The notes beneath the pieces are model-generated. The model ran no database searches and was not told the origin of the DNA. It saw nothing but the letters and a program-made list of their open reading frames with translations. The translations under genes were made by a program, and so were the position numbers. A DNA stretch of 64,000 bases, from positions 248,001 to 312,000 of the forward strand of contig NZ_LDCP01000002.1 in NCBI RefSeq assembly GCF_001021555.1. The letters are read 5' to 3'. The stretch is from Aurantiacibacter marinus (GTDB lineage Bacteria; Pseudomonadota; Alphaproteobacteria; Sphingomonadales; Sphingomonadaceae). Below are positions 1-64,000 of the stretch, in pieces (position 1 is the stretch's first letter; every line of letters starts with the position of its first letter).

Positions 1-1375
1 CACGATCCGCGACGATGACGAGGATGATGACGACGATTCCGAAAACGGCGACGACGAGGACGGCGAAGGCTCCAGCAAAAAAGACGACGATGAAGAGGAA
101 GAGGACAACACCATGTCCCTTGCTCAGATGGAAGCTGCGCTAAAGCCGGACGCTCTCGAACGGTTTGCGCGCATCACCGACCTGTTCAAGAAGTTCGAAA
201 AGCTTCAGGCGGAACGCGTTGATGTGCTGGCCTCCGGTGAAACTTTCACCAAGGCGAAAGAAAACCGCTACGAATCGCTGCGTGAGGAACTGACAGCGGA
301 AGTCGAATCCGTGCAATTCCACGCGAACAAGATCGAATATCTGGTCGACAATCTGTACGCCTTCAACCGCCGCCTCACCGCGCTGGGTGGCCAGATGCTT
401 CGCCTCGCAGAGCGTCACAAGGTCAAGCGGATCGATTTCCTGCAGTCTTATGTTGGCAACGAGCTTGATGAAAGCTGGCTCGCAGACAAGGCCAAGAAGG
501 ACAAGAAATGGGCCGCCTTCGCTGACAAGGAAGCCGATGCGGTTGAGCGTATTCGCGCCGAAATCGCTGACATCGCCAGCCAGACAGGCATGAGCCTGAC
601 CGAATTCCGCCGCATCGTGAACATGGTGCAAAAGGGCGAACGTGAAGCGCGTATCGCCAAGAAGGAAATGGTCGAGGCAAACCTGCGCCTGGTGATTTCC
701 ATCGCCAAGAAATATACCAACCGTGGCCTGCAATTTCTTGATCTTATTCAGGAAGGCAACATCGGCCTGATGAAGGCGGTCGACAAGTTCGAATATCGCC
801 GTGGGTACAAGTTCAGCACATACGCCACATGGTGGATCAGGCAGGCGATCACCCGCTCGATCGCCGATCAGGCCCGCACGATCCGCATTCCGGTCCACAT
901 GATCGAAACGATCAACAAGCTGGTGCGCACCAGCCGGCAGTTCCTGCATGAGCAGGGCCGTGAACCTACTCCTGAGGAAATGGCAGAGCGTCTGTCCATG
1001 CCGCTGGAAAAGGTCCGCAAGGTGATGAAAATCGCCAAGGAGCCGATCAGCCTTGAAACGCCCATCGGCGACGAGGAAGACTCGCATCTGGGTGATTTCA
1101 TCGAGGACAAGAACGCAATCATCCCCGTGGATGCGGCGATCCAGGCGAACCTCAAGGAAACCGTCACCCGCGTCCTTGCCAGCCTCACCCCACGTGAAGA
1201 GCGCGTGCTGCGCATGCGCTTCGGTATCGGCATGAACACCGATCACACGCTGGAAGAAGTCGGCCAGCAGTTTAGCGTGACGCGCGAACGCATCCGCCAG
1301 ATCGAAGCGAAGGCGCTGCGCAAGCTGAAGCACCCGAGCCGTTCGCGGAAGATGCGCAGCTTCCTGGATCAGTGA
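1..1375 (+). CDS. rpoD: RNA polymerase sigma-70 factor RpoD (5' end missing)
   Basis: This is the primary housekeeping sigma factor, which directs core RNA polymerase to -35/-10 promoters. The reading frame is open from base 2, so the gene begins upstream of the window. The first residues are a run of Asp/Glu/Gly typical of the acidic spacer of proteobacterial RpoD. Downstream are the non-conserved region, region 2 (the [15 protein letters not shown] motif that melts and reads the -10 element), region 3, and a C-terminal region 4.2 helix-turn-helix ([20 protein letters not shown]) ending in [11 protein letters not shown]. The stop TGA overlaps the next gene by 4 nt. The identification is certain; only the N-terminus is unseen. 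Confidence 0.97.
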
Positions 1376-2406
1376 GAGTTGCGCTGGGGGCTGACATTAT
1401 AAACAGAATGCTCTCCCATCTGGGAAATCGGGGACTAATAGTAGGTCCTGGCACGTTTCGCATCATACTGGCGCTGATGGTGTTCGTATCCCATACGACA
1501 CGTCTAAATATCGGCGTGTTGGGCGTAATGCTGTTTTTCATGCTGAGTGGGTACTGGGTCACCAGCATTTGGCGTGAGAGGTTCTCGGGCCACAATGTCC
1601 TCTGGTTTTATGCCAGCAGGTATTTTCGCATTATACCAGTATACCTGCTTGTCGCCATTCCAGCCGCGATCGCTCTGGATCGTCCGCTGTTGCCGAATAT
1701 TCTTCTCTTCGGGATCGCAACAAACAATGAAGCAGATGCCCTGACGATTTCGTGGTCGCTGGATATCGAACTGCAATTTTACCTGATTTTGCCCCTCCTC
1801 CTTACGGCGTTCAGCAGAGTATCGAAGGTGATGGTGGCTGCATCGATCGGGGCTGCCGCATGTGCATGGGCACTTCGTTCAGAGATCGAACTGGTAACGG
1901 TTTTCCAATATCTGCCCGCCTTTCTGATCGGCGCCTACTTTTACGATAATCGCGTCCATGTCTCGAAGCGGGCGGCGCATATTTCAGCGGCATTGTTCGT
2001 GCTTGTTTCTGCCGTTCTTGCGGTGCTTCCGGCGACAGCCCCGTTCCTGTTGAAGACCACGATTCTTCCGGAAGGCACCGCCGTCTTCTCCATGGTGTGG
2101 ATGCTTTTTCTCGTTCCCTATGTGATGGCATCCTTGGAAATACAGTCGACGCCCCTCGATAGGCACCTTGGAAACATCAGTTATCCGTTCTATCTCGTCC
2201 ACACCATCGTGTTGTACGCGATGACTATGCTGCTCGGTGGGATGGAACGTAAGGTGGCAGCGCTGATCACGACAAGCGCTCTTGCACTCATGATCTATGT
2301 GGTCGCAGATCGCCCGATAGAAAAACTGAGAAACCGCTATTTATCACCGGGCAACAAAGCCAAGGCCCGGTCGGTTCCCGATCCTGCGCTTAGTCGATTG
2401 CCATAG
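1372..2406 (+). CDS. Acyltransferase 3 family membrane protein
   Basis: This is a multi-pass inner-membrane protein of about 344 residues that resembles acyltransferase family 3 (OafA/ExoZ type), which O-acylates surface polysaccharides or lipids. Visible family traits are the N-terminal [16 protein letters not shown] segment, the [14 protein letters not shown] segment that follows it, about ten hydrophobic helices, and the late [20 protein letters not shown] segment typical of the last helices. A GTG at 1372 overlaps the rpoD stop as GTGA; an ATG at 1408 is an alternative start without a clear ribosome-binding site. Base composition looks more AT-rich than the neighbours, which may mean acquisition. 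The substrate cannot be told from the sequence. Confidence 0.82.
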
Positions 2407-2672
2407 CGATCGGGGTTAATGCCCAATGCGCGCAGACTTAAGGTTCGGGAAGGACCTTGACGTGTTATCGATAACTGGCCGCTCACATGCCGGACATGCG
2501 CAACAACACTCCGCACCAACTGAAGTTCATAACCGATCTTCGGACGCATCAAACCAAATGGCCTGACATGGATTTCCCCGGGCCTCGCGGCAATTGTATG
2601 AACCATGGCATATCGGGCCGGAAACGTCGAAAACAGGTTTGGCAGGGGTGGCGACTCTAATGGTAAGCCACT
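2407..2672. other. Intergenic region with a 12-bp palindrome
   Basis: I see no convincing gene in these 266 bases. They contain the perfect palindrome GTTATCGATAAC at 2464-2475, which could be a protein-binding site, and otherwise no clear promoter or terminator. A minus-strand open frame crosses the region (2337-2606) but resembles nothing I recognise. The region probably carries the rpiB-glyA promoter. Confidence 0.4.
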
Positions 2673-3137
2673 ATGTCCGTCCCCATGCGTATCGCCATTG
2701 CCTCAGACCACGCTGCAACCGACCTTAAGGCCGAATTGCGCGATTGGCTTATCGAAGAAGGTCACGAAGTGGCCGACCTTGGGACCAACCCCGGTGAAAG
2801 TGTCGACTATCCCGATTACGGCTACAAGCTGGCGGAAGTCGTGGCCGAAGGCACGGCGGAGCGCGGTATCGCGCTGTGCGGCAGCGGCATTGGCATCTCC
2901 ATTGCGGTCAACCGCAACCCGGACGTGCGATGCGCGCTCGTATCTGAACCGCTATCCGCCGCCCTCGCTCGCGAGCATAATGACGCGAACGTGATTGCAA
3001 TGGGCGCGCGCCTGACAGGCGGCGAGATGGCCAGGGCCTGCGTCACTGCTTTCCTCGAAACCGAATTCGCCGATTCTCGCGATACAGGCGGCCGTCACCG
3101 ACGCCGCGTAGACAAACTATCCAAGCAAGGTTCCTGA
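2673..3137 (+). CDS. rpiB: Ribose-5-phosphate isomerase B
   Basis: RpiB/LacAB-family sugar-phosphate isomerase of 154 residues, interconverting ribose 5-phosphate and ribulose 5-phosphate in the cytosolic pentose phosphate pathway. Family signatures are the N-terminal [10 protein letters not shown] (substrate-binding Asp-His), [10 protein letters not shown], the [17 protein letters not shown] loop holding the catalytic Cys, and [13 protein letters not shown]. The C-terminal tail is a little longer than usual and basic. It is followed after one base by glyA, so the two are almost surely co-transcribed. This pairing is common in alphaproteobacteria. A second ATG five codons in ([11 protein letters not shown]) is an alternative start. 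Confidence 0.94.
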
Positions 3138-3138
3138 C

Positions 3139-4461
3139 ATGAGCACCCTTCCCGCCGACGCCTCTCCTGCATCCGACGCACTGCAGCGTTTCTGGCATGA
3201 TGATCTGGCCACTGCCGATCCGCAAATCCACGCAGCGATCCAGCATGAACTGAAACGCCAGCAGGACGGCATCGAACTGATCGCCAGCGAAAACACCGCC
3301 AGCACCGCCGTGCTGGAAGCGGCGGGCAGCGTGTTCACGAACAAATATGCAGAAGGCTATCCCGGCAAGCGCTATTACGGCGGTTGCGAATATGCCGACG
3401 TGGTCGAAAACCTCGCAATAGAGCGTGCCAAACAGCTGTTTGGATGCAATTTTGCCAATGTGCAGCCCAATTCCGGCAGTCAGATGAACCAGGCCGTTTT
3501 CCTCGCGCTGTTGCAGCCGGGCGATACTTTCATGGGCCTCGATCTGAACTCTGGCGGCCACCTTACACATGGCTCTCCGGTCAACATGTCCGGCAAATGG
3601 TTCAATCCCGTTCCCTATGGCGTGCGCAAGGATGACGAGCGCATCGACATGGACGAGGTCATGGCCATCGCCAAGGAACACAAGCCCAAGCTGATCATCG
3701 CCGGCGGCACCGCCTATTCACGCGTGTGGGATTGGGAAGCCTTCCGCCGCATCGCGGATGAAGTGGGCGCGTATTTGATGGTCGATATGAGCCATATCAG
3801 CGGCCTTGTGGCAGGCGGCGCGCACCCTTCGCCTTTCCCCCACGCCCACGTTGTCACCACCACCACACACAAAAGCCTGCGCGGCCCGCGTTCCGGCGTA
3901 ATTCTGTGGAATGACGAAGAATTCACAAAGCCGTTCAACATGGCAGTCTTCCCCGGCCTTCAGGGTGGCCCGCTGATGCACATCGTCGCCGGAAAGGCCG
4001 TTGCCTTTGCCGAGGCGCTGCGTCCGGATTTCAGCGATTATGCGCACCGCGTCGTCGAAAACGCCCGCGCACTCGCTTCCAGCCTTGAAGAACAGGGCCT
4101 GCGCATTGTTTCGGGCGGGACAGACAACCATTCCATGCTGGTTGATCTCACGCCGATGGACGTGACCGGAAAGGCTGCGGAAAAAGGCCTCGACCGCGCC
4201 CTGCTCACTTGCAACAAGAACGGCATTCCGTTCGATACGCGTAGCCCGTTTGTCACCAGCGGTATTCGCCTTGGTACGCCATCTGGCACGACGCGCGGAT
4301 TTGGACCTGCGGAATTCCGCAAGATCGGTGTTATGATAGCCGATGTCGTCGGCGGCATGAGTCGTAATGGCGACGAGGGGGACGCTCAGGTAGAAGACCG
4401 CGTACGCCGTGAAGTCGGGGAGATGTGCGCTGCCTTCCCCGTATATCCAGGAAGAAAATAA
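3139..4461 (+). CDS. glyA: Serine hydroxymethyltransferase
   Basis: PLP enzyme that converts serine and tetrahydrofolate into glycine and 5,10-methylene-THF, the main source of one-carbon units. The 440-residue protein has the usual length. Seen are the [11 protein letters not shown]-terminal motif, the [14 protein letters not shown] folate/substrate loop, the [12 protein letters not shown] segment, and the PLP lysine in [14 protein letters not shown] near residue 243. The C-terminus carries [16 protein letters not shown]. It lies one base after rpiB, and its TAA overlaps the ATG of the next small gene by one base, so this is a tightly packed operon running on to nrdR. Confidence 0.97.
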
Positions 4462-4694
4462 TGGACGATCCGCAAAAGAACCCCAAAGATCCGATCGACA
4501 GCCGCATTCTTTCAGACGCTGTTGAGGAAGCAAAGGCCATCGGCCGCGAAGGCATGCATCATCCATCCGCGAAGCCTGTGCTGACCGGCGCAGCCATTGG
4601 CGCAGTGGCAGGTTTCGTGTTGCCGGTCGTTGGTCCGATTGTGGGCGGCATCGCTGGCGCGGGCTTCATGCTCTATAAGCGCGTGCGGCCCTGA
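4461..4694 (+). CDS. Small glycine-rich membrane protein, unknown
   Basis: A 77-residue protein starting at the ATG that shares one base with the glyA stop (TAATG arrangement). The N-terminal half is polar. Residues about 42-72 (TGAAIGAVAGFVLPVVGPIVGGIAGAGFMLYKR) form one or two glycine-zipper hydrophobic segments, so it is probably inserted in a membrane. I do not recognise a named family. The position between glyA and nrdR suggests co-transcription but gives no clear functional link. Confidence 0.7.
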   Translation: MDDPQKNPKDPIDSRILSDAVEEAKAIGREGMHHPSAKPVLTGAAIGAVAGFVLPVVGPIVGGIAGAGFMLYKRVRP

Positions 4695-4700
4695 TATTCC

Positions 4701-5180
4701 ATGAGATGCCCCTTCTGCGCGAATGAAGACAGCCAGGTTAAGGATTCGCGCCCTACCGAAGATAACACCGCCATCAGACGGCGGCGGCAATGCGAAGGGT
4801 GCGGCGCGCGCTTCACCACGTTCGAACGGGTGCAGCTTCGTGACGTTATGGTGCTGAAATCGGGCGAAAAAGGGGGCGACGTGCGGCGCCAACCCTTTGA
4901 CCGTGCAAAGATCGAGCAATCCGTCGCCCTCGCCTGCCGCAAACGCAACGTCGATCAGGAACGGATCGATCAGCTGGTGTCCGGGATCCAGCGTCAGGTG
5001 GAAACCGCGGGCGAAAGCGAAATTCCCGCAAGCCGTATCGGTGAAATGGTGATGGACGGCCTACGCCAGCTCGACAGCGTTGCCTACATCCGCTTCGCCT
5101 CCGTCTACCGCGACTTCAGCGAGGCGAAGGATTTCGAAGAATTCGCCAGCACCGTGCAGCAGGCCGGAACGGGCGAGTAG
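4701..5180 (+). CDS. nrdR: Transcriptional repressor NrdR
   Basis: NrdR is an ATP/dATP-sensing zinc repressor of ribonucleotide reductase genes. The 159-residue protein has the N-terminal zinc ribbon [17 protein letters not shown] with a second CxxC in [15 protein letters not shown]. The ATP-cone follows ([32 protein letters not shown]), then [24 protein letters not shown]. The position after glyA is the usual alphaproteobacterial context. Its TAG directly abuts the GTG of the following methyltransferase, so translation is likely coupled. Confidence 0.95.
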
Positions 5181-5903
5181 GTGGCAGACGCACCGCCCCC
5201 GGTCATAGTGCTTGTCCGCCCGCAGCTTGGCGAAAACATCGGCAAGGCGGCGCGCGCCATGCTCAATTTCGGGTTTGCCGAAATGCGGCTTGTCGCGCCG
5301 CGCGATGGCTGGCCAAATCCTTCTGCCGGCCCTGCCGCTGCAGGAGCGGACATTGTGCTGGAACAGGCACAGGTTTTTGCGACCACGGCAGAGGCGGTGG
5401 CCGATTGCGCCCACGTTTACGCCACCACTGTGCGCAAACGCGGCGTTACCAAGACGGTGCTGACGCCGGAACAGGCCGCGCAAGAGGTACCGGCGCAGCC
5501 GGGACGCAGCGCTTTCCTGTTCGGGCCGGAACGTTCGGGTCTGGATGCAGAAGATGTAGCGCTGTCCCGCACCATTGTAACAGCCCCGATCAATCCGGAA
5601 TTCGGATCGCTTAATCTGGCACAGGCCGTCATCCTCATCACCTATGAGCTTTCCAAGCATCAGGATTTGGTCATGCCAACGCAGGAGGATGTGCTCCCCC
5701 CGGCCCCGCAGGAAGACCTTGAAGGGTTGATCAATCATTTCGAGACGTTGCTGGAACCGAAGCGGTATTTCTTCCCCGAAGATCGCCGCGTTGCCACGCG
5801 TCACAATCTGCGCGGGCTGCTGACCAAGCCAGGCTGGAACCATCTGGAGGTCCGCACCTTGCGGGGCGTGCTTTCGGCTCTGGCCAAACAGCCGCGCGAT
5901 TGA
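5181..5903 (+). CDS. trmJ: tRNA/rRNA methyltransferase of the SpoU family, TrmJ-like
   Basis: A SPOUT-superfamily SAM-dependent 2'-O-methyltransferase of 240 residues. TrmJ modifies position 32 of several tRNAs. Typical motifs are VIVLVRPQLGENIGKAARAMLNFGF at the N-terminus, FLFGPERSGLDAEDV in the middle and PINPEFGSLNLAQAV, the knotted SAM-binding part. It starts with GTG immediately after the nrdR stop. The C-terminal extension fits TrmJ better than the shorter TrmL. The exact target nucleotide is inferred from the family. Confidence 0.87.
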   Translation: MADAPPPVIVLVRPQLGENIGKAARAMLNFGFAEMRLVAPRDGWPNPSAGPAAAGADIVLEQAQVFATTAEAVADCAHVYATTVRKRGVTKTVLTPEQAAQEVPAQPGRSAFLFGPERSGLDAEDVALSRTIVTAPINPEFGSLNLAQAVILITYELSKHQDLVMPTQEDVLPPAPQEDLEGLINHFETLLEPKRYFFPEDRRVATRHNLRGLLTKPGWNHLEVRTLRGVLSALAKQPRD

Positions 5904-5991
5904 ACCTTCGCCAAGCTTGACTTTAGCGCGCACGCAGCTACATGCGCGCCTTCGCTACAAATTTGGCCCCGCACCCCGGTGAAGCGGTGGC

Positions 5992-6018
5992 CGCATCATG
6001 GATTTCGCCATGATGGTG
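5992..6018 (+). promoter_or_regulatory. Hairpin in the rpsD leader
   Basis: Upstream of rpsD the sequence CATCATGG (5994-6001), a six-base loop and CCATGATG (6008-6015) make a perfect 8-bp stem that can extend by a few bases around a bulge. It lies about 60 nt before the rpsD start. Ribosomal protein S4 regulates its own mRNA in several bacteria, so a leader structure is plausible, but no match to a known S4-binding fold is claimed. Confidence 0.35.
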
Positions 6019-6076
6019 CGATGCCGGGTTGAATGGCTGCCATTTGGGCGGTCCAGCTATTATAAGGAAGCGACTT

Positions 6077-6691
6077 ATGTCGAAGCGTACGCGCGCCAAG
6101 CACAAACTCGATCGCCGTATGGGCGAAAACATTTGGGGTCGTCCCAATTCTCCTGTGAACAAGCGTTCTTACGGTCCAGGCCAGCATGGCCAGCGCCGCA
6201 AGAGCAAGGTTTCCGACTTCGGCCTGCAGCTGCGCGCCAAGCAGAAGCTGAAAGGCTATTACGGCGACGTAACCGAAAAGCAGTTCAAGGCGACTTACAA
6301 GGCTGCCAGCAGCATGAAGGGCGACACCGGTCAGAACCTGATTGGTCTGCTCGAACGCCGCCTCGACATGATCGTATACCGTGCCAAGTTCGCGCCAACG
6401 GTTTTCGCTGCACGCCAGATCGTCAGCCATGGCCACATCAAGGTCAACGGCGTGAAGTGCAACATTGCCTCGCGTCGCTGCGATGTTGGCGATGTGATCT
6501 CGCTGGGTGACAAGGCCAAGGAAATGGCTCTCGTCATCGAAGCGCAGAGCCTGCCAGAGCGTGAAATCCCTGACTACGTTGTCACCGATGGCAACGACAA
6601 GGTCAGCTTCAGCCGCGTACCCACGCTGGATGAAGTGCCTTATCCGGTACAGATGGAACCGAACCTGGTTGTCGAGTTCTACTCGCGCTAA
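6077..6691 (+). CDS. rpsD: 30S ribosomal protein S4
   Basis: Primary 16S rRNA-binding protein of the small subunit, also involved in translational accuracy. The 204-residue protein starts at [21 protein letters not shown], preceded by an AAGGA ribosome-binding site; an upstream in-frame ATG at 6029 is not used by the family. It contains the S4 domain ([34 protein letters not shown]) and ends in the typical VEFYSR. It stands alone here, followed by a strong intrinsic terminator, which is usual for alphaproteobacteria that keep rpsD outside the alpha operon. Confidence 0.97.
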
Positions 6692-6726
6692 GTCTGGTCA
6701 CACGATTTGCTCGACTGGGCAGATAC

Positions 6727-6758
6727 AAAAAGGGCGGTCCTTACGGGCCGCCCTTTTT
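6727..6758 (+). terminator. Intrinsic terminator, probably bidirectional
   Basis: A 14-bp stem AAAAAGGGCGGTCC / loop TTAC / GGGCCGCCCTTTTT with one G-U pair. The flanking A and T runs make it work on both strands, so it can end rpsD transcripts on the plus strand and chorismate mutase transcripts on the minus strand. Confidence 0.9.
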
Positions 6759-6781
6759 CGTTGGTGCTGCGGGAAAGCGCT

Positions 6782-9232
<2,451 letters not shown>

Positions 9233-9280
9233 GGTGCGTCTGCTAACGCCTCATTCGCGCAATCGCCAGTCCCGAAACAC

Positions 9281-9316
9281 AAAAAGGGCCGGTCCCGCAG
9301 CAGCGAAACCAGCCCT
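9281..9316 (-). terminator. Intrinsic terminator after the small outer-membrane protein gene
   Basis: Read on the minus strand, AGGGCTGGT and ACCGGCCCT form a stem with one G-U pair around a loop rich in GC, followed by TTTTTGTG. It lies 20 bases beyond the stop of the gene at 9337-9891 and separates that gene from the DUF481-tgt unit. Confidence 0.75.
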
Positions 9317-9336
9317 CATGTTATGCAAATTGCACT

Positions 9337-9891
9337 TTAGAAGCGGAAGCCGAAGCCTGCCGTGGCGCGTGCGGAATCGAACGCAATCGTATCGACGTTG
9401 GCGCGCAGGAACGTGTTTGCGCCCAGCGGGAATTCAACGCCGGCACCGACAAGATAATCGCCTGATGTGTCGTCAAGACCATCGTAGGTGTTTGCCGGAA
9501 CATCAAGGTCGATGATTTCAGCGAAATCGAAATTCACTTCCTGATAGCCGCCGCGCAGATAATACTTCGCGCCGCCCGCATCACGGAAACCAATACGGAG
9601 CGATGCGCCGTATTCGCTATCAATCGCGCTTGTGCCGACGTGGTAATTGCCTTCAACACCGGCAAAGAAAGATTCACCGACAGGTACATCAACGCCAGCG
9701 AAAACACCGACGATCGGGCTGCCGTCATCAATGCCGACGCCTGGGAAATCATCTTCGATTTCGCCATCAACGCCAAGGTCGTGATAGCCACCGGAGATAC
9801 CGGCGAAAACTTCGGCTTCCTGGGCATGAGCCATTGATGGGAGAGCGAGAGCGGCCAGCGATGCTGTCGCCGCGAGAGCAAACTTTTTCAT
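9337..9891 (-). CDS. Small outer-membrane beta-barrel protein
   Basis: A 184-residue protein with a signal peptide (MKKFALAATASLAALALPSMAHAQ) and an eight-stranded opacity/OmpA-type barrel pattern: alternating hydrophobic strands such as EVFAGISGGYHDLGV, FFAGVEGNYHVGTS and YYLRGGYQEVNF, ending in RATAGFGFRF with the C-terminal Phe typical of BAM substrates. I chose the ATG at 9891 over one four codons upstream because it starts a canonical signal peptide. It is monocistronic, with its own terminator. Ligand and role are unknown. Confidence 0.85.
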   Translation of the reverse strand: MKKFALAATASLAALALPSMAHAQEAEVFAGISGGYHDLGVDGEIEDDFPGVGIDDGSPIVGVFAGVDVPVGESFFAGVEGNYHVGTSAIDSEYGASLRIGFRDAGGAKYYLRGGYQEVNFDFAEIIDLDVPANTYDGLDDTSGDYLVGAGVEFPLGANTFLRANVDTIAFDSARATAGFGFRF

Positions 9892-10061
9892 GATGTGAAA
9901 CATCCTATTGTTGTTTTAAGTCCCGTTACAATCGGGATGGAAGCGAATGGTTCCTGCACCCTTGCGGGCTTCTGAATAGCGCATTCAGGATAGACGAACT
10001 GCCTATATCAATGGGACGAACGACATGAATGTGCTACATTTGCGCAACATTATTCGCGATC

Positions 10062-10835
10062 TTATTCGCGCAGGCGCCAGCCTGTTTTGAAAATCCATGC
10101 GATGGCTGCCACGCAAATCATCAGGAAAGCCAGCGTAAATCCGAGCGATACCATGATGGGAAAATCCGATGCACCAAGGAACGTCCAGCGCAGCCCGTTG
10201 ACAAGGTAAACCACCGGATTGATCATCGCGACCGTCTGCCACGGTTCGGGCAGGACGCTGATCGGATAAAATGTTCCGCCAAGAAAAGTCAGCGGCATCA
10301 GGATCAGCAAAGGCACGACCTGCAATTTCTCGAATCCGTCCGCCCAAAGGCCGATGATGAAACCCAGCAAGGAAAAGCTGGCAGCAACCAGAAGGATGAA
10401 CCCGAAGGCGTAGAACGGATGCGCGATCTCATAATCGATGATCAGGGCTGCTGTCCCAAGGATGATTCCCGCAAGGATCAGCGATTTCACCGCCGCCGCG
10501 CCGACAAATCCGATCAGCGTTTCGACAACCCCGACAGGCGCGGAAAGAAGCTCGTAAATGGCTCCGGTGAATTTGGGCATATAAATGCCGAAGCTGGCAT
10601 TGCTGGTGCTTTCCGAAAGCAGCGTCAGCATCAGAAGGCCGGGGATGATGAACGCCCCGTAGCTTGCACCATCGGGTAATTCCATCCGGTCGCCGATGGC
10701 AGCACCAAACACCACGAGATACAGCGAGGTCGTGATGACAGGCGACAGGATGGAGCCGAATATGGTGCGGAACATACGCATCAGTTCATTCCGGAAAATC
10801 GCGAGCGCGCCGCGCAGATTGAGGCGGCCCGTCAT
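10062..10835 (-). CDS. ABC-2 type transporter permease
   Basis: A 257-residue integral membrane protein with six hydrophobic helices and the ABC-2 exporter signature in its middle ([39 protein letters not shown], then [41 protein letters not shown]). It resembles the YadH/NodJ group. Its ATG overlaps the stop of the ATPase gene by 4 nt, so the two form one exporter. The substrate is unknown; drugs, lipids or polysaccharide are possible. Confidence 0.9.
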
Positions 10836-11779
10836 ACTGCCGCCTCCGCTTGCTTGTCTTCCACAAGGTCGACGAAGATATCCTCCAACGTGCTTTCACG
10901 CGTGTCGAGGCCAGTAAACTGGATGTTGTTACGGACAAGATCCTGCGCAAGATCTGCCACTTCCCGCTTGCCCTTCCCCGTCCCATCACCGCCGCGATAG
11001 ACGAGGCAAGTGCCCTCCTGCTCAAGATGTAGCGGATAGGCGGAAAGTGATCCTGGCACACGGTCCAGCGGTGTTGCCAAGGTAAAATGGGCTTCTGTTC
11101 GGCCCAGTTTGGCCATCATTGCATCCTTATCGTCCACCAACAGGATCCTGCCCTTGTTGATCACGCCCACACGATCGGCCATTTCCTCGGCCTCCTCGAT
11201 GTAATGCGTGGTGAGAATGATCGTCACGCCTTTCGCCCGCAGTGCATCAATCTGGCGCCACATGTCACGGCGCAATTCTACATCGACGCCGGCAGTGGGT
11301 TCATCAAGAAACAGCAATTCGGGGTCGTGAGACAAAGCTTTCGCGATCATGACGCGCCGCTTCATCCCGCCCGAAAGTTCGCGGATTTGCACATTGCGCT
11401 TGTCCCACAGGCTCAGGCTTTTCAGCACTTCCTCGATGCGTGCCTCATCAGGAGGGCAGCCGAACATGCCGCGCGAGTAACGCACCTGCCGGATGACCTT
11501 GTCGAACATATCGAAGCTGAGTTCCTGCGGCACCAGTCCAATCCGGCGGCGCGCAGCTTTCCAGTGGCGACTGATGTCCTCTCCAAAAACCTCGATCGCG
11601 CCGCCAGTGGGCCGCACCAGTCCGCAAACAGCCCCGATTAAAGTCGTTTTGCCTGCGCCATTTGGGCCAAGCAGCGCGAAAATTTCACCGCGGCGGATGG
11701 AAAGATCCACTTGGTCCAGCGCTTTCACGCCGCCCTTGTAGGTTTTTTGGAGCCCGCGAATTTCGAGAATGTTATCCAT
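10832..11779 (-). CDS. ABC transporter ATP-binding protein (YadG/NodI-like)
   Basis: A 315-residue ABC ATPase. Walker A is [11 protein letters not shown], the signature is LSGGMKRR, Walker B is [12 protein letters not shown], and the H-loop is [15 protein letters not shown]. The C-terminal extension beyond residue 220 is typical of partners of ABC-2 permeases. I chose the ATG at 11779 ([17 protein letters not shown]) because the residues upstream of it do not resemble the family. It is downstream of queA by 43 nt and overlaps the permease by 4 nt. Confidence 0.92.
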
Positions 11780-11822
11780 GCGCCTGACGTGGCGCGGTTT
11801 GAGGCGCTTGGCAAGCAGCGCG

Positions 11823-12851
11823 CTACGGCAGCAGCAGGCTGGAATCTCCGTAGCTGTAAAAGCGGTATTCATTCGCAATAGCGTGCGCGTAAACCTCTTT
11901 CATCCGCTCCATCCCCATCAGCGCACTGACCAACATCATCAGCGTGGATTTGGGCAGATGGAAGTTCGTCATCAGCCCGTCCACGACGCGAAAGCGATAG
12001 CCCGGCGTGATGAAAATATCGGTGTCGGCGGAAAAAGGCTGGACCAGTCCGCTGTCATCCGCTGCGCTTTCCAGCAGGCGCAGACTGGTTGTACCGACCG
12101 CGATCAATCGCCCGCCAGCCGCACGCGCCGCGTTCAACCGGGCCGCCGTTTCGCCGTCGATCTGACCCCATTCCGAATGCATCGCATGGTCATCGGTGTC
12201 CTTCGCCTTGACCGGCAGAAAGGTCCCCGCACCAACATGCAAGGTGAGCGTTTCGCGTTTGATCCCGCGCGCGTCCAGAGCCGAAATAAGTTCGGGCGTG
12301 AAATGGAGCGCCGCCGTAGGGGCAGCTACGGCGCCGTCTTTTTGCGCAAACATGGTTTGGTAATCGGACTGGTCACGTTCATCCGTAGGACGCTTTCCGG
12401 CGATGTAAGGCGGCAGCGGCATGCGCCCTGCCCGCTCCAGCAGGACTTCGACTGGCTCATCACCTTCAAACGCCAAAGTGAAAGAACCATCCTTGTGGCG
12501 GGCTTCCGCAATTGCGGTCACGTTTGCGCCAAATTCTACAAGGTCCCCTTCGCGAAGACGTTTCGCATTACGGATGAATGCCTGCCAGCGGCGCAAATCG
12601 ATCCTTTTGTGCAAGGTTGCGCCAATGCGGGCTTCCCCGCGCTCGCCTTCCAGCTGGGCCGGAATGACACGCGTATCGTTGAACACAAGCACATCGCCGG
12701 GCTCAAGCATGTCCGGCAGATCGCGCACGATACGATCGGCCAACGGCGCACTGCCCCTTGCCAGCAACATCCGCGCAGAATCGCGCGGAGCCACCGGGCG
12801 CAAGGCAATCAGCGCCTGCGGCAATTCAAAATCGAAGAGATCAACGCGCAT
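11823..12851 (-). CDS. queA: S-adenosylmethionine:tRNA ribosyltransferase-isomerase
   Basis: QueA transfers and isomerises the ribosyl part of SAM onto preQ1-tRNA to make epoxyqueuosine. The 342-residue length is standard. Motifs include [85 protein letters not shown] and [19 protein letters not shown]. It is located between the cyclophilin gene (24 nt upstream) and the ABC exporter. Confidence 0.97.
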
Positions 12852-12875
12852 CGGTGATCACCAAAACAGACGCAA

Positions 12876-13577
12876 TTATTCGGGCAGCGCGTCGTTCAGC
12901 ATGTCCAGCGTAATTGTCTCATCCGGACGCCGCGCCTGCGGCAGTGCCTGCGGAATGCCATCGGCAGCGATGGAAGCTTGCAAGACGCGGGTCGGATTGG
13001 TGGGTGGCTCTCCGCGCGTAATGGCATCAACGGCAGGCATGTTGGAAATCACCCGGCCAAAATTGGTGTAACGGCGATCCAGTGCGAAGCGCGGATAAAA
13101 TACGATGAAGAACTGGCTGTTCGCGCTGTCGTCAGAATCGGCGCGCGCCATGGAAACCGTGCCGCGAACATGCGGCAGGAAATTGAACTCTTCCTCCAGA
13201 TCGGGAAGCGTCGATCCGCCCTGACCCGTTCCGGTCGGGTCGCCGGTTTGTGCCATGAACCCGTCAATCACGCGGTGAAACGGCACGCCGGCGTAAAACC
13301 CCTCGCGGGTCAGGGTCTTGATCCGTTCGACATGGTTCGGCGCCCATGCGGGCATAAGCCGGATCGCCACGCGTTCTCCGGTGGAAAGGTCGAGCAGCAG
13401 GATATTTTCCGGATCTTCCGCCATATCGAAGCTGACCGCAAGCGGCAGGCGGGCGGCTTCCGCGTTGGTCGCCTCCACGGTTTCCAGAGCAGGCGAAAGC
13501 GCCGTGTCCTGAGCGGCTGCGGGAGCAGAGATTGTAAGAGCGGCAGCGATGGCCGTCAGCGCGAATTGGCGAAACAT
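12876..13577 (-). CDS. Exported cyclophilin-type peptidyl-prolyl isomerase
   Basis: A 233-residue protein with a signal peptide (MFRQFALTAIAAALTISAPAAAQ) and a cyclophilin domain: PFHRVIDGFMAQTGDPTGTGQGG with the catalytic Arg and Gln, then GTVSMARADSDDSANSQFFIVFYPRFALDRRYTNFGRVI. It is probably a periplasmic foldase. The open frame continues 51 codons upstream, but the signal peptide fixes the ATG at 13577. In the alphaproteobacterial family it is usually found near queA and coaD, as here. Confidence 0.92.
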   Translation of the reverse strand: MFRQFALTAIAAALTISAPAAAQDTALSPALETVEATNAEAARLPLAVSFDMAEDPENILLLDLSTGERVAIRLMPAWAPNHVERIKTLTREGFYAGVPFHRVIDGFMAQTGDPTGTGQGGSTLPDLEEEFNFLPHVRGTVSMARADSDDSANSQFFIVFYPRFALDRRYTNFGRVISNMPAVDAITRGEPPTNPTRVLQASIAADGIPQALPQARRPDETITLDMLNDALPE

Positions 13578-13689
13578 GTTATCGTCCGGGAGTAATTGCT
13601 GGGTTGATGGTGTCCTACGGCGAAGCATCTGACAGTTCAATGAACATAACTCCGGCGGGTGAACATAAGTCCGGCTTCGGCAATCGCGT

Positions 13690-14205
13690 CTAACAATCGC
13701 CCTTGCGGCCAATCGCCTCGACACGCGCATCGACCAGTATCTTTACCTGCGGGCTGACAAACGGCGCGATGTCGCCGCCGTAGATGGCGATTTCCTTCAC
13801 CAGCTTGGAAGCGATGGGCTGCAAGGCGGTATCAGCCATGAGGAAGACGGTTTCGATCTCGTCATTGATCTGCTGGTTCATGCCGGCCATTTGATATTCG
13901 TATTCGAAATCAGCGACAGCACGCAGGCCGCGAATAATTACGCTGGCACCCTGATGCTCGGCAAACTTCATCAGCAGTGCATCGAAGCCGCGGATCTCGA
14001 CGTTCTTCAATCCGAGACGCGAAATTTCGCCTTTCATCATGTCCATCCGTTCTTCCGGAGTAAACATGGGGTTCTTGGAAGGATTGGTGGTGATGCCAAT
14101 GATCAGCCGGTCAACCAGCTTCGCGCCGCGCCGGATAATATCCGCATGGCCCAAGGTGCATGGGTCGAATGTACCAGGGTAAAGGCCGATGCGTTCGGTC
14201 ATCAA
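13690..14205 (-). CDS. coaD: Phosphopantetheine adenylyltransferase
   Basis: CoaD makes dephospho-CoA from 4'-phosphopantetheine and ATP, the penultimate step of coenzyme A synthesis. The 171-residue protein has the nucleotidyltransferase HxGH-type motif in YPGTFDPCTLGHADIIRRG, the RGLRAVADFEYEYQMAGMNQQ segment, and the late SSKLV-like segment as ASKLVKEIAIYGGDIAPFVSP. It overlaps the upstream lipoprotein gene by 4 nt. Confidence 0.96.
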   Translation of the reverse strand: MMTERIGLYPGTFDPCTLGHADIIRRGAKLVDRLIIGITTNPSKNPMFTPEERMDMMKGEISRLGLKNVEIRGFDALLMKFAEHQGASVIIRGLRAVADFEYEYQMAGMNQQINDEIETVFLMADTALQPIASKLVKEIAIYGGDIAPFVSPQVKILVDARVEAIGRKGDC

Positions 14206-14570
14206 TCAAATACTCTCCATTCGACTTTCAAATCATCCATTACATCGCCTGGTCTTATCAGCACCGTTTCACGACTGCCGGACGGAAGGGTCAGGAGATA
14301 TGTCAATGGTCCAGTTTCCTTGAAACCGCCTTCCGCAAGGCCAACGCGGATATCCTCGGCGCACGCTTCGCTGATGCCAAATGCATTGATGACACCCTCT
14401 CCCTCTTCATCAGGCAGCCGCCCAAACCGTTCGAAGCGTGCATCCTCGCAATCGGTCGCATCAAATCGCGTGATGAGTCGGTCAACCTGACGTTCCACGA
14501 AGGCGTCGGCTTGGTTGCAGCCAGAGGCAAGGATCGAAAAACCCAGCAGAAAAAGCAGCTTTTTCATCAT
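14202..14570 (-). CDS. Small lipoprotein, unknown
   Basis: A 122-residue protein with a type II signal peptide ending in the lipobox LASGC (MKKLLFLLGFSILASGCNQ), so it should be lipidated and membrane-anchored. The mature part is acidic with two further cysteine positions (DATDCEDARFERFG and SEACAEDIRVG) that could form a disulfide. I do not recognise a family. It overlaps ispA (4 nt) and coaD (4 nt), so it is embedded in a xseB-ispA-coaD operon. Confidence 0.75.
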   Translation of the reverse strand: MMKKLLFLLGFSILASGCNQADAFVERQVDRLITRFDATDCEDARFERFGRLPDEEGEGVINAFGISEACAEDIRVGLAEGGFKETGPLTYLLTLPSGSRETVLIRPGDVMDDLKVEWRVFD

Positions 14571-15466
14571 CTGTCTCTCTCAACGATAAACTTCGCCAGG
14601 GCCCGCAACAGGTCTGCCTCCTTGCCGTGGCTGGAGAGGTGGCCAATGGCTTGCTCACTCAGCGCTTTCGCCTGCTGCCGCGCATCTTCGATGCCCATCA
14701 GGGAAACGAAGGTCGCCTTGCCCGCATCGGCATCCTTGCGCAGCGCCTTGCCGGCCAGTTCCTCATCACCTTCTTCGTCCAGCAGATCGTCTGCAATCTG
14801 GAACGCGAGGCCGATATCGCGGGCGTAGGCGCGCAGGTGAGCGCGGCCCTCCTCCGGGACCTTGCCCAAAATCGCGCCCATTTCCACCGCTGCACATAGC
14901 AGTGCGCCGGTTTTCAGCTGTTGCAGCTTTGTGATCGTGTGAAGATCCAACTCGCCTCTGGCGTTCTCCGCTGCGATATCCATCACCTGCCCGCCAGCCA
15001 TGCCCTTGTGGCCACTGGCGCTGGCGAGAGCGTGGACCAGTTCGGCACGGACATAGGGATCGGTGCTGACCTGCATTCCGCCTAGAATTTCAAACGCCAG
15101 AGCATGCAGCGAATCGCCTGCGAGGACGGCAATGGCCTCGTCATACTGCTTATGCAGCGTCGGTTTGCCGTGGCGCATGTCGTCATCGTCCATGCACGGC
15201 AGATCATCGTGGATCAGTGAATAGACATGGATCGCCTCAATCGCGCAGCCCGCGAAAACAGCAGCAGCGCGGCTGGCGCCGTACATTTCGGCGACCGTGG
15301 CCAGCAGCAGCGGACGTACCCGTTTGCCGCCGCCGATGGCTGCATAGCGCATCGCTTCGACCAGCTGGATGCTGTTGTCGTCCGGCAGCGGAAGCAATCC
15401 GTCAAAAGTGTCGTCAATTTCCCGCTGGATTTGCTGGAGCCCGCGCCCGAGCACATCATCTGCCAT
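14567..15466 (-). CDS. ispA: Polyprenyl (farnesyl) diphosphate synthase
   Basis: Trans-isoprenyl diphosphate synthase of about 299 residues making farnesyl diphosphate for quinones, carotenoids and undecaprenol. The first aspartate-rich motif is SLIHDDLPCMDDDDMRHGKPTLH and the second is FQIADDLLDEEGD; the GGKRVRPLLL segment is also present. The amino acids before the first motif fit the FPP synthase group. An ATG four codons upstream (15478) is possible; 15466 has a better-placed GGGA. It follows xseB, the usual partner in proteobacteria. Confidence 0.93.
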   Translation of the reverse strand: MADDVLGRGLQQIQREIDDTFDGLLPLPDDNSIQLVEAMRYAAIGGGKRVRPLLLATVAEMYGASRAAAVFAGCAIEAIHVYSLIHDDLPCMDDDDMRHGKPTLHKQYDEAIAVLAGDSLHALAFEILGGMQVSTDPYVRAELVHALASASGHKGMAGGQVMDIAAENARGELDLHTITKLQQLKTGALLCAAVEMGAILGKVPEEGRAHLRAYARDIGLAFQIADDLLDEEGDEELAGKALRKDADAGKATFVSLMGIEDARQQAKALSEQAIGHLSSHGKEADLLRALAKFIVERDR

Positions 15467-15489
15467 CTTCAGTCCCATTCCAGGCCGCC

Positions 15490-15750
15490 CTAGGCCGCAT
15501 CGAAAGGCGCTGTGCCCGATGGCTTGCCATCCGGCCCGCTTACGATCTTCTCGATCCGCTCCTGCGCCGCATCAAGCCTCGCCTGACACTTCTGCCGCAG
15601 TTGTTCACCGCGTTCGTACAGATCAATCGACTCGTCGAGCTTGGCTTCGCCGCTTTCCAGCTTGCGGACCACATCTTCAAGCGCGCGCAGCGCGTCCTCG
15701 AAGCTCATTTCGGAAATGTCAGGGCTGTCTTCTACCATCTTTGGGACCAT
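15490..15750 (-). CDS. xseB: Exodeoxyribonuclease VII small subunit
   Basis: An 86-residue helical protein with the XseB core SFEDALRALEDVVRKLESGEAKLDESIDLYERGEQLRQKCQARLDAAQERIEKI, which binds the large subunit XseA in the single-strand exonuclease. It is the first gene of the minus-strand xseB-ispA-lipoprotein-coaD run. xseA is not in the window. An ATG four codons in is an alternative start. Confidence 0.94.
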   Translation of the reverse strand: MVPKMVEDSPDISEMSFEDALRALEDVVRKLESGEAKLDESIDLYERGEQLRQKCQARLDAAQERIEKIVSGPDGKPSGTAPFDAA

Positions 15751-15801
15751 TGACGCTGGACCGGCGCAGGGTCAAGCTGCGCCATCTATCAGGAGAGCCC
15801 G

Positions 15802-16203
15802 ATGAAGTGGATTATTGCCTACGTCGCCGCCGCCATCGCGTTTGGCGTGCTCGATTCCTTTTGGCTGCGGTGGGCCGGACCGAACCTGTATCGACCGATA
15901 ATCGGGGAGATACTGGCCGACAGCTTCCGCATGGGGCCCGCTCTGGCGTTCTACTTCATCTATATTGGCGGGATGGTGTATTTCGGGATCAAGCCGGGGA
16001 TTGAAAGCGGGCAAGTGCTAACCGCTGCGCTGAATGGTGCGATTCTGGGCTTTGTTTGCTACGCCACCTTCGACTTGACCAGCCAGGCCGTGATGAAGGT
16101 GTGGTCTACGCAAATCAGTATTGCAGATATTGCCTGGGGTACTTTCGCGACCGGAACGGCTTCCGCAGTCGCGGCATGGGTGACGTTAAAGTTCACCGGA
16201 TAG
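15802..16203 (+). CDS. DUF2177 family membrane protein
   Basis: A 133-residue protein with four predicted membrane helices. The pattern MKWIIAYVAAAIAFGVLDSFWLRW, then LYRPIIGEILADSFRMGPALAFYFIYIGGMVYFGI and AALNGAILGFVCYATFDLTSQAVMKVW fits the DUF2177 family, whose role is not known. It is divergent from xseB, with 51 bases between the starts, and preceded by a GGAGAG ribosome-binding site. Confidence 0.82.
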   Translation: MKWIIAYVAAAIAFGVLDSFWLRWAGPNLYRPIIGEILADSFRMGPALAFYFIYIGGMVYFGIKPGIESGQVLTAALNGAILGFVCYATFDLTSQAVMKVWSTQISIADIAWGTFATGTASAVAAWVTLKFTG

Positions 16204-16262
16204 GGGGAAATCCGCGCGCGAAGGGCTAGCGAGTTTGCGGCGCGCTCGCTAAAGCGCTGGCC

Positions 16263-18527
16263 ATGTCCACGAAAACGTCAGAAATCACTCCTGAAGTCGT
16301 CGCCCAGCACGGCCTTTCCGAAGAAGAATACGCCCGCGTCCTCAAAGGACTTGGGCGAGAGCCGAATCTGGTCGAGCTCGGCATTTTCTCGGTTATGTGG
16401 TCGGAGCATTGTTCTTACAAATCCTCCCGCCTGCACCTGAAGAAACTGCCGACAGAGGCACCATGGGTGATTTGCGGTCCGGGTGAGAACGCGGGCATCA
16501 TTGATATCGGTGCCGGACCTGATGGAAAACCTCAGGCCGCGATCTTCAAGATGGAGAGCCACAACCACCCCAGTTACATCGAGCCTTATCAGGGCGCGGC
16601 GACAGGCGTTGGCGGCATTTTGCGCGACGTGTTCACGATGGGCGCGCGTCCCGTTGCAAACGCCAATGCGCTGCGGTTCGGTCGTCCCGATCATCCGAAG
16701 ATGAAGCATCTGGTGCAGGGTGTGGTCGCTGGAATCGGCGGTTACGGCAATTGCGTGGGCGTGCCGACCGTGTGCGGAGAGACCAATTTCCATCCTGCCT
16801 ACGACGGCAACATTCTCGTCAACGCGATGACCGTTGGGGTCGCCGATCAGGACAAGATTTTCTATTCCGCCGCGACAGGCGTGGGCAATCCGATCGTCTA
16901 TGTCGGCTCCAAAACCGGACGTGACGGCATCCACGGCGCCACCATGGCAAGCGCGGATTTCGAGGAAGACGCAGAGGCCAAGCGCCCCACGGTGCAGGTT
17001 GGCGATCCTTTTACAGAAAAGCTGCTGATCGAAGCCTGCCTGGAACTGATGGCAACCGATGCCATCGTCGCCATTCAGGATATGGGCGCGGCTGGCCTCA
17101 CCTCCTCCAGTGTGGAAATGGCCACAAACGGCAAGGCCGGCATCCGGCTGGACATGAACAAGGTACCCTGCCGCGAAGAGGGCATGACGCCGTACGAAAT
17201 GATGCTGAGCGAAAGCCAGGAGCGGATGCTCATGGTGCTGAAGCCGGGCAAGGAAGCCATGGCGCAGGCCATCTTCGAAAAGTGGGAACTGGATTTCGCG
17301 ATCATCGGCGAAGTCACCGATACGCAGCATATGGTGCTGGAATTCGATGGCGAAGTCGTATGCGATATCCCGCTTGGTCCCCTCGCCGCAGATGCGCCGG
17401 AATATGACCGCCCTTATTTGAGCCGCGAAGATTACGCTACGTGGGCCGGCATTTCCCCGATGACGGACCGTCCTGACAGCGCAGACGTCGGTGCGGACCT
17501 GATCAAGTTGCTGGCCAGCCCCAACCTTTGCTCCCGCAGCTGGATTGCCGAGCAATATGATAGCCAGGTCGGCGCGGACACGTTGCAAACCGGCGGCGAT
17601 GCCGGTGTTGTGCGCGTTCACGGCACCAAGAAGGCGCTGGCGATCAGCACCGATTGCACGCCGCGCTATGTCTATGCGGACCCCTATGAAGGCGGCAAGC
17701 AGGCCATTGCCGAGGCATACCGCAATCTGTGCGCGGTGGGCGCACGCCCGCTCGCGGTCACGAATTGCCTGAACTTCGCCAATCCGCAGCGGCCCGAAAT
17801 CATGGCGCAGCTTGTCCACGCGCTGGACGGGATGGGCAAAGCGTGCCGTGTGCTGGATTTCCCGATCGTGAGCGGCAACGTCTCGCTGTATAATGAAAGC
17901 AAGGCGACCGGCGGCGGCTCTGCAATCCTGCCGACGCCCGCCATCGGCGGCGTCGGCATCATCGACGATTATGATTACATGATGACCATGCCGTTCAAGG
18001 CTGCGGGCGAGACGATCTATCTGATCGCGCCGGAAACATGGGCCACGCCCGATCCGGAACGGTCACATCTTGGCAAATCGCTCTGGCTGAGTGAAATTCA
18101 CGGACGCGACGAAGGCCGCGCACCGCCAGTTGATCTCACGCTGGAAAAGGCCGCGGGCCGCATCATCCGCGAACTTATCGCAGACGGGCTGGTAAGCGCG
18201 GTGCATGACATTTCCGACGGCGGCCTGGCGGTAGCTTTGGCGGAAATGGCGATGGCGAGCGGCATCGGTGCACAGCTTGATGCAGGCCACGCAGACTATT
18301 CTGCAGCGCAGTGGTGGTTTGGCGAAGATCAAGGTCGTTATGTCGTCACCGTACCCGATACGGACGCGCTTAACCGCGCGCTCGCCAAGGGAACCGAGAA
18401 TGACGAGACGGCAGCAGTCGGCTTCACGCGTATCGGCACCACTGGCGGCGACAGCGTGCTGGGTGCCAGCGTGGATGATATGCGCGCCGCGCACCGCCGC
18501 TTCTTCAGTGAGTGGATGGAGAGTTGA
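16263..18527 (+). CDS. purL: Phosphoribosylformylglycinamidine synthase subunit PurL
   Basis: The synthetase subunit of the fourth step of purine synthesis (FGAR to FGAM). At 754 residues it is the small form that requires separate PurS and PurQ, neither of which lies here. Motifs include [35 protein letters not shown] at the N-terminus, [25 protein letters not shown]-like catalytic and ATP residues, [14 protein letters not shown], and in the second half [10 protein letters not shown] and [20 protein letters not shown]. It stands between DUF2177 and a 300-bp non-coding stretch. Confidence 0.96.
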
Positions 18528-18534
18528 CGCTGGC

Positions 18535-18586
18535 CTGAAGGACCAGAGGGCTGAAGAGCCAAAGGACTGAAGTACCGGGGTGCTGA
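18535..18586 (+). repeat. Imperfect 16-bp tandem repeat after purL
   Basis: Three head-to-tail 16-base units start with CTGAAG at 18535, 18551 and 18567, each followed by an ACC/GCC and a purine-rich tail, and a fourth partial CTGA copy begins at 18583. The array begins 8 bases past the purL stop. The rest of the 300-base gap to the nitroreductase gene (up to 18833) holds no gene that I can support. Confidence 0.6.
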
Positions 18587-18833
18587 CAGCAAAAAGGCAA
18601 TGTCCAGCGCAACCTGACATGGAGCGCAAGCGCTAGGGCAGTCAGCAAATTGCCCTGTGCAGAGGCCTACACCCTATCCTTGTCGCAGGATCGGCAAATG
18701 CGGCTCTTGGCACTTGGACATCGTACAGGATCAGTAACGCGCCGGAAGCGCTTTTCGCGCGGCCACTCGCGACATCGAAGGCCATTCTCGGCACGAACTG
18801 GCGCGGACCACCCGTTCGCGTTAGGGAACCTGC

Positions 18834-19520
18834 ATGAGCGAGGCACACCATCCTTTCCCCGACCTTCCTGCATATTCTGATCAGGAGCGCGTCGCCCGCG
18901 CCCGTGCTGCATATGACCTGCTGAAAACCCGGCATTCCTGCCGCGCTTTTACCGACACGGCAGTGCCGCGCGAAGTGATCGAAAACGCCATCCGCGCCGC
19001 CGGAACAGCGCCCAACGGCGCGAATCACCAGCCGTGGCATTTCACGGTCATCGCCTCACCAGAAAAGAAGCGCGCGATTCGCGAAGCTGCAGAAGCCGAG
19101 GAGCGGCGCTTTTATGGAGCAGACGGAAACGATCCCAAGGCGAGCGAGGAGTGGTTGGATGCCCTAGCCCCGATTGGCACCGATGCCAGCAAGCCATTCC
19201 TCGAAACCGCACCCTATCTGATCGCCTGCTTCGCCCAACGCACAGGCGGGATCGCAGAGGATGGCGAAACGAAGAATTACTACGTCAATGAAAGCGTCGG
19301 CATCGCCTGCGGCATGCTGATTTCAACCTTGCACGCGGCAGGCCTCGCCACTTTGACGCACACGCCCTCCCCCATGGGGTTCTTGCGCGATCTGTGCGGA
19401 CGACCAAGCAATGAAAAGCCGCTGATGATTGTGGTGGCCGGCCTGCCCGCTGCGACTGCAACTGTGCCGGAACATGCGATCAGGAAGAAGCCGCTGGAAC
19501 AGATTTCCAGCTGGATCTAG
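18834..19520 (+). CDS. Nitroreductase-family flavoprotein, iodotyrosine-deiodinase-like
   Basis: A 228-residue FMN protein. Features of the nitroreductase fold are KTRHSCRAFTDTAVPREVIENAIRAAGTAPNGANHQPWHFTVI and the C-terminal GLPAATATVPEHAIRKKPLEQISSW. The long EAEERRFYG lid, the THTPSPMGFLRDLCGRP loop and the VPE..RKKPL ending are the marks I associate with the iodotyrosine deiodinase (IYD) branch rather than classical NfsB enzymes. Bacterial IYD homologues dehalogenate halotyrosines in vitro; the natural substrate here is unknown. It is convergent with serB, overlapping by 4 nt. Confidence 0.82.
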   Translation: MSEAHHPFPDLPAYSDQERVARARAAYDLLKTRHSCRAFTDTAVPREVIENAIRAAGTAPNGANHQPWHFTVIASPEKKRAIREAAEAEERRFYGADGNDPKASEEWLDALAPIGTDASKPFLETAPYLIACFAQRTGGIAEDGETKNYYVNESVGIACGMLISTLHAAGLATLTHTPSPMGFLRDLCGRPSNEKPLMIVVAGLPAATATVPEHAIRKKPLEQISSWI

Positions 19521-20401
19521 CTGATACGCCAGTCCTTCTCGGGGATTTCGAGCAGTCTCAACAGGCTCGTCAGGTCGCCGCGATCGACCCAGCCATTTGC
19601 CGCAGCGCGGGCCTTCGGCTTGGCGCGGTAGGCGATACCATATGTTGAGGCTTCCAGCATGGGTATATCATTCGCCCCGTCCCCTGCTGCCATACTGACA
19701 GCATTCTGCCCGCGCGCGGCCATTTCTTCGACCAGCACAGCCTTCTTTGTCGAGCTGTCAGTGATGGTGCCGACAAGTCCGCCAGTCAATTTGCCATTGG
19801 CGACTTCCAAACGGTTTCCAACCACACGTTCGAACCCCAACTGCTCGGCCACACTATCGGCAAAGTGGTGAAAGCCGCCTGTCACCAACACAGTCCGGCA
19901 GCCGCGTGATTTGAGCGTTGCAACCAGACTGCGTGCACCCGTGGTAAGACGGATCCGCTCTGCAAGGCACTGTGTGATGGCATCTTCGCCTAAACCTGCC
20001 AGCAAGCCTACCCGCTCGCGCAGGGCAGTTTCAAAATCCAGCTCACCCTGCATCGCGCGTTCAGTGATGCCTGCAACCTGATCCTTCAAACCCGCAAAAT
20101 CCGCGAGTTCGTCAATACATTCCTGTCCGATCATGGTCGAATCCATGTCCGAGACGAAGACTTCGGGTACGCTAATGACGTTGCGGGCCAAAATCGCATC
20201 ACTATGCGGGAAATGCGTATCGAGCGCGGCCCGCAAACCGGCCATATCGTCTCCCGGGCTCTCGATCTGGAGCACATCATCGCAGAAATCGAGCATCGCT
20301 GCGTGGGCAACTTGCGCATCGGTGTCCGCAAGATTGGCAATCAGCCCATCAAGGGCTTCCTCCAGCGTCGATGGCTCTGCTATCAGTCGGGCGATGAGCA
20401 A
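19517..20401 (-). CDS. serB: Phosphoserine phosphatase
   Basis: HAD-family enzyme making L-serine from phosphoserine. The 294-residue protein has an N-terminal ACT-like part, then the DxDxT nucleophile motif VSDMDSTMIGQECIDELADFAG near residue 90, LVTGGFHHFADSVAEQLGFERVVGN, and the late VSMAAGDGANDIPMLEASTYGIAYRAKP. The frame begins with TTG at 20401, preceded by a well-spaced GCAGGAG ribosome-binding site; no ATG lies nearby in frame. The start overlaps the divergent miaA start by 8 bases. Confidence 0.94.
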   Translation of the reverse strand: MLIARLIAEPSTLEEALDGLIANLADTDAQVAHAAMLDFCDDVLQIESPGDDMAGLRAALDTHFPHSDAILARNVISVPEVFVSDMDSTMIGQECIDELADFAGLKDQVAGITERAMQGELDFETALRERVGLLAGLGEDAITQCLAERIRLTTGARSLVATLKSRGCRTVLVTGGFHHFADSVAEQLGFERVVGNRLEVANGKLTGGLVGTITDSSTKKAVLVEEMAARGQNAVSMAAGDGANDIPMLEASTYGIAYRAKPKARAAANGWVDRGDLTSLLRLLEIPEKDWRIS

Positions 20402-21332
20402 TTTGGAAACTCCTGCAAGAAATCAGGTCGCGCTCATCGCAGGGCCGACCGCGAGCGGCAAGAGCGATCTTGCGGTTCGCCTGGCTCTGGCCCTCGATCG
20501 GCCTTGTGTCGCAATCAACGCAGACAGCGCACAGGTTTACAGCGACCTGCACGTGCTTTCCGCAAGGCCGGAAGACGCGGAAATGCAAGGCGTGCCGCAT
20601 CGCCTGTTTGGCGCTTGGGACGGCGCACAGCCTTGCTCTGCTGTAGATTGGGCAAAGGCTGCGAAACAGGAGATCGCGGCGGCGCATGCGGATGATGCAG
20701 TGCCGATCCTTGTCGGCGGGACCGGGCTGTATGTGCGTACGCTGCTGGAGGGAATTGCCCCCATTCCGGAAATCGACCCTGAAGTGCGCAAGACTGTCCG
20801 CGCCCTGTCAGTTTCAGACACCTACACCGCATTGCAGAATGAAGACCCCGACCGGGCAGAAAGGCTTCACCCATCAGATAGCCAGCGGATCGCCCGCGCA
20901 CTTGAGGTCGTCCGCTCTACGGGGCGCTCGCTGGGTGAATGGCAGGTGCATACCGAAGGCGGGATCGCGCAGGAAATCAACCTTGTGCCGGTGGTGCTTC
21001 TGCCGGACCGCGAAGCGGTTTATGCGCGGTGCGATGCCCGCTTCATCGCGATGCTGGAACAGGGCGCAATTGCGGAAGTCGAGGCGCTGCTGGAACGCGG
21101 CCTTCCACCAGCCTTGCCTGTCATGCGGGCGATAGGCGTGCCTGAAATAGCAGGGTTCCTGCGCGGAGAATGGTCCCGTGAAGAAGCGATAGCACGGGGT
21201 CAGCAGGCGACTCGTAACTATGCCAAACGGCAGTTTACATGGCTGCGCAATCAACTTCCCGCCGATTGGCCACGCGTTCAGCCCGAAGATGTCAATCTGG
21301 AGAGTGTTTTTGAAACTTTATTTCACTATTAG
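20394..21332 (+). CDS. miaA: tRNA dimethylallyltransferase
   Basis: MiaA adds a dimethylallyl group to A37 of tRNAs that read UNN codons. The 312-residue protein starts MSNLETPARNQVALIAGPTASGKS, containing the P-loop; the frame is open much further upstream but that part is antisense to serB. Other motifs are INADSAQVYSDLHVLSARP, ILVGGTGLYVRTLLEG, HPSDSQRIARALEV and RNYAKRQFTWLRNQ. The start overlaps the serB start on the other strand, so its promoter must lie inside serB. Confidence 0.95.
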   Translation: MSNLETPARNQVALIAGPTASGKSDLAVRLALALDRPCVAINADSAQVYSDLHVLSARPEDAEMQGVPHRLFGAWDGAQPCSAVDWAKAAKQEIAAAHADDAVPILVGGTGLYVRTLLEGIAPIPEIDPEVRKTVRALSVSDTYTALQNEDPDRAERLHPSDSQRIARALEVVRSTGRSLGEWQVHTEGGIAQEINLVPVVLLPDREAVYARCDARFIAMLEQGAIAEVEALLERGLPPALPVMRAIGVPEIAGFLRGEWSREEAIARGQQATRNYAKRQFTWLRNQLPADWPRVQPEDVNLESVFETLFHY

Positions 21333-21335
21333 CTG

Positions 21336-21364
21336 TTGACAGGACATATTATGCTGCGTATCGC
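21336..21364 (+). promoter_or_regulatory. Candidate promoter of the ilvB operon
   Basis: TTGACA at 21336-21341 is a perfect -35 hexamer; 17 bases later stands TATCGC (21359-21364), a weak -10. Transcription would start near 21370, just after miaA, and the transcript would carry the hairpin at 21388-21415. Confidence 0.4.
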
Positions 21365-21461
21365 GTCCGTCGCAGTTGGATTATATCGACCCGGTAAGAG
21401 CAATCTTGCCGGGTCAGCTTTATCTGGCGAACGGCAAATTACAGGAGCTTCACGTGTCTGA
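21351..21461 (+). CDS. Possible leader ORF of ilvB
   Basis: An ATG frame of 36 codons begins [20 protein letters not shown], with Leu, Ile, Val, Val and a rare TTA Leu codon among the first eleven residues. It runs through the hairpin at 21388-21415 and ends in a TGA that overlaps the ilvB GTG start. Branched-chain-rich leaders control ilv operons in many proteobacteria. Against it are the lack of an early stop, the lack of a clear ribosome-binding site, and the fact that the best promoter would start transcription after this ATG. Confidence 0.3.
21388..21415 (+). promoter_or_regulatory. Strong hairpin in the ilvB leader
   Basis: GACCCGGTAAGA, loop GCAA, TCTTGCCGGGTC forms a 12-bp stem with one G-U pair and a GNRA-type tetraloop. 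Only three Ts follow (AGCTTTAT), so it is a poor intrinsic terminator. It ends 38 nt before the GTG of ilvB, between the candidate promoter and the ribosome-binding site, and may be an attenuator or a stabilising element. Confidence 0.6.
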
Positions 21462-23196
21462 AGAGCGCAGCGGCGCAGCAATATTGGTCGAAAGCCTTGT
21501 GCGGCAGGGGGTCGAATTTGTATTCGGCTATCCTGGCGGCGCAGTCTTGCCGATCTACGACGAATTGTTCTCTGACAAGCGCATCCGCCACATCCTCGTC
21601 CGGCATGAAGCAGGCGCTGCTCACGCGGCCGAAGGCTATGCGCGCTCAACCGGGAAGCCCGGCGTTGTGCTCGTGACTTCAGGCCCGGGCGCGACCAATG
21701 CGATTACTGGCATTGCCGACGCCCATCTGGACTCCATTCCGCTGGTGGTGATCACCGGTCAGGTGCCCACCAATCTGATCGGTACCGATGCCTTTCAGGA
21801 AGCCGATACCATCGGCCTGACGCGGCATTGTTCCAAGCACAATTATCTCGTGAAAGATCCTGAGGTTCTGGCTGCAACCATCGAAGAAGCCTTCGAAATT
21901 GCGACAACCGGTCGTCCCGGTCCGGTTGTGGTCGACATTCCCAAGAACGTCCAGATCGCAACAGCCATGATGTCCGATGGTCCGGCTGAGCGGCGCAAGC
22001 GGTACCATCCGCGCACGGTGGCTGCGGCGGACGAGATCGCGGAAGCCATCGAGATGATCGCGGCGGCAGAACGACCTATCCTCTACACCGGCGGCGGCGT
22101 TATCAATTCCGGCCCGCAAGCGAGCGAACTGCTGCGCCAATTGCAGCAACTCACCGGCGCTCCGCTTACTTCCACGCTCATGGGCCTTGGCGCATTCCCG
22201 GCAGACCATCCGGACTGGCTCGGCATGCTAGGCATGCACGGCACGTTCGAGGCAAATATGGCCATGAACCAGTGCGATGTGATGATCTGCGTTGGCGCGC
22301 GCTTTGATGACCGGGTTACCGGCCGGCTTGATGCGTTCTCGCCTGACTCAAAGAAAATCCACATCGACATCGACCGCGCCAGCATCAACAAGATCGTACC
22401 CGTCGATCTTGGCATTGTTGGCGATTGCGGACAGGTGCTGGAACAGCTGATCGCAGGCTGGGGCAATCGCAAACCGCGTGACCTTGGCGAATGGAGAGCG
22501 CGTATCTCCGGCTGGAAAGCGCGGGACAGCCTCGCCTACCCGCCAAGCGATAGTGAAATCATGCCGCAACTGGCGGTCGAGCGTCTGTTCGCGCTCACCA
22601 AGGACCGTGACCCCATCATTACGACCGAGGTCGGCCAGCACCAGATGTGGGCGGCGCAATATTTCGGTTTCATGGGGCCGAACAAATGGCTCACCAGTGG
22701 CGGCCTTGGCACAATGGGTTACGGCCTGCCCGCAGCCATCGGTGCGCAATTGGGCAATCCCGATGCGCTGGTGATCGACATTGCTGGAGAGGCCAGCATT
22801 CAGATGAATATTCAGGAACTTGGCACCGCCAGCCAGTTCCGCCTGCCGGTTAAGATTTTCATCCTGAACAATGAATACATGGGCATGGTTCGCCAGTGGC
22901 AGGAACTCACCTATGAAAGCCGCTATTCCAACAGCTATTCCGACAGCCTGCCCGATTTCGTGCGGCTCGCTGAAAGTTACGGCTGGAAAGGCATCCGCAT
23001 CTCAGCTGAGTCCGAGCTTGATGCCGGGATAGAGGCGATGATGGCGCATGACGGGCCAGTGATCGTGGATTGCCAGGTGTCCAAAAACGCCAATTGCTTC
23101 CCGATGATCCCGTCGGGCGCGGCGCATACCGACATGCTGCTGTATGGCGACATGGTGGAAGGCAGCATGGATGATGCAGCCAAGGCTTTGGTTTAG
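21454..23196 (+). CDS. ilvB: Acetolactate synthase large subunit
   Basis: TPP- and FAD-dependent catalytic subunit of acetohydroxyacid synthase, the first common step to Val, Leu and Ile. The start is GTG at 21454, behind the ribosome-binding site CAGGAG, giving 580 residues ([38 protein letters not shown]). Motifs include the catalytic Glu in [31 protein letters not shown], the FAD segment [13 protein letters not shown], and the TPP/Mg [18 protein letters not shown]....[11 protein letters not shown]. It is the first gene of ilvB-ilvN-membrane gene-ilvC. Confidence 0.97.
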
Positions 23197-23209
23197 AGGC
23201 TTGCAGGAA

Positions 23210-23724
23210 ATGAAAATCGAACATCGCGAAGCCGAACGGCATGTGCTTACCGTTGTCGTGGACAATGAACCGGGTATCCTCGCCAAGATCACCGGCCTGT
23301 TCACGGCACGCGGTTACAATATCGACAGTCTGACGGTGGCTGATATCTCCGAAGATCACGCGATCAGCCGGATCACGATCGTAACCGGCGGTCCGCCGCA
23401 AGTCATCGATCAGATCATGGCGCAGCTTGAACGGCTGGTGCCGGTGCACCGCGTTATCGACCTCACCGAAGAAGGCCCGCATGTCGAACGCGAGCTGGCG
23501 CTGGTCAAGGTCCAGGGCACAGGCGAGATTCGCGTCGAGGCGCTGCGGACGGCAGAGGTTTTCCGGGCCAACGTTGTCGACACTACCCCGCAAAGCTTCG
23601 TTTTCGAATTGACCGGATCGTCGGATAAGGTGAACAGCTTCATCGTCCTCATGCGCGGGCTGGGATTGGTCGAGGTTGGCCGGTCGGGCGTCGTTGGCAT
23701 GATGCGGGGAAGCGAAGGATCATA

Positions 23725-23725
<1 letters not shown>
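23210..23725 (+). CDS. ilvN: Acetolactate synthase small (regulatory) subunit
   Basis: The 171-residue regulatory subunit that gives valine feedback control to IlvB; also called IlvH. It has an N-terminal ACT domain, ERHVLTVVVDNEPGILAKITGLFTARGYNIDSLTVADI, and the C-terminal domain ending in FVFELTGSSDKVNSFIVLMRGLGLVEVGRSGVVGMMRG. The ATG at 23210 follows a GCAGGAA site 13 nt after ilvB; the longer open frame upstream is not part of the family. Confidence 0.96.
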
Positions 23726-25145
<1,420 letters not shown>

Positions 25146-25159
25146 ACCAGGTCACGAGC

Positions 25160-25193
25160 GCCCGGATTGCCGCCCAGCGGCGGTAATCCGGGC
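25160..25193 (+). terminator. Hairpin terminator after ilvC
   Basis: GCCCGGATTGCCGCC, loop CAGC, GGCGGTAATCCGGGC makes a 15-bp stem with one G-U pair, 15 bases after the ilvC stop. It is followed by ACTTTGC, a poor U-tract, so termination may be partial or the hairpin may mainly protect the 3' end. Confidence 0.7.
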
Positions 25194-25277
25194 ACTTTGC
25201 GCCCGATCAATCGTTAGAACCGATACATTTTCAGCGGCAGCGCGAGAGCGCTTGGCGATAACTATCGGGGAAACACG

Positions 25278-25928
25278 ATGAAGAAGACAGTTCTCACCCT
25301 TGGCGTGGCAGGATCACTGGCAGCATTTACGGCATCCGGTGCGCTTGCTGTTGTGCACGATCACGCGCCGCAGGAGATGGATACCAGCTCCATCACTTCG
25401 GGCACGTACACGACGGACCCCTCGCACACGCTTGTATCCTGGCGACTCGATCACTTCGGTTTCAACGACTATTTCGGGTTGTTCGGTGATGCTGAGGGCA
25501 CGCTGGAACTCGATACCGAGAACCTGACAAATTCAAGCGTTGACGTCATGATCCCAATCACTTCGCTTAGTGTGGTGAGCGAGGGGCTGCGTGATCACAT
25601 GCTGCGACCGGGCAGTGACGGCGGGGAGCCCGATTTCTTCGGCCCCGATCCGGCCCCGGCACGCTTTGTCTCGACCGCGATCCACCAGACCAGCGACACG
25701 ACTGCGCATATCATCGGCGACCTGACATTCAACGGCCAGACCAATCAGGTGATGATCGAGGCGGAGCTTTCCGGCATGGGCGCAAATCCGATGAGCCAGA
25801 AAGAAACAGTCGGCTTCCATGGAACAGCCACAATCATGCGCTCCGAATGGGGCATGGGATATGGTACCCAGATCGGCCTTGGTGACGAGGTCACACTCGA
25901 CATCACGGTTGCGTTCGAAAAAGAATAA
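25278..25928 (+). CDS. YceI family periplasmic protein
   Basis: A 216-residue exported protein with a signal peptide (MKKTVLTLGVAGSLAAFTASGALA) and a YceI lipocalin-like barrel: YTTDPSHTLVSWRLDHFGFNDYFGLFGDAEGTLELD, then FVSTAIHQTSDTTAHIIGDLTFNGQTNQVMIEAEL and VGFHGTATIMRSEWGMGYG. Members bind polyisoprenoid-type lipids such as ubiquinone-8 in crystal structures; the biological role is poorly defined. It is probably monocistronic, lying between the ilv terminator and the leuA leader. Confidence 0.93.
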   Translation: MKKTVLTLGVAGSLAAFTASGALAVVHDHAPQEMDTSSITSGTYTTDPSHTLVSWRLDHFGFNDYFGLFGDAEGTLELDTENLTNSSVDVMIPITSLSVVSEGLRDHMLRPGSDGGEPDFFGPDPAPARFVSTAIHQTSDTTAHIIGDLTFNGQTNQVMIEAELSGMGANPMSQKETVGFHGTATIMRSEWGMGYGTQIGLGDEVTLDITVAFEKE

Positions 25929-25986
25929 GGCTTTGCGCTGCCATTCTCTCTGGACCTGTTAACCATTCGGCGTTAGCTTCTGTCTC

Positions 25987-26037
25987 ATGAGCATGGCAGC
26001 GCACCTCACCCTGCTACTTCGACTTACACGCCCTTAG
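25987..26037 (+). CDS. leuL: leuA leader peptide
   Basis: A 16-codon ORF, MSMAAHLTLLLRLTRP, encodes five leucines at positions 7, 9, 10, 11 and 13 (CTC, CTG, CTA, CTT, CTT), including a rare CTA. It ends in TAG inside a set of competing hairpins, 122 nt before leuA. This is the classical arrangement of ribosome-mediated attenuation, in which scarcity of charged tRNA-Leu stalls the ribosome and changes the fold downstream. No strong ribosome-binding site is visible; an internal ATG at codon 3 is an alternative start. Confidence 0.75.
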   Translation: MSMAAHLTLLLRLTRP

Positions 26038-26084
26038 GCGTGCGATTTTCCCTGCCTTGCGTGCAGGGAACAATGCCTAAGGGC
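26027..26084 (+). promoter_or_regulatory. leuA attenuator with mutually exclusive stems
   Basis: Three pairings are seen. Hairpin A is CACGCC-CTTA-GGCGTG (26027-26042), which includes the leader stop codon. Hairpin B is TTCCCTGC with GCAGGGAA (26048-26070). A 10-bp long-range stem pairs GCCCTTAGGC (26030-26039) with GCCTAAGGGC (26075-26084), encloses B and cannot coexist with A. Stalling at the Leu codons would decide between A and the long stem. The last strand is followed by CTTTCATCCCCCC rather than a U-run, so I cannot say whether termination is intrinsic, Rho-dependent or replaced by control of translation. Confidence 0.65.
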
Positions 26085-26159
26085 TTTCATCCCCCCAATC
26101 GTTGATACGCCGGCCCTCGCCCTTGCGCGCTGGCACGAAGTCGAAGAAAGTCAGTTCCG

Positions 26160-27857
26160 ATGCCCATGCTCCCCAACCCGAGCGCGAAATATCGCCCGTT
26201 TCCGCAGATCGATTTGCCTGACCGGCAATGGCCCTCGCGCACGATCACTACACCACCGCGCTGGCTTTCGACAGACCTCCGCGACGGCAATCAATCGATC
26301 ATTGATCCCATGGACAGCGCGAAGAAAAACCGCTTCTTCGACCTGCTGATCGAAGTTGGCGTAAAGGAAATCGAAGTTGGTTTTCCGGCTGCAGGACAAA
26401 CGGAATTCGATTTCATCAGCGGGCTGGTCAATTCGGGCAAGGTGCCGGAAGATGTGCTGCTGCAGGTCCTCACCCAGTCGCGCGAAGATCTGATCAAGCG
26501 TAGCTTTGAAAGCCTTGAAGGCGCGCATTCCGCGATCGTTCACCTATACAATGCCGTCAGCCCGGCATGGCGCGATATTGTATTCAGGATGAGCCGCGAT
26601 GAAGTGCGCGACATAGCCGTGCGCGGTGCACAAATGTTGGTGGATGAGGCCGCGAAGCGCCCCGGTACCAAATGGCATTTCGAATATTCGCCCGAAACTT
26701 TCTCCACCGCTGAACTCGATTTCAGTCTGGAGGTTTGCGAGGCCGTGATGAACGTGGTCGGCCCCACCAAGGATTGGCCGATTATCCTCAACCTGCCCGC
26801 CACGGTGGAGGCGGCAACGCCCAACATTTACGCCGACCAGATCGAATATTTCTGCAACAATCTGCCAAACCGTGAAGCTGCTGCCATCAGCCTGCACACG
26901 CATAATGACCGCGGCACCGGCGTTGCGGCGGCAGAGCTTGGCCTGATGGCGGGCGCGGACCGGGTTGAAGGCTGCCTGTTCGGCAATGGCGAGCGGACCG
27001 GCAATTGCTGCCTCGTAACCGTGGCACTCAACATGTACACCCAAGGGATCGATCCCGGCCTTGATTTCTCCGACATCGACCGCGTGATCGAAACAGTGGA
27101 ATATTGCAACGAATTGCCCGTTCACCAACGCCACCCATACGGCGGCGAACTGGTATTCACGGCATTTTCCGGCAGCCATCAGGATGCGATCAAGAAGGGC
27201 TTCGAAGCCCATGACCAGCAGAATGATGAATATTGGCGCGTGCCCTATCTGCCCATCGATCCCGCCGACCTCGGTCGCAATTACGAAGCCGTCATCCGCG
27301 TCAATTCACAAAGCGGGAAAGGCGGCTTTGCATGGGTCTTGCAGCAAGGCCAGGGCCTCAGGCTGCCCAAGCGTTTGCAAGCCGATTTTTCCCGCCATGT
27401 ACAGTTCATGGCAGATGAACTGGGCCGTGAACTCAACGCCGCCGATATCTGGGATTGCTTCCGCCAGACCTATTATTTGCAAGTCGACAAGCGCCGCTTT
27501 GCACTTGTGGATTACGATGAAAGCCGGGCAAGCGATGGGACCCGTATTTTCACCGGAACGGTCGAAGTTGACGGGGAGGAACAGCGGGTGTCCGGGCGCG
27601 GCAAGGGTCTGATTTCGTCAGTACTTGCCACCTTGCGAGATACATTCGGCCTCGATTTCGAAGTCACGGATTATTCGGAACACGCACTCGGCACTGGTGT
27701 CGATTCACGCGCCGCCGCCTACATCGAATTTGCGTGCGCCGATGGGCGCACCGGATGGGGCGTGGGCGTTGATGACGATGTGGCAACAGCAGGGGTTCGC
27801 GCTCTGCTCAGCGCCGCCAACAGCGCATCGCATGGCCCCGGGACACAGCGGTTTTAG
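26160..27857 (+). CDS. leuA: 2-isopropylmalate synthase
   Basis: First committed enzyme of leucine synthesis, condensing acetyl-CoA with 2-ketoisovalerate, the product line of ilvB/ilvN/ilvC just upstream. At 565 residues it is the longer form known from actinobacteria and many alphaproteobacteria. Seen are RWLSTDLRDGNQSIIDPM (catalytic Arg-Asp), HTHNDRGTGVAAAELGLMAGADRVEGCLFGNGERTGN (zinc His and loop), and a C-terminal leucine-sensing domain (GLISSVLATLRDTFGLDFEVTDYSEHALG). The ATG at 26160 lies after the attenuator region. Confidence 0.96.
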   Translation: MPMLPNPSAKYRPFPQIDLPDRQWPSRTITTPPRWLSTDLRDGNQSIIDPMDSAKKNRFFDLLIEVGVKEIEVGFPAAGQTEFDFISGLVNSGKVPEDVLLQVLTQSREDLIKRSFESLEGAHSAIVHLYNAVSPAWRDIVFRMSRDEVRDIAVRGAQMLVDEAAKRPGTKWHFEYSPETFSTAELDFSLEVCEAVMNVVGPTKDWPIILNLPATVEAATPNIYADQIEYFCNNLPNREAAAISLHTHNDRGTGVAAAELGLMAGADRVEGCLFGNGERTGNCCLVTVALNMYTQGIDPGLDFSDIDRVIETVEYCNELPVHQRHPYGGELVFTAFSGSHQDAIKKGFEAHDQQNDEYWRVPYLPIDPADLGRNYEAVIRVNSQSGKGGFAWVLQQGQGLRLPKRLQADFSRHVQFMADELGRELNAADIWDCFRQTYYLQVDKRRFALVDYDESRASDGTRIFTGTVEVDGEEQRVSGRGKGLISSVLATLRDTFGLDFEVTDYSEHALGTGVDSRAAAYIEFACADGRTGWGVGVDDDVATAGVRALLSAANSASHGPGTQRF

Positions 27858-27938
27858 CGAAGAAAATTCGACGACCCTTTGGCAATTGCTTTGGCACTAT
27901 GTGATCACCCTTAGGTCGGCATCCGCTCAATCGTAGCG

Positions 27939-29981
27939 ATGCAGGGATATCTCCGGCGAACAAGCAACAGCCGGATGATGACCATGCTCGATACGTTGTT
28001 TCTGATATTGGCGCTCGCCGCTGCGGGAGTTTTCGCCGCACTGTATCTGCGCGCGAGAAAGGCTGCGAGACACGAAGATCTGGCAGCGTTGAGTTTTTAC
28101 ACGCTTACCCAGGTTGCTCCGGCCGGAATCTGGCGAACAGACCCGGAAGGCAACGCGCTGTTTGTCAACGCCACCTGGGAGGAAATGACTGGAATGGGAG
28201 AAAAGGCCTGGTCAGGATCGGGCTGGTCCCAAGCGCTCCATCCCGACGACAAGAGCCGGGTTTTTTCCAATTTCATGCGCGCTGTCGCCAACCATGAAAA
28301 ATTCGAGGACGAATGGCGCTGGAAGCGCCCTGATGGATCGCCTTTCTGGGTTAAAGGTCTTGGCGCTCCTGAATATGACGAACGGGGCGAGCTGATTGGT
28401 TACGTGGGTATCAATATCGATATCCAGCGATCCAAAGAGCTCGAACAAGAATTGGTGAAAGCGCGAGACAGTGCAGAGAAAGAGGCCGCATCGAAATCCA
28501 CTTTCCTTGCCAATATGAGCCACGATATCCGCACTCCGATGAACGGCGTGATCGGGTTTACCGAACTGCTTCTGGAAACCGACCTGGATGAGGATCAGCG
28601 CGGTCATGTCCAGCTGATTGCCGATTCGGGCAGGGCCATGATGCAATTGCTCAACGATATCCTTGATCACGCCAAAATCGCATCCGGCCAATTGAGTCTT
28701 GTGATGGAGCCAACCGATCTGCGGCAACGGTTGGCGCATTGCGCCAAGCTGGTGGAACCGATTGCCCGGTCGAAGGGCCTGTCAATCAGCGTTTGGGTTG
28801 ACGATACGGTTCCGCAACATGTGAAGCTTGATCAATTACGCATCGGGCAAATTATGCTCAACCTGGTCGGCAATGCGGTAAAGTTCACGCAGGCAGGCGG
28901 TATCGATATCGAGGCGCGGATGGAAAATTCCTCGGAAGGCAGGTCGCTGCTTATTTCCGTGATCGACACCGGCATCGGAATTGATGAAGCAAGGCTGGAA
29001 GACATCTTTTCGGAATTTGTCCAGGAAGATGGCTCCACCGCCCGCGATTATGGCGGCACCGGTCTTGGTCTGGCAATCAGCAGCCAGCTGGTGACGCTGA
29101 TGGGCGGCCGTATCAGTGTCCATTCAAAGCGCGGCGTAGGAACGCAGTTTACGGTACGTTTGCCCCTTTTAGCCACGAAAGCCGTGAACAAGGTGGATGC
29201 ACAGCCGCCCTCCATGTCCGACGCTGATGTCGTGTCGTGCCTCAGCGGCGCACATGTGCTGATCGCAGAAGACCACGGCATCAATCAGGAGCTGATCCTG
29301 GCGATGACCAATACTCTTCGGCTTGATGCCCACCTTGTCGAGAACGGCGAAGAGGCTGTGAGTGCGGTTGTAGAGGCGGACAAGGCGGGTGTCCCGTTCA
29401 AGGCCATCTTGATGGATTTGCAGATGCCAGAGGTAGACGGTCTGGAAGCCACACGGCGGCTTCGCGCGATTGGCTATGACGGAGAAAAATTGCCAATTAT
29501 CGCCCTGACAGCCAATTGTTATCCGGATGATATTGCCGCCTGCACAGCTGCTGGCATGCAGTCCCATCTTGGCAAACCAGTGACTACCGTAGCGCTTGCG
29601 CGGGAACTGGCACGCTGGCTGACACCGGATAGAGGCGAAAAAGTTACAGAGCCGGGCGATCAAGCCTATCTACTGCATGAAAACCTGCCCGCCATGTCGC
29701 CAGCATCATCAATGCCCGCGCTGGAAGACCGCTATCGCAACCGGAAGGTTGAGATAGTCTCCAGCCTTCGCCAGCTGCTTGATTCGACCGCGGAGCAGAC
29801 CGACTGGGAGGAACTGGCTGGCAAATTGCACAAGCTGGCCGGAGTGGCCGCGAATTTCGGCGAGCCGGAACTTGGCGAGGCATCGCGCCGGTTGGAGCGT
29901 TGGCTGACCACATCCCGTGAACCGGAAGAATTGCTGGTAGCCCTGAGGCGCGAATGGCCGCATTTCGAAAAGGCGGCCTGA
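27939..29981 (+). CDS. Hybrid sensor histidine kinase with PAS, receiver and Hpt domains
   Basis: A 680-residue membrane-associated kinase. One N-terminal helix (about 16-38) is followed by a PAS domain with a PAC end (GYVGINIDIQRSKELEQEL). The HisKA box is FLANMSHDIRTPMNGVIGFTELL, and the HATPase N, G1 and G2 boxes are IMLNLVGNAVKFT, DTGIGI and GGTGLGLAIS. Next come a receiver domain (HVLIAEDHGINQEL, phospho-acceptor in ILMDLQMPEVDGLEATRRLR) and a C-terminal Hpt-like helical domain with LAGKLHKLAGVAANFG. A complete phosphorelay chain thus sits in one protein. No cognate regulator is adjacent; the signal is unknown. Start codons at 27975-27984 are alternatives. Confidence 0.92.
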   Translation: MQGYLRRTSNSRMMTMLDTLFLILALAAAGVFAALYLRARKAARHEDLAALSFYTLTQVAPAGIWRTDPEGNALFVNATWEEMTGMGEKAWSGSGWSQALHPDDKSRVFSNFMRAVANHEKFEDEWRWKRPDGSPFWVKGLGAPEYDERGELIGYVGINIDIQRSKELEQELVKARDSAEKEAASKSTFLANMSHDIRTPMNGVIGFTELLLETDLDEDQRGHVQLIADSGRAMMQLLNDILDHAKIASGQLSLVMEPTDLRQRLAHCAKLVEPIARSKGLSISVWVDDTVPQHVKLDQLRIGQIMLNLVGNAVKFTQAGGIDIEARMENSSEGRSLLISVIDTGIGIDEARLEDIFSEFVQEDGSTARDYGGTGLGLAISSQLVTLMGGRISVHSKRGVGTQFTVRLPLLATKAVNKVDAQPPSMSDADVVSCLSGAHVLIAEDHGINQELILAMTNTLRLDAHLVENGEEAVSAVVEADKAGVPFKAILMDLQMPEVDGLEATRRLRAIGYDGEKLPIIALTANCYPDDIAACTAAGMQSHLGKPVTTVALARELARWLTPDRGEKVTEPGDQAYLLHENLPAMSPASSMPALEDRYRNRKVEIVSSLRQLLDSTAEQTDWEELAGKLHKLAGVAANFGEPELGEASRRLERWLTTSREPEELLVALRREWPHFEKAA

Positions 29982-29996
29982 ACTGGCAAAGAATAT

Positions 29997-30566
29997 TCAG
30001 GCAGCAAAGCTGGTTGCAGACCACAGCGATTCAGCCATTGCATCGAGCTCTCTAAAGTCGATTCCGGTGCGAAAGGGGTCTTTTCGGTTCAGTACAAAAC
30101 CGCAGGCTCTCCGGTCCAGCAAACGGCGCCGCAGCGCCCGTTGGATCAGCCCAAGCCGCATCAACGCCTCTTCACGCGCAAGCACCGGAGACCGCAATCG
30201 CGCGCGGCTCCAGCTCGCCTCCACTTGACCTACCCGCTGCGCCACCAATTCATTGTAAACGCGGTGCGGGCCGCGGTGCAGCGGCAATCCGCTGGATAAT
30301 GCCGCCGATCCACTGGCGGGAAGAAGCAGGCCGTTAGCGCGAAAATCATTAAAACCGATCCTGGCCTGACCCAAAGTCTCGAACAGGTCACCGAAGTAGT
30401 CTGCACGCAGCAATTGGCGCGGCAAAAGATGATGGCGCTGCATGTTTTTGCAATAACCGATGCTTCCTCGCCGATTGACTGATTGGAATGGCAGCCTGGC
30501 GCGAATTGCACAATTTTCCGGGTTACCTGCCCCATCGGCAGAGTTGATTAATGCGACCGTTTCCAC
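29997..30566 (-). CDS. AHH-type putative HNH/Endo VII-fold nuclease domain protein
   Basis: A 189-residue protein whose core RHHLLPRQLL, then IGFNDFRANGLLLPASGSAALSSGLPLHRGPHRVYNELVAQRVGQVE matches the AHH pattern: a paired His, a conserved Asn/Asp-Gly-LLLP strand and a late GPHxxYN, as in the HNH/ENDO VII superfamily. A basic C-terminal half (RRRLLDRRACGFVLNRKDP) could bind nucleic acid. Many AHH domains are toxin tips, but this one is free-standing, lacks a signal peptide and has no obvious immunity gene. The start is a GTG overlapping the upstream gene by 19 nt; an ATG at 30443 would begin right at the HH motif and is less likely. Confidence 0.7.
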   Translation of the reverse strand: METVALINSADGAGNPENCAIRARLPFQSVNRRGSIGYCKNMQRHHLLPRQLLRADYFGDLFETLGQARIGFNDFRANGLLLPASGSAALSSGLPLHRGPHRVYNELVAQRVGQVEASWSRARLRSPVLAREEALMRLGLIQRALRRRLLDRRACGFVLNRKDPFRTGIDFRELDAMAESLWSATSFAA

Positions 30567-31285
30567 ACATGAAGAATGGCCGAGTTATCCACAGGTTCCA
30601 ACTCGAGCGTCTCCCCTGATGGCCCGGTGAAGGTGAAGGGCTGCTCGATCCGGCCATGTTCCACCAACCAGTTGAGCAACCGCAAGGCAACTTTTGCAGC
30701 CTCGGCACGGTCTCCGCACATTTCCGGAGAGAGTCGAAGCTCCTGACTCGTGAAAAGCGAAAGGCCCTCACTTTGCATACTGCCATCGGGATTGCTTTTT
30801 AGCGCCGTCAGACCGAGGCCGGGGAAAGGTCCGCCTTCGATCCAGCCGGTCACGCCCCGCCGGAAATAATCCGGCGCAGAACATGTGTGCGCGGGATGCC
30901 ACGCAACCGCGCGAACATCCTCCAGCCCAGCCAGTTGGGCGCCCAAAGAGGCAAGACACCGCACTACGGGAAACATTGCTCCGCCACCGGAAAGATGTGG
31001 TCCTGGCGAAAGCGTAATCGCCTCCAACCCGCTCTGGTCAAAGCCTTGCGGCAAGGCGAAGTGATGCCGGCAATCCGGAACTCTCGGGGGAGCAGAGGTG
31101 CCCAGGCCGACAAGATCAAATGTCAGTCCATTGACCAGCAGTTCCACCCAGCCGCCGTCTTCGATGCCATCGCTGGCAGGGTCGATACTGAGGGAAAATT
31201 GCCGCGACTTGCGCGCCAGCTCGCGGATCTCTTCGGCACGTGGACGATGCCCCGCGTCAAACAGCAGCGAGACGGCGGAGATCAA
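30548..31285 (-). CDS. Conserved-looking hypothetical protein
   Basis: A 245-residue soluble protein without signal peptide or membrane helix. Composition and codon use look normal for the region. Noticeable segments are ALPQGFDQSGLEAITLSPGPHLSGGGAMFPVVRCLASLGAQLAGL, AVAWHPAHTCSAPDYFRRGVTGWIEGGPFPGLGLTAL and TFTGPSGETLELEPVDNSAILHVWK. The middle HPAHxxxxPDYFR and the late part faintly recall DUF4261-type proteins, but I cannot confirm that. It precedes and overlaps the AHH gene, so the two are likely co-expressed. Confidence 0.7.
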   Translation of the reverse strand: MISAVSLLFDAGHRPRAEEIRELARKSRQFSLSIDPASDGIEDGGWVELLVNGLTFDLVGLGTSAPPRVPDCRHHFALPQGFDQSGLEAITLSPGPHLSGGGAMFPVVRCLASLGAQLAGLEDVRAVAWHPAHTCSAPDYFRRGVTGWIEGGPFPGLGLTALKSNPDGSMQSEGLSLFTSQELRLSPEMCGDRAEAAKVALRLLNWLVEHGRIEQPFTFTGPSGETLELEPVDNSAILHVWKRSH

Positions 31286-31502
31286 ATTATTCGTCTCAAG
31301 TCGTTGAACACTTGCGATCGAACTTAACCCCTCTGCTCAATTGGTTTCCACCGTCTATAAACCCGCCAGACGCCGAGTGATAGTCAAGCAGGTATGATGT
31401 CCCGATAATAGACTGAATTACAGAGATAGTCTGACAAGTGATTCTGTCGAGAGGCGTCAAGCGGCTCTTCCCTGATTTCAGCTCAGACTGTAAGGTGCCC
31501 AC

Positions 31503-33284
31503 ATGCATACGAAAGTCGCAGTCTTGGGTATCGAAAACTCGCTTTCGGGCAAGGCCTGGCGCTGGCGCGGCGGAAATATGGAGATCAATGGAGGCATTGC
31601 CGGGCTGGAAGACGACATAACCACCCAGCTTCTACTTTCGCGCGGCGTCCCGCGTGAAGATCTGGACAAACATCGCCAGCCAAACTTGCGGTCCTTCTTG
31701 CCCGATCCTTCTGAATTTGCCGACATGGACCGCGCCGCGGAACGGATTGCGGAGGCAGTCATCGCAAACGAAACGGTCACTGTTTACGGTGATTACGATG
31801 TTGATGGTGCGACCAGTTCGGCCCTGCTGATCCGGCTTATTCGTATGCTAGGCCATGATGCCAGCCACTATATTCCGGATCGCCTGCTCGAAGGATACGG
31901 CCCAAGCGGCGAGGCTTTGCTGCGTATCGGGCAGGATGGATCGAGCCTGATCGTGACCGTCGATTGCGGAGCGATGGCGCATGAGGCGCTGGGCATGGCA
32001 CACGATGCAGGAATCGATGTCATCGTCGTGGACCATCACAAATGTTCCCCCGAATTGCCGCGCACATATGCGCTGGTGAACCCCAATCGTCTGGACGAGA
32101 GCGAAATCGGCGCAGAGCACGGTCATCTGGCCGCTGTGGGCGTGGCTTTTGTGCTGGCAGTGGCAATCGTGCGGACCTTGCGCCAACGCGGTTATTTCGA
32201 GGGAAAGCCAGAGCCGGATCTCATGTCGCTTCTCGATCTGGTGGCGCTGGGGACAGTGGCCGATGTAGCAGCGATTCGCGGTCTCAACCGTGCTTTCGTG
32301 GCCCAAGGGCTCAAGGTGATGGCCAAGCGTGCAAACACCGGCATGGCAGCACTGATCGATGTCAGCCGCCTGAAGGCCGCGCCAGCTGCAAGCGACTGCG
32401 GATTTGCGCTTGGCCCGCGCATCAATGCTGGTGGACGGGTCGGGGAAGCAACGCTTGGCGTCCGGTTGCTGACGACGGAAGATCCCGAAGAAGCCCGCGC
32501 CATTTCCGAACAGCTTTCGCGGTTGAACGAAGAACGCCGCGCAATTGAAGCTGCCGTGCAGGAAGCGGCCGAAGAACAGCTTGGTGCGCAGCACAATCGC
32601 CCCGTAATTGTCTGCTCAGGACGCGGCTGGCATCCCGGTGTGATCGGCATTGTTGCAGGGCGCATCAAGGAAAAATCGGGCAAACCGAGCGTTGTTATCG
32701 CGCTGGACGATGAAGCGGGCGAAGGCAAAGGGTCCGGACGTTCTATTCCTGGCGTCGATCTTGGTGCAGCCATCATCGGCGCGACTGCAGCGGGGTTGCT
32801 CGTCAAAGGCGGCGGGCATGCGATGGCAGCAGGGCTGACAATTGCAGAAGGCGGCGTCGATGCCTTTTCCGATTGGCTGGCTGAACATCTTGCAGGACCG
32901 GTAGCGCGCGCCAGCGCTGAACAGCAGATGGTGCTCGATCTGGCAGTGGCGCCGGGCGGCCTCACTCCCGAACTGGTCGATACGCTGGACGGTGCCGGGC
33001 CCTACGGCATGGGCTGGCCCGGTCCGCGAATCGCTGTGGGGCCAGTTTATCTTGTGAAGGCCGATATCGTTGGCACCGATCACTTGCGCGTCATTGCCGC
33101 TGGTAATGATGGTGCTCGCTTCAAGGCGATCGCATTTCGCGCCGCAAACAGCGACATGGGCCAAGCCTTGCTTCACGGCACCAAAGGACGAAAGCTGTGG
33201 TTGGCAGGGCGCGCGAAGATAGATGATTGGGGCAGCCGGCCCGCCGCAGAATTGCATTTGGAAGACGCGGCATGGGCAGATTGA
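31503..33284 (+). CDS. recJ: Single-stranded-DNA-specific exonuclease RecJ
   Basis: 5'-3' ssDNA exonuclease of recombination and repair, 593 residues. The DHH phosphoesterase motifs are VTVYGDYDVDGATSSALL, IVTVDCGAMAHEAL, VIVVDHHKC and LDLVALGTVADVAAI; the DHHA1 domain has HPGVIGIVAGRIKEKSGKPSVVIA, GSGRSIPGVDLGAAI and KGGGHAMAAGLT; a C-terminal OB fold follows. The ATG at 31503 follows AAGGTG. It is divergent from the hypothetical gene; the 217-base gap (31286-31502) is AT-rich and holds no gene I can support, and must contain both promoters. Confidence 0.96.
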   Translation: MHTKVAVLGIENSLSGKAWRWRGGNMEINGGIAGLEDDITTQLLLSRGVPREDLDKHRQPNLRSFLPDPSEFADMDRAAERIAEAVIANETVTVYGDYDVDGATSSALLIRLIRMLGHDASHYIPDRLLEGYGPSGEALLRIGQDGSSLIVTVDCGAMAHEALGMAHDAGIDVIVVDHHKCSPELPRTYALVNPNRLDESEIGAEHGHLAAVGVAFVLAVAIVRTLRQRGYFEGKPEPDLMSLLDLVALGTVADVAAIRGLNRAFVAQGLKVMAKRANTGMAALIDVSRLKAAPAASDCGFALGPRINAGGRVGEATLGVRLLTTEDPEEARAISEQLSRLNEERRAIEAAVQEAAEEQLGAQHNRPVIVCSGRGWHPGVIGIVAGRIKEKSGKPSVVIALDDEAGEGKGSGRSIPGVDLGAAIIGATAAGLLVKGGGHAMAAGLTIAEGGVDAFSDWLAEHLAGPVARASAEQQMVLDLAVAPGGLTPELVDTLDGAGPYGMGWPGPRIAVGPVYLVKADIVGTDHLRVIAAGNDGARFKAIAFRAANSDMGQALLHGTKGRKLWLAGRAKIDDWGSRPAAELHLEDAAWAD

Positions 33285-33364
33285 TGACGGTTTTCTTTCT
33301 AACCTTGCGTAACAGGCTTGACCGCCACGCGGGACCACCCTAAGTGCGCCCCTCCATCGCATGT

Positions 33365-33439
33365 GGCCCCTTCGTCTAGCGGTTAGGACGCGGCCCTTTC
33401 ACGGCTGAAACACGGGTTCGATTCCCGTAGGGGTCACCA
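33365..33439 (+). tRNA. tRNA-Glu (anticodon TTC)
   Basis: Full cloverleaf: acceptor GGCCCCT/AGGGGTC with one G-U pair, D arm AGCGGTTAGGAC, anticodon stem-loop CGGCC-CTTTCAC-GGCTG with anticodon TTC, T loop TTCGATT, discriminator A and an encoded CCA. A TTGACC at 33318-33323 with TAAGTG 17 bases later is a weak candidate promoter. Confidence 0.96.
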
Positions 33440-33570
33440 CCGATGGAGCGCCACCCTGGCGCAGCTTCCCCAGACCGCTGTTGAACAGTGCCGCGCGCCT
33501 CTCGGCGTGCAGAGGCATCGCCGCAAATATTTATGCGGCACCCAGTGGTGTTTGTCCCAAATCTGTGTCT

Positions 33571-34764
33571 ATGGCTGCCCTTATGCAGGAGCGCTTCGTT
33601 CCATCAGCGGGACTTTTTCTCGCAGGGCTTACCGGGGTGGCAATGCTTGTCGCCGGGGTTGGCGTATGGCTGGTTCTGGCCGTCGTTGTGGTTTGGTCTG
33701 CATCGTTCTGGATTGCCGCGCCGCCGCCGCCAGCTCGCACGGAAATCAAGGTTGACGGGCTGACGATCAGTCGCTCGGGCATGCGCGACCTGATCGAACA
33801 TTCAGGCCTTGCCATGCTGCTGATCGAGGATGACCGGATCATAGTGGCCAACGCCCAAGCGCGCGAAGAAATCGGCAAACATGTTATCGGACAAGATGCC
33901 CGTGTCGCATTGCGCCACCCGGCAGCAATCGATCTGTTGTCCCGTCCCGAAGGAGGTCACGCCGTCATCCAGGGGCTGACAGGGCCGCGCAGCAGCTGGC
34001 AAATGCAGATCCAGAAGATCGATCGCCGCTACAGCCTGGTGGAGCTTATCAATCGCACATCAGAAGCCGATATCAGCCGCGCGCATACCGATTTCGTGGC
34101 CAATGCCAGCCACGAACTGCGCACGCCGCTCTCCTCTATCATCGGTTATATGGAGACGCTGCATGACGAAGGTGACGCAGTCGGGCCGGAAAAAACCAGG
34201 AAATTCTACGGCACGGTCCTGCGCGAAGCACGCCGACTGCAGGCGCTGGTCGAAGATCTGATGTCCCTGAGCCGTGCCGAAGCAGAAAAGCACGATCAGC
34301 CAAGCGAAGAGCTCGATCTGGTGAAGCTTGTGAGCCAGGCGGCACGCGACGGCGCAGGCTTTAAGGAGCCTGGCCGTCTGGAACTCGAAATGCCGGAGGG
34401 CGCACTTACGGTACGCGGTGATCGCAACCAGCTGGAACAGCTTGTCCGCAATCTCGTCGACAATGGCATGAAGTACGGCGATGCCGACACTCCGGTGACT
34501 GTCAGAGTGCGGCGCGGTGAGCGTGCGATGGCGATCCTGGAAATCGCTGACCGGGGCGAAGGGATCGATGCCACGCATCTGCCGCACCTCACACGCCGGT
34601 TCTACCGCACAGATCCCGGTCGCAGCCGCGCGGTTGGCGGCACCGGACTTGGTCTTGCCATAGTCAAACATATTGTGGAGCGGCATCGCGGGCGACTGGA
34701 TATCGCAAGCATCAAAGGCACTGGCACTACTGTAACGGTGCGCTTGCCGGCGCTTTCGGAATAA
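33571..34764 (+). CDS. phoR: Phosphate regulon sensor histidine kinase PhoR
   Basis: A 397-residue membrane kinase. Two N-terminal hydrophobic segments (about 12-48) precede a PAS-like sensor region. The HisKA box FVANASHELRTPLSSIIGYMETL has the phospho-His at residue 181. ATP-binding boxes are LVRNLVDNGMKYG, ADRGEGI and GGTGLGLAIVKHIVERHRG. The organisation and the following porin-pstSCAB-phoU-phoB genes identify it as PhoR, which phosphorylates PhoB under phosphate starvation and is restrained by Pst/PhoU. I chose the ATG at 33571; 33583 is possible, and the frame's upstream TTG is unlikely. Confidence 0.92.
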   Translation: MAALMQERFVPSAGLFLAGLTGVAMLVAGVGVWLVLAVVVVWSASFWIAAPPPPARTEIKVDGLTISRSGMRDLIEHSGLAMLLIEDDRIIVANAQAREEIGKHVIGQDARVALRHPAAIDLLSRPEGGHAVIQGLTGPRSSWQMQIQKIDRRYSLVELINRTSEADISRAHTDFVANASHELRTPLSSIIGYMETLHDEGDAVGPEKTRKFYGTVLREARRLQALVEDLMSLSRAEAEKHDQPSEELDLVKLVSQAARDGAGFKEPGRLELEMPEGALTVRGDRNQLEQLVRNLVDNGMKYGDADTPVTVRVRRGERAMAILEIADRGEGIDATHLPHLTRRFYRTDPGRSRAVGGTGLGLAIVKHIVERHRGRLDIASIKGTGTTVTVRLPALSE

Positions 34765-34819
34765 GTTCCGCCAGCCTCGGCGCAAGCTGCGCCATATCTA
34801 TCCACAGGTCGGTTACGAA

Positions 34820-34837
34820 GAGTCACAAAACTGTCAT
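34820..34837 (+). promoter_or_regulatory. PHO box before the phosphate porin
   Basis: Two half-sites with exact 11-nt spacing, GAGTCAC and CTGTCAT separated by AAAA, match the PhoB-binding direct repeat. ACTAAT at 34846-34851, 8 bases later, can serve as the -10 element, as in Pho promoters where the box replaces the -35. A further CTGTCAC at 34856 is out of phase. Confidence 0.75.
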
Positions 34838-34902
34838 GCCGCGCGACTAATGGCGCTGTCACAGACTGGACGCGATCCAGTCACATGACGGGATTATTAC
34901 AT

Positions 34903-36282
34903 ATGAATCGAACCCCACTTCTCATTTCTGCGGCGGCGGTCGCGGTGTTTTCCGGCCCGGTGCACGCTCAATCCGCAGATGAGGTTGAGGCACTGCGCGC
35001 CCAGGTTGCGCAAATGTCTGCTCAGCTTGCAGAATTGAACGCGCGCCTCGACCAGGTTGAAACCGAAGTTGATGCCGTGCCTGAAGCTGTCGCGGTTGCG
35101 GTCGCAGCGGCGCCTGCGCCGGCGGTATCGCATCCCACCGTCACGGCCGGTTCGGCAACAGAAATCAGCATGGGTGCGGCGCCCGAGATCGAAAGCGACG
35201 ACGGTTTCTCTTTCAAGCCCTTCGGCCGCATCATGCTCGATGCGGGTTGGACCGCCCTGCCCGGCGGTCTTGGATTGGGCGACGGCTTCGACGCCGAAGC
35301 CCGCCGTGTGCGACTGGGCGTGCAGGGCGACATTCCCGGCGGCTTTGGTTACAAGATGGAAGTCGACTTTGCCGGTAATGAAGTGGTTATCACCGATGCA
35401 CTGATTGAATATGGCGCTGGCGATTTCGACATCACCGTGGGCCAGTTCAACAACTTCCAGTCCATGGAAGAATTGACGAGCAGCCGCTTTACCTCATTCA
35501 TCGAACGCGCAGCCTTCACCGATGCCTTCGGCTTTACCCGCCGCGCCGGTGTGGCCGTGGAATATGGTGGTGGCAATGTGCTGCTGCAGGGCGGCGTGTT
35601 CAGCGACAACCTTGAAGACCTGCCCGGAAGCGACCGCTGGAGCGTGGACGGCCGCGCAGTATTCTATCCCGAGGTTGGCGACACCCAGCTCCATTTCGGC
35701 GGATCTCTGCACTACGCCGAAATCGGCGAAGGCGAGACTGTCCGCTACCGTCAGCGCCCGCTGGTGCACTTCACTTCGAACCGCCTGATCAACACAGGCA
35801 GTTTCGGGGCGACCAGCGAGTTTGGTGCAGGCGTGGAACTGGCGGCTATCAAAGGCCCGTTCCACTTCGCGGCCGAGGGATATCGCCAGGAAGTTTCCGG
35901 TGTGCCGGCAATGCAGGATGCTGTCTTTCATGGCGGCTTCGTCGAGGCGGGCATGTTCCTCACATCCGGTGACAGCCGCGGATACAGCGGCGGCCGTTTC
36001 AACCGTACCCGGCCAAATACGCCAGTTGGCGAAGGCGGGATCGGGGCGGTCCAGCTCAATGTCCGTTATGACTATCTGGAACTGAATGATGCGGACGCCG
36101 GAATCGTTGGAGGAACACAGAACGGTTTCCTCACTTCACTGATCTGGACCATGACCGACTACACTCGCTTCCAGATCAACTACGGTCGGCTTGATTATAG
36201 CGACGCCGTGCTGGCACTGCCTTCCGGGGACAGTGATTACGGCGCCGACGTGATCGGCATGCGTGCAGAAATCGACTTCTAA
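34903..36282 (+). CDS. Phosphate-selective porin, OprO/OprP family
   Basis: A 459-residue outer-membrane protein with a signal peptide (MNRTPLLISAAAVAVFSGPVHAQ), a short N-terminal coiled coil (VEALRAQVAQMSAQLAELNARLDQVETEV) used for trimerisation, and a beta-barrel of the porin O/P family (FKPFGRIMLDAGW, ARRVRLGVQGDIPGGFGYKMEVDFAG, VTVGQFN-like segments, ending in GMRAEIDF). The PHO box upstream and its position between phoR and pstS indicate that it admits phosphate or polyphosphate during starvation. The ATG at 34903 fits the signal peptide better than one at 34885. Confidence 0.9.
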   Translation: MNRTPLLISAAAVAVFSGPVHAQSADEVEALRAQVAQMSAQLAELNARLDQVETEVDAVPEAVAVAVAAAPAPAVSHPTVTAGSATEISMGAAPEIESDDGFSFKPFGRIMLDAGWTALPGGLGLGDGFDAEARRVRLGVQGDIPGGFGYKMEVDFAGNEVVITDALIEYGAGDFDITVGQFNNFQSMEELTSSRFTSFIERAAFTDAFGFTRRAGVAVEYGGGNVLLQGGVFSDNLEDLPGSDRWSVDGRAVFYPEVGDTQLHFGGSLHYAEIGEGETVRYRQRPLVHFTSNRLINTGSFGATSEFGAGVELAAIKGPFHFAAEGYRQEVSGVPAMQDAVFHGGFVEAGMFLTSGDSRGYSGGRFNRTRPNTPVGEGGIGAVQLNVRYDYLELNDADAGIVGGTQNGFLTSLIWTMTDYTRFQINYGRLDYSDAVLALPSGDSDYGADVIGMRAEIDF

Positions 36283-36323
36283 ACGAGCAATCATCTACCC
36301 CTTCTGGTGGACAAGTCCGCGGT

Positions 36324-36341
36324 GTGACGCAAATCTGTCGC
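36324..36341 (+). promoter_or_regulatory. Probable PHO box before pstS
   Basis: GTGACGC and CTGTCGC, 11 nt apart with AAAT between, form a weaker PhoB direct repeat. TTTATA at 36348-36353 is well placed as a -10. It would give pstSCAB-phoU a promoter separate from the porin gene. Confidence 0.55.
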
Positions 36342-36395
36342 ATACGGTTTATACAGGCCCACCAGCACAACTTCTCTATCCAGAGGCAAATCACT

Positions 36396-37442
36396 ATGAA
36401 AAAGATTACCATTGCTGCTGTCGCGCTCGCCGCGACTGTTCTCACCACCGGATGCGAAGACAAGGTTGGCGGCGGCAACAGCCGTGACGCCATCCACGCT
36501 GTCGGCTCCTCCACAGTGTTTCCCTTCGCGCGCCGCGTGTCGGAACTTTTCACACGCGAATACACCGACTTCAATTCGCCCAGCATTGAATCGACCGGTA
36601 CTGGCGGCGGCATGAGCCTGTTCTGCAGCGGCGTCGGTTTTGACACGCCTGACTTCGCCAACGCATCGCGCCGCATGAAGATGGACGAATTCGAAACTTG
36701 CCAGGCAAACGGTGTTACCGAAATCACCGAACTGCAGGTTGGTATGGACGGCATCGCCATCGCTGCCGCACAGGGCGGTATCAACATGGATCTGACACCG
36801 GAAATCATGTACCGCGCACTTGCCGCCAATCCTTATGGCGAAGCGCAGACAGCCCAGAACTGGAATGATGTCGATCCATCACTCCCTGCTCTTCCGATCC
36901 TGGTTTATGGTCCGCCAACCACGTCCGGTACGCGCGACGCCTTTAACGAACTGATCATGCTGGCCGGTTGCGAAGCGAATGAAGAATTCGCCGCGACAGA
37001 AGAAGCTGATGAAGACGCATTCGAGCGGACGTGCACCGAATTCCGCAGCGACGGCAAGTTTGTGGAACAGGGCGAGCAGGATAACCTCACCGTGCAGAAG
37101 ATCGAAAGCGATCCGAATGCAGTCGGTATCTTCGGATATTCCTACCTTGAGGAAAATGCAGATCGCGTGCGCGGCCTGAACATCAACGGGGTTGAACCGA
37201 CTTACGAAAACATCGCCAGCTTTGCGTACCCCGGTGCCCGCCCGCTGTATGTCTATGTGAAGAAAGCCCACATTGGAATCATCCCTGGTCTTCAGGAGTT
37301 TCTGGCAACCTGGGTTGCGAACTGGGGAGAAGATGGCACACTTTCCGAGATTGGCCTTGTGACAAACCGTGGTGAGGTTATGGCGCAGATGACCACAGCG
37401 GTCACCGAATTGCCGAATCTGACGGCCGAAGACCTCCAGTAG
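36396..37442 (+). CDS. pstS: Phosphate ABC transporter substrate-binding lipoprotein
   Basis: High-affinity phosphate-binding protein of 348 residues. The signal peptide ends in a lipobox (MKKITIAAVALAATVLTTGCEDK), so it is anchored. Phosphate-binding signatures are AVGSSTVFPFARRVSELF, STGTGGGMSLFCSGVG, ELQVGMDGIAIA and YGPPTTSGTRDAFNELIM. Cysteines around residues 190-210 may form a disulfide. The ATG at 36396 follows AGAGGC; the frame's upstream extension covers the promoter. It is the first gene of pstSCAB-phoU. Confidence 0.95.
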   Translation: MKKITIAAVALAATVLTTGCEDKVGGGNSRDAIHAVGSSTVFPFARRVSELFTREYTDFNSPSIESTGTGGGMSLFCSGVGFDTPDFANASRRMKMDEFETCQANGVTEITELQVGMDGIAIAAAQGGINMDLTPEIMYRALAANPYGEAQTAQNWNDVDPSLPALPILVYGPPTTSGTRDAFNELIMLAGCEANEEFAATEEADEDAFERTCTEFRSDGKFVEQGEQDNLTVQKIESDPNAVGIFGYSYLEENADRVRGLNINGVEPTYENIASFAYPGARPLYVYVKKAHIGIIPGLQEFLATWVANWGEDGTLSEIGLVTNRGEVMAQMTTAVTELPNLTAEDLQ

Positions 37443-37459
37443 GAAACTGAGCACGCATC

Positions 37460-38845
37460 ATGTCACCAGTTCTACCGCTTCTCCTGGCCCTGGGCCTCGG
37501 GCTTGCCGGTTGGCTGGTGGCCCGTGCGCGCGCCTGGTCTTTTAAGCGAGCCGCCCCGGATGGGCGGCTCGCTGCACTTCCCAGCTACCATGCATGGTAT
37601 GCCGCCCTGTGGATCGCAGTGCCGCTGCTGGCGTTTTTCGTTGTCTGGGATTTTGTCTGTAGCCAGTTGATCGTGGCGCATGTTCTGGCCAGTCCGGAAG
37701 CGCAATCGTTGCCTGCATCGGGGCTGCTTCGCGACACCATCCTGAACGAAGCGTATGGCTTGGCAACGGGCGATGTGCAGCGCGCGATGAATGACCAGTC
37801 AAACGCTCTGGCCGTTCCTTTCCGAGAAGCTATTTCGCGGTACAATCTGTTCGGGATACTCATCGGTCTGGCGATCGCCGCAGCAGGTGCAACCTGGGCC
37901 TTTCTTCGGCTGAAGCCTGATTTTGCTGCTCGCACGAAGGTCGAACGGTTGGTGCTGCTCGCCCTGCTGCTGGCATCCATGGTCGCCATTCTTACGACGC
38001 TGGGCATTTTCCTGACGCTGGTGTTTGAAACCGTGCGCTTCTTCGGGATGGTTTCACCCATTGATTTCCTTTTCGGGACCCAATGGAATCCCGACCCGAT
38101 GAGCAATGCGACCAATCCCGATGGCGATCGGTACGGCGCTATTCCCCTGTTCTGGGGAACGCTTTTTATTGGCGCCATCATTGCGATGATCGTCGCCATT
38201 CCCCTGGGTTTGATGAGCGCAATCTACCTTACGCAATATGCCAATCCGAAGGTCCGCAGTTGGGTCAAACCCGCGCTGGAAATTCTCGCCGGTGTGCCCA
38301 CAGTGGTTTACGGCTATTTTGCAGCGCTCACGATTGCACCGTTTATTCGTGACCTTGCCACCTCCCTTGGCGCCAGCAATCCGTCCAGCGAAAGCGCCCT
38401 GGCCGCCGGCCTTGTTATGGGCGTGATGATTATCCCGTTCGTATCATCCATGGCAGACGATTCCATTGCTGCTGTTCCGCAGGCGATGCGCGATGGATCA
38501 CTGGCGATGGGCGCGACGACCAATGAAACCATCAGCCGTGTGCTTGTGCCTGCCGCACTGCCGGGCATTGTGGGCGGCGTTATGCTGGCGATCAGTCGCG
38601 CTATCGGCGAAACCATGATCGTGGTGATGGCGGCATCGACCGCCGCCAATCTTTCGGCCAATCCGCTAGATTCCATGACCACCGTGACCGTCCAGATTGT
38701 TTCACTGCTGACCGGAGAAGGCAGCTTTGATCACCCAGCTACTCTGGCCGCCTTTGCACTTGGTTTTGTGCTGTTCCTGGTAACTTTGGCGCTCAATTTC
38801 ATCGCTCTGCGCGTCGTAAAGAGGTTCCGCGAAGCTTATGAGTGA
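37460..38845 (+). CDS. pstC: Phosphate ABC transporter permease PstC
   Basis: Inner-membrane permease of 461 residues. The first 200 or so are an N-terminal extension with two to three helices and a periplasmic loop, longer than E. coli PstC. The transport domain (from about 230) has GTLFIGAIIAMIVAIPLGLMSAIYLTQYANPKVR, AGVPTVVYGYFAALTIAPF and the EAA-like loop AVPQAMRDGSLAMGATTNETISRVLVPAALPGIVGGVMLAISRAIGET. It overlaps pstA by 8 nt. Confidence 0.95.
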   Translation: MSPVLPLLLALGLGLAGWLVARARAWSFKRAAPDGRLAALPSYHAWYAALWIAVPLLAFFVVWDFVCSQLIVAHVLASPEAQSLPASGLLRDTILNEAYGLATGDVQRAMNDQSNALAVPFREAISRYNLFGILIGLAIAAAGATWAFLRLKPDFAARTKVERLVLLALLLASMVAILTTLGIFLTLVFETVRFFGMVSPIDFLFGTQWNPDPMSNATNPDGDRYGAIPLFWGTLFIGAIIAMIVAIPLGLMSAIYLTQYANPKVRSWVKPALEILAGVPTVVYGYFAALTIAPFIRDLATSLGASNPSSESALAAGLVMGVMIIPFVSSMADDSIAAVPQAMRDGSLAMGATTNETISRVLVPAALPGIVGGVMLAISRAIGETMIVVMAASTAANLSANPLDSMTTVTVQIVSLLTGEGSFDHPATLAAFALGFVLFLVTLALNFIALRVVKRFREAYE

Positions 38846-40097
38846 CACGGCCCCCGCCACCCCGCCAACGCGCACTCCCGTATTCGAAGCGCGCCTCAAG
38901 AAGCGTTATGCTGCCGAACGGCGGTTCAAGGCGCTTGGCCTCTCCGCAATTCTTTTCTCGATTGCGGTGCTATTGTTCCTGCTTGTGACAATGACGCTGA
39001 ATGGTTTCGGCGGCTTCCAGCGTGCAGAAATGAAGGTATCCGTTGATTTTCCTGCCATGGGAATGTCGCTCAACCCTTCCATTACTGATCCCGACGCCGC
39101 AGCCCGGTCCTTGCAAGGCCAAGGCCTGCCCGAATTTCTCGAATTTGCAGCAGAGGAATCGCTCGGTGCCGATGGGGCAGCGCAGCTCAATGGTGAAGCA
39201 TGGCGGATCGTGGCCCGCCAAATCGTTGCTGATCCCACTCTGCTCGACCGAGAAAATGCCTTCTGGCTGCCGACGAGTGAAGACCTTGCCAGCGCCTTTT
39301 CCGGCGACGGCAAAGCGGATCTGCAACCGCTCGCCGCGCAATTGTCTGATCGCGGCCTTCTGGATGAACGGTTCGATCCGGGCTTCCTGACCCGCGCCGA
39401 TGCAACCGACCCGCAGCTTGTCGGCATCTGGGGAGCGCTCAAAGGATCGATCCTGACGATGATCGTCACATTGCTGATCGCATTCCCGATCGGTGTCTTG
39501 GCCGCGCTGTACCTTGAAGAATATGCGCCGAAAAACCGTTGGACGGACCTGATCGAGGTTTCGATCAACAATCTGGCAGCTGTCCCGTCGATCATTTTTG
39601 GCCTGCTGGGCCTCGCCGTGTTTCTCGCGATCTTCCCGGCATATCGTTCGGCGCCGATAATCGGCGGCATGACGCTGGCGCTGATGACGATGCCGGTGAT
39701 CGTAATTTCGGGCCGTAATGCCATCAAGGCCGTGCCACCATCTATCCGTGATGGCGCGCTGGCGGTGGGTGCCTCGCCCGTGCAGGTCGTATTCCACCAC
39801 GTGCTGCCGCTCGCGCTGCCCGGGATTCTTACAGGGACCATCATCGGCATGGCCCGCGCGCTTGGCGAAACCGCGCCGCTGCTGCTTATCGGCATGCGCG
39901 CCTTTGTGTCTTCGCCCCCCTCCGGATTCACCGATAATGCGACCGTTTTGCCGATGCAGATATTCCTGTGGTCCGATGAAATCGACCGCGGGTTCGTAGA
40001 ACGCACCAGTGCGGCGATTATTGTGCTATTGATATTCCTCCTGCTGATGAATGGCCTGGCCATCTATCTGCGCAACCGCTTCGAGAAGAAATGGTAA
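38838..40097 (+). CDS. pstA: Phosphate ABC transporter permease PstA
   Basis: The second phosphate permease, 419 residues, again with a long N-terminal periplasmic insert after the first helix (about residues 55-190). The membrane domain shows [62 protein letters not shown] and the ATPase-contact loop [52 protein letters not shown]. It overlaps pstC and pstB, so the operon is translationally coupled. Confidence 0.95.
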
Positions 40098-40948
40098 TGC
40101 ATAGCGAACTTAACCCACCGACCGAGCCGGGCAGTCCATTGGCTGACCAAACGCAAGTTGGCGCTCCTTCCGCTGAAAATGTGGAATCGGCCAAGGTGAA
40201 GATGCGCGCGCGGGACGTTTCGGTTTATTACGGGAACAAGAAAGCTATCGACGAAGTTTCTGTCGACGTTTTCAGTGAATATGTGACCGCTTTCATTGGT
40301 CCGTCCGGATGCGGCAAATCAACTTTCCTGCGCGCTCTCAACCGCATGAATGACACGATCCCTTCCGCCCGCGTGGAAGGCACGATCGAACTGGACGGTG
40401 AAGATATCTATTCCAGCGGCATGGATGTGGTGCAGCTTCGCGCACGCGTCGGCATGGTCTTCCAGAAGCCCAACCCCTTTCCGAAATCAATCTACGACAA
40501 CGTCGCCTATGGCCCAAAAATTCACGGCCTGGCCGAAGGCAAGACAGAGCTTGATGCGATTGTCGAAAAGAGCCTTACCCGAGCAGGCCTGTGGGAAGAG
40601 GTCAAGGATCGACTGCAGGATTCGGGCACCGCGCTTTCCGGCGGACAGCAGCAACGCCTGTGTATTGCCCGCGCCATTGCCGTTGATCCCGAAGTGATCC
40701 TGATGGACGAACCATGTTCGGCGCTCGATCCGATCGCCACTGCGCGGATCGAGGAATTGATCGACGATTTGCGCGGCCGTTATGCGATCGTAATCGTTAC
40801 TCACTCAATGCAACAGGCTGCTCGCGTTTCGCAGCGCACTGCATTCTTCCATTTGGGCCACTTGGTAGAGTATGGACATACATCGGACATATTCACAAAT
40901 CCGAAACAACAGCGCACACAGGATTATATCACCGGCAGGTACGGATGA
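40091..40948 (+). CDS. pstB: Phosphate ABC transporter ATP-binding protein PstB
   Basis: A 285-residue ABC ATPase with a short polar N-terminal extension. Walker A is [11 protein letters not shown], the Pst-specific segment is [29 protein letters not shown], the signature is [16 protein letters not shown], Walker B is [23 protein letters not shown], and the H-loop is [28 protein letters not shown]. It overlaps pstA by 7 nt and phoU by 4 nt. Confidence 0.97.
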
Positions 40949-41628
40949 TGGGAACCGACAACATGGACCACACGGTCAAAGCGTTTGACGATGACATCAC
41001 CAGGCTTCGCGGGCTTATCGCGGAGATGGGCGGTCTGGCTGAACTCGCGATCAGCGAAGCACTCAGTGCGCTGGTCAGCGGTGACGAGGATCTGGCGCAG
41101 CAAGTTATCGAACGCGATGTAAAACTCGACGCGCTCGAGGCAGAAGTTGACGCAATGGCGGTCAGGGTTCTCGCCCTGCGCGCGCCGATGGCCGCCGATC
41201 TACGAGAAATCGTTGCCGCGCTGAAGATCAGCGGCGTTATTGAACGTATCGGCGACTATTCCAAGAATATCGCAAAGCGCATTGGCCACATCGAAGGCCG
41301 CAGCAAGTTTGAACCTCTCACGCTGCTTCCCGCCATGGGCGAAGTCGCGGCAGAGATGGTCCATGATGTCCTGACAGCTTATGCCGCACGCGATCCGGTA
41401 ATGGCGCGTGAAGTAATCGAGCGTGACGCGAAGGTCGATGCCTTTTACGACAGCATTTTCCGCAATGTCGTCAGTCACATGGTCGAAAACCCGGCAACGA
41501 TCAGCTCCGCCGCGCAATTGCTGTTTGTCGCTCGCAATATTGAACGGATTGGCGACCATGCGACGAATGTTGCAGAAATGGTCCATTACTCGGCAACCGG
41601 CACCTATCCGGACGATATCGAAAGATAG
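40945..41628 (+). CDS. phoU: Phosphate signalling protein PhoU
   Basis: A 227-residue protein made of two three-helix repeats with metal-binding acidic motifs ([16 protein letters not shown] and [16 protein letters not shown]) and [41 protein letters not shown]. PhoU connects PstSCAB activity to PhoR and holds the regulon off when phosphate is plentiful. The start ATG overlaps the pstB stop as ATGATG; in-frame ATGs at 40948 and 40963 are alternatives. Confidence 0.95.
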
Positions 41629-41672
41629 TATTGCGCTGCCGCATGACTGCTGGCGAGAACATTGCAACAATA

Positions 41673-41690
41673 CTGTCATGAGAATGTCAT
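41673..41690 (+). promoter_or_regulatory. PHO box before phoB
   Basis: CTGTCAT and ATGTCAT with GAGA between give an exact 11-nt direct repeat, the best match in the window. It lies 55 nt before the phoB start, in the only gap between phoU and phoB, so phoB is probably autoregulated from its own promoter in addition to any read-through. Confidence 0.8.
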
Positions 41691-41744
41691 AAGGCTGCTG
41701 TGAACGTCGCACCTCCGTGCGGCCTGAAACGGGAATCCAGACCA

Positions 41745-42434
41745 ATGTCCGCTCCTAAACTGCTGCTGGTTGAAGACGATTCCTCGCTTGCCGAGCTGCT
41801 CGAATACAGGTTCGAGAAAGAAGGCTATGAGGTCCGAATTACTGCCGATGGCGAAGAAGCGATGGTCATGGCCGCAGAAGACGTGCCTGATCTCGTCATT
41901 CTGGACTGGATGATAGAAGGCATAAGCGGGATTGAAGTCTGCCGCCGGTTGCGCCGAGAAAAAGCCACGGCCCACGTTCCCATAATCATGTTGACCGCGC
42001 GGGAAGCGGAGGATGACCGAGTGCGCGGCCTTGAAACCGGTGCAGATGATTACCTGACCAAGCCTTTCTCCCCGCGCGAGTTGCTTGCACGCGTGTCCGC
42101 CGTTTTGCGGCGGGTTCGCCCTGCCCTGGCCGGTGAATCAATAGAAGCCGGGGACCTTCGCCTTGATCCTGTGGCACACAGGCTTGAACGATGTGGCCAG
42201 GAAGTTCAGGTCGGCCCGACCGAATACCGCCTCGTCAAATTCCTGATGGAGCATCCCCGCAGGGTGTTTTCCCGCAGTCAGCTGCTGGACGCTGTATGGG
42301 GCACTGACAGTGAGATTGAGGAGCGCACGGTCGATGTACATATCCGGCGTCTGCGTAAGTCCATCGCTTTGGAAAACGTCCGCGATCCGATTCGCACCGT
42401 CCGCTCTGCCGGTTATGCTCTGGAACCGGTTTAG
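41745..42434 (+). CDS. phoB: Phosphate regulon response regulator PhoB
   Basis: An OmpR/PhoB-type regulator of 229 residues. The receiver domain has LLLVEDDSSL and the phospho-acceptor Asp54 in VILDWMIEGISGIEVCRRLR, plus IIMLTAREAEDDRVRGLETGADDYLTKPFSPREL. The winged-helix domain has VGPTEYRLVKFLMEHPRRVFSRSQLLDAVWG and ERTVDVHIRRLRKSI. It binds PHO boxes, three of which are seen nearby. The ATG at 41745 is chosen because receiver domains start right there. Confidence 0.95.
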   Translation: MSAPKLLLVEDDSSLAELLEYRFEKEGYEVRITADGEEAMVMAAEDVPDLVILDWMIEGISGIEVCRRLRREKATAHVPIIMLTAREAEDDRVRGLETGADDYLTKPFSPRELLARVSAVLRRVRPALAGESIEAGDLRLDPVAHRLERCGQEVQVGPTEYRLVKFLMEHPRRVFSRSQLLDAVWGTDSEIEERTVDVHIRRLRKSIALENVRDPIRTVRSAGYALEPV

Positions 42435-42650
42435 TCATAGGTAGAACTACGTAGCGCTTGCAGCATTCCATGCTGCGAACGCATAATTACCCGTTATCGC
42501 ATGTAAATTTGTTGCAGCCCGGCAACAACCTACCGCAATAATGCCTCCGTTCGGGACACATTCGGCCGTCCGGGGGTTCACATGATATCGCAACCGCGTT
42601 ACAGGTTTGATTGTAATTCGAACACGCCTCTAAAAAAATTCGAGGGATTT
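42435..42650. other. Intergenic region after phoB with two small inverted repeats
   Basis: No gene is seen. GCAGCAT-TCC-ATGCTGC (42460-42476) and TTGTTGC-AGCCCG-GCAACAA (42509-42528) are perfect 7-bp stems without U-tracts, possibly a weak terminator for phoB and an operator or 5' leader element of the next gene. The last 80 bases are AT-rich. Confidence 0.4.
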
Positions 42651-42881
42651 ATGAAAAAAATTATCACTTCCGTAATGGCCACTGGCCTCCTGCTTGGCAC
42701 CACTGCCAATGCAGCTTCCGCACAAACTTTTGACCGCGATGCGGCTGCTGTCACCGAAGCCGAAGGCGTCGCAGAAAGCGGCTCGCTTTTGATCGTGCTG
42801 TTGATTGCTGCTGCCATCGCAGCCGGCATTGTCTTCCTGGAAGACAGCGAAGATGCGGACAATCTGCCGACCAGCCCATAA
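42651..42881 (+). CDS. Small exported membrane-anchored protein, unknown
   Basis: A 76-residue protein starting at ATG 42651 behind GAGGGA. It has a signal peptide (MKKIITSVMATGLLLGTTANAASAQ), a short polar stretch, one membrane helix (SLLIVLLIAAAIAAGIVFL) and an acidic tail (EDSEDADNLPTSP). It is monocistronic, closed by a strong terminator. I do not recognise a family; several alphaproteobacteria have similar small secreted-then-anchored proteins. Confidence 0.75.
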   Translation: MKKIITSVMATGLLLGTTANAASAQTFDRDAAAVTEAEGVAESGSLLIVLLIAAAIAAGIVFLEDSEDADNLPTSP

Positions 42882-42912
42882 CAGGCAAGGTACGACAGTT
42901 ACCAAATACGAT

Positions 42913-42937
42913 AACCCCCGCTTCGGCGGGGGTTTTT
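42913..42937 (+). terminator. Intrinsic terminator
   Basis: AACCCCCGC, loop TTCG, GCGGGGGTT followed by TTT gives a classic UUCG-capped stem with a T-run, 30 bases past the stop of the small exported protein gene. Confidence 0.93.
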
Positions 42938-42989
42938 GTTTGTCTGGAATAGTTTGCGTTCTCGTCGGCTGTTCGTGGACTACACTGCC

Positions 42990-43745
42990 TCAGCGGCAAA
43001 TGCCGCGGTCCGGGCTTCGTGCCTGGTCGAGATGAAAGTGGTCTGCGTGGGCGGCATTGTAGTCGGGTGACAAGACAGTGCCGAAGCTACGGCATGCAGA
43101 ATCGCGTGTTTCCCGAAGGAACCGCGCGGATGCATTGTCTCCAGCGCTGCCCGCCTCCCAATCCTCCAGCAGGCTGATTTGTCTGCCATCTGCCAGGATA
43201 AAGGCGGATATATCGATTGCATTGCCAGTCGCATGCTCGCTCCAGTCGCCGCCTGGTGCGCCATACATCCTGCGGCAGCTATAGGTGCCAAGTTGTTCGA
43301 CCCGGATGACAGACGATCCGAGAATGTCGCGTGCGAGCCGTTGAACATCCTGATCAATCCACATGGAAAGCCCCGCTGCCACCGGGCAGGTCATCTGCGG
43401 ATCTGCGGGGACCAAAAGCGTGTCACCAAGGATCACGCGGTCTGGCCGCGCGCATTCACCGTCAATTGCTGGCTCCAGCGACGTAAAGGTCACTTCGCTG
43501 CGGTTCAAAACTGCGTGGCAGGCGGGAATATCGCCGCGCAAAGACGCCAGTTTTGCTCCGGTGAACAGGCCATGCGGATCACGCAAATCAAGCGATGCCC
43601 AGGGGTTGTGCTGCGGGTTTTCTGCCAGCCAGACACGCGCGCCCAGCAGCATTGCCGCCGCCGCCAGCAGCAGGGCAAGCCTTCCATCAGCCGCAGGGAA
43701 TGTCGGCGAGATACGCCTGGCTCTTGCCTTTGACGCCTTCGCCAT
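42990..43745 (-). CDS. Extensin-like (ExtC/M15-type) cell-wall protein
   Basis: A 251-residue protein with one N-terminal membrane helix (about 22-38) and a bacterial extensin-like C-terminal domain. The zinc-peptidase pattern of the M15/D-Ala-D-Ala carboxypeptidase fold is visible: WSEHATGNAIDISAF (SxHxxGxAxD) and HADHFHLD. Four cysteines (near IPACHAVL, GECARP, MTCPVAAG and YSCRRMYG) suggest a periplasmic disulfide-bonded protein. Its ATG overlaps the dnaE2 stop as TGATG, so it is translated from the same SOS-controlled message; a function in peptidoglycan remodelling is inferred. Confidence 0.85.
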   Translation of the reverse strand: MAKASKARARRISPTFPAADGRLALLLAAAAMLLGARVWLAENPQHNPWASLDLRDPHGLFTGAKLASLRGDIPACHAVLNRSEVTFTSLEPAIDGECARPDRVILGDTLLVPADPQMTCPVAAGLSMWIDQDVQRLARDILGSSVIRVEQLGTYSCRRMYGAPGGDWSEHATGNAIDISAFILADGRQISLLEDWEAGSAGDNASARFLRETRDSACRSFGTVLSPDYNAAHADHFHLDQARSPDRGICR

Positions 43746-46700
43746 CAGTGAAAATCGCGTGATTTGGGAATTATCCGGACATTGCGCGGGTGGCTGTGCG
43801 TAGCGGGCAATTCGTCAATCAAGTCGCGCGGACGGATTGCAGTATCTTCGTGCGGCACAGATTTTTGCCTGCCCTTACCCGAAGGCAGCGGCGAATTGAC
43901 ATGATCGGCCCGCGCGACCGGCGCGTTGAGCAGATCATCCGAAAGGCGGTGCAATTCCTGCGTTGCGTCGGTCATGTGGTGGGCGATAACGTGAATCACC
44001 TCGTCATCATACTCCACACGCCCGCGCACTTCCATTAATCGCGCGCCCATAACCACCTTGCGCTGCTTGTCCTTGAGATCGGGCCAGACAACCAGGTTGA
44101 TGACGCCGGTTTCATCCTCCAGCGTGATAAAGCACACGCCCTTCGCGCTGCCCGGCCGCTGGCGGATCAGCACCACGCCCGCAACATGCACCATGGACCG
44201 GAATTTCTTGGCCCGCAGATCGCAGGCCCGCACAAATCCGCGCTGTGCCAGACTGGCGCGCAGGAATGCCATCGGATGCGCCTTCAAACTGAGCCGCGTG
44301 GTCTGATAATCTGCCACGACCTCCTCTGACAGCGGCATTTTTGGCAGGATTGCGCGGCGGCGCTCTGCTCCCTCGTCACGCTCGTCTGCATGGGCGAACA
44401 ACGGCAAATCCTCCCCGCCCACCAGGCTGCGCGCATCCCACAGGGCCTGCCGCCGCGACAAATCCATGGAGGTGAAGGCATCGGCATTGGCGAGCCGTTC
44501 TATATGGCCAACCGGCATGCGCGCCCGGCCCCGCAATTCCCCGACATCGGTGAAAACGCCGTCCTCCGCCCGCGCCGCCAGCAATTGCGCGGCGACATGT
44601 TCGGGCAGGCCATCAACCTGGCGCAGGCCGAGGCGCAGGGCGATATGCTTGTCCGCCCTGCCGCTGACGTCCTCGCCTTCAGGGCCCTGCGCACCAGAGG
44701 GATTGAGAACCTCCAGCGTGCAATCCCATTCGCTGCAATTTACATCCACCGGCAGCACCTGCACGCCGTGCTCACGTGCATCACGCACGATCTGCGCCGG
44801 GGCGTAAAAGCCCATCGGCTGGGAATTGAGCAGTCCGCAAGCGAAGGCGGCGGGGAAATGACATTTGAGCCAACTGCTCACGTAAACCAGATGCGCAAAG
44901 CTGGCCGCATGGCTCTCTGGAAAACCATATTCGCCAAAGCCGCGGATCTGGTTGAAACACCTCTGCGCAAAATCCCGGTCATACCCGCGCGCAACCATCC
45001 GCTCGACCATCATATCCTGCAGTTCGTCCACCATGCCGCGGCTGCGGAATGTCGCCATGGCCTTGCGCAGCCGGTTGGCTTCCAGCGAAGAAAACTTCGC
45101 CGCATCGAGCGATATCTTCATCGCCTGTTCCTGAAAGATGGGCACGCCCAACGTCCGCTCCAGAATGCTGGAAAGCTCATCCGGTGGCCCATGCTCGGGC
45201 GATGGCGCGGGGATCACCACCTTTTCCGCACCCCGGCGGCGTTTGAGATACGGATGCACCATATCGCCCTGGATTGGTCCCGGGCGCACGATGGCAACCT
45301 GAATCACCAGATCATAAAACTCACGCGGGCGCAGGCGCGGCAACATGTTCATCTGCGCGCGGCTCTCAACCTGGAAAACACCCAGCGAATCGCCCTTGCG
45401 CAGCATCGCATAGGTTTCCGGATCTTCACGCGGAACGCTGGCCAGCGTCAGCGTGCGGCCGTGATGGCCTTCCAGCAGATCGAGGCATTTCTTGATGCAG
45501 GTGAGCATCCCCAGCGCCAGCACATCGACCTTCAGGATGCCCAGCGCCTCTATGTCATCCTTGTCCCATTCAATGAACGTGCGCTCTGGCATCGCGCCAT
45601 TGCCGATCGGCACCGTTTCCGTCAGCGCACTTTGCGTGAGGATAAATCCGCCAACATGCTGGGATAAATGTCGAGGCATTCCAATCATCTGCGTGGTCAA
45701 GGCAAGAACGCGCCTGAGGTGCGGATCGGTCATATCCATGCCTGTTTCCGCGACATGGTCCTCACCGATCTCGCGCCCCCACCCACCCCACACGGTCTTG
45801 GCCAGCGTGGCGGTCACATCTTCGGACAGGCCCATCGCCTTGCCCACTTCGCGGATCGCCATGCGCGGGCGATAGTGGATGACTGTGGCGGTAAGGCCCG
45901 CACGGTGGCGGCCATATCTGCGGTAAATGTACTGGATCACCTCCTCGCGCCGCTCATGCTCGAAATCGACATCGATATCGGGCGGCTCCTTGCGCTCTTC
46001 GGAAATAAACCGGTCAAACAGCAGGGCATGGCGTGCAGGATCCACGCTGGTGATTTCCAGACAATAGCAGACGGCAGAATTGGCTGCGCTGCCCCGCCCC
46101 TGGCACAGGATCGGTGGATCAACGCTGCGCGCGTAATCGACGATATCCTTGATGGTGAGAAAGTAGCGGGCGAGATCCAGCTTTCCGATCAACGCCAGCT
46201 CGCGGTGTAATGTTTCGCGCACGCTGTCCGGCACGCCGGAGGGATAGCGGTGATCTGCACCCTTCCATGTTTCCGCCACCAGATGTTGCTGCGGGGTCAT
46301 GCCGTCAGGGTAAATCTCCTCGGGATATTCGTATTTGAGCTCGTCCAGACTGAAATCGCAGGCATCGGCCACCGCCCGCGCCGCGGTGATGGCATGTGGC
46401 CAGCGTTCAAACAGCCTTAGCATCGCTTCAGGGCCTTTCAGGTGCCGTTCGGCATTGGCGTGCAGCAGGTGCCCCGCCCTCGCTACAGTGGTCTTGTGAT
46501 GAATGGCGGTCATCACATCCTGCAGCGGACGGCGACTGGGCGCGTGGTAATGCACATCATTGGTGGCGAGCAGCGCCAGCCCATTTGCGCGCGCCAACGT
46601 ATCGAGCCGGTCGATCCGGGCGATATCGTCTCCGCGATAAAGATAAGCGGCAGCAAGGTGGCGCAGTGTGGGAAGACCCGCTGCCAAGTGGCTGATAATG

Positions 46701-47269
46701 TCCACAAACCGCCCACGCACAGCCTCCTGCACGCGTTCCCCGTCCATGGTGATAACATTGCTGGCCCATGCCGGAACGGTAAACTCCTCCTCCAGATCGC
46801 TTGGAGGCAAAAGGATAAGCTGCAGACCCTCACTATCCTTGGCCAGCATGGCAAGGCTGATGTCGCACGCACCCTTGTCCTGCCATCCGCCATCCAGCGT
46901 CTGCATTCGCCCGGCACTGATCAGGCGGCACAGCCTGCCGTAAGCGGCACGGTTTTTTGGATAGGCAAGGAAGATGAGACCCTCCACCGTCTCTATTCGC
47001 GTACCGATAATCGGGCGCAATTTCAGGGTTTTCGCTTCTGTATGGATACGCACCACGCCGGCCATCGAATTGGCATCGGCAATCCCGATGGCATCATAAC
47101 CCAGCGTGTGCGCGGCCATCACAAGGTCGACCGCATCGGACGCGCCGCGCAGGAAGCTGAAGCAGGAGACTAGGCCCAGTTCCACAAAAGGCGCACGCGG
47201 CGGGGCTTCGATCAAGTCAGGATCGAGCTCTATCGTGCGTTTGTCAGGGGTAAGCGGAGCTTCGGGCAC
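43745..47269 (-). CDS. dnaE2: Error-prone DNA polymerase DnaE2
   Basis: A C-family polymerase of 1174 residues (also ImuC) that does mutagenic translesion synthesis together with ImuA and ImuB. The N-terminal PHP domain starts FVELGLVSCFSFLRGASDAVDLVMAAHTLGYDAIGIADAN. The catalytic aspartates are in PPDIDVDFEHERREEVIQYIY near residue 430. Helix-hairpin-helix and OB parts follow, with VHVAGVVLIRQRPGSAKGVCFITLEDETGVINLVVWP near the end. The start is GTG at 47269, one base after the udgX stop. It is downstream of a LexA-type operator, through the radical-SAM and udgX genes. Confidence 0.96.
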   Translation of the reverse strand: MPEAPLTPDKRTIELDPDLIEAPPRAPFVELGLVSCFSFLRGASDAVDLVMAAHTLGYDAIGIADANSMAGVVRIHTEAKTLKLRPIIGTRIETVEGLIFLAYPKNRAAYGRLCRLISAGRMQTLDGGWQDKGACDISLAMLAKDSEGLQLILLPPSDLEEEFTVPAWASNVITMDGERVQEAVRGRFVDIISHLAAGLPTLRHLAAAYLYRGDDIARIDRLDTLARANGLALLATNDVHYHAPSRRPLQDVMTAIHHKTTVARAGHLLHANAERHLKGPEAMLRLFERWPHAITAARAVADACDFSLDELKYEYPEEIYPDGMTPQQHLVAETWKGADHRYPSGVPDSVRETLHRELALIGKLDLARYFLTIKDIVDYARSVDPPILCQGRGSAANSAVCYCLEITSVDPARHALLFDRFISEERKEPPDIDVDFEHERREEVIQYIYRRYGRHRAGLTATVIHYRPRMAIREVGKAMGLSEDVTATLAKTVWGGWGREIGEDHVAETGMDMTDPHLRRVLALTTQMIGMPRHLSQHVGGFILTQSALTETVPIGNGAMPERTFIEWDKDDIEALGILKVDVLALGMLTCIKKCLDLLEGHHGRTLTLASVPREDPETYAMLRKGDSLGVFQVESRAQMNMLPRLRPREFYDLVIQVAIVRPGPIQGDMVHPYLKRRRGAEKVVIPAPSPEHGPPDELSSILERTLGVPIFQEQAMKISLDAAKFSSLEANRLRKAMATFRSRGMVDELQDMMVERMVARGYDRDFAQRCFNQIRGFGEYGFPESHAASFAHLVYVSSWLKCHFPAAFACGLLNSQPMGFYAPAQIVRDAREHGVQVLPVDVNCSEWDCTLEVLNPSGAQGPEGEDVSGRADKHIALRLGLRQVDGLPEHVAAQLLAARAEDGVFTDVGELRGRARMPVGHIERLANADAFTSMDLSRRQALWDARSLVGGEDLPLFAHADERDEGAERRRAILPKMPLSEEVVADYQTTRLSLKAHPMAFLRASLAQRGFVRACDLRAKKFRSMVHVAGVVLIRQRPGSAKGVCFITLEDETGVINLVVWPDLKDKQRKVVMGARLMEVRGRVEYDDEVIHVIAHHMTDATQELHRLSDDLLNAPVARADHVNSPLPSGKGRQKSVPHEDTAIRPRDLIDELPATHSHPRNVRIIPKSRDFH

Positions 47270-47270
47270 G

Positions 47271-48740
47271 TCACTGCCCTGACTTCTGGGCCAACTCCTC
47301 TAGCCGCGCCTTCACCGCCGCCAGATCAGCCACAAACAGCTGTTCCTGCTGCGCCTTTGCTGCGCCATCGAGCCGGAGGAGGTAGGAAGGGTGCGCAGTG
47401 ACCCACAGCTCGCTGCCATCATCCAGCGGGATCGGGCTGCCGCGCGATCTGGAAATGTTCACCGTCTTGCCGAGCAGCCCACGCGCAGCAGAAGCGCCCA
47501 GCGCCAGCACCAGCTTCGGCTTCACAATGGCGCGCTCTGCCTCCTGCCACCAGCGGCAGGTGTCCACTTCCTTGGCGGTAGGGGTCTGGTGGAGGCGGCG
47601 CTTGCCACGCTGTACGTATTTGAAATGCTTGACCGCATTGGTGACGTAGGCGGCGCGGCGATCAATCCCGGTCGCTTCCAGCGCCGCATCGAGCACTTGT
47701 CCGGCAGGGCCTACGAAGGGGCGGCCCGCCAGATCCTCCTGATCGCCGGGCTGTTCGCCCACAATCATCAGGGCTGCATCCTGCGGCCCTTCGCCCATCA
47801 CTGCGTGGTTTTCGAGAGAGCCGATCGGACAATTGCGGCAGGCGTGTATCGCCTTGGAGATGGCCTCCAGCGTATCGGGCTGCGCTGCGTAATCCGCCTT
47901 TCCTTCCGCCACCATCGCGCTTTCCCGCTGCTGCGCGCCTGCAATCAGTTCCGGAATAAGCGCCGCTTCGGGCATGTTCTTCCAGTATTTCTTGGGCATT
48001 TCCTTCAGCATCGCGCCGATCTTCAACCGCGCGGGATTGAAGGTGGAGGCATAATATTTGCGCCACAGATCCTCCGCCGGATCGCCACTGGGCGCATCGG
48101 ACTTTTGCGCAGGCGGACCTTCGCACAACACTTTGGTGTCCCAATGGAGGCTGCCGCGCGGGGTGAGGATCGACCAGTGCATATTGGCGAAACGGCGCAC
48201 GAAGAATCCCGCCTCCCGGCGCAGGATGTGATGGTCAGGTTCAAACCACGCAACATAATGCTCCGGCGCCTCTGGCTCATCGGCATTCTCTACGCGGCGG
48301 AAGCGCACGAAGGCGTGCATCTTATGCGCATCGCGGCGCACTGCCTTTTCCAGTTCCTCCACCCGGCGCACATCAGTGTCCGCCTTGTCTTCCATCATTC
48401 GCGGGCTGGATTGTAGCCGCCACAGCAGGCGATAAAGCAGGGAAAACCTTTCAGGGTCAGAATGATGTGCGGCAGTCTTCGCTATTTGCATGAATCGCTT
48501 GCTGGCGCGCACGGGGCAGCCAGGATCATCCGGCACTGGCAAGCGCTTTTCCGACCGCGCCGGCCCCTCTTGCGCAAACAGATCGCTTGCCCCGCCCGGC
48601 TCCACCCAATTCACCCGGTCCGGCGGAATATCGCATTGTACCAGCTGCCGCGCCCGTTCCCGCCAGAAGGCGAAATCATCGGGCTCCGGCAGGTGCACCG
48701 CGTAATAGGCACCGAAATTGACATGCTGGAGCGCGGTCAT
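47271..48740 (-). CDS. udgX: DUF4130 - UdgX uracil-DNA-binding fusion protein
   Basis: A 489-residue two-part protein. Residues 1 to about 270 are a DUF4130-type domain (FGAYYAVHLPEPDDFAFWRERAR, KRFMQIAKTAAHHSDPERFSLLYRLLWRL). The C-terminal part is a family 4/UdgX uracil-DNA glycosylase: four-Cys Fe-S family start ACRNCPIG, motif GEQPGDQEDLAGRPFVGPAG near 331, the UdgX-specific KRRLH loop near 381, and HPSYLLR near 451. In UdgX the His of this loop becomes covalently joined to the abasic site. It overlaps the radical-SAM gene by 4 nt and abuts dnaE2. Confidence 0.93.
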   Translation of the reverse strand: MTALQHVNFGAYYAVHLPEPDDFAFWRERARQLVQCDIPPDRVNWVEPGGASDLFAQEGPARSEKRLPVPDDPGCPVRASKRFMQIAKTAAHHSDPERFSLLYRLLWRLQSSPRMMEDKADTDVRRVEELEKAVRRDAHKMHAFVRFRRVENADEPEAPEHYVAWFEPDHHILRREAGFFVRRFANMHWSILTPRGSLHWDTKVLCEGPPAQKSDAPSGDPAEDLWRKYYASTFNPARLKIGAMLKEMPKKYWKNMPEAALIPELIAGAQQRESAMVAEGKADYAAQPDTLEAISKAIHACRNCPIGSLENHAVMGEGPQDAALMIVGEQPGDQEDLAGRPFVGPAGQVLDAALEATGIDRRAAYVTNAVKHFKYVQRGKRRLHQTPTAKEVDTCRWWQEAERAIVKPKLVLALGASAARGLLGKTVNISRSRGSPIPLDDGSELWVTAHPSYLLRLDGAAKAQQEQLFVADLAAVKARLEELAQKSGQ

Positions 48741-49981
48741 GCCGCAAACAGTTCCAGCTGCTCCTGTTTAGGAGCCAGCAGGCTACGCAGGTCAGCGCGG
48801 TCGGTCAGCATAACAGGCCGCCAATCCGCCGTCTCAATAAAGGGCCGCACCTTGGTGATGGAGACTGTCAGTTTTGCCACATCATCCAATCGCAAGGTCC
48901 GATGGCGGCGGCTGGCGAGAATCTGGCTGACAGCACGGGTCCCCAGCCCTGGTACACGAAGCAACATTTCGCGGGAGGAGCGGTTCACATCCACCGGATA
49001 TTGCTCACGAAATTTAAGCGCCCATGCCAGCTTGGGATCGATATCGAGCGGCAGATTGCCGTCCGCCCCGGTCGCCTGCATCACTTCGCGCGGGGCAAAG
49101 CCGTAAAACCGCATCAGCCAGTCAGACTGGTAAAGCCGGTGTTCGCGCATCAGCGGGGGACGCTTCAGCGGCAGCACTGCGCTCGCATCGGGAATAGGCG
49201 AGAACGCCGAGTAATAAACGCGGCGCAGCTTGAAGCCGGTATAAAGCCGGCTCGCCTTGCCCACGATATCGGCATCGGTGGCAGCATCGGCCCCAACGAT
49301 CATCTGCGTCGATTGCCCGCCCGGAGCAAACCGCGGCGCATGTTTGAACCGCTTGCGCTCATCCTTGGCCTGAATGATCGCGCTTTTTACACCGCCCATC
49401 GCGCCTTCAATCTGCAACGCATTCTTGTCCGGCGCGAGGCGGGTGAGGCCAGCATCGGTCGGCAATTCGACATTGATAGAAACGCGGTCTGCATACAGCC
49501 CGGCCTGATGCACCAGCTGCGGATCAGCCTCCGGAATGGTTTTGAGGTGAATATAGCCGCGGAAATCATGGTCTTCCCGCAGGATACGCGCGGTTTCTAC
49601 CATCTGCTCCATCGTGAAGTCGGAGCTTTTGATAATGCCCGAAGAAAGGAACAGCCCTTCGATATAATTGCGCCGGTAAAAGGTCAGCGTCAGGTCCGCG
49701 ACTTCCTGCGGCGTGAAGCGTGCGCGGCGAACATTGCTGCTCTTGCGGTTCACGCAGTAATGACAATCGAAGATACAGTGATTGGTCAGCAATATCTTGA
49801 GCAGCGATATGCAGCGGCCATCGGGAGCATAGGCGTGGCAAATGCCCATTCCCTCTGTCGAGCCGACACCCTTCCCGCCCTTGGAATTGCGTTTGGCCGT
49901 GCCGGACGACGCGCAGGACGCATCATATTTCGCCGCATCGGCAAGGATTTCCAGCTTTTGAATGGTATCGAGTGCAGGCAT
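48737..49981 (-). CDS. Putative DNA modification/repair radical SAM protein
   Basis: A 414-residue radical SAM protein of the family found next to UDG/DUF4130 genes. The 4Fe-4S motif is CIFDCHYC (Cys69, 73, 76), flanked by LLKILLTNHC and VNRKSSNVRRARFTPQEVA. The C-terminus has a helix-hairpin-helix, LLRVPGLGTRAVSQILASRRHRTL, typical of DNA-binding proteins. The reaction is not known; it may repair or sanction damaged bases with UdgX. I set the start at MPALDTIQKLEILADAAKYDASC (49981) because the LexA operator lies directly in front and the ribosome-binding site AAGGAA fits; an ATG at 50038 would put the operator inside the gene. Confidence 0.92.
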   Translation of the reverse strand: MPALDTIQKLEILADAAKYDASCASSGTAKRNSKGGKGVGSTEGMGICHAYAPDGRCISLLKILLTNHCIFDCHYCVNRKSSNVRRARFTPQEVADLTLTFYRRNYIEGLFLSSGIIKSSDFTMEQMVETARILREDHDFRGYIHLKTIPEADPQLVHQAGLYADRVSINVELPTDAGLTRLAPDKNALQIEGAMGGVKSAIIQAKDERKRFKHAPRFAPGGQSTQMIVGADAATDADIVGKASRLYTGFKLRRVYYSAFSPIPDASAVLPLKRPPLMREHRLYQSDWLMRFYGFAPREVMQATGADGNLPLDIDPKLAWALKFREQYPVDVNRSSREMLLRVPGLGTRAVSQILASRRHRTLRLDDVAKLTVSITKVRPFIETADWRPVMLTDRADLRSLLAPKQEQLELFAA

Positions 49982-49983
49982 TT

Positions 49984-49998
49984 GTTCCTTATATGTTC
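49984..49998 (-). promoter_or_regulatory. LexA (SOS) operator before the radical-SAM/udgX/dnaE2 operon
   Basis: GTTCCTTATATGTTC is an exact GTTC-N7-GTTC alphaproteobacterial LexA box. It ends 2 bases before the start codon of the radical-SAM gene and contains its AAGGAA ribosome-binding site on the minus strand. Confidence 0.9.
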
Positions 49999-50118
49999 TC
50001 ACAACGGATTCGCCAAGCGTCATCTGCCGGAAAATCACCGGATGCCTGTGTAAACCATATCTGTTCGCCTGATCTTAACCACTCTGGGCCGAGAGACCCT
50101 GCAGGAGGAAACGCACCC

Positions 50119-50529
50119 ATGAGATTGTTCGCCCGTGCCAAAACTGCTGACGTCCCTGAAAGACGCGGCGGACCGCGAACAAGGGTGGATTGCATTGCAA
50201 CACTGCTGATGCCCAGCGGGGACCGTCCCGGGCGGCTGTTCGATATTTCCGCCACCGGCGCGCGCCTGTCCACGCAAGTGCCGCCATCCCCCGGATCTGC
50301 GGGTATTCTCGACTGGTCGCTCCACGAAGCCTTTTGCAAGGTCACATGGTCAAAACCCGGCATGTGCGGGATTGTGTTCGACAGGCCGATCAGTGCGGAA
50401 GTCCTGCAAGAAACCATTGAAAAGGCACCTGCCGGAACGCGGATAATTTCCGCCGCGCACGCAAACGACGCTGGTGAAGCAACGCAGGATACACACGGGA
50501 ACCCTCCTCCGGCACGCCTACCTTGCTAG
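50119..50529 (+). CDS. PilZ-domain protein
   Basis: A 136-residue protein starting at ATG 50119 behind a near-perfect AGGAGGAA. It looks like a PilZ domain: ERRGGPRTRVDCIATLLMPSGDRPGRLFDISATGARLSTQ, in which RxxxR and (D/N)xSxxG c-di-GMP-binding residues are placed as expected (RGGPRTR and DISATGAR), followed by the beta-barrel WSKPGMCGIVFDRPIS. It is divergent from the SOS operon. A role in c-di-GMP response is inferred from the family. Confidence 0.85.
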   Translation: MRLFARAKTADVPERRGGPRTRVDCIATLLMPSGDRPGRLFDISATGARLSTQVPPSPGSAGILDWSLHEAFCKVTWSKPGMCGIVFDRPISAEVLQETIEKAPAGTRIISAAHANDAGEATQDTHGNPPPARLPC

Positions 50530-50561
50530 GGATGAGGCCATGTTGCGCGTTGTCCGCGGAT

Positions 50562-50606
50562 GAGCATATCGGCCCGGTGAGTATATCGGCCCGTAAGTTT
50601 ATCAGC
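50562..50606 (+). repeat. 17-bp direct repeat upstream of terC
   Basis: GAGCATATCGGCCCGGT (50562-50578) is followed at once by GAGTATATCGGCCCGTA (50579-50595), 14 of 17 matching, and by a degenerate third copy (AGTTTATCAGC). It lies about 50-90 nt before the terC start, in its promoter region, and might bind a regulator. Confidence 0.6.
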
Positions 50607-50652
50607 ATTGTAAACGCTTGAGCAGAAACCGCAGGTCGGGCATCAGGCTGCC

Positions 50653-51462
50653 ATGGATATCATGGCACTACTCACCGATCCGGCCGCTTGGCTGGCCCTG
50701 CTCACCCTCATCGCTCTCGAAGTGATCCTGGGGATAGATAATCTGATCTTCATCGCGATCCTGTCCAACAAACTGCCCGAGCATCAACAGAGCAAGGCCC
50801 GGCGCATCGGGCTGGCGCTGGCGCTGATCATGCGGATCGGCCTGCTGATGCTGATCGGCTGGATCGTGACCTTGCAGACCCCGCTTTTCGATCTCGGCAT
50901 AGAAGGTGCCCGCGGACCATACGGCGAACCGACCTTTGAAACGGCCTTTTCCGGGCGCGACCTGATCCTGCTGGTGGGCGGCCTGTTCCTGCTGTGGAAG
51001 GCCACCAAGGAAATCCACCATTCGATGGAGCCGGAAGACAATTCAGGCGACCTGCTCGACAAAACCCCTGGCATAGCCAAGGCCGCCACCGCCACTTTCG
51101 GAACAGTGATCGCGCAGATCGTTGCCATTGACATCGTGTTTTCAGTGGATTCGATTCTGACCGCTGTTGGCATGACCGATCACGTGCCGATCATGATTAC
51201 CGCCGTCGTTATAACCGTGGGCGTCATGATGGTTGCCGCCGACCCGCTGGCGCGCTTTATCGAGCAGAACCCGACGCTGGTGATGCTGGCGCTCGCCTTC
51301 CTGGTCATGATCGGCCTGGTGCTGATCGCCGACGGCTTCGGCTTCCACGTGCCCAAGGGGTATATCTATGTGGCAATGGGCTTCTCGGTTGGCGTGGAAA
51401 TCCTCAACATCGTGCAACGGAACAAGCGAGCGCGGCTGGCGGCTGGCGCAGGGCAAGTGTAG
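50653..51462 (+). CDS. TerC family integral membrane protein
   Basis: A 269-residue protein with seven or more membrane helices. The TerC motifs are ALEVILGIDNLIFIAILSNKLP at the N-terminus and the second inverted-repeat motif IAQIVAIDIVFSVDSILTAVGMTDH, each with conserved acidic residues in the membrane. The group contains Mn-exporting and tellurite-resistance-linked proteins; the present role is most likely metal (Mn2+) efflux, by inference. It ends two bases before the convergent S41 gene, with no terminator between them. Confidence 0.92.
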   Translation: MDIMALLTDPAAWLALLTLIALEVILGIDNLIFIAILSNKLPEHQQSKARRIGLALALIMRIGLLMLIGWIVTLQTPLFDLGIEGARGPYGEPTFETAFSGRDLILLVGGLFLLWKATKEIHHSMEPEDNSGDLLDKTPGIAKAATATFGTVIAQIVAIDIVFSVDSILTAVGMTDHVPIMITAVVITVGVMMVAADPLARFIEQNPTLVMLALAFLVMIGLVLIADGFGFHVPKGYIYVAMGFSVGVEILNIVQRNKRARLAAGAGQV

Positions 51463-51464
51463 CC

Positions 51465-52625
51465 TTAGGGAACGGTGACGTCCTCTCGCGGGACACCACC
51501 TACGGTATAGAGCCGTTCGACCGGTAGCTTGATCAGAAATCCGGTGTTGCTGGTCGTCAGGTCGTAAACAGCACCCAACAGCCCGGCCATCGCGTGCCCT
51601 TCCAGTTCTGCACCCTGCGCCTGGAGACCAATCGCAAGGCCTTCTCCCATGCTGCCTGTCCAGCGACCGACCCGGACGGTTACGTGTCCATCGAAATTCT
51701 TGCCTTCGCGCGGGACGATATATTCGGCCCATTGACGTGCGATGCCGGTCTGGCGCTGTTCGGCTGGCAGCGTATGGATCTGGTAGGGTGACGGCTGATC
51801 CACAAACCAGCCCATGATGCCGCGCGCGACAACGGTGTTGCCCCCGCTTGGCGTGTCAGTCAGATCAAGCAACACCCTTTCGGCATCGCCTGTCTGTTCC
51901 ATTGCGCTGTCGAAAGCCGCGATGGTGCCGTTGTTGCCAAGGGAATCGTTGAACCGGACCTGCAAGGTATTGCCTTCACGCGTGACGGTGACCGGTTCGC
52001 TGCCGGCTTGCTGGCCCTGATACAGGTTGGGAAGTTCGATTGATACGTCCCGGCCAGCTCCCTCCAGCCCGAGAATGCGCGGCCTGTCCCGTCTTCCTGC
52101 CACGAGCACGCGGGCTGCAAAGGCTTTGCTCTCGGCATCTCTCGTGTCATCGCCAAGGTCGTTCCAGAAAGCATCGACTGCTTGCGCGATAGGTACGCCG
52201 CCGACTTCGGTCAGCCTTGCGCCGGGCAATATGCCTGCCTGCTCTGCTGGCGATGCACTGCGGACGGCATCGACAAGATATTCGCCGTCACGATAAATGA
52301 TCCAGAGGTCCGCATAGGATGGAACCACGGCCCAGCTGTCCGAGGCAGAACTGCCGGTGATCGCGTGGTGGTCGCGCAGGATGAGCAGGAGGTTTTCGGC
52401 AAAATGCAACAGGCTGGAACTGTCGCCGACGGCGTCTGCCTGAGCCTGCAGGACGGCGTTAACGGGTATCTGACCGCCTTCGAAGCGTTCCGGATAGGCA
52501 TATGCCTGTTGGACCATTTCGATCAGCTGTTGCGCATCTTCCTGATAATCTGCCGACGTGGTCTGGGCCAACAGCGGTGTCGGCAGCAACAGCAGAAGCG
52601 GGGCGAGTATACGGAGAAATTTCAT
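51465..52625 (-). CDS. S41-family (C-terminal processing type) peptidase
   Basis: A 386-residue exported protein with a signal peptide (MKFLRILAPLLLLLPTPLLAQ). A PDZ-like part (GEYLVDAVRSASPAEQAGILPGARLTEVGGVPI) precedes an S41 peptidase core: RVLLDLTDTPSGGNTVVARGIMGWF and VRVGRWTGSMGEGLAIGLQ, with the presumed nucleophile Ser near residue 325 in TGSMGE. It is 30 nt downstream of imuB on the same strand and could be read through from the SOS promoter, though nothing else links it to repair. Confidence 0.83.
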   Translation of the reverse strand: MKFLRILAPLLLLLPTPLLAQTTSADYQEDAQQLIEMVQQAYAYPERFEGGQIPVNAVLQAQADAVGDSSSLLHFAENLLLILRDHHAITGSSASDSWAVVPSYADLWIIYRDGEYLVDAVRSASPAEQAGILPGARLTEVGGVPIAQAVDAFWNDLGDDTRDAESKAFAARVLVAGRRDRPRILGLEGAGRDVSIELPNLYQGQQAGSEPVTVTREGNTLQVRFNDSLGNNGTIAAFDSAMEQTGDAERVLLDLTDTPSGGNTVVARGIMGWFVDQPSPYQIHTLPAEQRQTGIARQWAEYIVPREGKNFDGHVTVRVGRWTGSMGEGLAIGLQAQGAELEGHAMAGLLGAVYDLTTSNTGFLIKLPVERLYTVGGVPREDVTVP

Positions 52626-52655
52626 GCCGTGGTATGTGGTTACTGACCTTTCCGG

Positions 52656-54290
52656 TCAAGCAAACAGCCCTTGCAGGAACCAGTCCGGCTCTCCGCCGCG
52701 CCCGTCCCCGGCGATGCCAGCGCGGTATATCCAGTAACGGCGGCCGGTATCGTCTTCGATGCGGTAATAATCGCGCAGGCGGGTAGAGCCTTTCTCGCGC
52801 CACCATTCAGGAGCAATGCGTTCCGGCCCTTCCACCCGTGCCACTTCGAACACACCGCCGCGCCAGCGGAAACGGCGGGGATAGCCGTCCGGGCTGGCAT
52901 AAAGCACCGCGATCCGCTCTGCCTGGTCCAGCAGTTTCAGGGGCCGTGCGTGAAAGGCGAGTTCCTCCTGCTGCGGGGCTTCCGCCTCCAGCGGCGGCTG
53001 CCAGCCTTGCGCCCGTTCCGGGATATGGCTGGCGCGCAGGACCGGGCGCTGCACGGCCGCTGTGCCCAGCCTGACGGTGAGCCGATCGATACAGGCTGCC
53101 AGACTGGTGCCGTGCTCCTCCGCTGCCGCTTCGAGATCGGCCTGGCCCAGCTTCAGCGGCTCTGCCCAGCTGGCGCGCAGGCGCAGCATCTCTATCCCGA
53201 AACCCGCATCGACATCGTCCAGCTTGGCGGCAAACAGGCGGCAGATGTGGGCAGGATCGCGCGTGGCGGCCGCCAGTTCCAGATCGCGCAGCACAACCTC
53301 GCCGTCCACCCGCCACAGGCCAAGCTGAAGGCGGCGTGCACCCTCGCCCCGCCCTTCCAGCTCGCGCGCCATATCCGCGGCAAGGTCTTCCACCACCTTG
53401 TCGAGCAGGTTGCGATGCCGGATCGGCTCCATCAGGCGGCGCTGTACCAGTGCGGCGGAAAGCGGGATGACCGGAAGCAAGGGTTCAGGCACGCGGCCCC
53501 TCAACTGGTCCATCCGGATCAGCGGATTGGCGGCAGGCGATTTGCGGTTGCGGAAGCGGCGGTGGACAGCATCGCGGCCATTGGCCCCCTCCCCGATACC
53601 GGCAAGATCGCCAAGCCGTTTTAGGCCAAGACGCCGGAGGACGAGCAGCACGTCATTATCAAGCCGCAGTGCTGCAACAGGCAGGTCTGCAAGGCGGTCC
53701 GCGATATCATCACCCGGTGTAAGAATGGCCTCCGGCGGGGCGTAATGCGCCAGCGCCCAGGCGGCCCCGGCAGTGGGCGCGACGGCAGACCTGACAGACA
53801 GCCCGCGCGCCTTGCAGCGCTGTGCCACATCGGCCAGCAGGCGGCGCTCTCCGCCGAACAGATGCGCAACGGCGGTCACGTCCACCAGCAGGCCATCAGG
53901 CGCGTCGATCGCGCTCCACGGCCCCCAGCGCTGCGCCCACACCGCCAGCCGTTCCAGAAATGCGAGATCGCCCGCCGGATCGCTCGGGCGGACTTGCAGA
54001 TGCGGGCATAGCGTGCGGGCATCGGCCAACATCATGCCGCACACGGAACCCTCTGCCCGTGCAGCGACATTTGCGGCATCGATGCGCGGGCCATGCGCAG
54101 TTTCGGTGATCAGCGCCAGTGGCTGCGCATCTGCGCCTTCGCCCGCTGTGCAGGCTTCAGAGTGCCGCCAGCGATCGAGCGCCAGTTCGCAGGTCCAGAT
54201 CGCCATGATTCGCCGGGGCTGGGTCTGGCGAGGTGGCGGTGTCTGCATGACGTTCTGGGGGGCGCTCGGCGGCGAGGAAAGATCCTTCAT
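52656..54290 (-). CDS. imuB: ImuB, inactive Y-family polymerase of the SOS mutasome
   Basis: An adaptor that links DnaE2 to the beta clamp. The Y-family fold starts at RRIMAIWTCELALDRWRH, and positions that hold metal-binding acids in active DinB enzymes are replaced (AIWTCELA, LLVDVTAVAHLFGGERRL). The C-terminal half has a conserved ERIAPEWW...RLRDYYRIEDDTGRRYWIYR segment. The start is uncertain: ATG 54290 gives an extra proline-rich head and a 134-nt overlap with imuA, while ATG 54206 begins right at the conserved part. It pairs with imuA and, functionally, with dnaE2 about 5 kb away. Confidence 0.92.
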   Translation of the reverse strand: MKDLSSPPSAPQNVMQTPPPRQTQPRRIMAIWTCELALDRWRHSEACTAGEGADAQPLALITETAHGPRIDAANVAARAEGSVCGMMLADARTLCPHLQVRPSDPAGDLAFLERLAVWAQRWGPWSAIDAPDGLLVDVTAVAHLFGGERRLLADVAQRCKARGLSVRSAVAPTAGAAWALAHYAPPEAILTPGDDIADRLADLPVAALRLDNDVLLVLRRLGLKRLGDLAGIGEGANGRDAVHRRFRNRKSPAANPLIRMDQLRGRVPEPLLPVIPLSAALVQRRLMEPIRHRNLLDKVVEDLAADMARELEGRGEGARRLQLGLWRVDGEVVLRDLELAAATRDPAHICRLFAAKLDDVDAGFGIEMLRLRASWAEPLKLGQADLEAAAEEHGTSLAACIDRLTVRLGTAAVQRPVLRASHIPERAQGWQPPLEAEAPQQEELAFHARPLKLLDQAERIAVLYASPDGYPRRFRWRGGVFEVARVEGPERIAPEWWREKGSTRLRDYYRIEDDTGRRYWIYRAGIAGDGRGGEPDWFLQGLFA

Positions 54291-54945
54291 CGCGCAAGGT
54301 CCATTCTCCGGGGGCGTGCGTACGGGCACGAAACAACTGTGCCTGCCACGCCGGATGACCGGGCGCGGCGGGATTCCACAGCGGCGGAGCGGAAGGTGCG
54401 GCGACCACATCCCAGCGCATGCGGGCGGAACTGAGATCGTGCTCGGCGTTCAAACGGACAAGAAACAGCGGCACACCATGTCTTTTCGCCGCCAGACTGA
54501 GCCGGCGCGATGCAGTAAAATCCAGTGCACGCGGATTGCCTGCCACTTCACCTATGACGCAGGCGAGATCACGGCAGCGAACGCCCTCTTCCAGTGCGAA
54601 AAGCGCATCTTCGGGAGTTTTGGCCGCAACATGGATCAGACGGTGGCGCAAGGCTTCGGGCAGACCGGGGCGATAGGGCCGCCCAGCCAGGCGCTGCGCC
54701 TTCATGTCCTGCACCCACAATATACAGCGCTCTTGCGTATCGTCTTTTGGCGCGCCTTCAGATTCGCGCGCAGAGGCACGCATACCGTCCAGCGCAAGCG
54801 CCAGTGCTGCGCCCGCGCCACTCGCCTCAGTGCCGGGGGTGAAAATCTCGCTATGCAATGCAGCTTGCCCGCCCGGGTGCCAGCGTGAATTGCGGGCAGC
54901 GGGACAGGCCAGCTCCACTGCGCGCGGCAGGGAAGCCATGTCCAT
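54157..54945 (-). CDS. imuA: ImuA, SOS mutasome protein
   Basis: A 262-residue RecA/SulA-like protein, first gene of the imuA-imuB unit. Traits are LHSEIFTPGTEASGAGAALALAL near the N-terminus, CILWVQDMKAQRLAGRPYRPGL, HVAAKTPEDALFALEEGVRCRDLACVIGEVAGNPRALDFTASRRLSLAAKRHGVPLFLVR, and an extended proline-rich tail. A LexA operator lies 18 bases before the start, followed by AAAGGAG. It overlaps imuB. Its biochemical function in mutagenesis is to promote the ImuB-DnaE2 complex with RecA. Confidence 0.92.
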   Translation of the reverse strand: MDMASLPRAVELACPAARNSRWHPGGQAALHSEIFTPGTEASGAGAALALALDGMRASARESEGAPKDDTQERCILWVQDMKAQRLAGRPYRPGLPEALRHRLIHVAAKTPEDALFALEEGVRCRDLACVIGEVAGNPRALDFTASRRLSLAAKRHGVPLFLVRLNAEHDLSSARMRWDVVAAPSAPPLWNPAAPGHPAWQAQLFRARTHAPGEWTLRDEGSFLAAERPPERHADTATSPDPAPANHGDLDLRTGARSLAAL

Positions 54946-54962
54946 GTCGAATCGACTCCTTT

Positions 54963-54977
54963 GTTCTACTTATGTTC
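54963..54977 (-). promoter_or_regulatory. LexA (SOS) operator before imuA-imuB
   Basis: GTTCTACTTATGTTC is an exact GTTC-N7-GTTC box, 18 nt from the imuA start codon and about 105 nt before the divergent flavin-binding protein gene. Confidence 0.9.
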
Positions 54978-55082
54978 CCATATGTGCTGCCATGCAACCG
55001 CTTGTCGATGCCCAGCGACACTTCAACCCACAGTTCGGAAACATTGCGCGGTTTGTCAGTTGGATAGGCAAAGGAGATATAA

Positions 55083-55553
55083 ATGACCGACCGCACTGAA
55101 CTTAAAGAAAAATTCTGGAAAGCCCTCTCTGGCAGCCCCTTCGTCTTCCTCCAGCTCGATAGCGAGCCTGACAATGCTGTGCCGATGACCGCACAGCTGG
55201 ACAAGGATGCCAACAGCACGATCTGGTTCTTCACCACACGCGATCACACACTTGCCAAGGGTGGCCCGGCAACGGCCACGTTCGCAGGCAAGGATCACAA
55301 GATGTTTGCCCGCTTTTCCGGCACGCTGACCGAAGAAACCAGCAGTGACCGCTTGGACAAGCAGTGGAGCACCATCGTCGAGGCATGGTTCCCCGGCGGC
55401 AAGGACGATCCCAACTTGCTGATGTTGCGGATGGATCTGGGCCAGGCCGAAATCTGGAACAGCGATCTGGGCTTTATCGACAACGCCCGCATGCTTCTGG
55501 GCTTCGACGTCCGCAAAGAAGCGCGTGAAGAGCATCTCGAAACGACGCTCTGA
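55083..55553 (+). CDS. Pyridoxamine-5'-phosphate-oxidase-like (general stress) protein
   Basis: A 156-residue split-barrel flavin-binding protein of the general stress protein 26 type. Typical segments are KEKFWKALSGSPFVFLQLD, AVPMTAQLDKDANSTIWFFTTRDHTLAKGGPATATFAGKDHKMFARFSGTL and DKQWSTIVEAWFPGGKDDPNLLMLRMDLGQAEIWNS. A strong AAGGAG site stands before the ATG. It is divergent from imuA across the LexA box; DNA-damage control of this side is possible but not shown. Its substrate is unknown; related proteins bind FMN or heme. Confidence 0.9.
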   Translation: MTDRTELKEKFWKALSGSPFVFLQLDSEPDNAVPMTAQLDKDANSTIWFFTTRDHTLAKGGPATATFAGKDHKMFARFSGTLTEETSSDRLDKQWSTIVEAWFPGGKDDPNLLMLRMDLGQAEIWNSDLGFIDNARMLLGFDVRKEAREEHLETTL

Positions 55554-55576
55554 TACCGACCGCACGTTAGAACAAA

Positions 55577-55608
55577 AGAGCCGCCGCCCTTACCGGGGCG
55601 GCGGCTCT
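55577..55608 (+). terminator. Bidirectional intrinsic terminator
   Basis: AGAGCCGCCGCCC, a short loop and GGGCGGCGGCTCT form a 13-bp stem with AAAA before and GTTTT after. It serves both the stress-protein gene (plus) and the NSS transporter gene (minus), which converge here. Confidence 0.9.
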
Positions 55609-55630
55609 GTTTTAATCAGAGTAACGCTTT

Positions 55631-57052
55631 TCAGTCGCCCAGCACGCCGGGGAAGATCCCGACAATCAAGATCAGCGTAAGCGCTATCGGGCACAGCCAG
55701 CATACCAGGAAGCGCCAGAACAGGTGCAATCCGCCATCAAGGCCGTTCTCGCTATCGACCAACCGCTTGTTGGCGACCCAGCCAATGAAGACCGATGTCA
55801 GCAAGGCACCAATCGGCATGGTGATCTTGCCCGTAAGTGTGTCAAGCGTATCCAGCACGCCCATGCCTTCGAACATTGGCAGGAAGCCAAGCGGGTGAAA
55901 GCCAGACAGAACGCCCATCGACAGCGCCGAAAGTGCGCCCAGCACAGCCGCCGAAAAGGTCACGATACCGGCTGCAACCGGGCGGGCGAAGCGGAACCGC
56001 TCGCTAACCCATGCTGTCGGCACTTCCATCAGCGCGACCGAACTCGTCAATGCGGCAAAGCCTACCATCACGAAGAAACCAAGACCAAGCAGCGATCCGC
56101 CCGGAATTTCCTGGAAGGCATGCGGCAGCGTCGTGAACATCAGCCCCAGCCCGCCGTCAGCCGCAAGGCCTGCGGCAAACACGATGGGGAAAATGCACAG
56201 GCCTGCCAGCAGGGCGACCGCAGTATCCGCTGCAGCGATAATTGCAGAGGTGCCTGCAAGATTCACATTGCGGCCCACATACGCACCGTAGGTCACCATC
56301 CCGGCAACGCCCAGAGACAGCGAGAAAAACGCCTGCCCGACCGCAGCGAGCATCACCGGACCGGTCAGCCGCTCCGGCTCAAACGTGAACAAATACGCCA
56401 GCGTCCGGCCCATTTGGCCCCCGAAAAGACCGTAGATCGTGATGCCCAGCAGCAGCACGAAAAAAGCAGGCATCAGGTACACCGCGACCTTCTCGATCCC
56501 GCCAGAAACACCGCGCGACACGAAGAAAACTGTCACGGCAAGAAACACCAGATTGAGCATGACAGTCATCGTGCCGTTGCTGATCATGGCAGGAAACAGG
56601 CCTTCCACCTCGGCTACTGTCATATCCGAAAAGGCGCCGCCTGAAATGCCTGTGGTAAACAGATCTCCAGCAAAAACGCCTACGTAATACAACACCCAGC
56701 CGCCCAGCACGCAGTAGAAAGCAAGCACCAGAAAGGCCGACAGGACACCCAGACTGGCAACGTGTTCCCACGCCGTCGATTTGCCGGATTGTTCTGCCAC
56801 CTTGCGAAAGCTTTCCGGTGCAGCAGCCTGCCCGTGGCGGCCGATAAGTGTTTCCGACAACAAAACCGGAAGACCGATCAGCACGATACAAAGAATGTAA
56901 AACAGCACAAAAGCGCCGCCGCCATTGGCGCCTGCCTCAGCCGGAAAGCGGACAAGATTGCCAAGCCCGACAGCAGATCCGATGGCAGCCAGAATAAAAG
57001 CGGTCCGCGAAGACCAACCGTCTCGACCGGATCCCGATTGGGTAAGTGCCAT
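55631..57052 (-). CDS. Sodium-dependent transporter, NSS/SNF family
   Basis: A 473-residue transporter with eleven to twelve membrane helices. The NSS hallmark is the N-terminal WSSRTAFILAAIGSAVGLGNLVRFPAEAGANGGGAFVLFYILCIVLIGLPVLLSE, the LeuT-type unwound helix 1 with Na-binding Gly/Asn; SLSLGVAGMVTYGAYVG in the helix 6 region follows. It takes up an amino acid or amine with sodium; the substrate cannot be told. The upstream GAGG site and ATG at 57052 fix the start. The shorter C-terminus is common in bacterial members. Confidence 0.93.
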   Translation of the reverse strand: MALTQSGSGRDGWSSRTAFILAAIGSAVGLGNLVRFPAEAGANGGGAFVLFYILCIVLIGLPVLLSETLIGRHGQAAAPESFRKVAEQSGKSTAWEHVASLGVLSAFLVLAFYCVLGGWVLYYVGVFAGDLFTTGISGGAFSDMTVAEVEGLFPAMISNGTMTVMLNLVFLAVTVFFVSRGVSGGIEKVAVYLMPAFFVLLLGITIYGLFGGQMGRTLAYLFTFEPERLTGPVMLAAVGQAFFSLSLGVAGMVTYGAYVGRNVNLAGTSAIIAAADTAVALLAGLCIFPIVFAAGLAADGGLGLMFTTLPHAFQEIPGGSLLGLGFFVMVGFAALTSSVALMEVPTAWVSERFRFARPVAAGIVTFSAAVLGALSALSMGVLSGFHPLGFLPMFEGMGVLDTLDTLTGKITMPIGALLTSVFIGWVANKRLVDSENGLDGGLHLFWRFLVCWLCPIALTLILIVGIFPGVLGD

Positions 57053-57139
57053 TTATATTTTTCCTCTCGACCTGAAGGTTGCGCCCTCATGCAATGAATC
57101 AAAGCTCGCGTCGAGGGGGCAGTCTGATTATGGAAGGGC

Positions 57140-58012
57140 ATGTCCACGACCTTTACACTCGACACTTCGACCAGCCGGGCCAACCCGACGCCCGCGCCCA
57201 TGCGGCGGCTGACAGTCCCCAAAATCCGCGCCCGCAAGGTGGATGGCGTCACCCAGGAACCGCTGGTGATGCTGACCGCCTATACCGCCCGGCAGGCCCA
57301 ATTGCTCGATCCGCATTGTGACCTGTTACTGGTCGGGGATTCGCTGGGACAGGTCATCTACGGTTTGCCCTCTACCATCCCTGTCACCATGGATATGATG
57401 GCGAACCATGCTGCGGCAGTGGTACGCGGCAGCTACCACGCGCTGGTGGTGGTCGACATGCCGTTCGGTGCCTACGAAGCCTCGCCCCAGACTGCATTTG
57501 ATGCCGCCGCCACTTTGCTGAAGGCAAGCGGTGCTGCGGCGGTTAAACTGGAAGGCGGGGAAGCCATGGCCGAAACAGTCGCTTTCCTGACGCAGCGCGG
57601 CATCCCCGTGATGGGCCATATCGGGCTCACCCCCCAAGCGGTCAATGTGCTCGGTGGTTATGCCGCGCGCGGACGCAGCGACGCAGAAGCCGAGAAGATT
57701 GTCGGCGACGCCAAGGCATTGGAACAAGCCGGCGCCTTTGCTGTCGTGGTAGAAGGGGTGATTGAACCGATTGCCATTGAAGTGACCGAAGCCATCGCGT
57801 GTCCCACAATCGGCATTGGCGCATCGGCGCGATGCGATGGCCAGGTATTGGTCACCGAAGATATGCTTGGCATGTTTGAACGCGTACCGCGCTTCGTAAA
57901 ACGTTACGAGGATATCGCTACTACCATATCGCAAACCGCATCAAAATACGCGGCCGAGGTTCGGGAACGATCCTTCCCTGGACCGGAACAATTGTACCAG
58001 CCCAAGGATTGA
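57140..58012 (+). CDS. panB: 3-methyl-2-oxobutanoate hydroxymethyltransferase
   Basis: PanB makes ketopantoate from 2-ketoisovalerate (the valine precursor) and methylene-THF, feeding coenzyme A synthesis. The protein of 290 residues has a 20-residue extension before MRRLTVPKIRARK. Motifs are VMLTAYTARQAQLLD, LLVGDSLGQVIYGLPSTIPVTMDMM, AVKLEGGEAMAETVAFLTQRGIPVMGHIGLTPQ and IGIGASARCDGQVLVTEDMLGM. A GGAAGG precedes ATG 57140; a start at residue 22 is possible. coaD, in the same pathway, is elsewhere in the window. Confidence 0.95.
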   Translation: MSTTFTLDTSTSRANPTPAPMRRLTVPKIRARKVDGVTQEPLVMLTAYTARQAQLLDPHCDLLLVGDSLGQVIYGLPSTIPVTMDMMANHAAAVVRGSYHALVVVDMPFGAYEASPQTAFDAAATLLKASGAAAVKLEGGEAMAETVAFLTQRGIPVMGHIGLTPQAVNVLGGYAARGRSDAEAEKIVGDAKALEQAGAFAVVVEGVIEPIAIEVTEAIACPTIGIGASARCDGQVLVTEDMLGMFERVPRFVKRYEDIATTISQTASKYAAEVRERSFPGPEQLYQPKD

Positions 58013-58071
58013 CGGTCAGACCGCCGCTTACTTCCAGACTATTTCCAAAAAAACTCAGGACAATTTCCCGC

Positions 58072-59145
58072 ATGGACACGCTCAAGCGATTCTACGGATT
58101 CTCTTTGATCTTCACGCTGATCTGCCTTTCGCTCGGGGTCTGGTATGGCTGGTCGAGTTCAGGTGGAAGCGTGCAAGACACGCTTGCGATGTTGTGGATC
58201 ATCGTGATCCTTTCAGTCCTCGAAATCTCGCTCAGTTTCGATAACGCGGTCGTCAATGCCTCGGTCTTGAAGGAAATGGACGAGGTCTGGCAACGGCGGT
58301 TTCTCACATGGGGCATCGCCTTTGCCGTGTTTGGTATGCGGATTGTTTTCCCGCTGGCGATCGTCGCCATCGCAGCCGGCATCGGTCCGATCCAGGCAGT
58401 CGACCTGTCACTGAACGATCCGGTAGAATATGAAAGACTGGTCAATTCTGCACATATCGGGATCGCCGGGTTTGGCGGTGCTTTTCTTGCCATGGTCGGA
58501 ATGAAATTCTTCTTCGACGCTGACAAACAAGTACACTGGATTGCCAGCATCGAACACGCTCTGTCGCGGGTATCCGCACTCCCGGCCATTGAAATCGCCG
58601 TCCTGCTGCTTTCACTTTACGGGATATCATTGGCGCTGCCTGCTGACGATGCACTGACCTTCCTTACCGCCGGGATGCTGGGTCTGGTCACGTTCATCGC
58701 GGTGGAGGCCGTTAGTCACTGGCTGGAAATGCGCGAAGAAGCCGCACGGCTGCGCGGCAATATCGTGCGCAGCGGGCTCGGCGGATTTCTCTACCTCAAC
58801 ATCCTCGACGCATCTTTCAGTTTCGACGGCGTGATCGGGGCCTTCGCCTTGTCCAACAATATGATCGTTATCGCGCTGGGCCTGTCTATCGGCGCGATGT
58901 TTGTGCGTTCGATGACCATCCATCTGGTGCGCAAGGGCACGCTGACCGAGTATCTCTTCCTTGAACACGGTGCCTTCTGGGCGATTATCGTGCTGGGCGC
59001 GATCATGCTGCTGTCAGCCGTGTGGCATATACCGGAAACGATCACCGGCCTTATCGGCGGTGTTCTGATCGGGCTGAGTTTCTGGTGGTCTGTGCGCCAC
59101 AAGCGCCGAGAAGAGGCGGCGAACGCTACGACTGAGACGATCTGA
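58072..59145 (+). CDS. TerC-like integral membrane protein (DUF475 type)
   Basis: A 357-residue protein with nine or so membrane helices. The paired motifs are LEISLSFDNAVVNASVLKEMDEVWQRRF (Asp-Asn in a helix) and ILDASFSFDGVIGAFALSNNMIVIALGLSIGAMFVRSMTIHLV, which define the TerC/DUF475 relatives; hence a metal-handling role is likely. ATG 58072 is chosen over 58009 because the family starts with a cytosolic MDTLKRFYGFS-like segment; the upstream AGGA fits loosely. It ends convergently with the BASS gene, overlapping by 20 nt. Confidence 0.9.
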   Translation: MDTLKRFYGFSLIFTLICLSLGVWYGWSSSGGSVQDTLAMLWIIVILSVLEISLSFDNAVVNASVLKEMDEVWQRRFLTWGIAFAVFGMRIVFPLAIVAIAAGIGPIQAVDLSLNDPVEYERLVNSAHIGIAGFGGAFLAMVGMKFFFDADKQVHWIASIEHALSRVSALPAIEIAVLLLSLYGISLALPADDALTFLTAGMLGLVTFIAVEAVSHWLEMREEAARLRGNIVRSGLGGFLYLNILDASFSFDGVIGAFALSNNMIVIALGLSIGAMFVRSMTIHLVRKGTLTEYLFLEHGAFWAIIVLGAIMLLSAVWHIPETITGLIGGVLIGLSFWWSVRHKRREEAANATTETI

Positions 59146-60103
59146 AACGGCTCGCCAAAGGAGCGGAAATCACCATCTGGAGCAGGTGGTACAACAGCAC
59201 TGGAAGCAGCGCGAGGCCTGCCATCTCGGGCGGAAACAGGATGGTGGCCAAAGGCGCACCCATGACAATGCTCTTCTGCGCTCCGGCAAACAAGAATGCC
59301 TTGCGGTCGGCAAGTTCAAGCCGCAACGCGCCGCCGAGCCACCACGAACCGCCAAAGCCAATGGCCAGCATCACGCCTACTATACCGAGAAGAATTCCCC
59401 ACTCGCTCAAAGCGATAAGGGTCCAAACGCCCTGCTCTACCGCGCTGGAAAAGGCGACATAGACCGCAATAGCGATGGCAAAGCGGTCCATCCATGAGAT
59501 GATATGGGCTTTGGCGGCCACATAGCTTCCGAACCAATTCTGCAGGATCTGCCCGATGACGAATGGCAGCAACAAGATCAGCCCGATCCGCTGGAGCGCG
59601 CCGATGTCGAACCCCACATTACCGTCTGCAACTCCGGAATTCGCCAGCCAGATAATCAGCGGTGCGGAAATAAACACGCCAAGTATGTTCAGCGTCGCAG
59701 CAGCCACTACGGAGTGCGCGACGTTGCCGCCTGCAAGCGAGGTGTAGGCAGTTGCCGACTGCACCGTCGATGGCAGCAGGCCCAAAAAGACAAACCCGAC
59801 TGCAATGCTGGCTGGCAATGCCCGGCCTGCCAGATCAGCCATCGCCCATCCTGCCAGCCCCATGACGGCGAACACCCACAACACAAGCGGCAGCAGAAAC
59901 CGCCGGTTGCCCAGTCCGCGAAGCACCTCTGCGCGCGGCAAACGCAGTCCGTTGAGAAGAAACAACAGGAATATCACCGTATTGGAAACACCCTGCGCGA
60001 TCGCCCTTCCCTCGCCCGTTACCGGCAGGAAACTGGCCAGCAATATCGCCAGCAGCAACAACCGTACAAGCGGATCAAACAGGATTTGAACGCGGTTCAA
60101 CAT
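59126..60103 (-). CDS. Bile acid:sodium symporter family transporter (BASS)
   Basis: A 325-residue membrane protein with about nine to ten helices. It fits the BASS/SBF-like group (YfeH type): PLVRLLLLAILLASFLPV at the N-terminus, LLPSTVQSATAYTSLAGGNVAHSVVAAATLNILGVFISAPLI as the crossed-helix core, and AGAQKSIVMGAPLATILFPP late. The substrate is unknown. Its 3' end overlaps the terC-like gene on the other strand. Confidence 0.9.
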   Translation of the reverse strand: MLNRVQILFDPLVRLLLLAILLASFLPVTGEGRAIAQGVSNTVIFLLFLLNGLRLPRAEVLRGLGNRRFLLPLVLWVFAVMGLAGWAMADLAGRALPASIAVGFVFLGLLPSTVQSATAYTSLAGGNVAHSVVAAATLNILGVFISAPLIIWLANSGVADGNVGFDIGALQRIGLILLLPFVIGQILQNWFGSYVAAKAHIISWMDRFAIAIAVYVAFSSAVEQGVWTLIALSEWGILLGIVGVMLAIGFGGSWWLGGALRLELADRKAFLFAGAQKSIVMGAPLATILFPPEMAGLALLPVLLYHLLQMVISAPLASRFRSSQS

Positions 60104-60128
60104 GGCCGCGCCCTGTGCAGGGCTGCGG

Positions 60129-61493
60129 TCAGGTGTGCAAGTCGTATTGCTTCAGCAAATCATACAGTGTCGGCCGGCTGATCCCGAGCATCTTGGCCGT
60201 GCTGGAGATATTGCCTTCGCTGCGGGCAAGCGCATGGCGGATGACCTTGCGATCGGATTTTTCCCGGGCGCTCTTCAAATTGAGTGCCTTTGAATCCTCC
60301 TCCTCGCCATCCCCGAGATCAAGATCGTCGGAGCCGATCAGCTTGCCTTCTGCCATGATCACGGCCCGCTTCACGCGGTTTTCAAGCTCGCGCACATTGC
60401 CGGGCCAACCCCACCCGTCGATAACCGCAAGTGCATCGGGCGCAAAGCCGGTGATGCTCGGGTTCATTTCGCTTGCGAACCTTTTGAGGAATGCCTTTGC
60501 CAGCAGCGTCGCATCGCCCGGTCGCTCCGCCAGCGATGGAATTTTCACGACAACTTCGGCAAGGCGGTAGAACAGATCCTCTCGAAAGGACTGGGCCGCA
60601 ATCATTGCTTCAAGATCCTGATGGGTCGCGCAGACGATCCGCGTATCCACCGCAATCGACTTGCGCCCGCCGATCCGCTCGATCGTGCGTTCCTGCAAGA
60701 AGCGCAACAATTTGACCTGAAGCGGCAGCGGGATGTCGCCGACCTCGTCCAGGAAAAGCGTGCCGCCGTCGGCCATTTCGATCTTGCCTTCGGTGGTTTT
60801 TACTGCGCCGGTAAACGCGCCCTTCTCATGGCCGAAAAGCTCACTTTCCAGCAGATTTTCAGGGATAGCTGCGCAGTTGATGGCAACGAAATTGCCGCCG
60901 CTGCGATTGCTTGCATCATGCAGGCCTTTCGCCAGCAATTCCTTGCCCGTACCACTGCCGCCCAGTAGCATCACGGAAACGTTGGTGTCTGCCACGCGCT
61001 CGATCGTGCGCGCGACCTTGACCATTTCCGGTGCCGAGGTGATCAGCCCGCCAAGCACGGTGTTGCCATCGCCTGCCTTCGCTGCAAGCGCGCGGTTTTC
61101 CTGCTCGATCCGGTGTAGGTTGAAAGCCCGGCGCACGATCAAGCCAAGCTGCTCGATATCGACCGGTTTCTGGTAGAAATCATATGCCCCGCGCTCGATT
61201 GCGTTCAGCGCGCTTTCGCGGGCGCCATGGCCCGATGCCACGATGACCTTCGTATCCGGCTTCAATGCCATGATCTCGTCCAGAACGGCGAAGCCTTCGG
61301 TCGTTCCGTCCGGATCAGGCGGTAGGCCAAGATCCAGCGTTACGACAGGAGGCTCCTCAGCCCGCAAGGCGGCGATAGCGCTGGCGCGGTCGCCCACGAT
61401 GACGACATCAAAATCCTCGTAGGCCCATTTCAGCTGAGCCTGCAGACCTGCATCGTCCTCGACGATAAGCAATTTGGGTTTTTGATCGGCCAT
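60129..61493 (-). CDS. prsR: PEP-CTERM-box response regulator PrsR (sigma-54 activator)
   Basis: A NtrC-type regulator of 454 residues. The receiver domain has [11 protein letters not shown] and the phospho-acceptor in [14 protein letters not shown] (Asp54), then a sigma-54 AAA domain with [36 protein letters not shown] and [26 protein letters not shown], and a Fis-type helix-turn-helix ([23 protein letters not shown]). This sequence type is the PrsR of the XrtA/PEP-CTERM exopolysaccharide system. Its ATG overlaps the prsK stop as TAATG, so the two form a two-component pair. Confidence 0.94.
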
Positions 61494-63601
61494 TACGCCA
61501 CCTCTTTCTTGGCATTGTGCATTGCAGTGATCAGATCGCTCGTTTCGCTAAGGGGTAGGCGCAGGATGAAGCGGGTGCCCAGCCCTTCGCGCGATTCAAC
61601 ATCAAGCCTGCCGCCCATCGCACGGATCAGTTCCCGCGCCTCGTAGGCACCGATGCCAAACCCGCCCTGCTTGGATGACTGGAACGGCTTGAACAGCCGG
61701 GTTCGGATGAATTCAGGTGACATGCCTGCGCCGGAATCCAGCACTTCGAGCACGGCGTTGCCGGGTTCCTGCCGCAAATCGAGGAACACGGGCGCATTTG
61801 CGTCGCTCGCCTCGACTGCGTTCTGGATCAGATGCACCAGTGCCTGCTCCAGCGCTTCTGCATCGCCCTTGATCCGGCAGTTTTCATTATGGACCAGCGT
61901 GACTTCATGACGCGCCGAATATTGCGCGGCGATTTTCATGAGCATGCTGCCAAGCTCGATATCGTCGCGCTCCTTGCCACCCATGCTGCCGTAACGTCCG
62001 AGGCGCGCGAGCAGCGCAGTCAGTTTATCGGTCGAATTGCGCAAGGTCAGGATCATGTCTGCACGAAATTCGGGATTTTCCGAATGCTTCTCGGCGTTCT
62101 TTGCCAGCAGCGAAATCTGGCTCGCAAGATTCTTGATGTCATGCATGACAAACGCAATGCGGCGGTTGAATTCGTCAAACCGCTGCGCTTCACCAAGAGC
62201 ATCCTGGCTGGTTTGTTCGGCAAGATAGCTGGCCAATTGGCGGCCGATGATGCGCAGCAGATCGAAATCCTCCCAGTCAAGCTGGCGCGCCAAAGGTGGC
62301 CTGGCAAGCAGAACCACGCCGACAAGTCGTTCGTAATGCAACAGGGGAACCATCGCCCAGTTACGCTCATCCGCCAGCAGCCATTCAGGTGCCGCCTTTG
62401 CCGGCACGCCGCTCTCACTGCCTTTGCGAATATCGTCGAGATCAAGGATGAACTGGCTCTGTTCAAAAAAGCGCGCACCCTCGATCGGGATCGCCTCGCC
62501 GGGCACGTCCGTTTCCGGGCATTGCCAGCGCGCCGCCAGCGATAGGCCGCCATCCTCGAGCGGCGTAAACAGCATTCCAGAAGGGCTGTCGGTAATGTCG
62601 GCAACGGCTTGCACCGCGCGCTCCAGCAAAGGCGCAGCCTGCGGCCCGGCACGCCCGATTGTATCGGTAAAGCGCAGCCATTCGGACCGATAATCATACC
62701 GGTGCTGAAACAGGTTCTTGGAAACGGTCACGCGCAGCCAGCCCCGCAGACGGCTGGACGGAAGGACCAATAGCGCAGCAACACTGGCGAGCACGACAAA
62801 GCCTGTCTGCAAAATCCGGCCATAGTCGCTGCCGACATAGGAAAGGCCCTGCGCCACCACGACCATAACGATAAGATAGCCGCCTATCAGCAGCAGAGAG
62901 AATGATTGGAAGGCAAAGCTGCGCGAAGGCTGGAAGCGCATTTCCCTTTCATTGCGCAACATGCCGATCGCCAACAATCCTACAGCAGTCAGCATGACGG
63001 CCGAACGCAGCTCTGCCAGCAGGGTAGGAACACCATTGCCGAGATAAGCGATGGTGTAGAAATTCAGATCGTACAGGAAGATCGCGCCCAGCGCCGCCGC
63101 CGGCCAGCGCAGACTTAACCGCGCCTGCTGCGATGCCCCTACATAAAGATTGTGCACCAGTACGAGCGCGCCAACGCACAGCAGCAGACGGAAGGTGAAA
63201 GCAAATTGCAGGATCAGCACTTGTGCGTCAGGCTGCGTGGCATATTGCAGCCGTGCCGCAAACAGTGCGAACTGCATCAGTTCTACAAATGCCAGCGCAC
63301 CGACCACCGGACGGATAGGACCGAGGCTCTTATAACGATCATCGTGACTGAACAGGCGGTAGAGCATCCATAGCCAACCCAGATTGCTGGTCACCAAAAG
63401 CAGTTCTGCAATAAGGCTGTCGCGCCCAAAACCCGCCACAGCGAAGCTCCAGACGGCGCCCAGTCCAAGCGCCGTGGCACTCGCGCTGATTGCGGGTCCC
63501 TGCCCGCGCTGGTTGGTCACCAGCCACAAAGACAGCACCAGCGCAGCGACGGCGGCCGCCAGGAAAGTGAGGTAAACCAACATATCCCAGGCAAGACCCA
63601 T
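61493..63601 (-). CDS. prsK: PEP-CTERM system histidine kinase PrsK
   Basis: A 702-residue sensor kinase. It has an N-terminal block of about ten membrane helices (up to about residue 290), a GAF domain (SPSGMLFTPLEDGGLSLAARWQCPE, ERNWAMVPLLHYERLVGVVLLARPPL) and a HisKA-like region NRRIAFVMHDIKNLASQISLLAKNAEKH with the phospho-His in VMHDIKN. The HATPase has LIQNAVEASDANAPVFL, LDSGAGMS and GFGIGAYEARELIRAMGG. This layout is typical of PrsK. ATG 63601 shares TGATG with the sugar transferase stop and has AAGGAG before it; an upstream ATG (63622) is less likely. Confidence 0.94.
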   Translation of the reverse strand: MGLAWDMLVYLTFLAAAVAALVLSLWLVTNQRGQGPAISASATALGLGAVWSFAVAGFGRDSLIAELLLVTSNLGWLWMLYRLFSHDDRYKSLGPIRPVVGALAFVELMQFALFAARLQYATQPDAQVLILQFAFTFRLLLCVGALVLVHNLYVGASQQARLSLRWPAAALGAIFLYDLNFYTIAYLGNGVPTLLAELRSAVMLTAVGLLAIGMLRNEREMRFQPSRSFAFQSFSLLLIGGYLIVMVVVAQGLSYVGSDYGRILQTGFVVLASVAALLVLPSSRLRGWLRVTVSKNLFQHRYDYRSEWLRFTDTIGRAGPQAAPLLERAVQAVADITDSPSGMLFTPLEDGGLSLAARWQCPETDVPGEAIPIEGARFFEQSQFILDLDDIRKGSESGVPAKAAPEWLLADERNWAMVPLLHYERLVGVVLLARPPLARQLDWEDFDLLRIIGRQLASYLAEQTSQDALGEAQRFDEFNRRIAFVMHDIKNLASQISLLAKNAEKHSENPEFRADMILTLRNSTDKLTALLARLGRYGSMGGKERDDIELGSMLMKIAAQYSARHEVTLVHNENCRIKGDAEALEQALVHLIQNAVEASDANAPVFLDLRQEPGNAVLEVLDSGAGMSPEFIRTRLFKPFQSSKQGGFGIGAYEARELIRAMGGRLDVESREGLGTRFILRLPLSETSDLITAMHNAKKEVA

Positions 63602-64000
63602 CAGCGCGCTCCTTCTGGCCACAAGACGACGCGTAAGGTCTGAAGCAGGATCAACAGATCCAGGAAGGGTGTATAATTTTTGGCATAATACAGATCATAT
63701 TCCAGCTTATGCCGTGAATCCTCGATACTTGCGCCGTAAGGATAATTGATCTGCGCCCAGCCAGTGATGCCGGGTTTTACCATATGCCGTTCCGCGTAAT
63801 AAGGCAGCTGATCGTCCAGATCCGCCACGAATTGCGGCACTTCGGGGCGCGGGCCGACAAAGCTCATATGACCGGTAAGCACGGTCCAGACTTGCGGCAG
63901 CTCATCAATGCGGACCTTGCGGATGAAACCGCCCACACGGGTTATGCGCGGGTCAGACTTTTCAGCCCATTTCGCGCCATCCTTTTCCGCATCTGTGCAC
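63601..64000 (-). CDS. Exopolysaccharide sugar transferase (EpsB type), C-terminal part
   Basis: The frame is open to the window edge. The visible 133 residues are the end of a bacterial undecaprenyl-phosphate sugar transferase: KDGAKWAEKSDPRITRVGGFIRKVRIDELPQVWTVLTGHMSFVGPRPEVPQFV with the PRP motif, then RHMVKPGITGWAQINYPYGASIEDSRHKLEYDLYYAKNYTPFLDLLILLQTLRVVL. It adds the first sugar to the lipid carrier for exopolysaccharide. Its stop is coupled to prsK. It marks the start of an EPS/XrtA cluster that continues outside the window. Confidence 0.93.
   Translation of the reverse strand, partial: CTDAEKDGAKWAEKSDPRITRVGGFIRKVRIDELPQVWTVLTGHMSFVGPRPEVPQFVADLDDQLPYYAERHMVKPGITGWAQINYPYGASIEDSRHKLEYDLYYAKNYTPFLDLLILLQTLRVVLWPEGAR

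Follow-up and report, generated by a model that had tools for sequence, protein, structure and literature searches.

Between imuB and dnaE2, Aurantiacibacter marinus carries a radical-SAM and DUF4130-UdgX operon with its own LexA box, probably as part of an SOS-induced translesion cassette

The analysed stretch of the Aurantiacibacter marinus genome (64,000 nucleotides, below called the window) carries the genes imuA, imuB and dnaE2, and between imuB and dnaE2 it contains genes encoding a radical-SAM (rSAM) protein and a DUF4130-UdgX fusion, preceded by their own LexA box. Judging from gene order and conserved sites, this is probably an SOS-induced translesion cassette with the order imuA-imuB-(rSAM, DUF4130-UdgX)-dnaE2, where a clamp-tethered rSAM lesion-processing unit would be co-induced with the mutasome. 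The rSAM and DUF4130-UdgX genes would form a separate SOS operon whose promoter also serves dnaE2. The original prediction covered the rSAM, UdgX and dnaE2 genes; imuA and imuB were missed, and with them the locus reads as an imuA-imuB-dnaE2 cassette with an insert. The features are listed in Table 1.

Table 1. Features of the locus, with positions counted from the first nucleotide of the window.
Feature	Coordinates	Strand	Details
rSAM protein with C-terminal HhH, 414 aa	48737..49981	-	TIGR03916 (rSAM_link_UDG), 573 bits, cut-off 343.5
DUF4130-UdgX fusion, 489 aa	47271..48740	-	TIGR03915, 222 bits; TIGR03914, 317 bits
dnaE2, GTG start, 1174 aa	43745..47269	-	NF004225, 1380 bits, cut-off 939
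imuA, 262-aa reading from ATG at 54945	54157..54945	-	conserved family gene order
imuB	52656..54410	-	IMS, IMS_C and DUF6504 matches
S41/PDZ gene, between imuB and rSAM	51465..52625	-	
TerC gene, between imuB and rSAM	50653..51462	+	
PilZ ORF, between imuB and rSAM	49972..50529	+	as listed, overlaps the rSAM LexA box
LexA box upstream of rSAM	49984..49998	-	GTTCCTTATATGTTC forward, GAACATATAAGGAAC coding strand, 0 mismatches
Second perfect LexA box	54963..54977	-	17 nt before the imuA ATG
CX3CX2C [4Fe-4S]/SAM motif of rSAM (C69, C73, C76)	49754..49777	-	invariant in 55 homologues
C-terminal QLELF of rSAM, residues 408-412	48746..48760	-	beta-clamp-binding-type motif
UdgX R-loop KRRLH with cross-linking His H384	47589..47603	-	H384 in place of M. 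smegmatis H109

The rSAM, DUF4130-UdgX and dnaE2 genes form a tight minus-strand array, as had been described: the first two overlap by 4 nt (48737-48740), and 1 nt separates the second from dnaE2. The rSAM protein matches TIGR03916, which we take to be the family of COG4277, over almost its full length (residues 8-406), including the CX3CX2C motif. DnaE2 scores above its cut-off, and both imuA and imuB are present in the cassette. The imuA-imuB pair with its own box is located 2.7 kb upstream of rSAM; imuB does not directly precede dnaE2, as rSAM-udgX and three further genes intervene. The name imuA is based on the conserved gene order of the host family and not on a profile match, and the imuB ORF was taken from the first ATG, while the true start may be internal.

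The perfect GTTC-N7-GTTC box that had been noted before the array is indeed there, and only 2 nt separate its end from the rSAM ATG at 49981. The bare box was dropped as evidence, given that the motif is no more frequent than expected by chance either in the window (2 observed vs 1.43 expected) or genome-wide (58 matches vs 92 for the reversed control pattern). The rSAM box is kept in 128 of 130 host-family loci and in 78 of the 80 named ones. When 210 loci are pooled, the 40.9 kb around their rSAM starts contain 206 matches, 162 of them exactly at -17, vs two matches in 143.7 kb further upstream and none in 239.4 kb inside the gene. Chance does not explain the fixed position of the rSAM box in relatives. 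Of 20 rSAM loci from other proteobacterial classes, 17 have the E. coli-type SOS box CTGT-N8-ACAG, which begins 7-48 nt ahead of the estimated start of rSAM. An alpha-type box is located just upstream of lexA itself in the host genome, and imuA is preceded by a LexA box in 25 of the 27 loci listed (in the exceptions, the flank of L144 ends too early and no imuA is in view in L152). GTTC-N7-GTTC is found at the promoter, in relatives and at lexA, as in the alphaproteobacterial LexA regulon. LexA control of the rSAM operon, which was part of the original prediction, is supported in silico. In 24 linked loci, the window plus 23 of the 24 named ones, the interval from rSAM to dnaE2 contains no second LexA box. 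A promoter scan of positions 43600-50200 yielded no minus-strand site; it says little, since no promoter before rSAM was picked up either.

Relatives were expected to share both the box and the gene order. The box is shared, as shown above, but rSAM-udgX-dnaE2 linkage is observed in only 42 of 131 host-family rSAM genomes; beyond the family, it is absent from all 14 alphaproteobacterial loci and from all 20 loci of other classes. Conservation of the order with dnaE2 everywhere is ruled out by these counts (0 of 34 loci outside the family). As the linkage is missing in most relatives, it is not essential to rSAM function. Of the 24 linked named loci, 23 have imuA-imuB upstream in the same orientation, and 20 have a UdgX-dnaE2 spacing of -1 to 14 nt, the others having 111, 111, 293 and 622 nt; in four named relatives the estimated imuB end is only 45-89 nt before rSAM. 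Tsuneonella litorea YG55 (L143) is one of the strains with the full cassette. In genomes without the linkage, imuA-imuB-dnaE2 is contiguous with one box in all 20 dnaE2 regions examined, including that of a genome of the same genus (G012) that has no rSAM.

Several relatives carry reduced forms. In G169, the rSAM upstream stretch, the box and the gene start remain, fused to dnaE2; the remnant matches L155 over 149 nt with 74% identity (E 3e-21). G129 and G180 have neither rSAM nor DUF4130, yet UdgX precedes dnaE2 behind a LexA box, in open frames of 244 and 279 aa with no stops and with all checked motifs present. Repeated loss of the linkage seems likely. For DnaE2 a quick tree was built, in which SH-aLRT is the sole support measure and the outgroup sits on a very long branch; the short row L313 and L291 (one of two G169 copies) were left out, three pairs of rows are identical and some genomes are present twice.

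The restriction of the linkage to a part of the host family and its apparent repeated loss would agree with mere co-regulation, where a rearrangement parked dnaE2 behind an existing SOS promoter and the proteins do not cooperate. Elsewhere, rSAM with DUF4130 or with DUF4130-UdgX is located behind LexA boxes without dnaE2, which points in the same direction. However, the operon occupies a specific place, with imuB on one side and dnaE2 on the other, and the short UdgX-dnaE2 spacing in most linked loci also argues against this explanation. We consider it possible but rather unlikely.

The rSAM family also matches 158 plasmid records; two of those examined contain a plain rSAM-UdgX operon and a third is without annotation. 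Phaeobacter inhibens DSM 17395 and Paracoccus denitrificans PD1222 have this plain operon behind a LexA box. Ten records of a phage collection match as well. An annotated one, with the genes glyS, glyQ and aidB, resembles bacterial DNA; a second one examined is without annotation.

The distribution of the protein families suggests which parts of the operon belong together. Over 199 host-family genomes, 131 have both rSAM and DUF4130, none has rSAM only, two have DUF4130 only and 66 have neither; these counts treat related genomes as independent, and hence the p values were set aside. The pairing of TIGR03916 with DUF4130 (TIGR03915), adjacent in the window, holds in all 131 rSAM genomes of the family. 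UdgX scores above the cut-off in 129 of these, and rSAM above the cut-off is missing from 14 of the family's 143 UdgX genomes, 12 of them also being without DUF4130 (the exceptions are G042 and G148). Outside the family, five of 14 alphaproteobacteria (G407, G362, G342, G332 and G422) have rSAM and DUF4130 without any UdgX above the cut-off. Taken as co-occurrence patterns, these data say that rSAM belongs with DUF4130, with UdgX apparently separable.

The original prediction had united the three products in one damage pathway, where UdgX becomes covalently bound to uracil or a modified base, rSAM processes the adduct and DnaE2 bypasses the rest. The fusion of DUF4130 to UdgX, the tight operon and the presence of UdgX in nearly all rSAM genomes of the family are consistent with it. 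In contrast, the UdgX genomes without rSAM speak against it, and so, for its obligatory form, do the five UdgX-less alphaproteobacteria as well as G129 and G180, where UdgX is kept before dnaE2 with both rSAM and DUF4130 absent. A single sequential pathway is therefore improbable.

In the rSAM protein, C23, C48, H49 and C57, upstream of the CX3CX2C motif, are also invariant in 55 homologues. The AlphaFold2 model has a mean pLDDT of 82.6, with poor stretches at residues 24-36 and 59-61 that leave a second Fe-S cluster hypothetical. In a profile search, the HhH region is matched weakly by ComEA-type and RuvA chains, with an E of 0.0095 at best. The tail is modelled with low confidence (pLDDT 69 and 48 in the last two blocks). 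A Q[LM]x[LM][FILVA] motif is present in the tails of 240 of 260 distinct rSAM proteins, vs a mean of 6.6 and a maximum of 13 in 200 shuffles, and QLxLF in 182 of 260, vs a shuffled mean of 0.7 and a maximum of 4. Six more tails have W or S after Q[LM]x[LM], and 14 are without Q[LM]x[LM], two of these being cut-short frames. The protein thus has a conserved, predicted QLxLF-type peptide, short as it is, in a flexible segment, like a beta-clamp client. Motifs of the same type are found in DnaE2 (DLPLF, residues 954-958) and ImuB (QLGLW, ORF residues 362-366). This resemblance to the mutasome's own motifs is a further argument against mere co-regulation, and the rSAM tail resembles a tag for docking on the replication clamp.

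The CX3CX2C motif, the HhH and LexA control would also fit a direct reversal enzyme of the spore photoproduct lyase (SplB) type, and rSAM partners of DUF4130 have been called SplB-like (PMC3765255). However, spore photoproduct lyase is absent both from the 21 PDB sequence matches of rSAM at E up to 1 and from the best 50 of 1256 Foldseek matches, where HydE, MiaB and lipoyl synthase lead and no closer rSAM subfamily is named; a missing match is weak evidence. NCBIfam gives TIGR03916 only. We regard this explanation, too, as improbable.

UdgX of Mycobacterium smegmatis removes uracil and caps the abasic site covalently, with the His of the R-loop forming the cross-link; its physiological role has been called largely unknown (PMC10359453). 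The UdgX part of the fusion matches the M. smegmatis chain 6ail (phmmer, 7e-47) and contains motif A with its Gln, the R-loop His and motif B (HPS...R). In a 60-row alignment, 57-58 rows span the catalytic residues, and 55-57 of these have them. UDG folds filled the best 50 Foldseek matches of the DUF4130-UdgX protein, none of which names a fold for DUF4130. The fusion might suggest that rSAM and DUF4130 release or resolve UdgX-DNA cross-links; on how such adducts are resolved the literature offers only suggestions, namely RecA-dependent pathways or proteases (PMC10359453). However, rSAM with DUF4130 and UdgX are separable across genomes, and this explanation is very improbable.

We return to the preferred reading, an SOS-induced translesion cassette. 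Upon damage, active RecA would cause LexA cleavage and both boxes would be opened. ImuB would dock on the sliding clamp and organise the mutasome with DnaE2, as is known for mycobacteria (PMC10421592). The rSAM protein may dock on the clamp via its C-terminal QLELF, hold DNA by the HhH and, with its constant partner DUF4130, remove or alter a replication-blocking base by radical chemistry. UdgX, an add-on that can be separated from the pair, would remove uracil and cap the abasic site covalently, and the remaining lesions would be copied by DnaE2. More tentatively, TIGR03916 might be a clamp-riding lesion editor beside ImuB-DnaE2 with DUF4130 as its obligate catalytic partner, perhaps with a second Fe-S site (C23, C48, C57, H49), converting the base in place for DnaE2 to copy; we consider this doubtful. 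If true, translesion synthesis would contain lesion editing as an integral step.

The family descriptions of TIGR03916 and TIGR03915 go no further than putative. The cassette suggests when these proteins act (SOS), the tail motif suggests the place of action of rSAM (the sliding clamp), and the reduced forms in relatives indicate which parts belong together; jointly, these clues open an orphan enzyme to direct tests.

SOS control of a two-gene UDG operon of this kind is already published: it was predicted for COG1573-COG4277 in Bacteroidetes by a paper that also cites reports on UDG-based repair under SOS regulation in Verrucomicrobia and Alphaproteobacteria (PMC8565304). The window contains the same families (TIGR03916, TIGR03915/DUF4130 and TIGR03914/UdgX), all above curated cut-offs. 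Unlike the plain rSAM-UDG operon, the one described here is flanked by imuB and dnaE2, and no LexA box other than its own was seen in that interval. A literature search found no report of the five-gene cassette imuA-imuB-rSAM-udgX-dnaE2. DUF4130, SplB-like rSAM and UDG have already been tied together and to SOS neighbourhoods in a study of SRAP and ImuB-C proteins, the accessible part of which contains no description of rSAM-udgX inside imuAB-dnaE2, of the reduced forms or of the clamp motif (PMC3765255). With the imuABC cassette of Caulobacter and relatives the locus shares imuA, imuB and dnaE2 on one strand and the LexA box before imuA, whereas here the cassette is split by rSAM-udgX with its own box (plus S41, TerC and PilZ). 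UdgX shares motif A GEQPG, the KRR(L/I)H R-loop and HPS of motif B with the M. smegmatis protein (PMC10359453), but while the solved chains are of about 200-230 aa, here it is fused behind DUF4130 and SOS-linked. Finally, in UDG-domain DNA polymerases (a C-family variant, PMC3919608, and the phiLo family-A enzyme, PDB 9qhs) the UDG is joined to the polymerase, whereas here the two are encoded by separate neighbouring genes.

Behind a perfect LexA box the window carries a tight minus-strand array of a radical-SAM protein (rSAM, TIGR03916), a DUF4130-UdgX fusion and dnaE2, as the original prediction had it. That description ended at the rSAM box and left out imuB, imuA and a second box further upstream (see the table). 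The listed extent of the PilZ ORF overlaps the rSAM box near its GTG start, and its true start may lie further inside.

Features of the locus and related sites in the 2.84-Mb Aurantiacibacter marinus genome (G000; window, C2:248001-312000)
Feature	Position	Strand	Description
imuA box			perfect, own copy; 17 nt before imuA ATG
S41/PDZ, imuB, imuA		minus	upstream of rSAM box
TerC		plus	between rSAM and imuB
PilZ	49972-50529	plus	between rSAM and imuB
rSAM LexA box		minus	perfect GAAC-N7-GAAC; ends 2 nt before rSAM ATG
rSAM	48737-49981	minus	414 aa; ATG start
DUF4130-UdgX	47271-48740	minus	489 aa; 4-nt overlap with rSAM
dnaE2	43745-47269	minus	GTG start; 1 nt after DUF4130-UdgX
extensin-like_C ORF			next after dnaE2
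lexA	C2:88284-88943		box just upstream, at C2:88975
paired boxes	C3:291699-291713, 291732-291746		two perfect GTTC-N7-GTTC, 18 nt between
second LexA-family match	C3:217699-217950		weak, 27.5 bits, below cut-off
perfect box	C3:217035		~650 nt from the weak match

The motif by itself is no proof of a box, since GTTC-N7-GTTC has 58 copies genome-wide and the reversed pattern 92; it is the fixed position that decides in favour of a real box. Within −160 to +20 of the estimated rSAM start it was found in 128/130 loci of the family sample (exceptions L072, L096) and in 78/80 loci from named genomes (exceptions L178, L205), counts kept separate because the two sets contain some of the same genomes (three identical DnaE2 pairs). 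At exactly −17 there are 162 matches, and the density is 206 matches per 40.9 kb around the rSAM start versus 2 per 143.7 kb upstream and 0 per 239.4 kb inside the gene. Conservation of the box in relatives, as predicted, is therefore upheld. Elsewhere in the genome, the paired boxes on contig C3 could mark a strongly controlled SOS promoter.

Among alphaproteobacteria beyond the family, 13 of the 14 fetched loci have a perfect box shortly before rSAM (exception L269). No GTTC-N7-GTTC box occurs near rSAM in 20 loci from other proteobacterial classes; 17 of these carry CTGT-N8-ACAG, the E. coli-type LexA box, beginning 7–48 nt before the estimated rSAM start (it is missing from L365, L366 and L383). 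A table in the available part of PMC9578287 agrees with this assignment. The box type switches between classes, yet the rSAM start keeps one, and the module therefore remains under LexA-type boxes. The rSAM family scores over the cut-off in 17/241 genomes of the class sample and 103/397 of the phylum sample. A 'cisplatin damage response' ligase and the exonuclease that partners it are encoded 4–5 kb from the rSAM-UdgX operon on the Phaeobacter inhibens plasmid pPGA1_262 (L386). A 240-kb record labelled Acinetobacter phage (L385, CAKLQH020000003.1) has glyS, glyQ and aidB, and looks like a bacterial chromosome rather than a phage.

In the 199 family genomes, rSAM and DUF4130 are both present in 131 and both absent from 66; none has rSAM only and two have DUF4130 only (a weak match in G042, a contig edge in G148). 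For rSAM and UdgX the figures are 129 both, 2 rSAM only (G103, G191), 14 UdgX only and 54 neither. Beyond the family, DUF4130 is present in all 14 alphaproteobacteria, UdgX over the cut-off was not found in 5, and in 2 it lies solely away from rSAM. Thus, rSAM and DUF4130 form one unit, from which UdgX is separable. DUF4130-UdgX follows rSAM within 3 kb in 124/130 family and 75/80 named loci; in the six remaining family loci DUF4130 sits elsewhere in the genome. Some loci (L188, L195, L202, L204, L206, L213 and others) have a gene of ~160 aa for hemerythrin HHE, a di-iron protein, between rSAM and DUF4130-UdgX on the rSAM strand of this radical-SAM SOS operon; PF01814 was found in both genes scanned, and motif search of the gap gave 10/124 family and 16/75 named loci with UdgX downstream.

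Nine residues checked in DUF4130 (R27, R31, D121, H139, R146, R183, R238, W253, E258) are identical in 60/60 rows. C23, C48, H49, C57, C69, C73 and C76 are invariant across 55 selected rSAMs with identities as low as 48%, which leaves three Cys and one His besides the SAM-cluster Cys. These would suit a second metal site, which stays a proposal because the structure model is poor at residues 24–36 and 59–61. The window rSAM ends in QLELFAA; the textbook form of the clamp motif is QLSLF/QLDLF. Among 260 distinct rSAMs (294 in all), the final 25 residues contain Q[LM]x[LM][FILVA] in 240 (mean of 200 shuffles 6.6, largest 13) and QLxLF in 182 (mean 0.7, largest 4); of 14 rSAMs without Q[LM]x[LM], 12 read QFELF, QASLF or similar and two are cut-short frames. 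The window ImuB has QLGLW and DnaE2 has DLPLF; mycobacterial ImuB has a QLPLWG motif required for mutasome function, according to the available part of PMC10421592.

The predicted gene order is conserved in part of the relatives. Among the matches listed, dnaE2 lies directly downstream in 42 of the 131 family genomes with rSAM over the cut-off, and only elsewhere in 59, while the remaining 30 have no dnaE2 among those matches; by fetched locus, 22/99 evaluable family loci (L051 of G179 stops at a contig edge) and 24/72 named loci are linked. Upstream of 23/24 linked named loci lies imuA-imuB in the same orientation (the exception, L152, has none within 7 kb), and a box precedes imuA in 25/27 loci (26 named and the window; the flank of L144 is too short to reach it, and imuA is not in view in L152). 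The estimated imuB end is just 45–89 nt before the rSAM start in L145, L151, L154 and L179; with UdgX-dnaE2 spacings of 1 nt in L145 and 4 nt in L179, the five genes are therefore contiguous in these two.

In genomes without linkage, imuA-imuB stands directly before dnaE2 behind one box in 20/20 dnaE2 regions, stretches that reach ~100 nt into dnaE2 and yield a DnaE2 piece in at least 11 among the matches listed. They come from 19 genomes with rSAM elsewhere and from G012, of the window's genus and without rSAM (ImuB 74% and DnaE2 78% identical to the window proteins). A second set of 20 regions, sharing G086, G114 and G176 with the first, includes reduced forms. In L325 (G180) and L326 (G129), genomes with neither rSAM nor DUF4130, a UdgX-only gene stands after the box and before dnaE2, open without stops (279 and 244 aa) and with GEQPG, KRRLH and HPSYLLR; G062 of the same genus carries the whole set, and we read the UdgX-only state as loss of rSAM and DUF4130. 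In L318 (G169) the upstream stretch, box and rSAM start survive (matching L155 at 74% over 149 nt, E 3e-21), with rSAM truncated into dnaE2, so that dnaE2 now follows the rSAM box directly. Both L321 and L323 lack rSAM and carry a box no more than 80 nt from dnaE2. In L329 (G035) imuA-imuB and dnaE2 point away from each other, and the stretch they share contains a single box, next to dnaE2. The remaining 14 are plain imuA-imuB-dnaE2 with no box near dnaE2. The linked state requires 6 changes on a quick DnaE2 tree of 71 rows, where 44/50 linked rows and one box-only row fall in one group (SH-aLRT 86). The footprints agree with a gain of linkage and repeated losses afterwards, although several gains may have occurred.

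The in silico evidence shows LexA-type boxes, the operon structure, the rSAM-DUF4130 unit, a separable UdgX and the clamp-type tail. The cassette imuA-imuB-[rSAM - DUF4130-UdgX]-dnaE2 would be SOS-induced, its rSAM would dock through the tail, and the radical chemistry may be directed at bases. We take COG4277 to be the rSAM family of the window. In the available parts of these sources, PMC8565304 predicts that a COG1573-COG4277 operon of Bacteroidetes is under SOS control, citing SOS-regulated UDG repair from Verrucomicrobia and Alphaproteobacteria, PMC3765255 places DUF4130, SplB-like rSAM and UDG in SOS neighbourhoods, and PMC10359453 describes the UdgX reaction and calls its physiological role largely unknown. 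Section 20 of PMC12926913 lists DnaE2 association modules, with neither rSAM nor UDG among them. An SOS-linked UDG/rSAM operon has thus been predicted before; the five-gene cassette, the clamp-type tail and the reduced forms, of which the available parts of the openly licensed literature gave no report, are apparently new.
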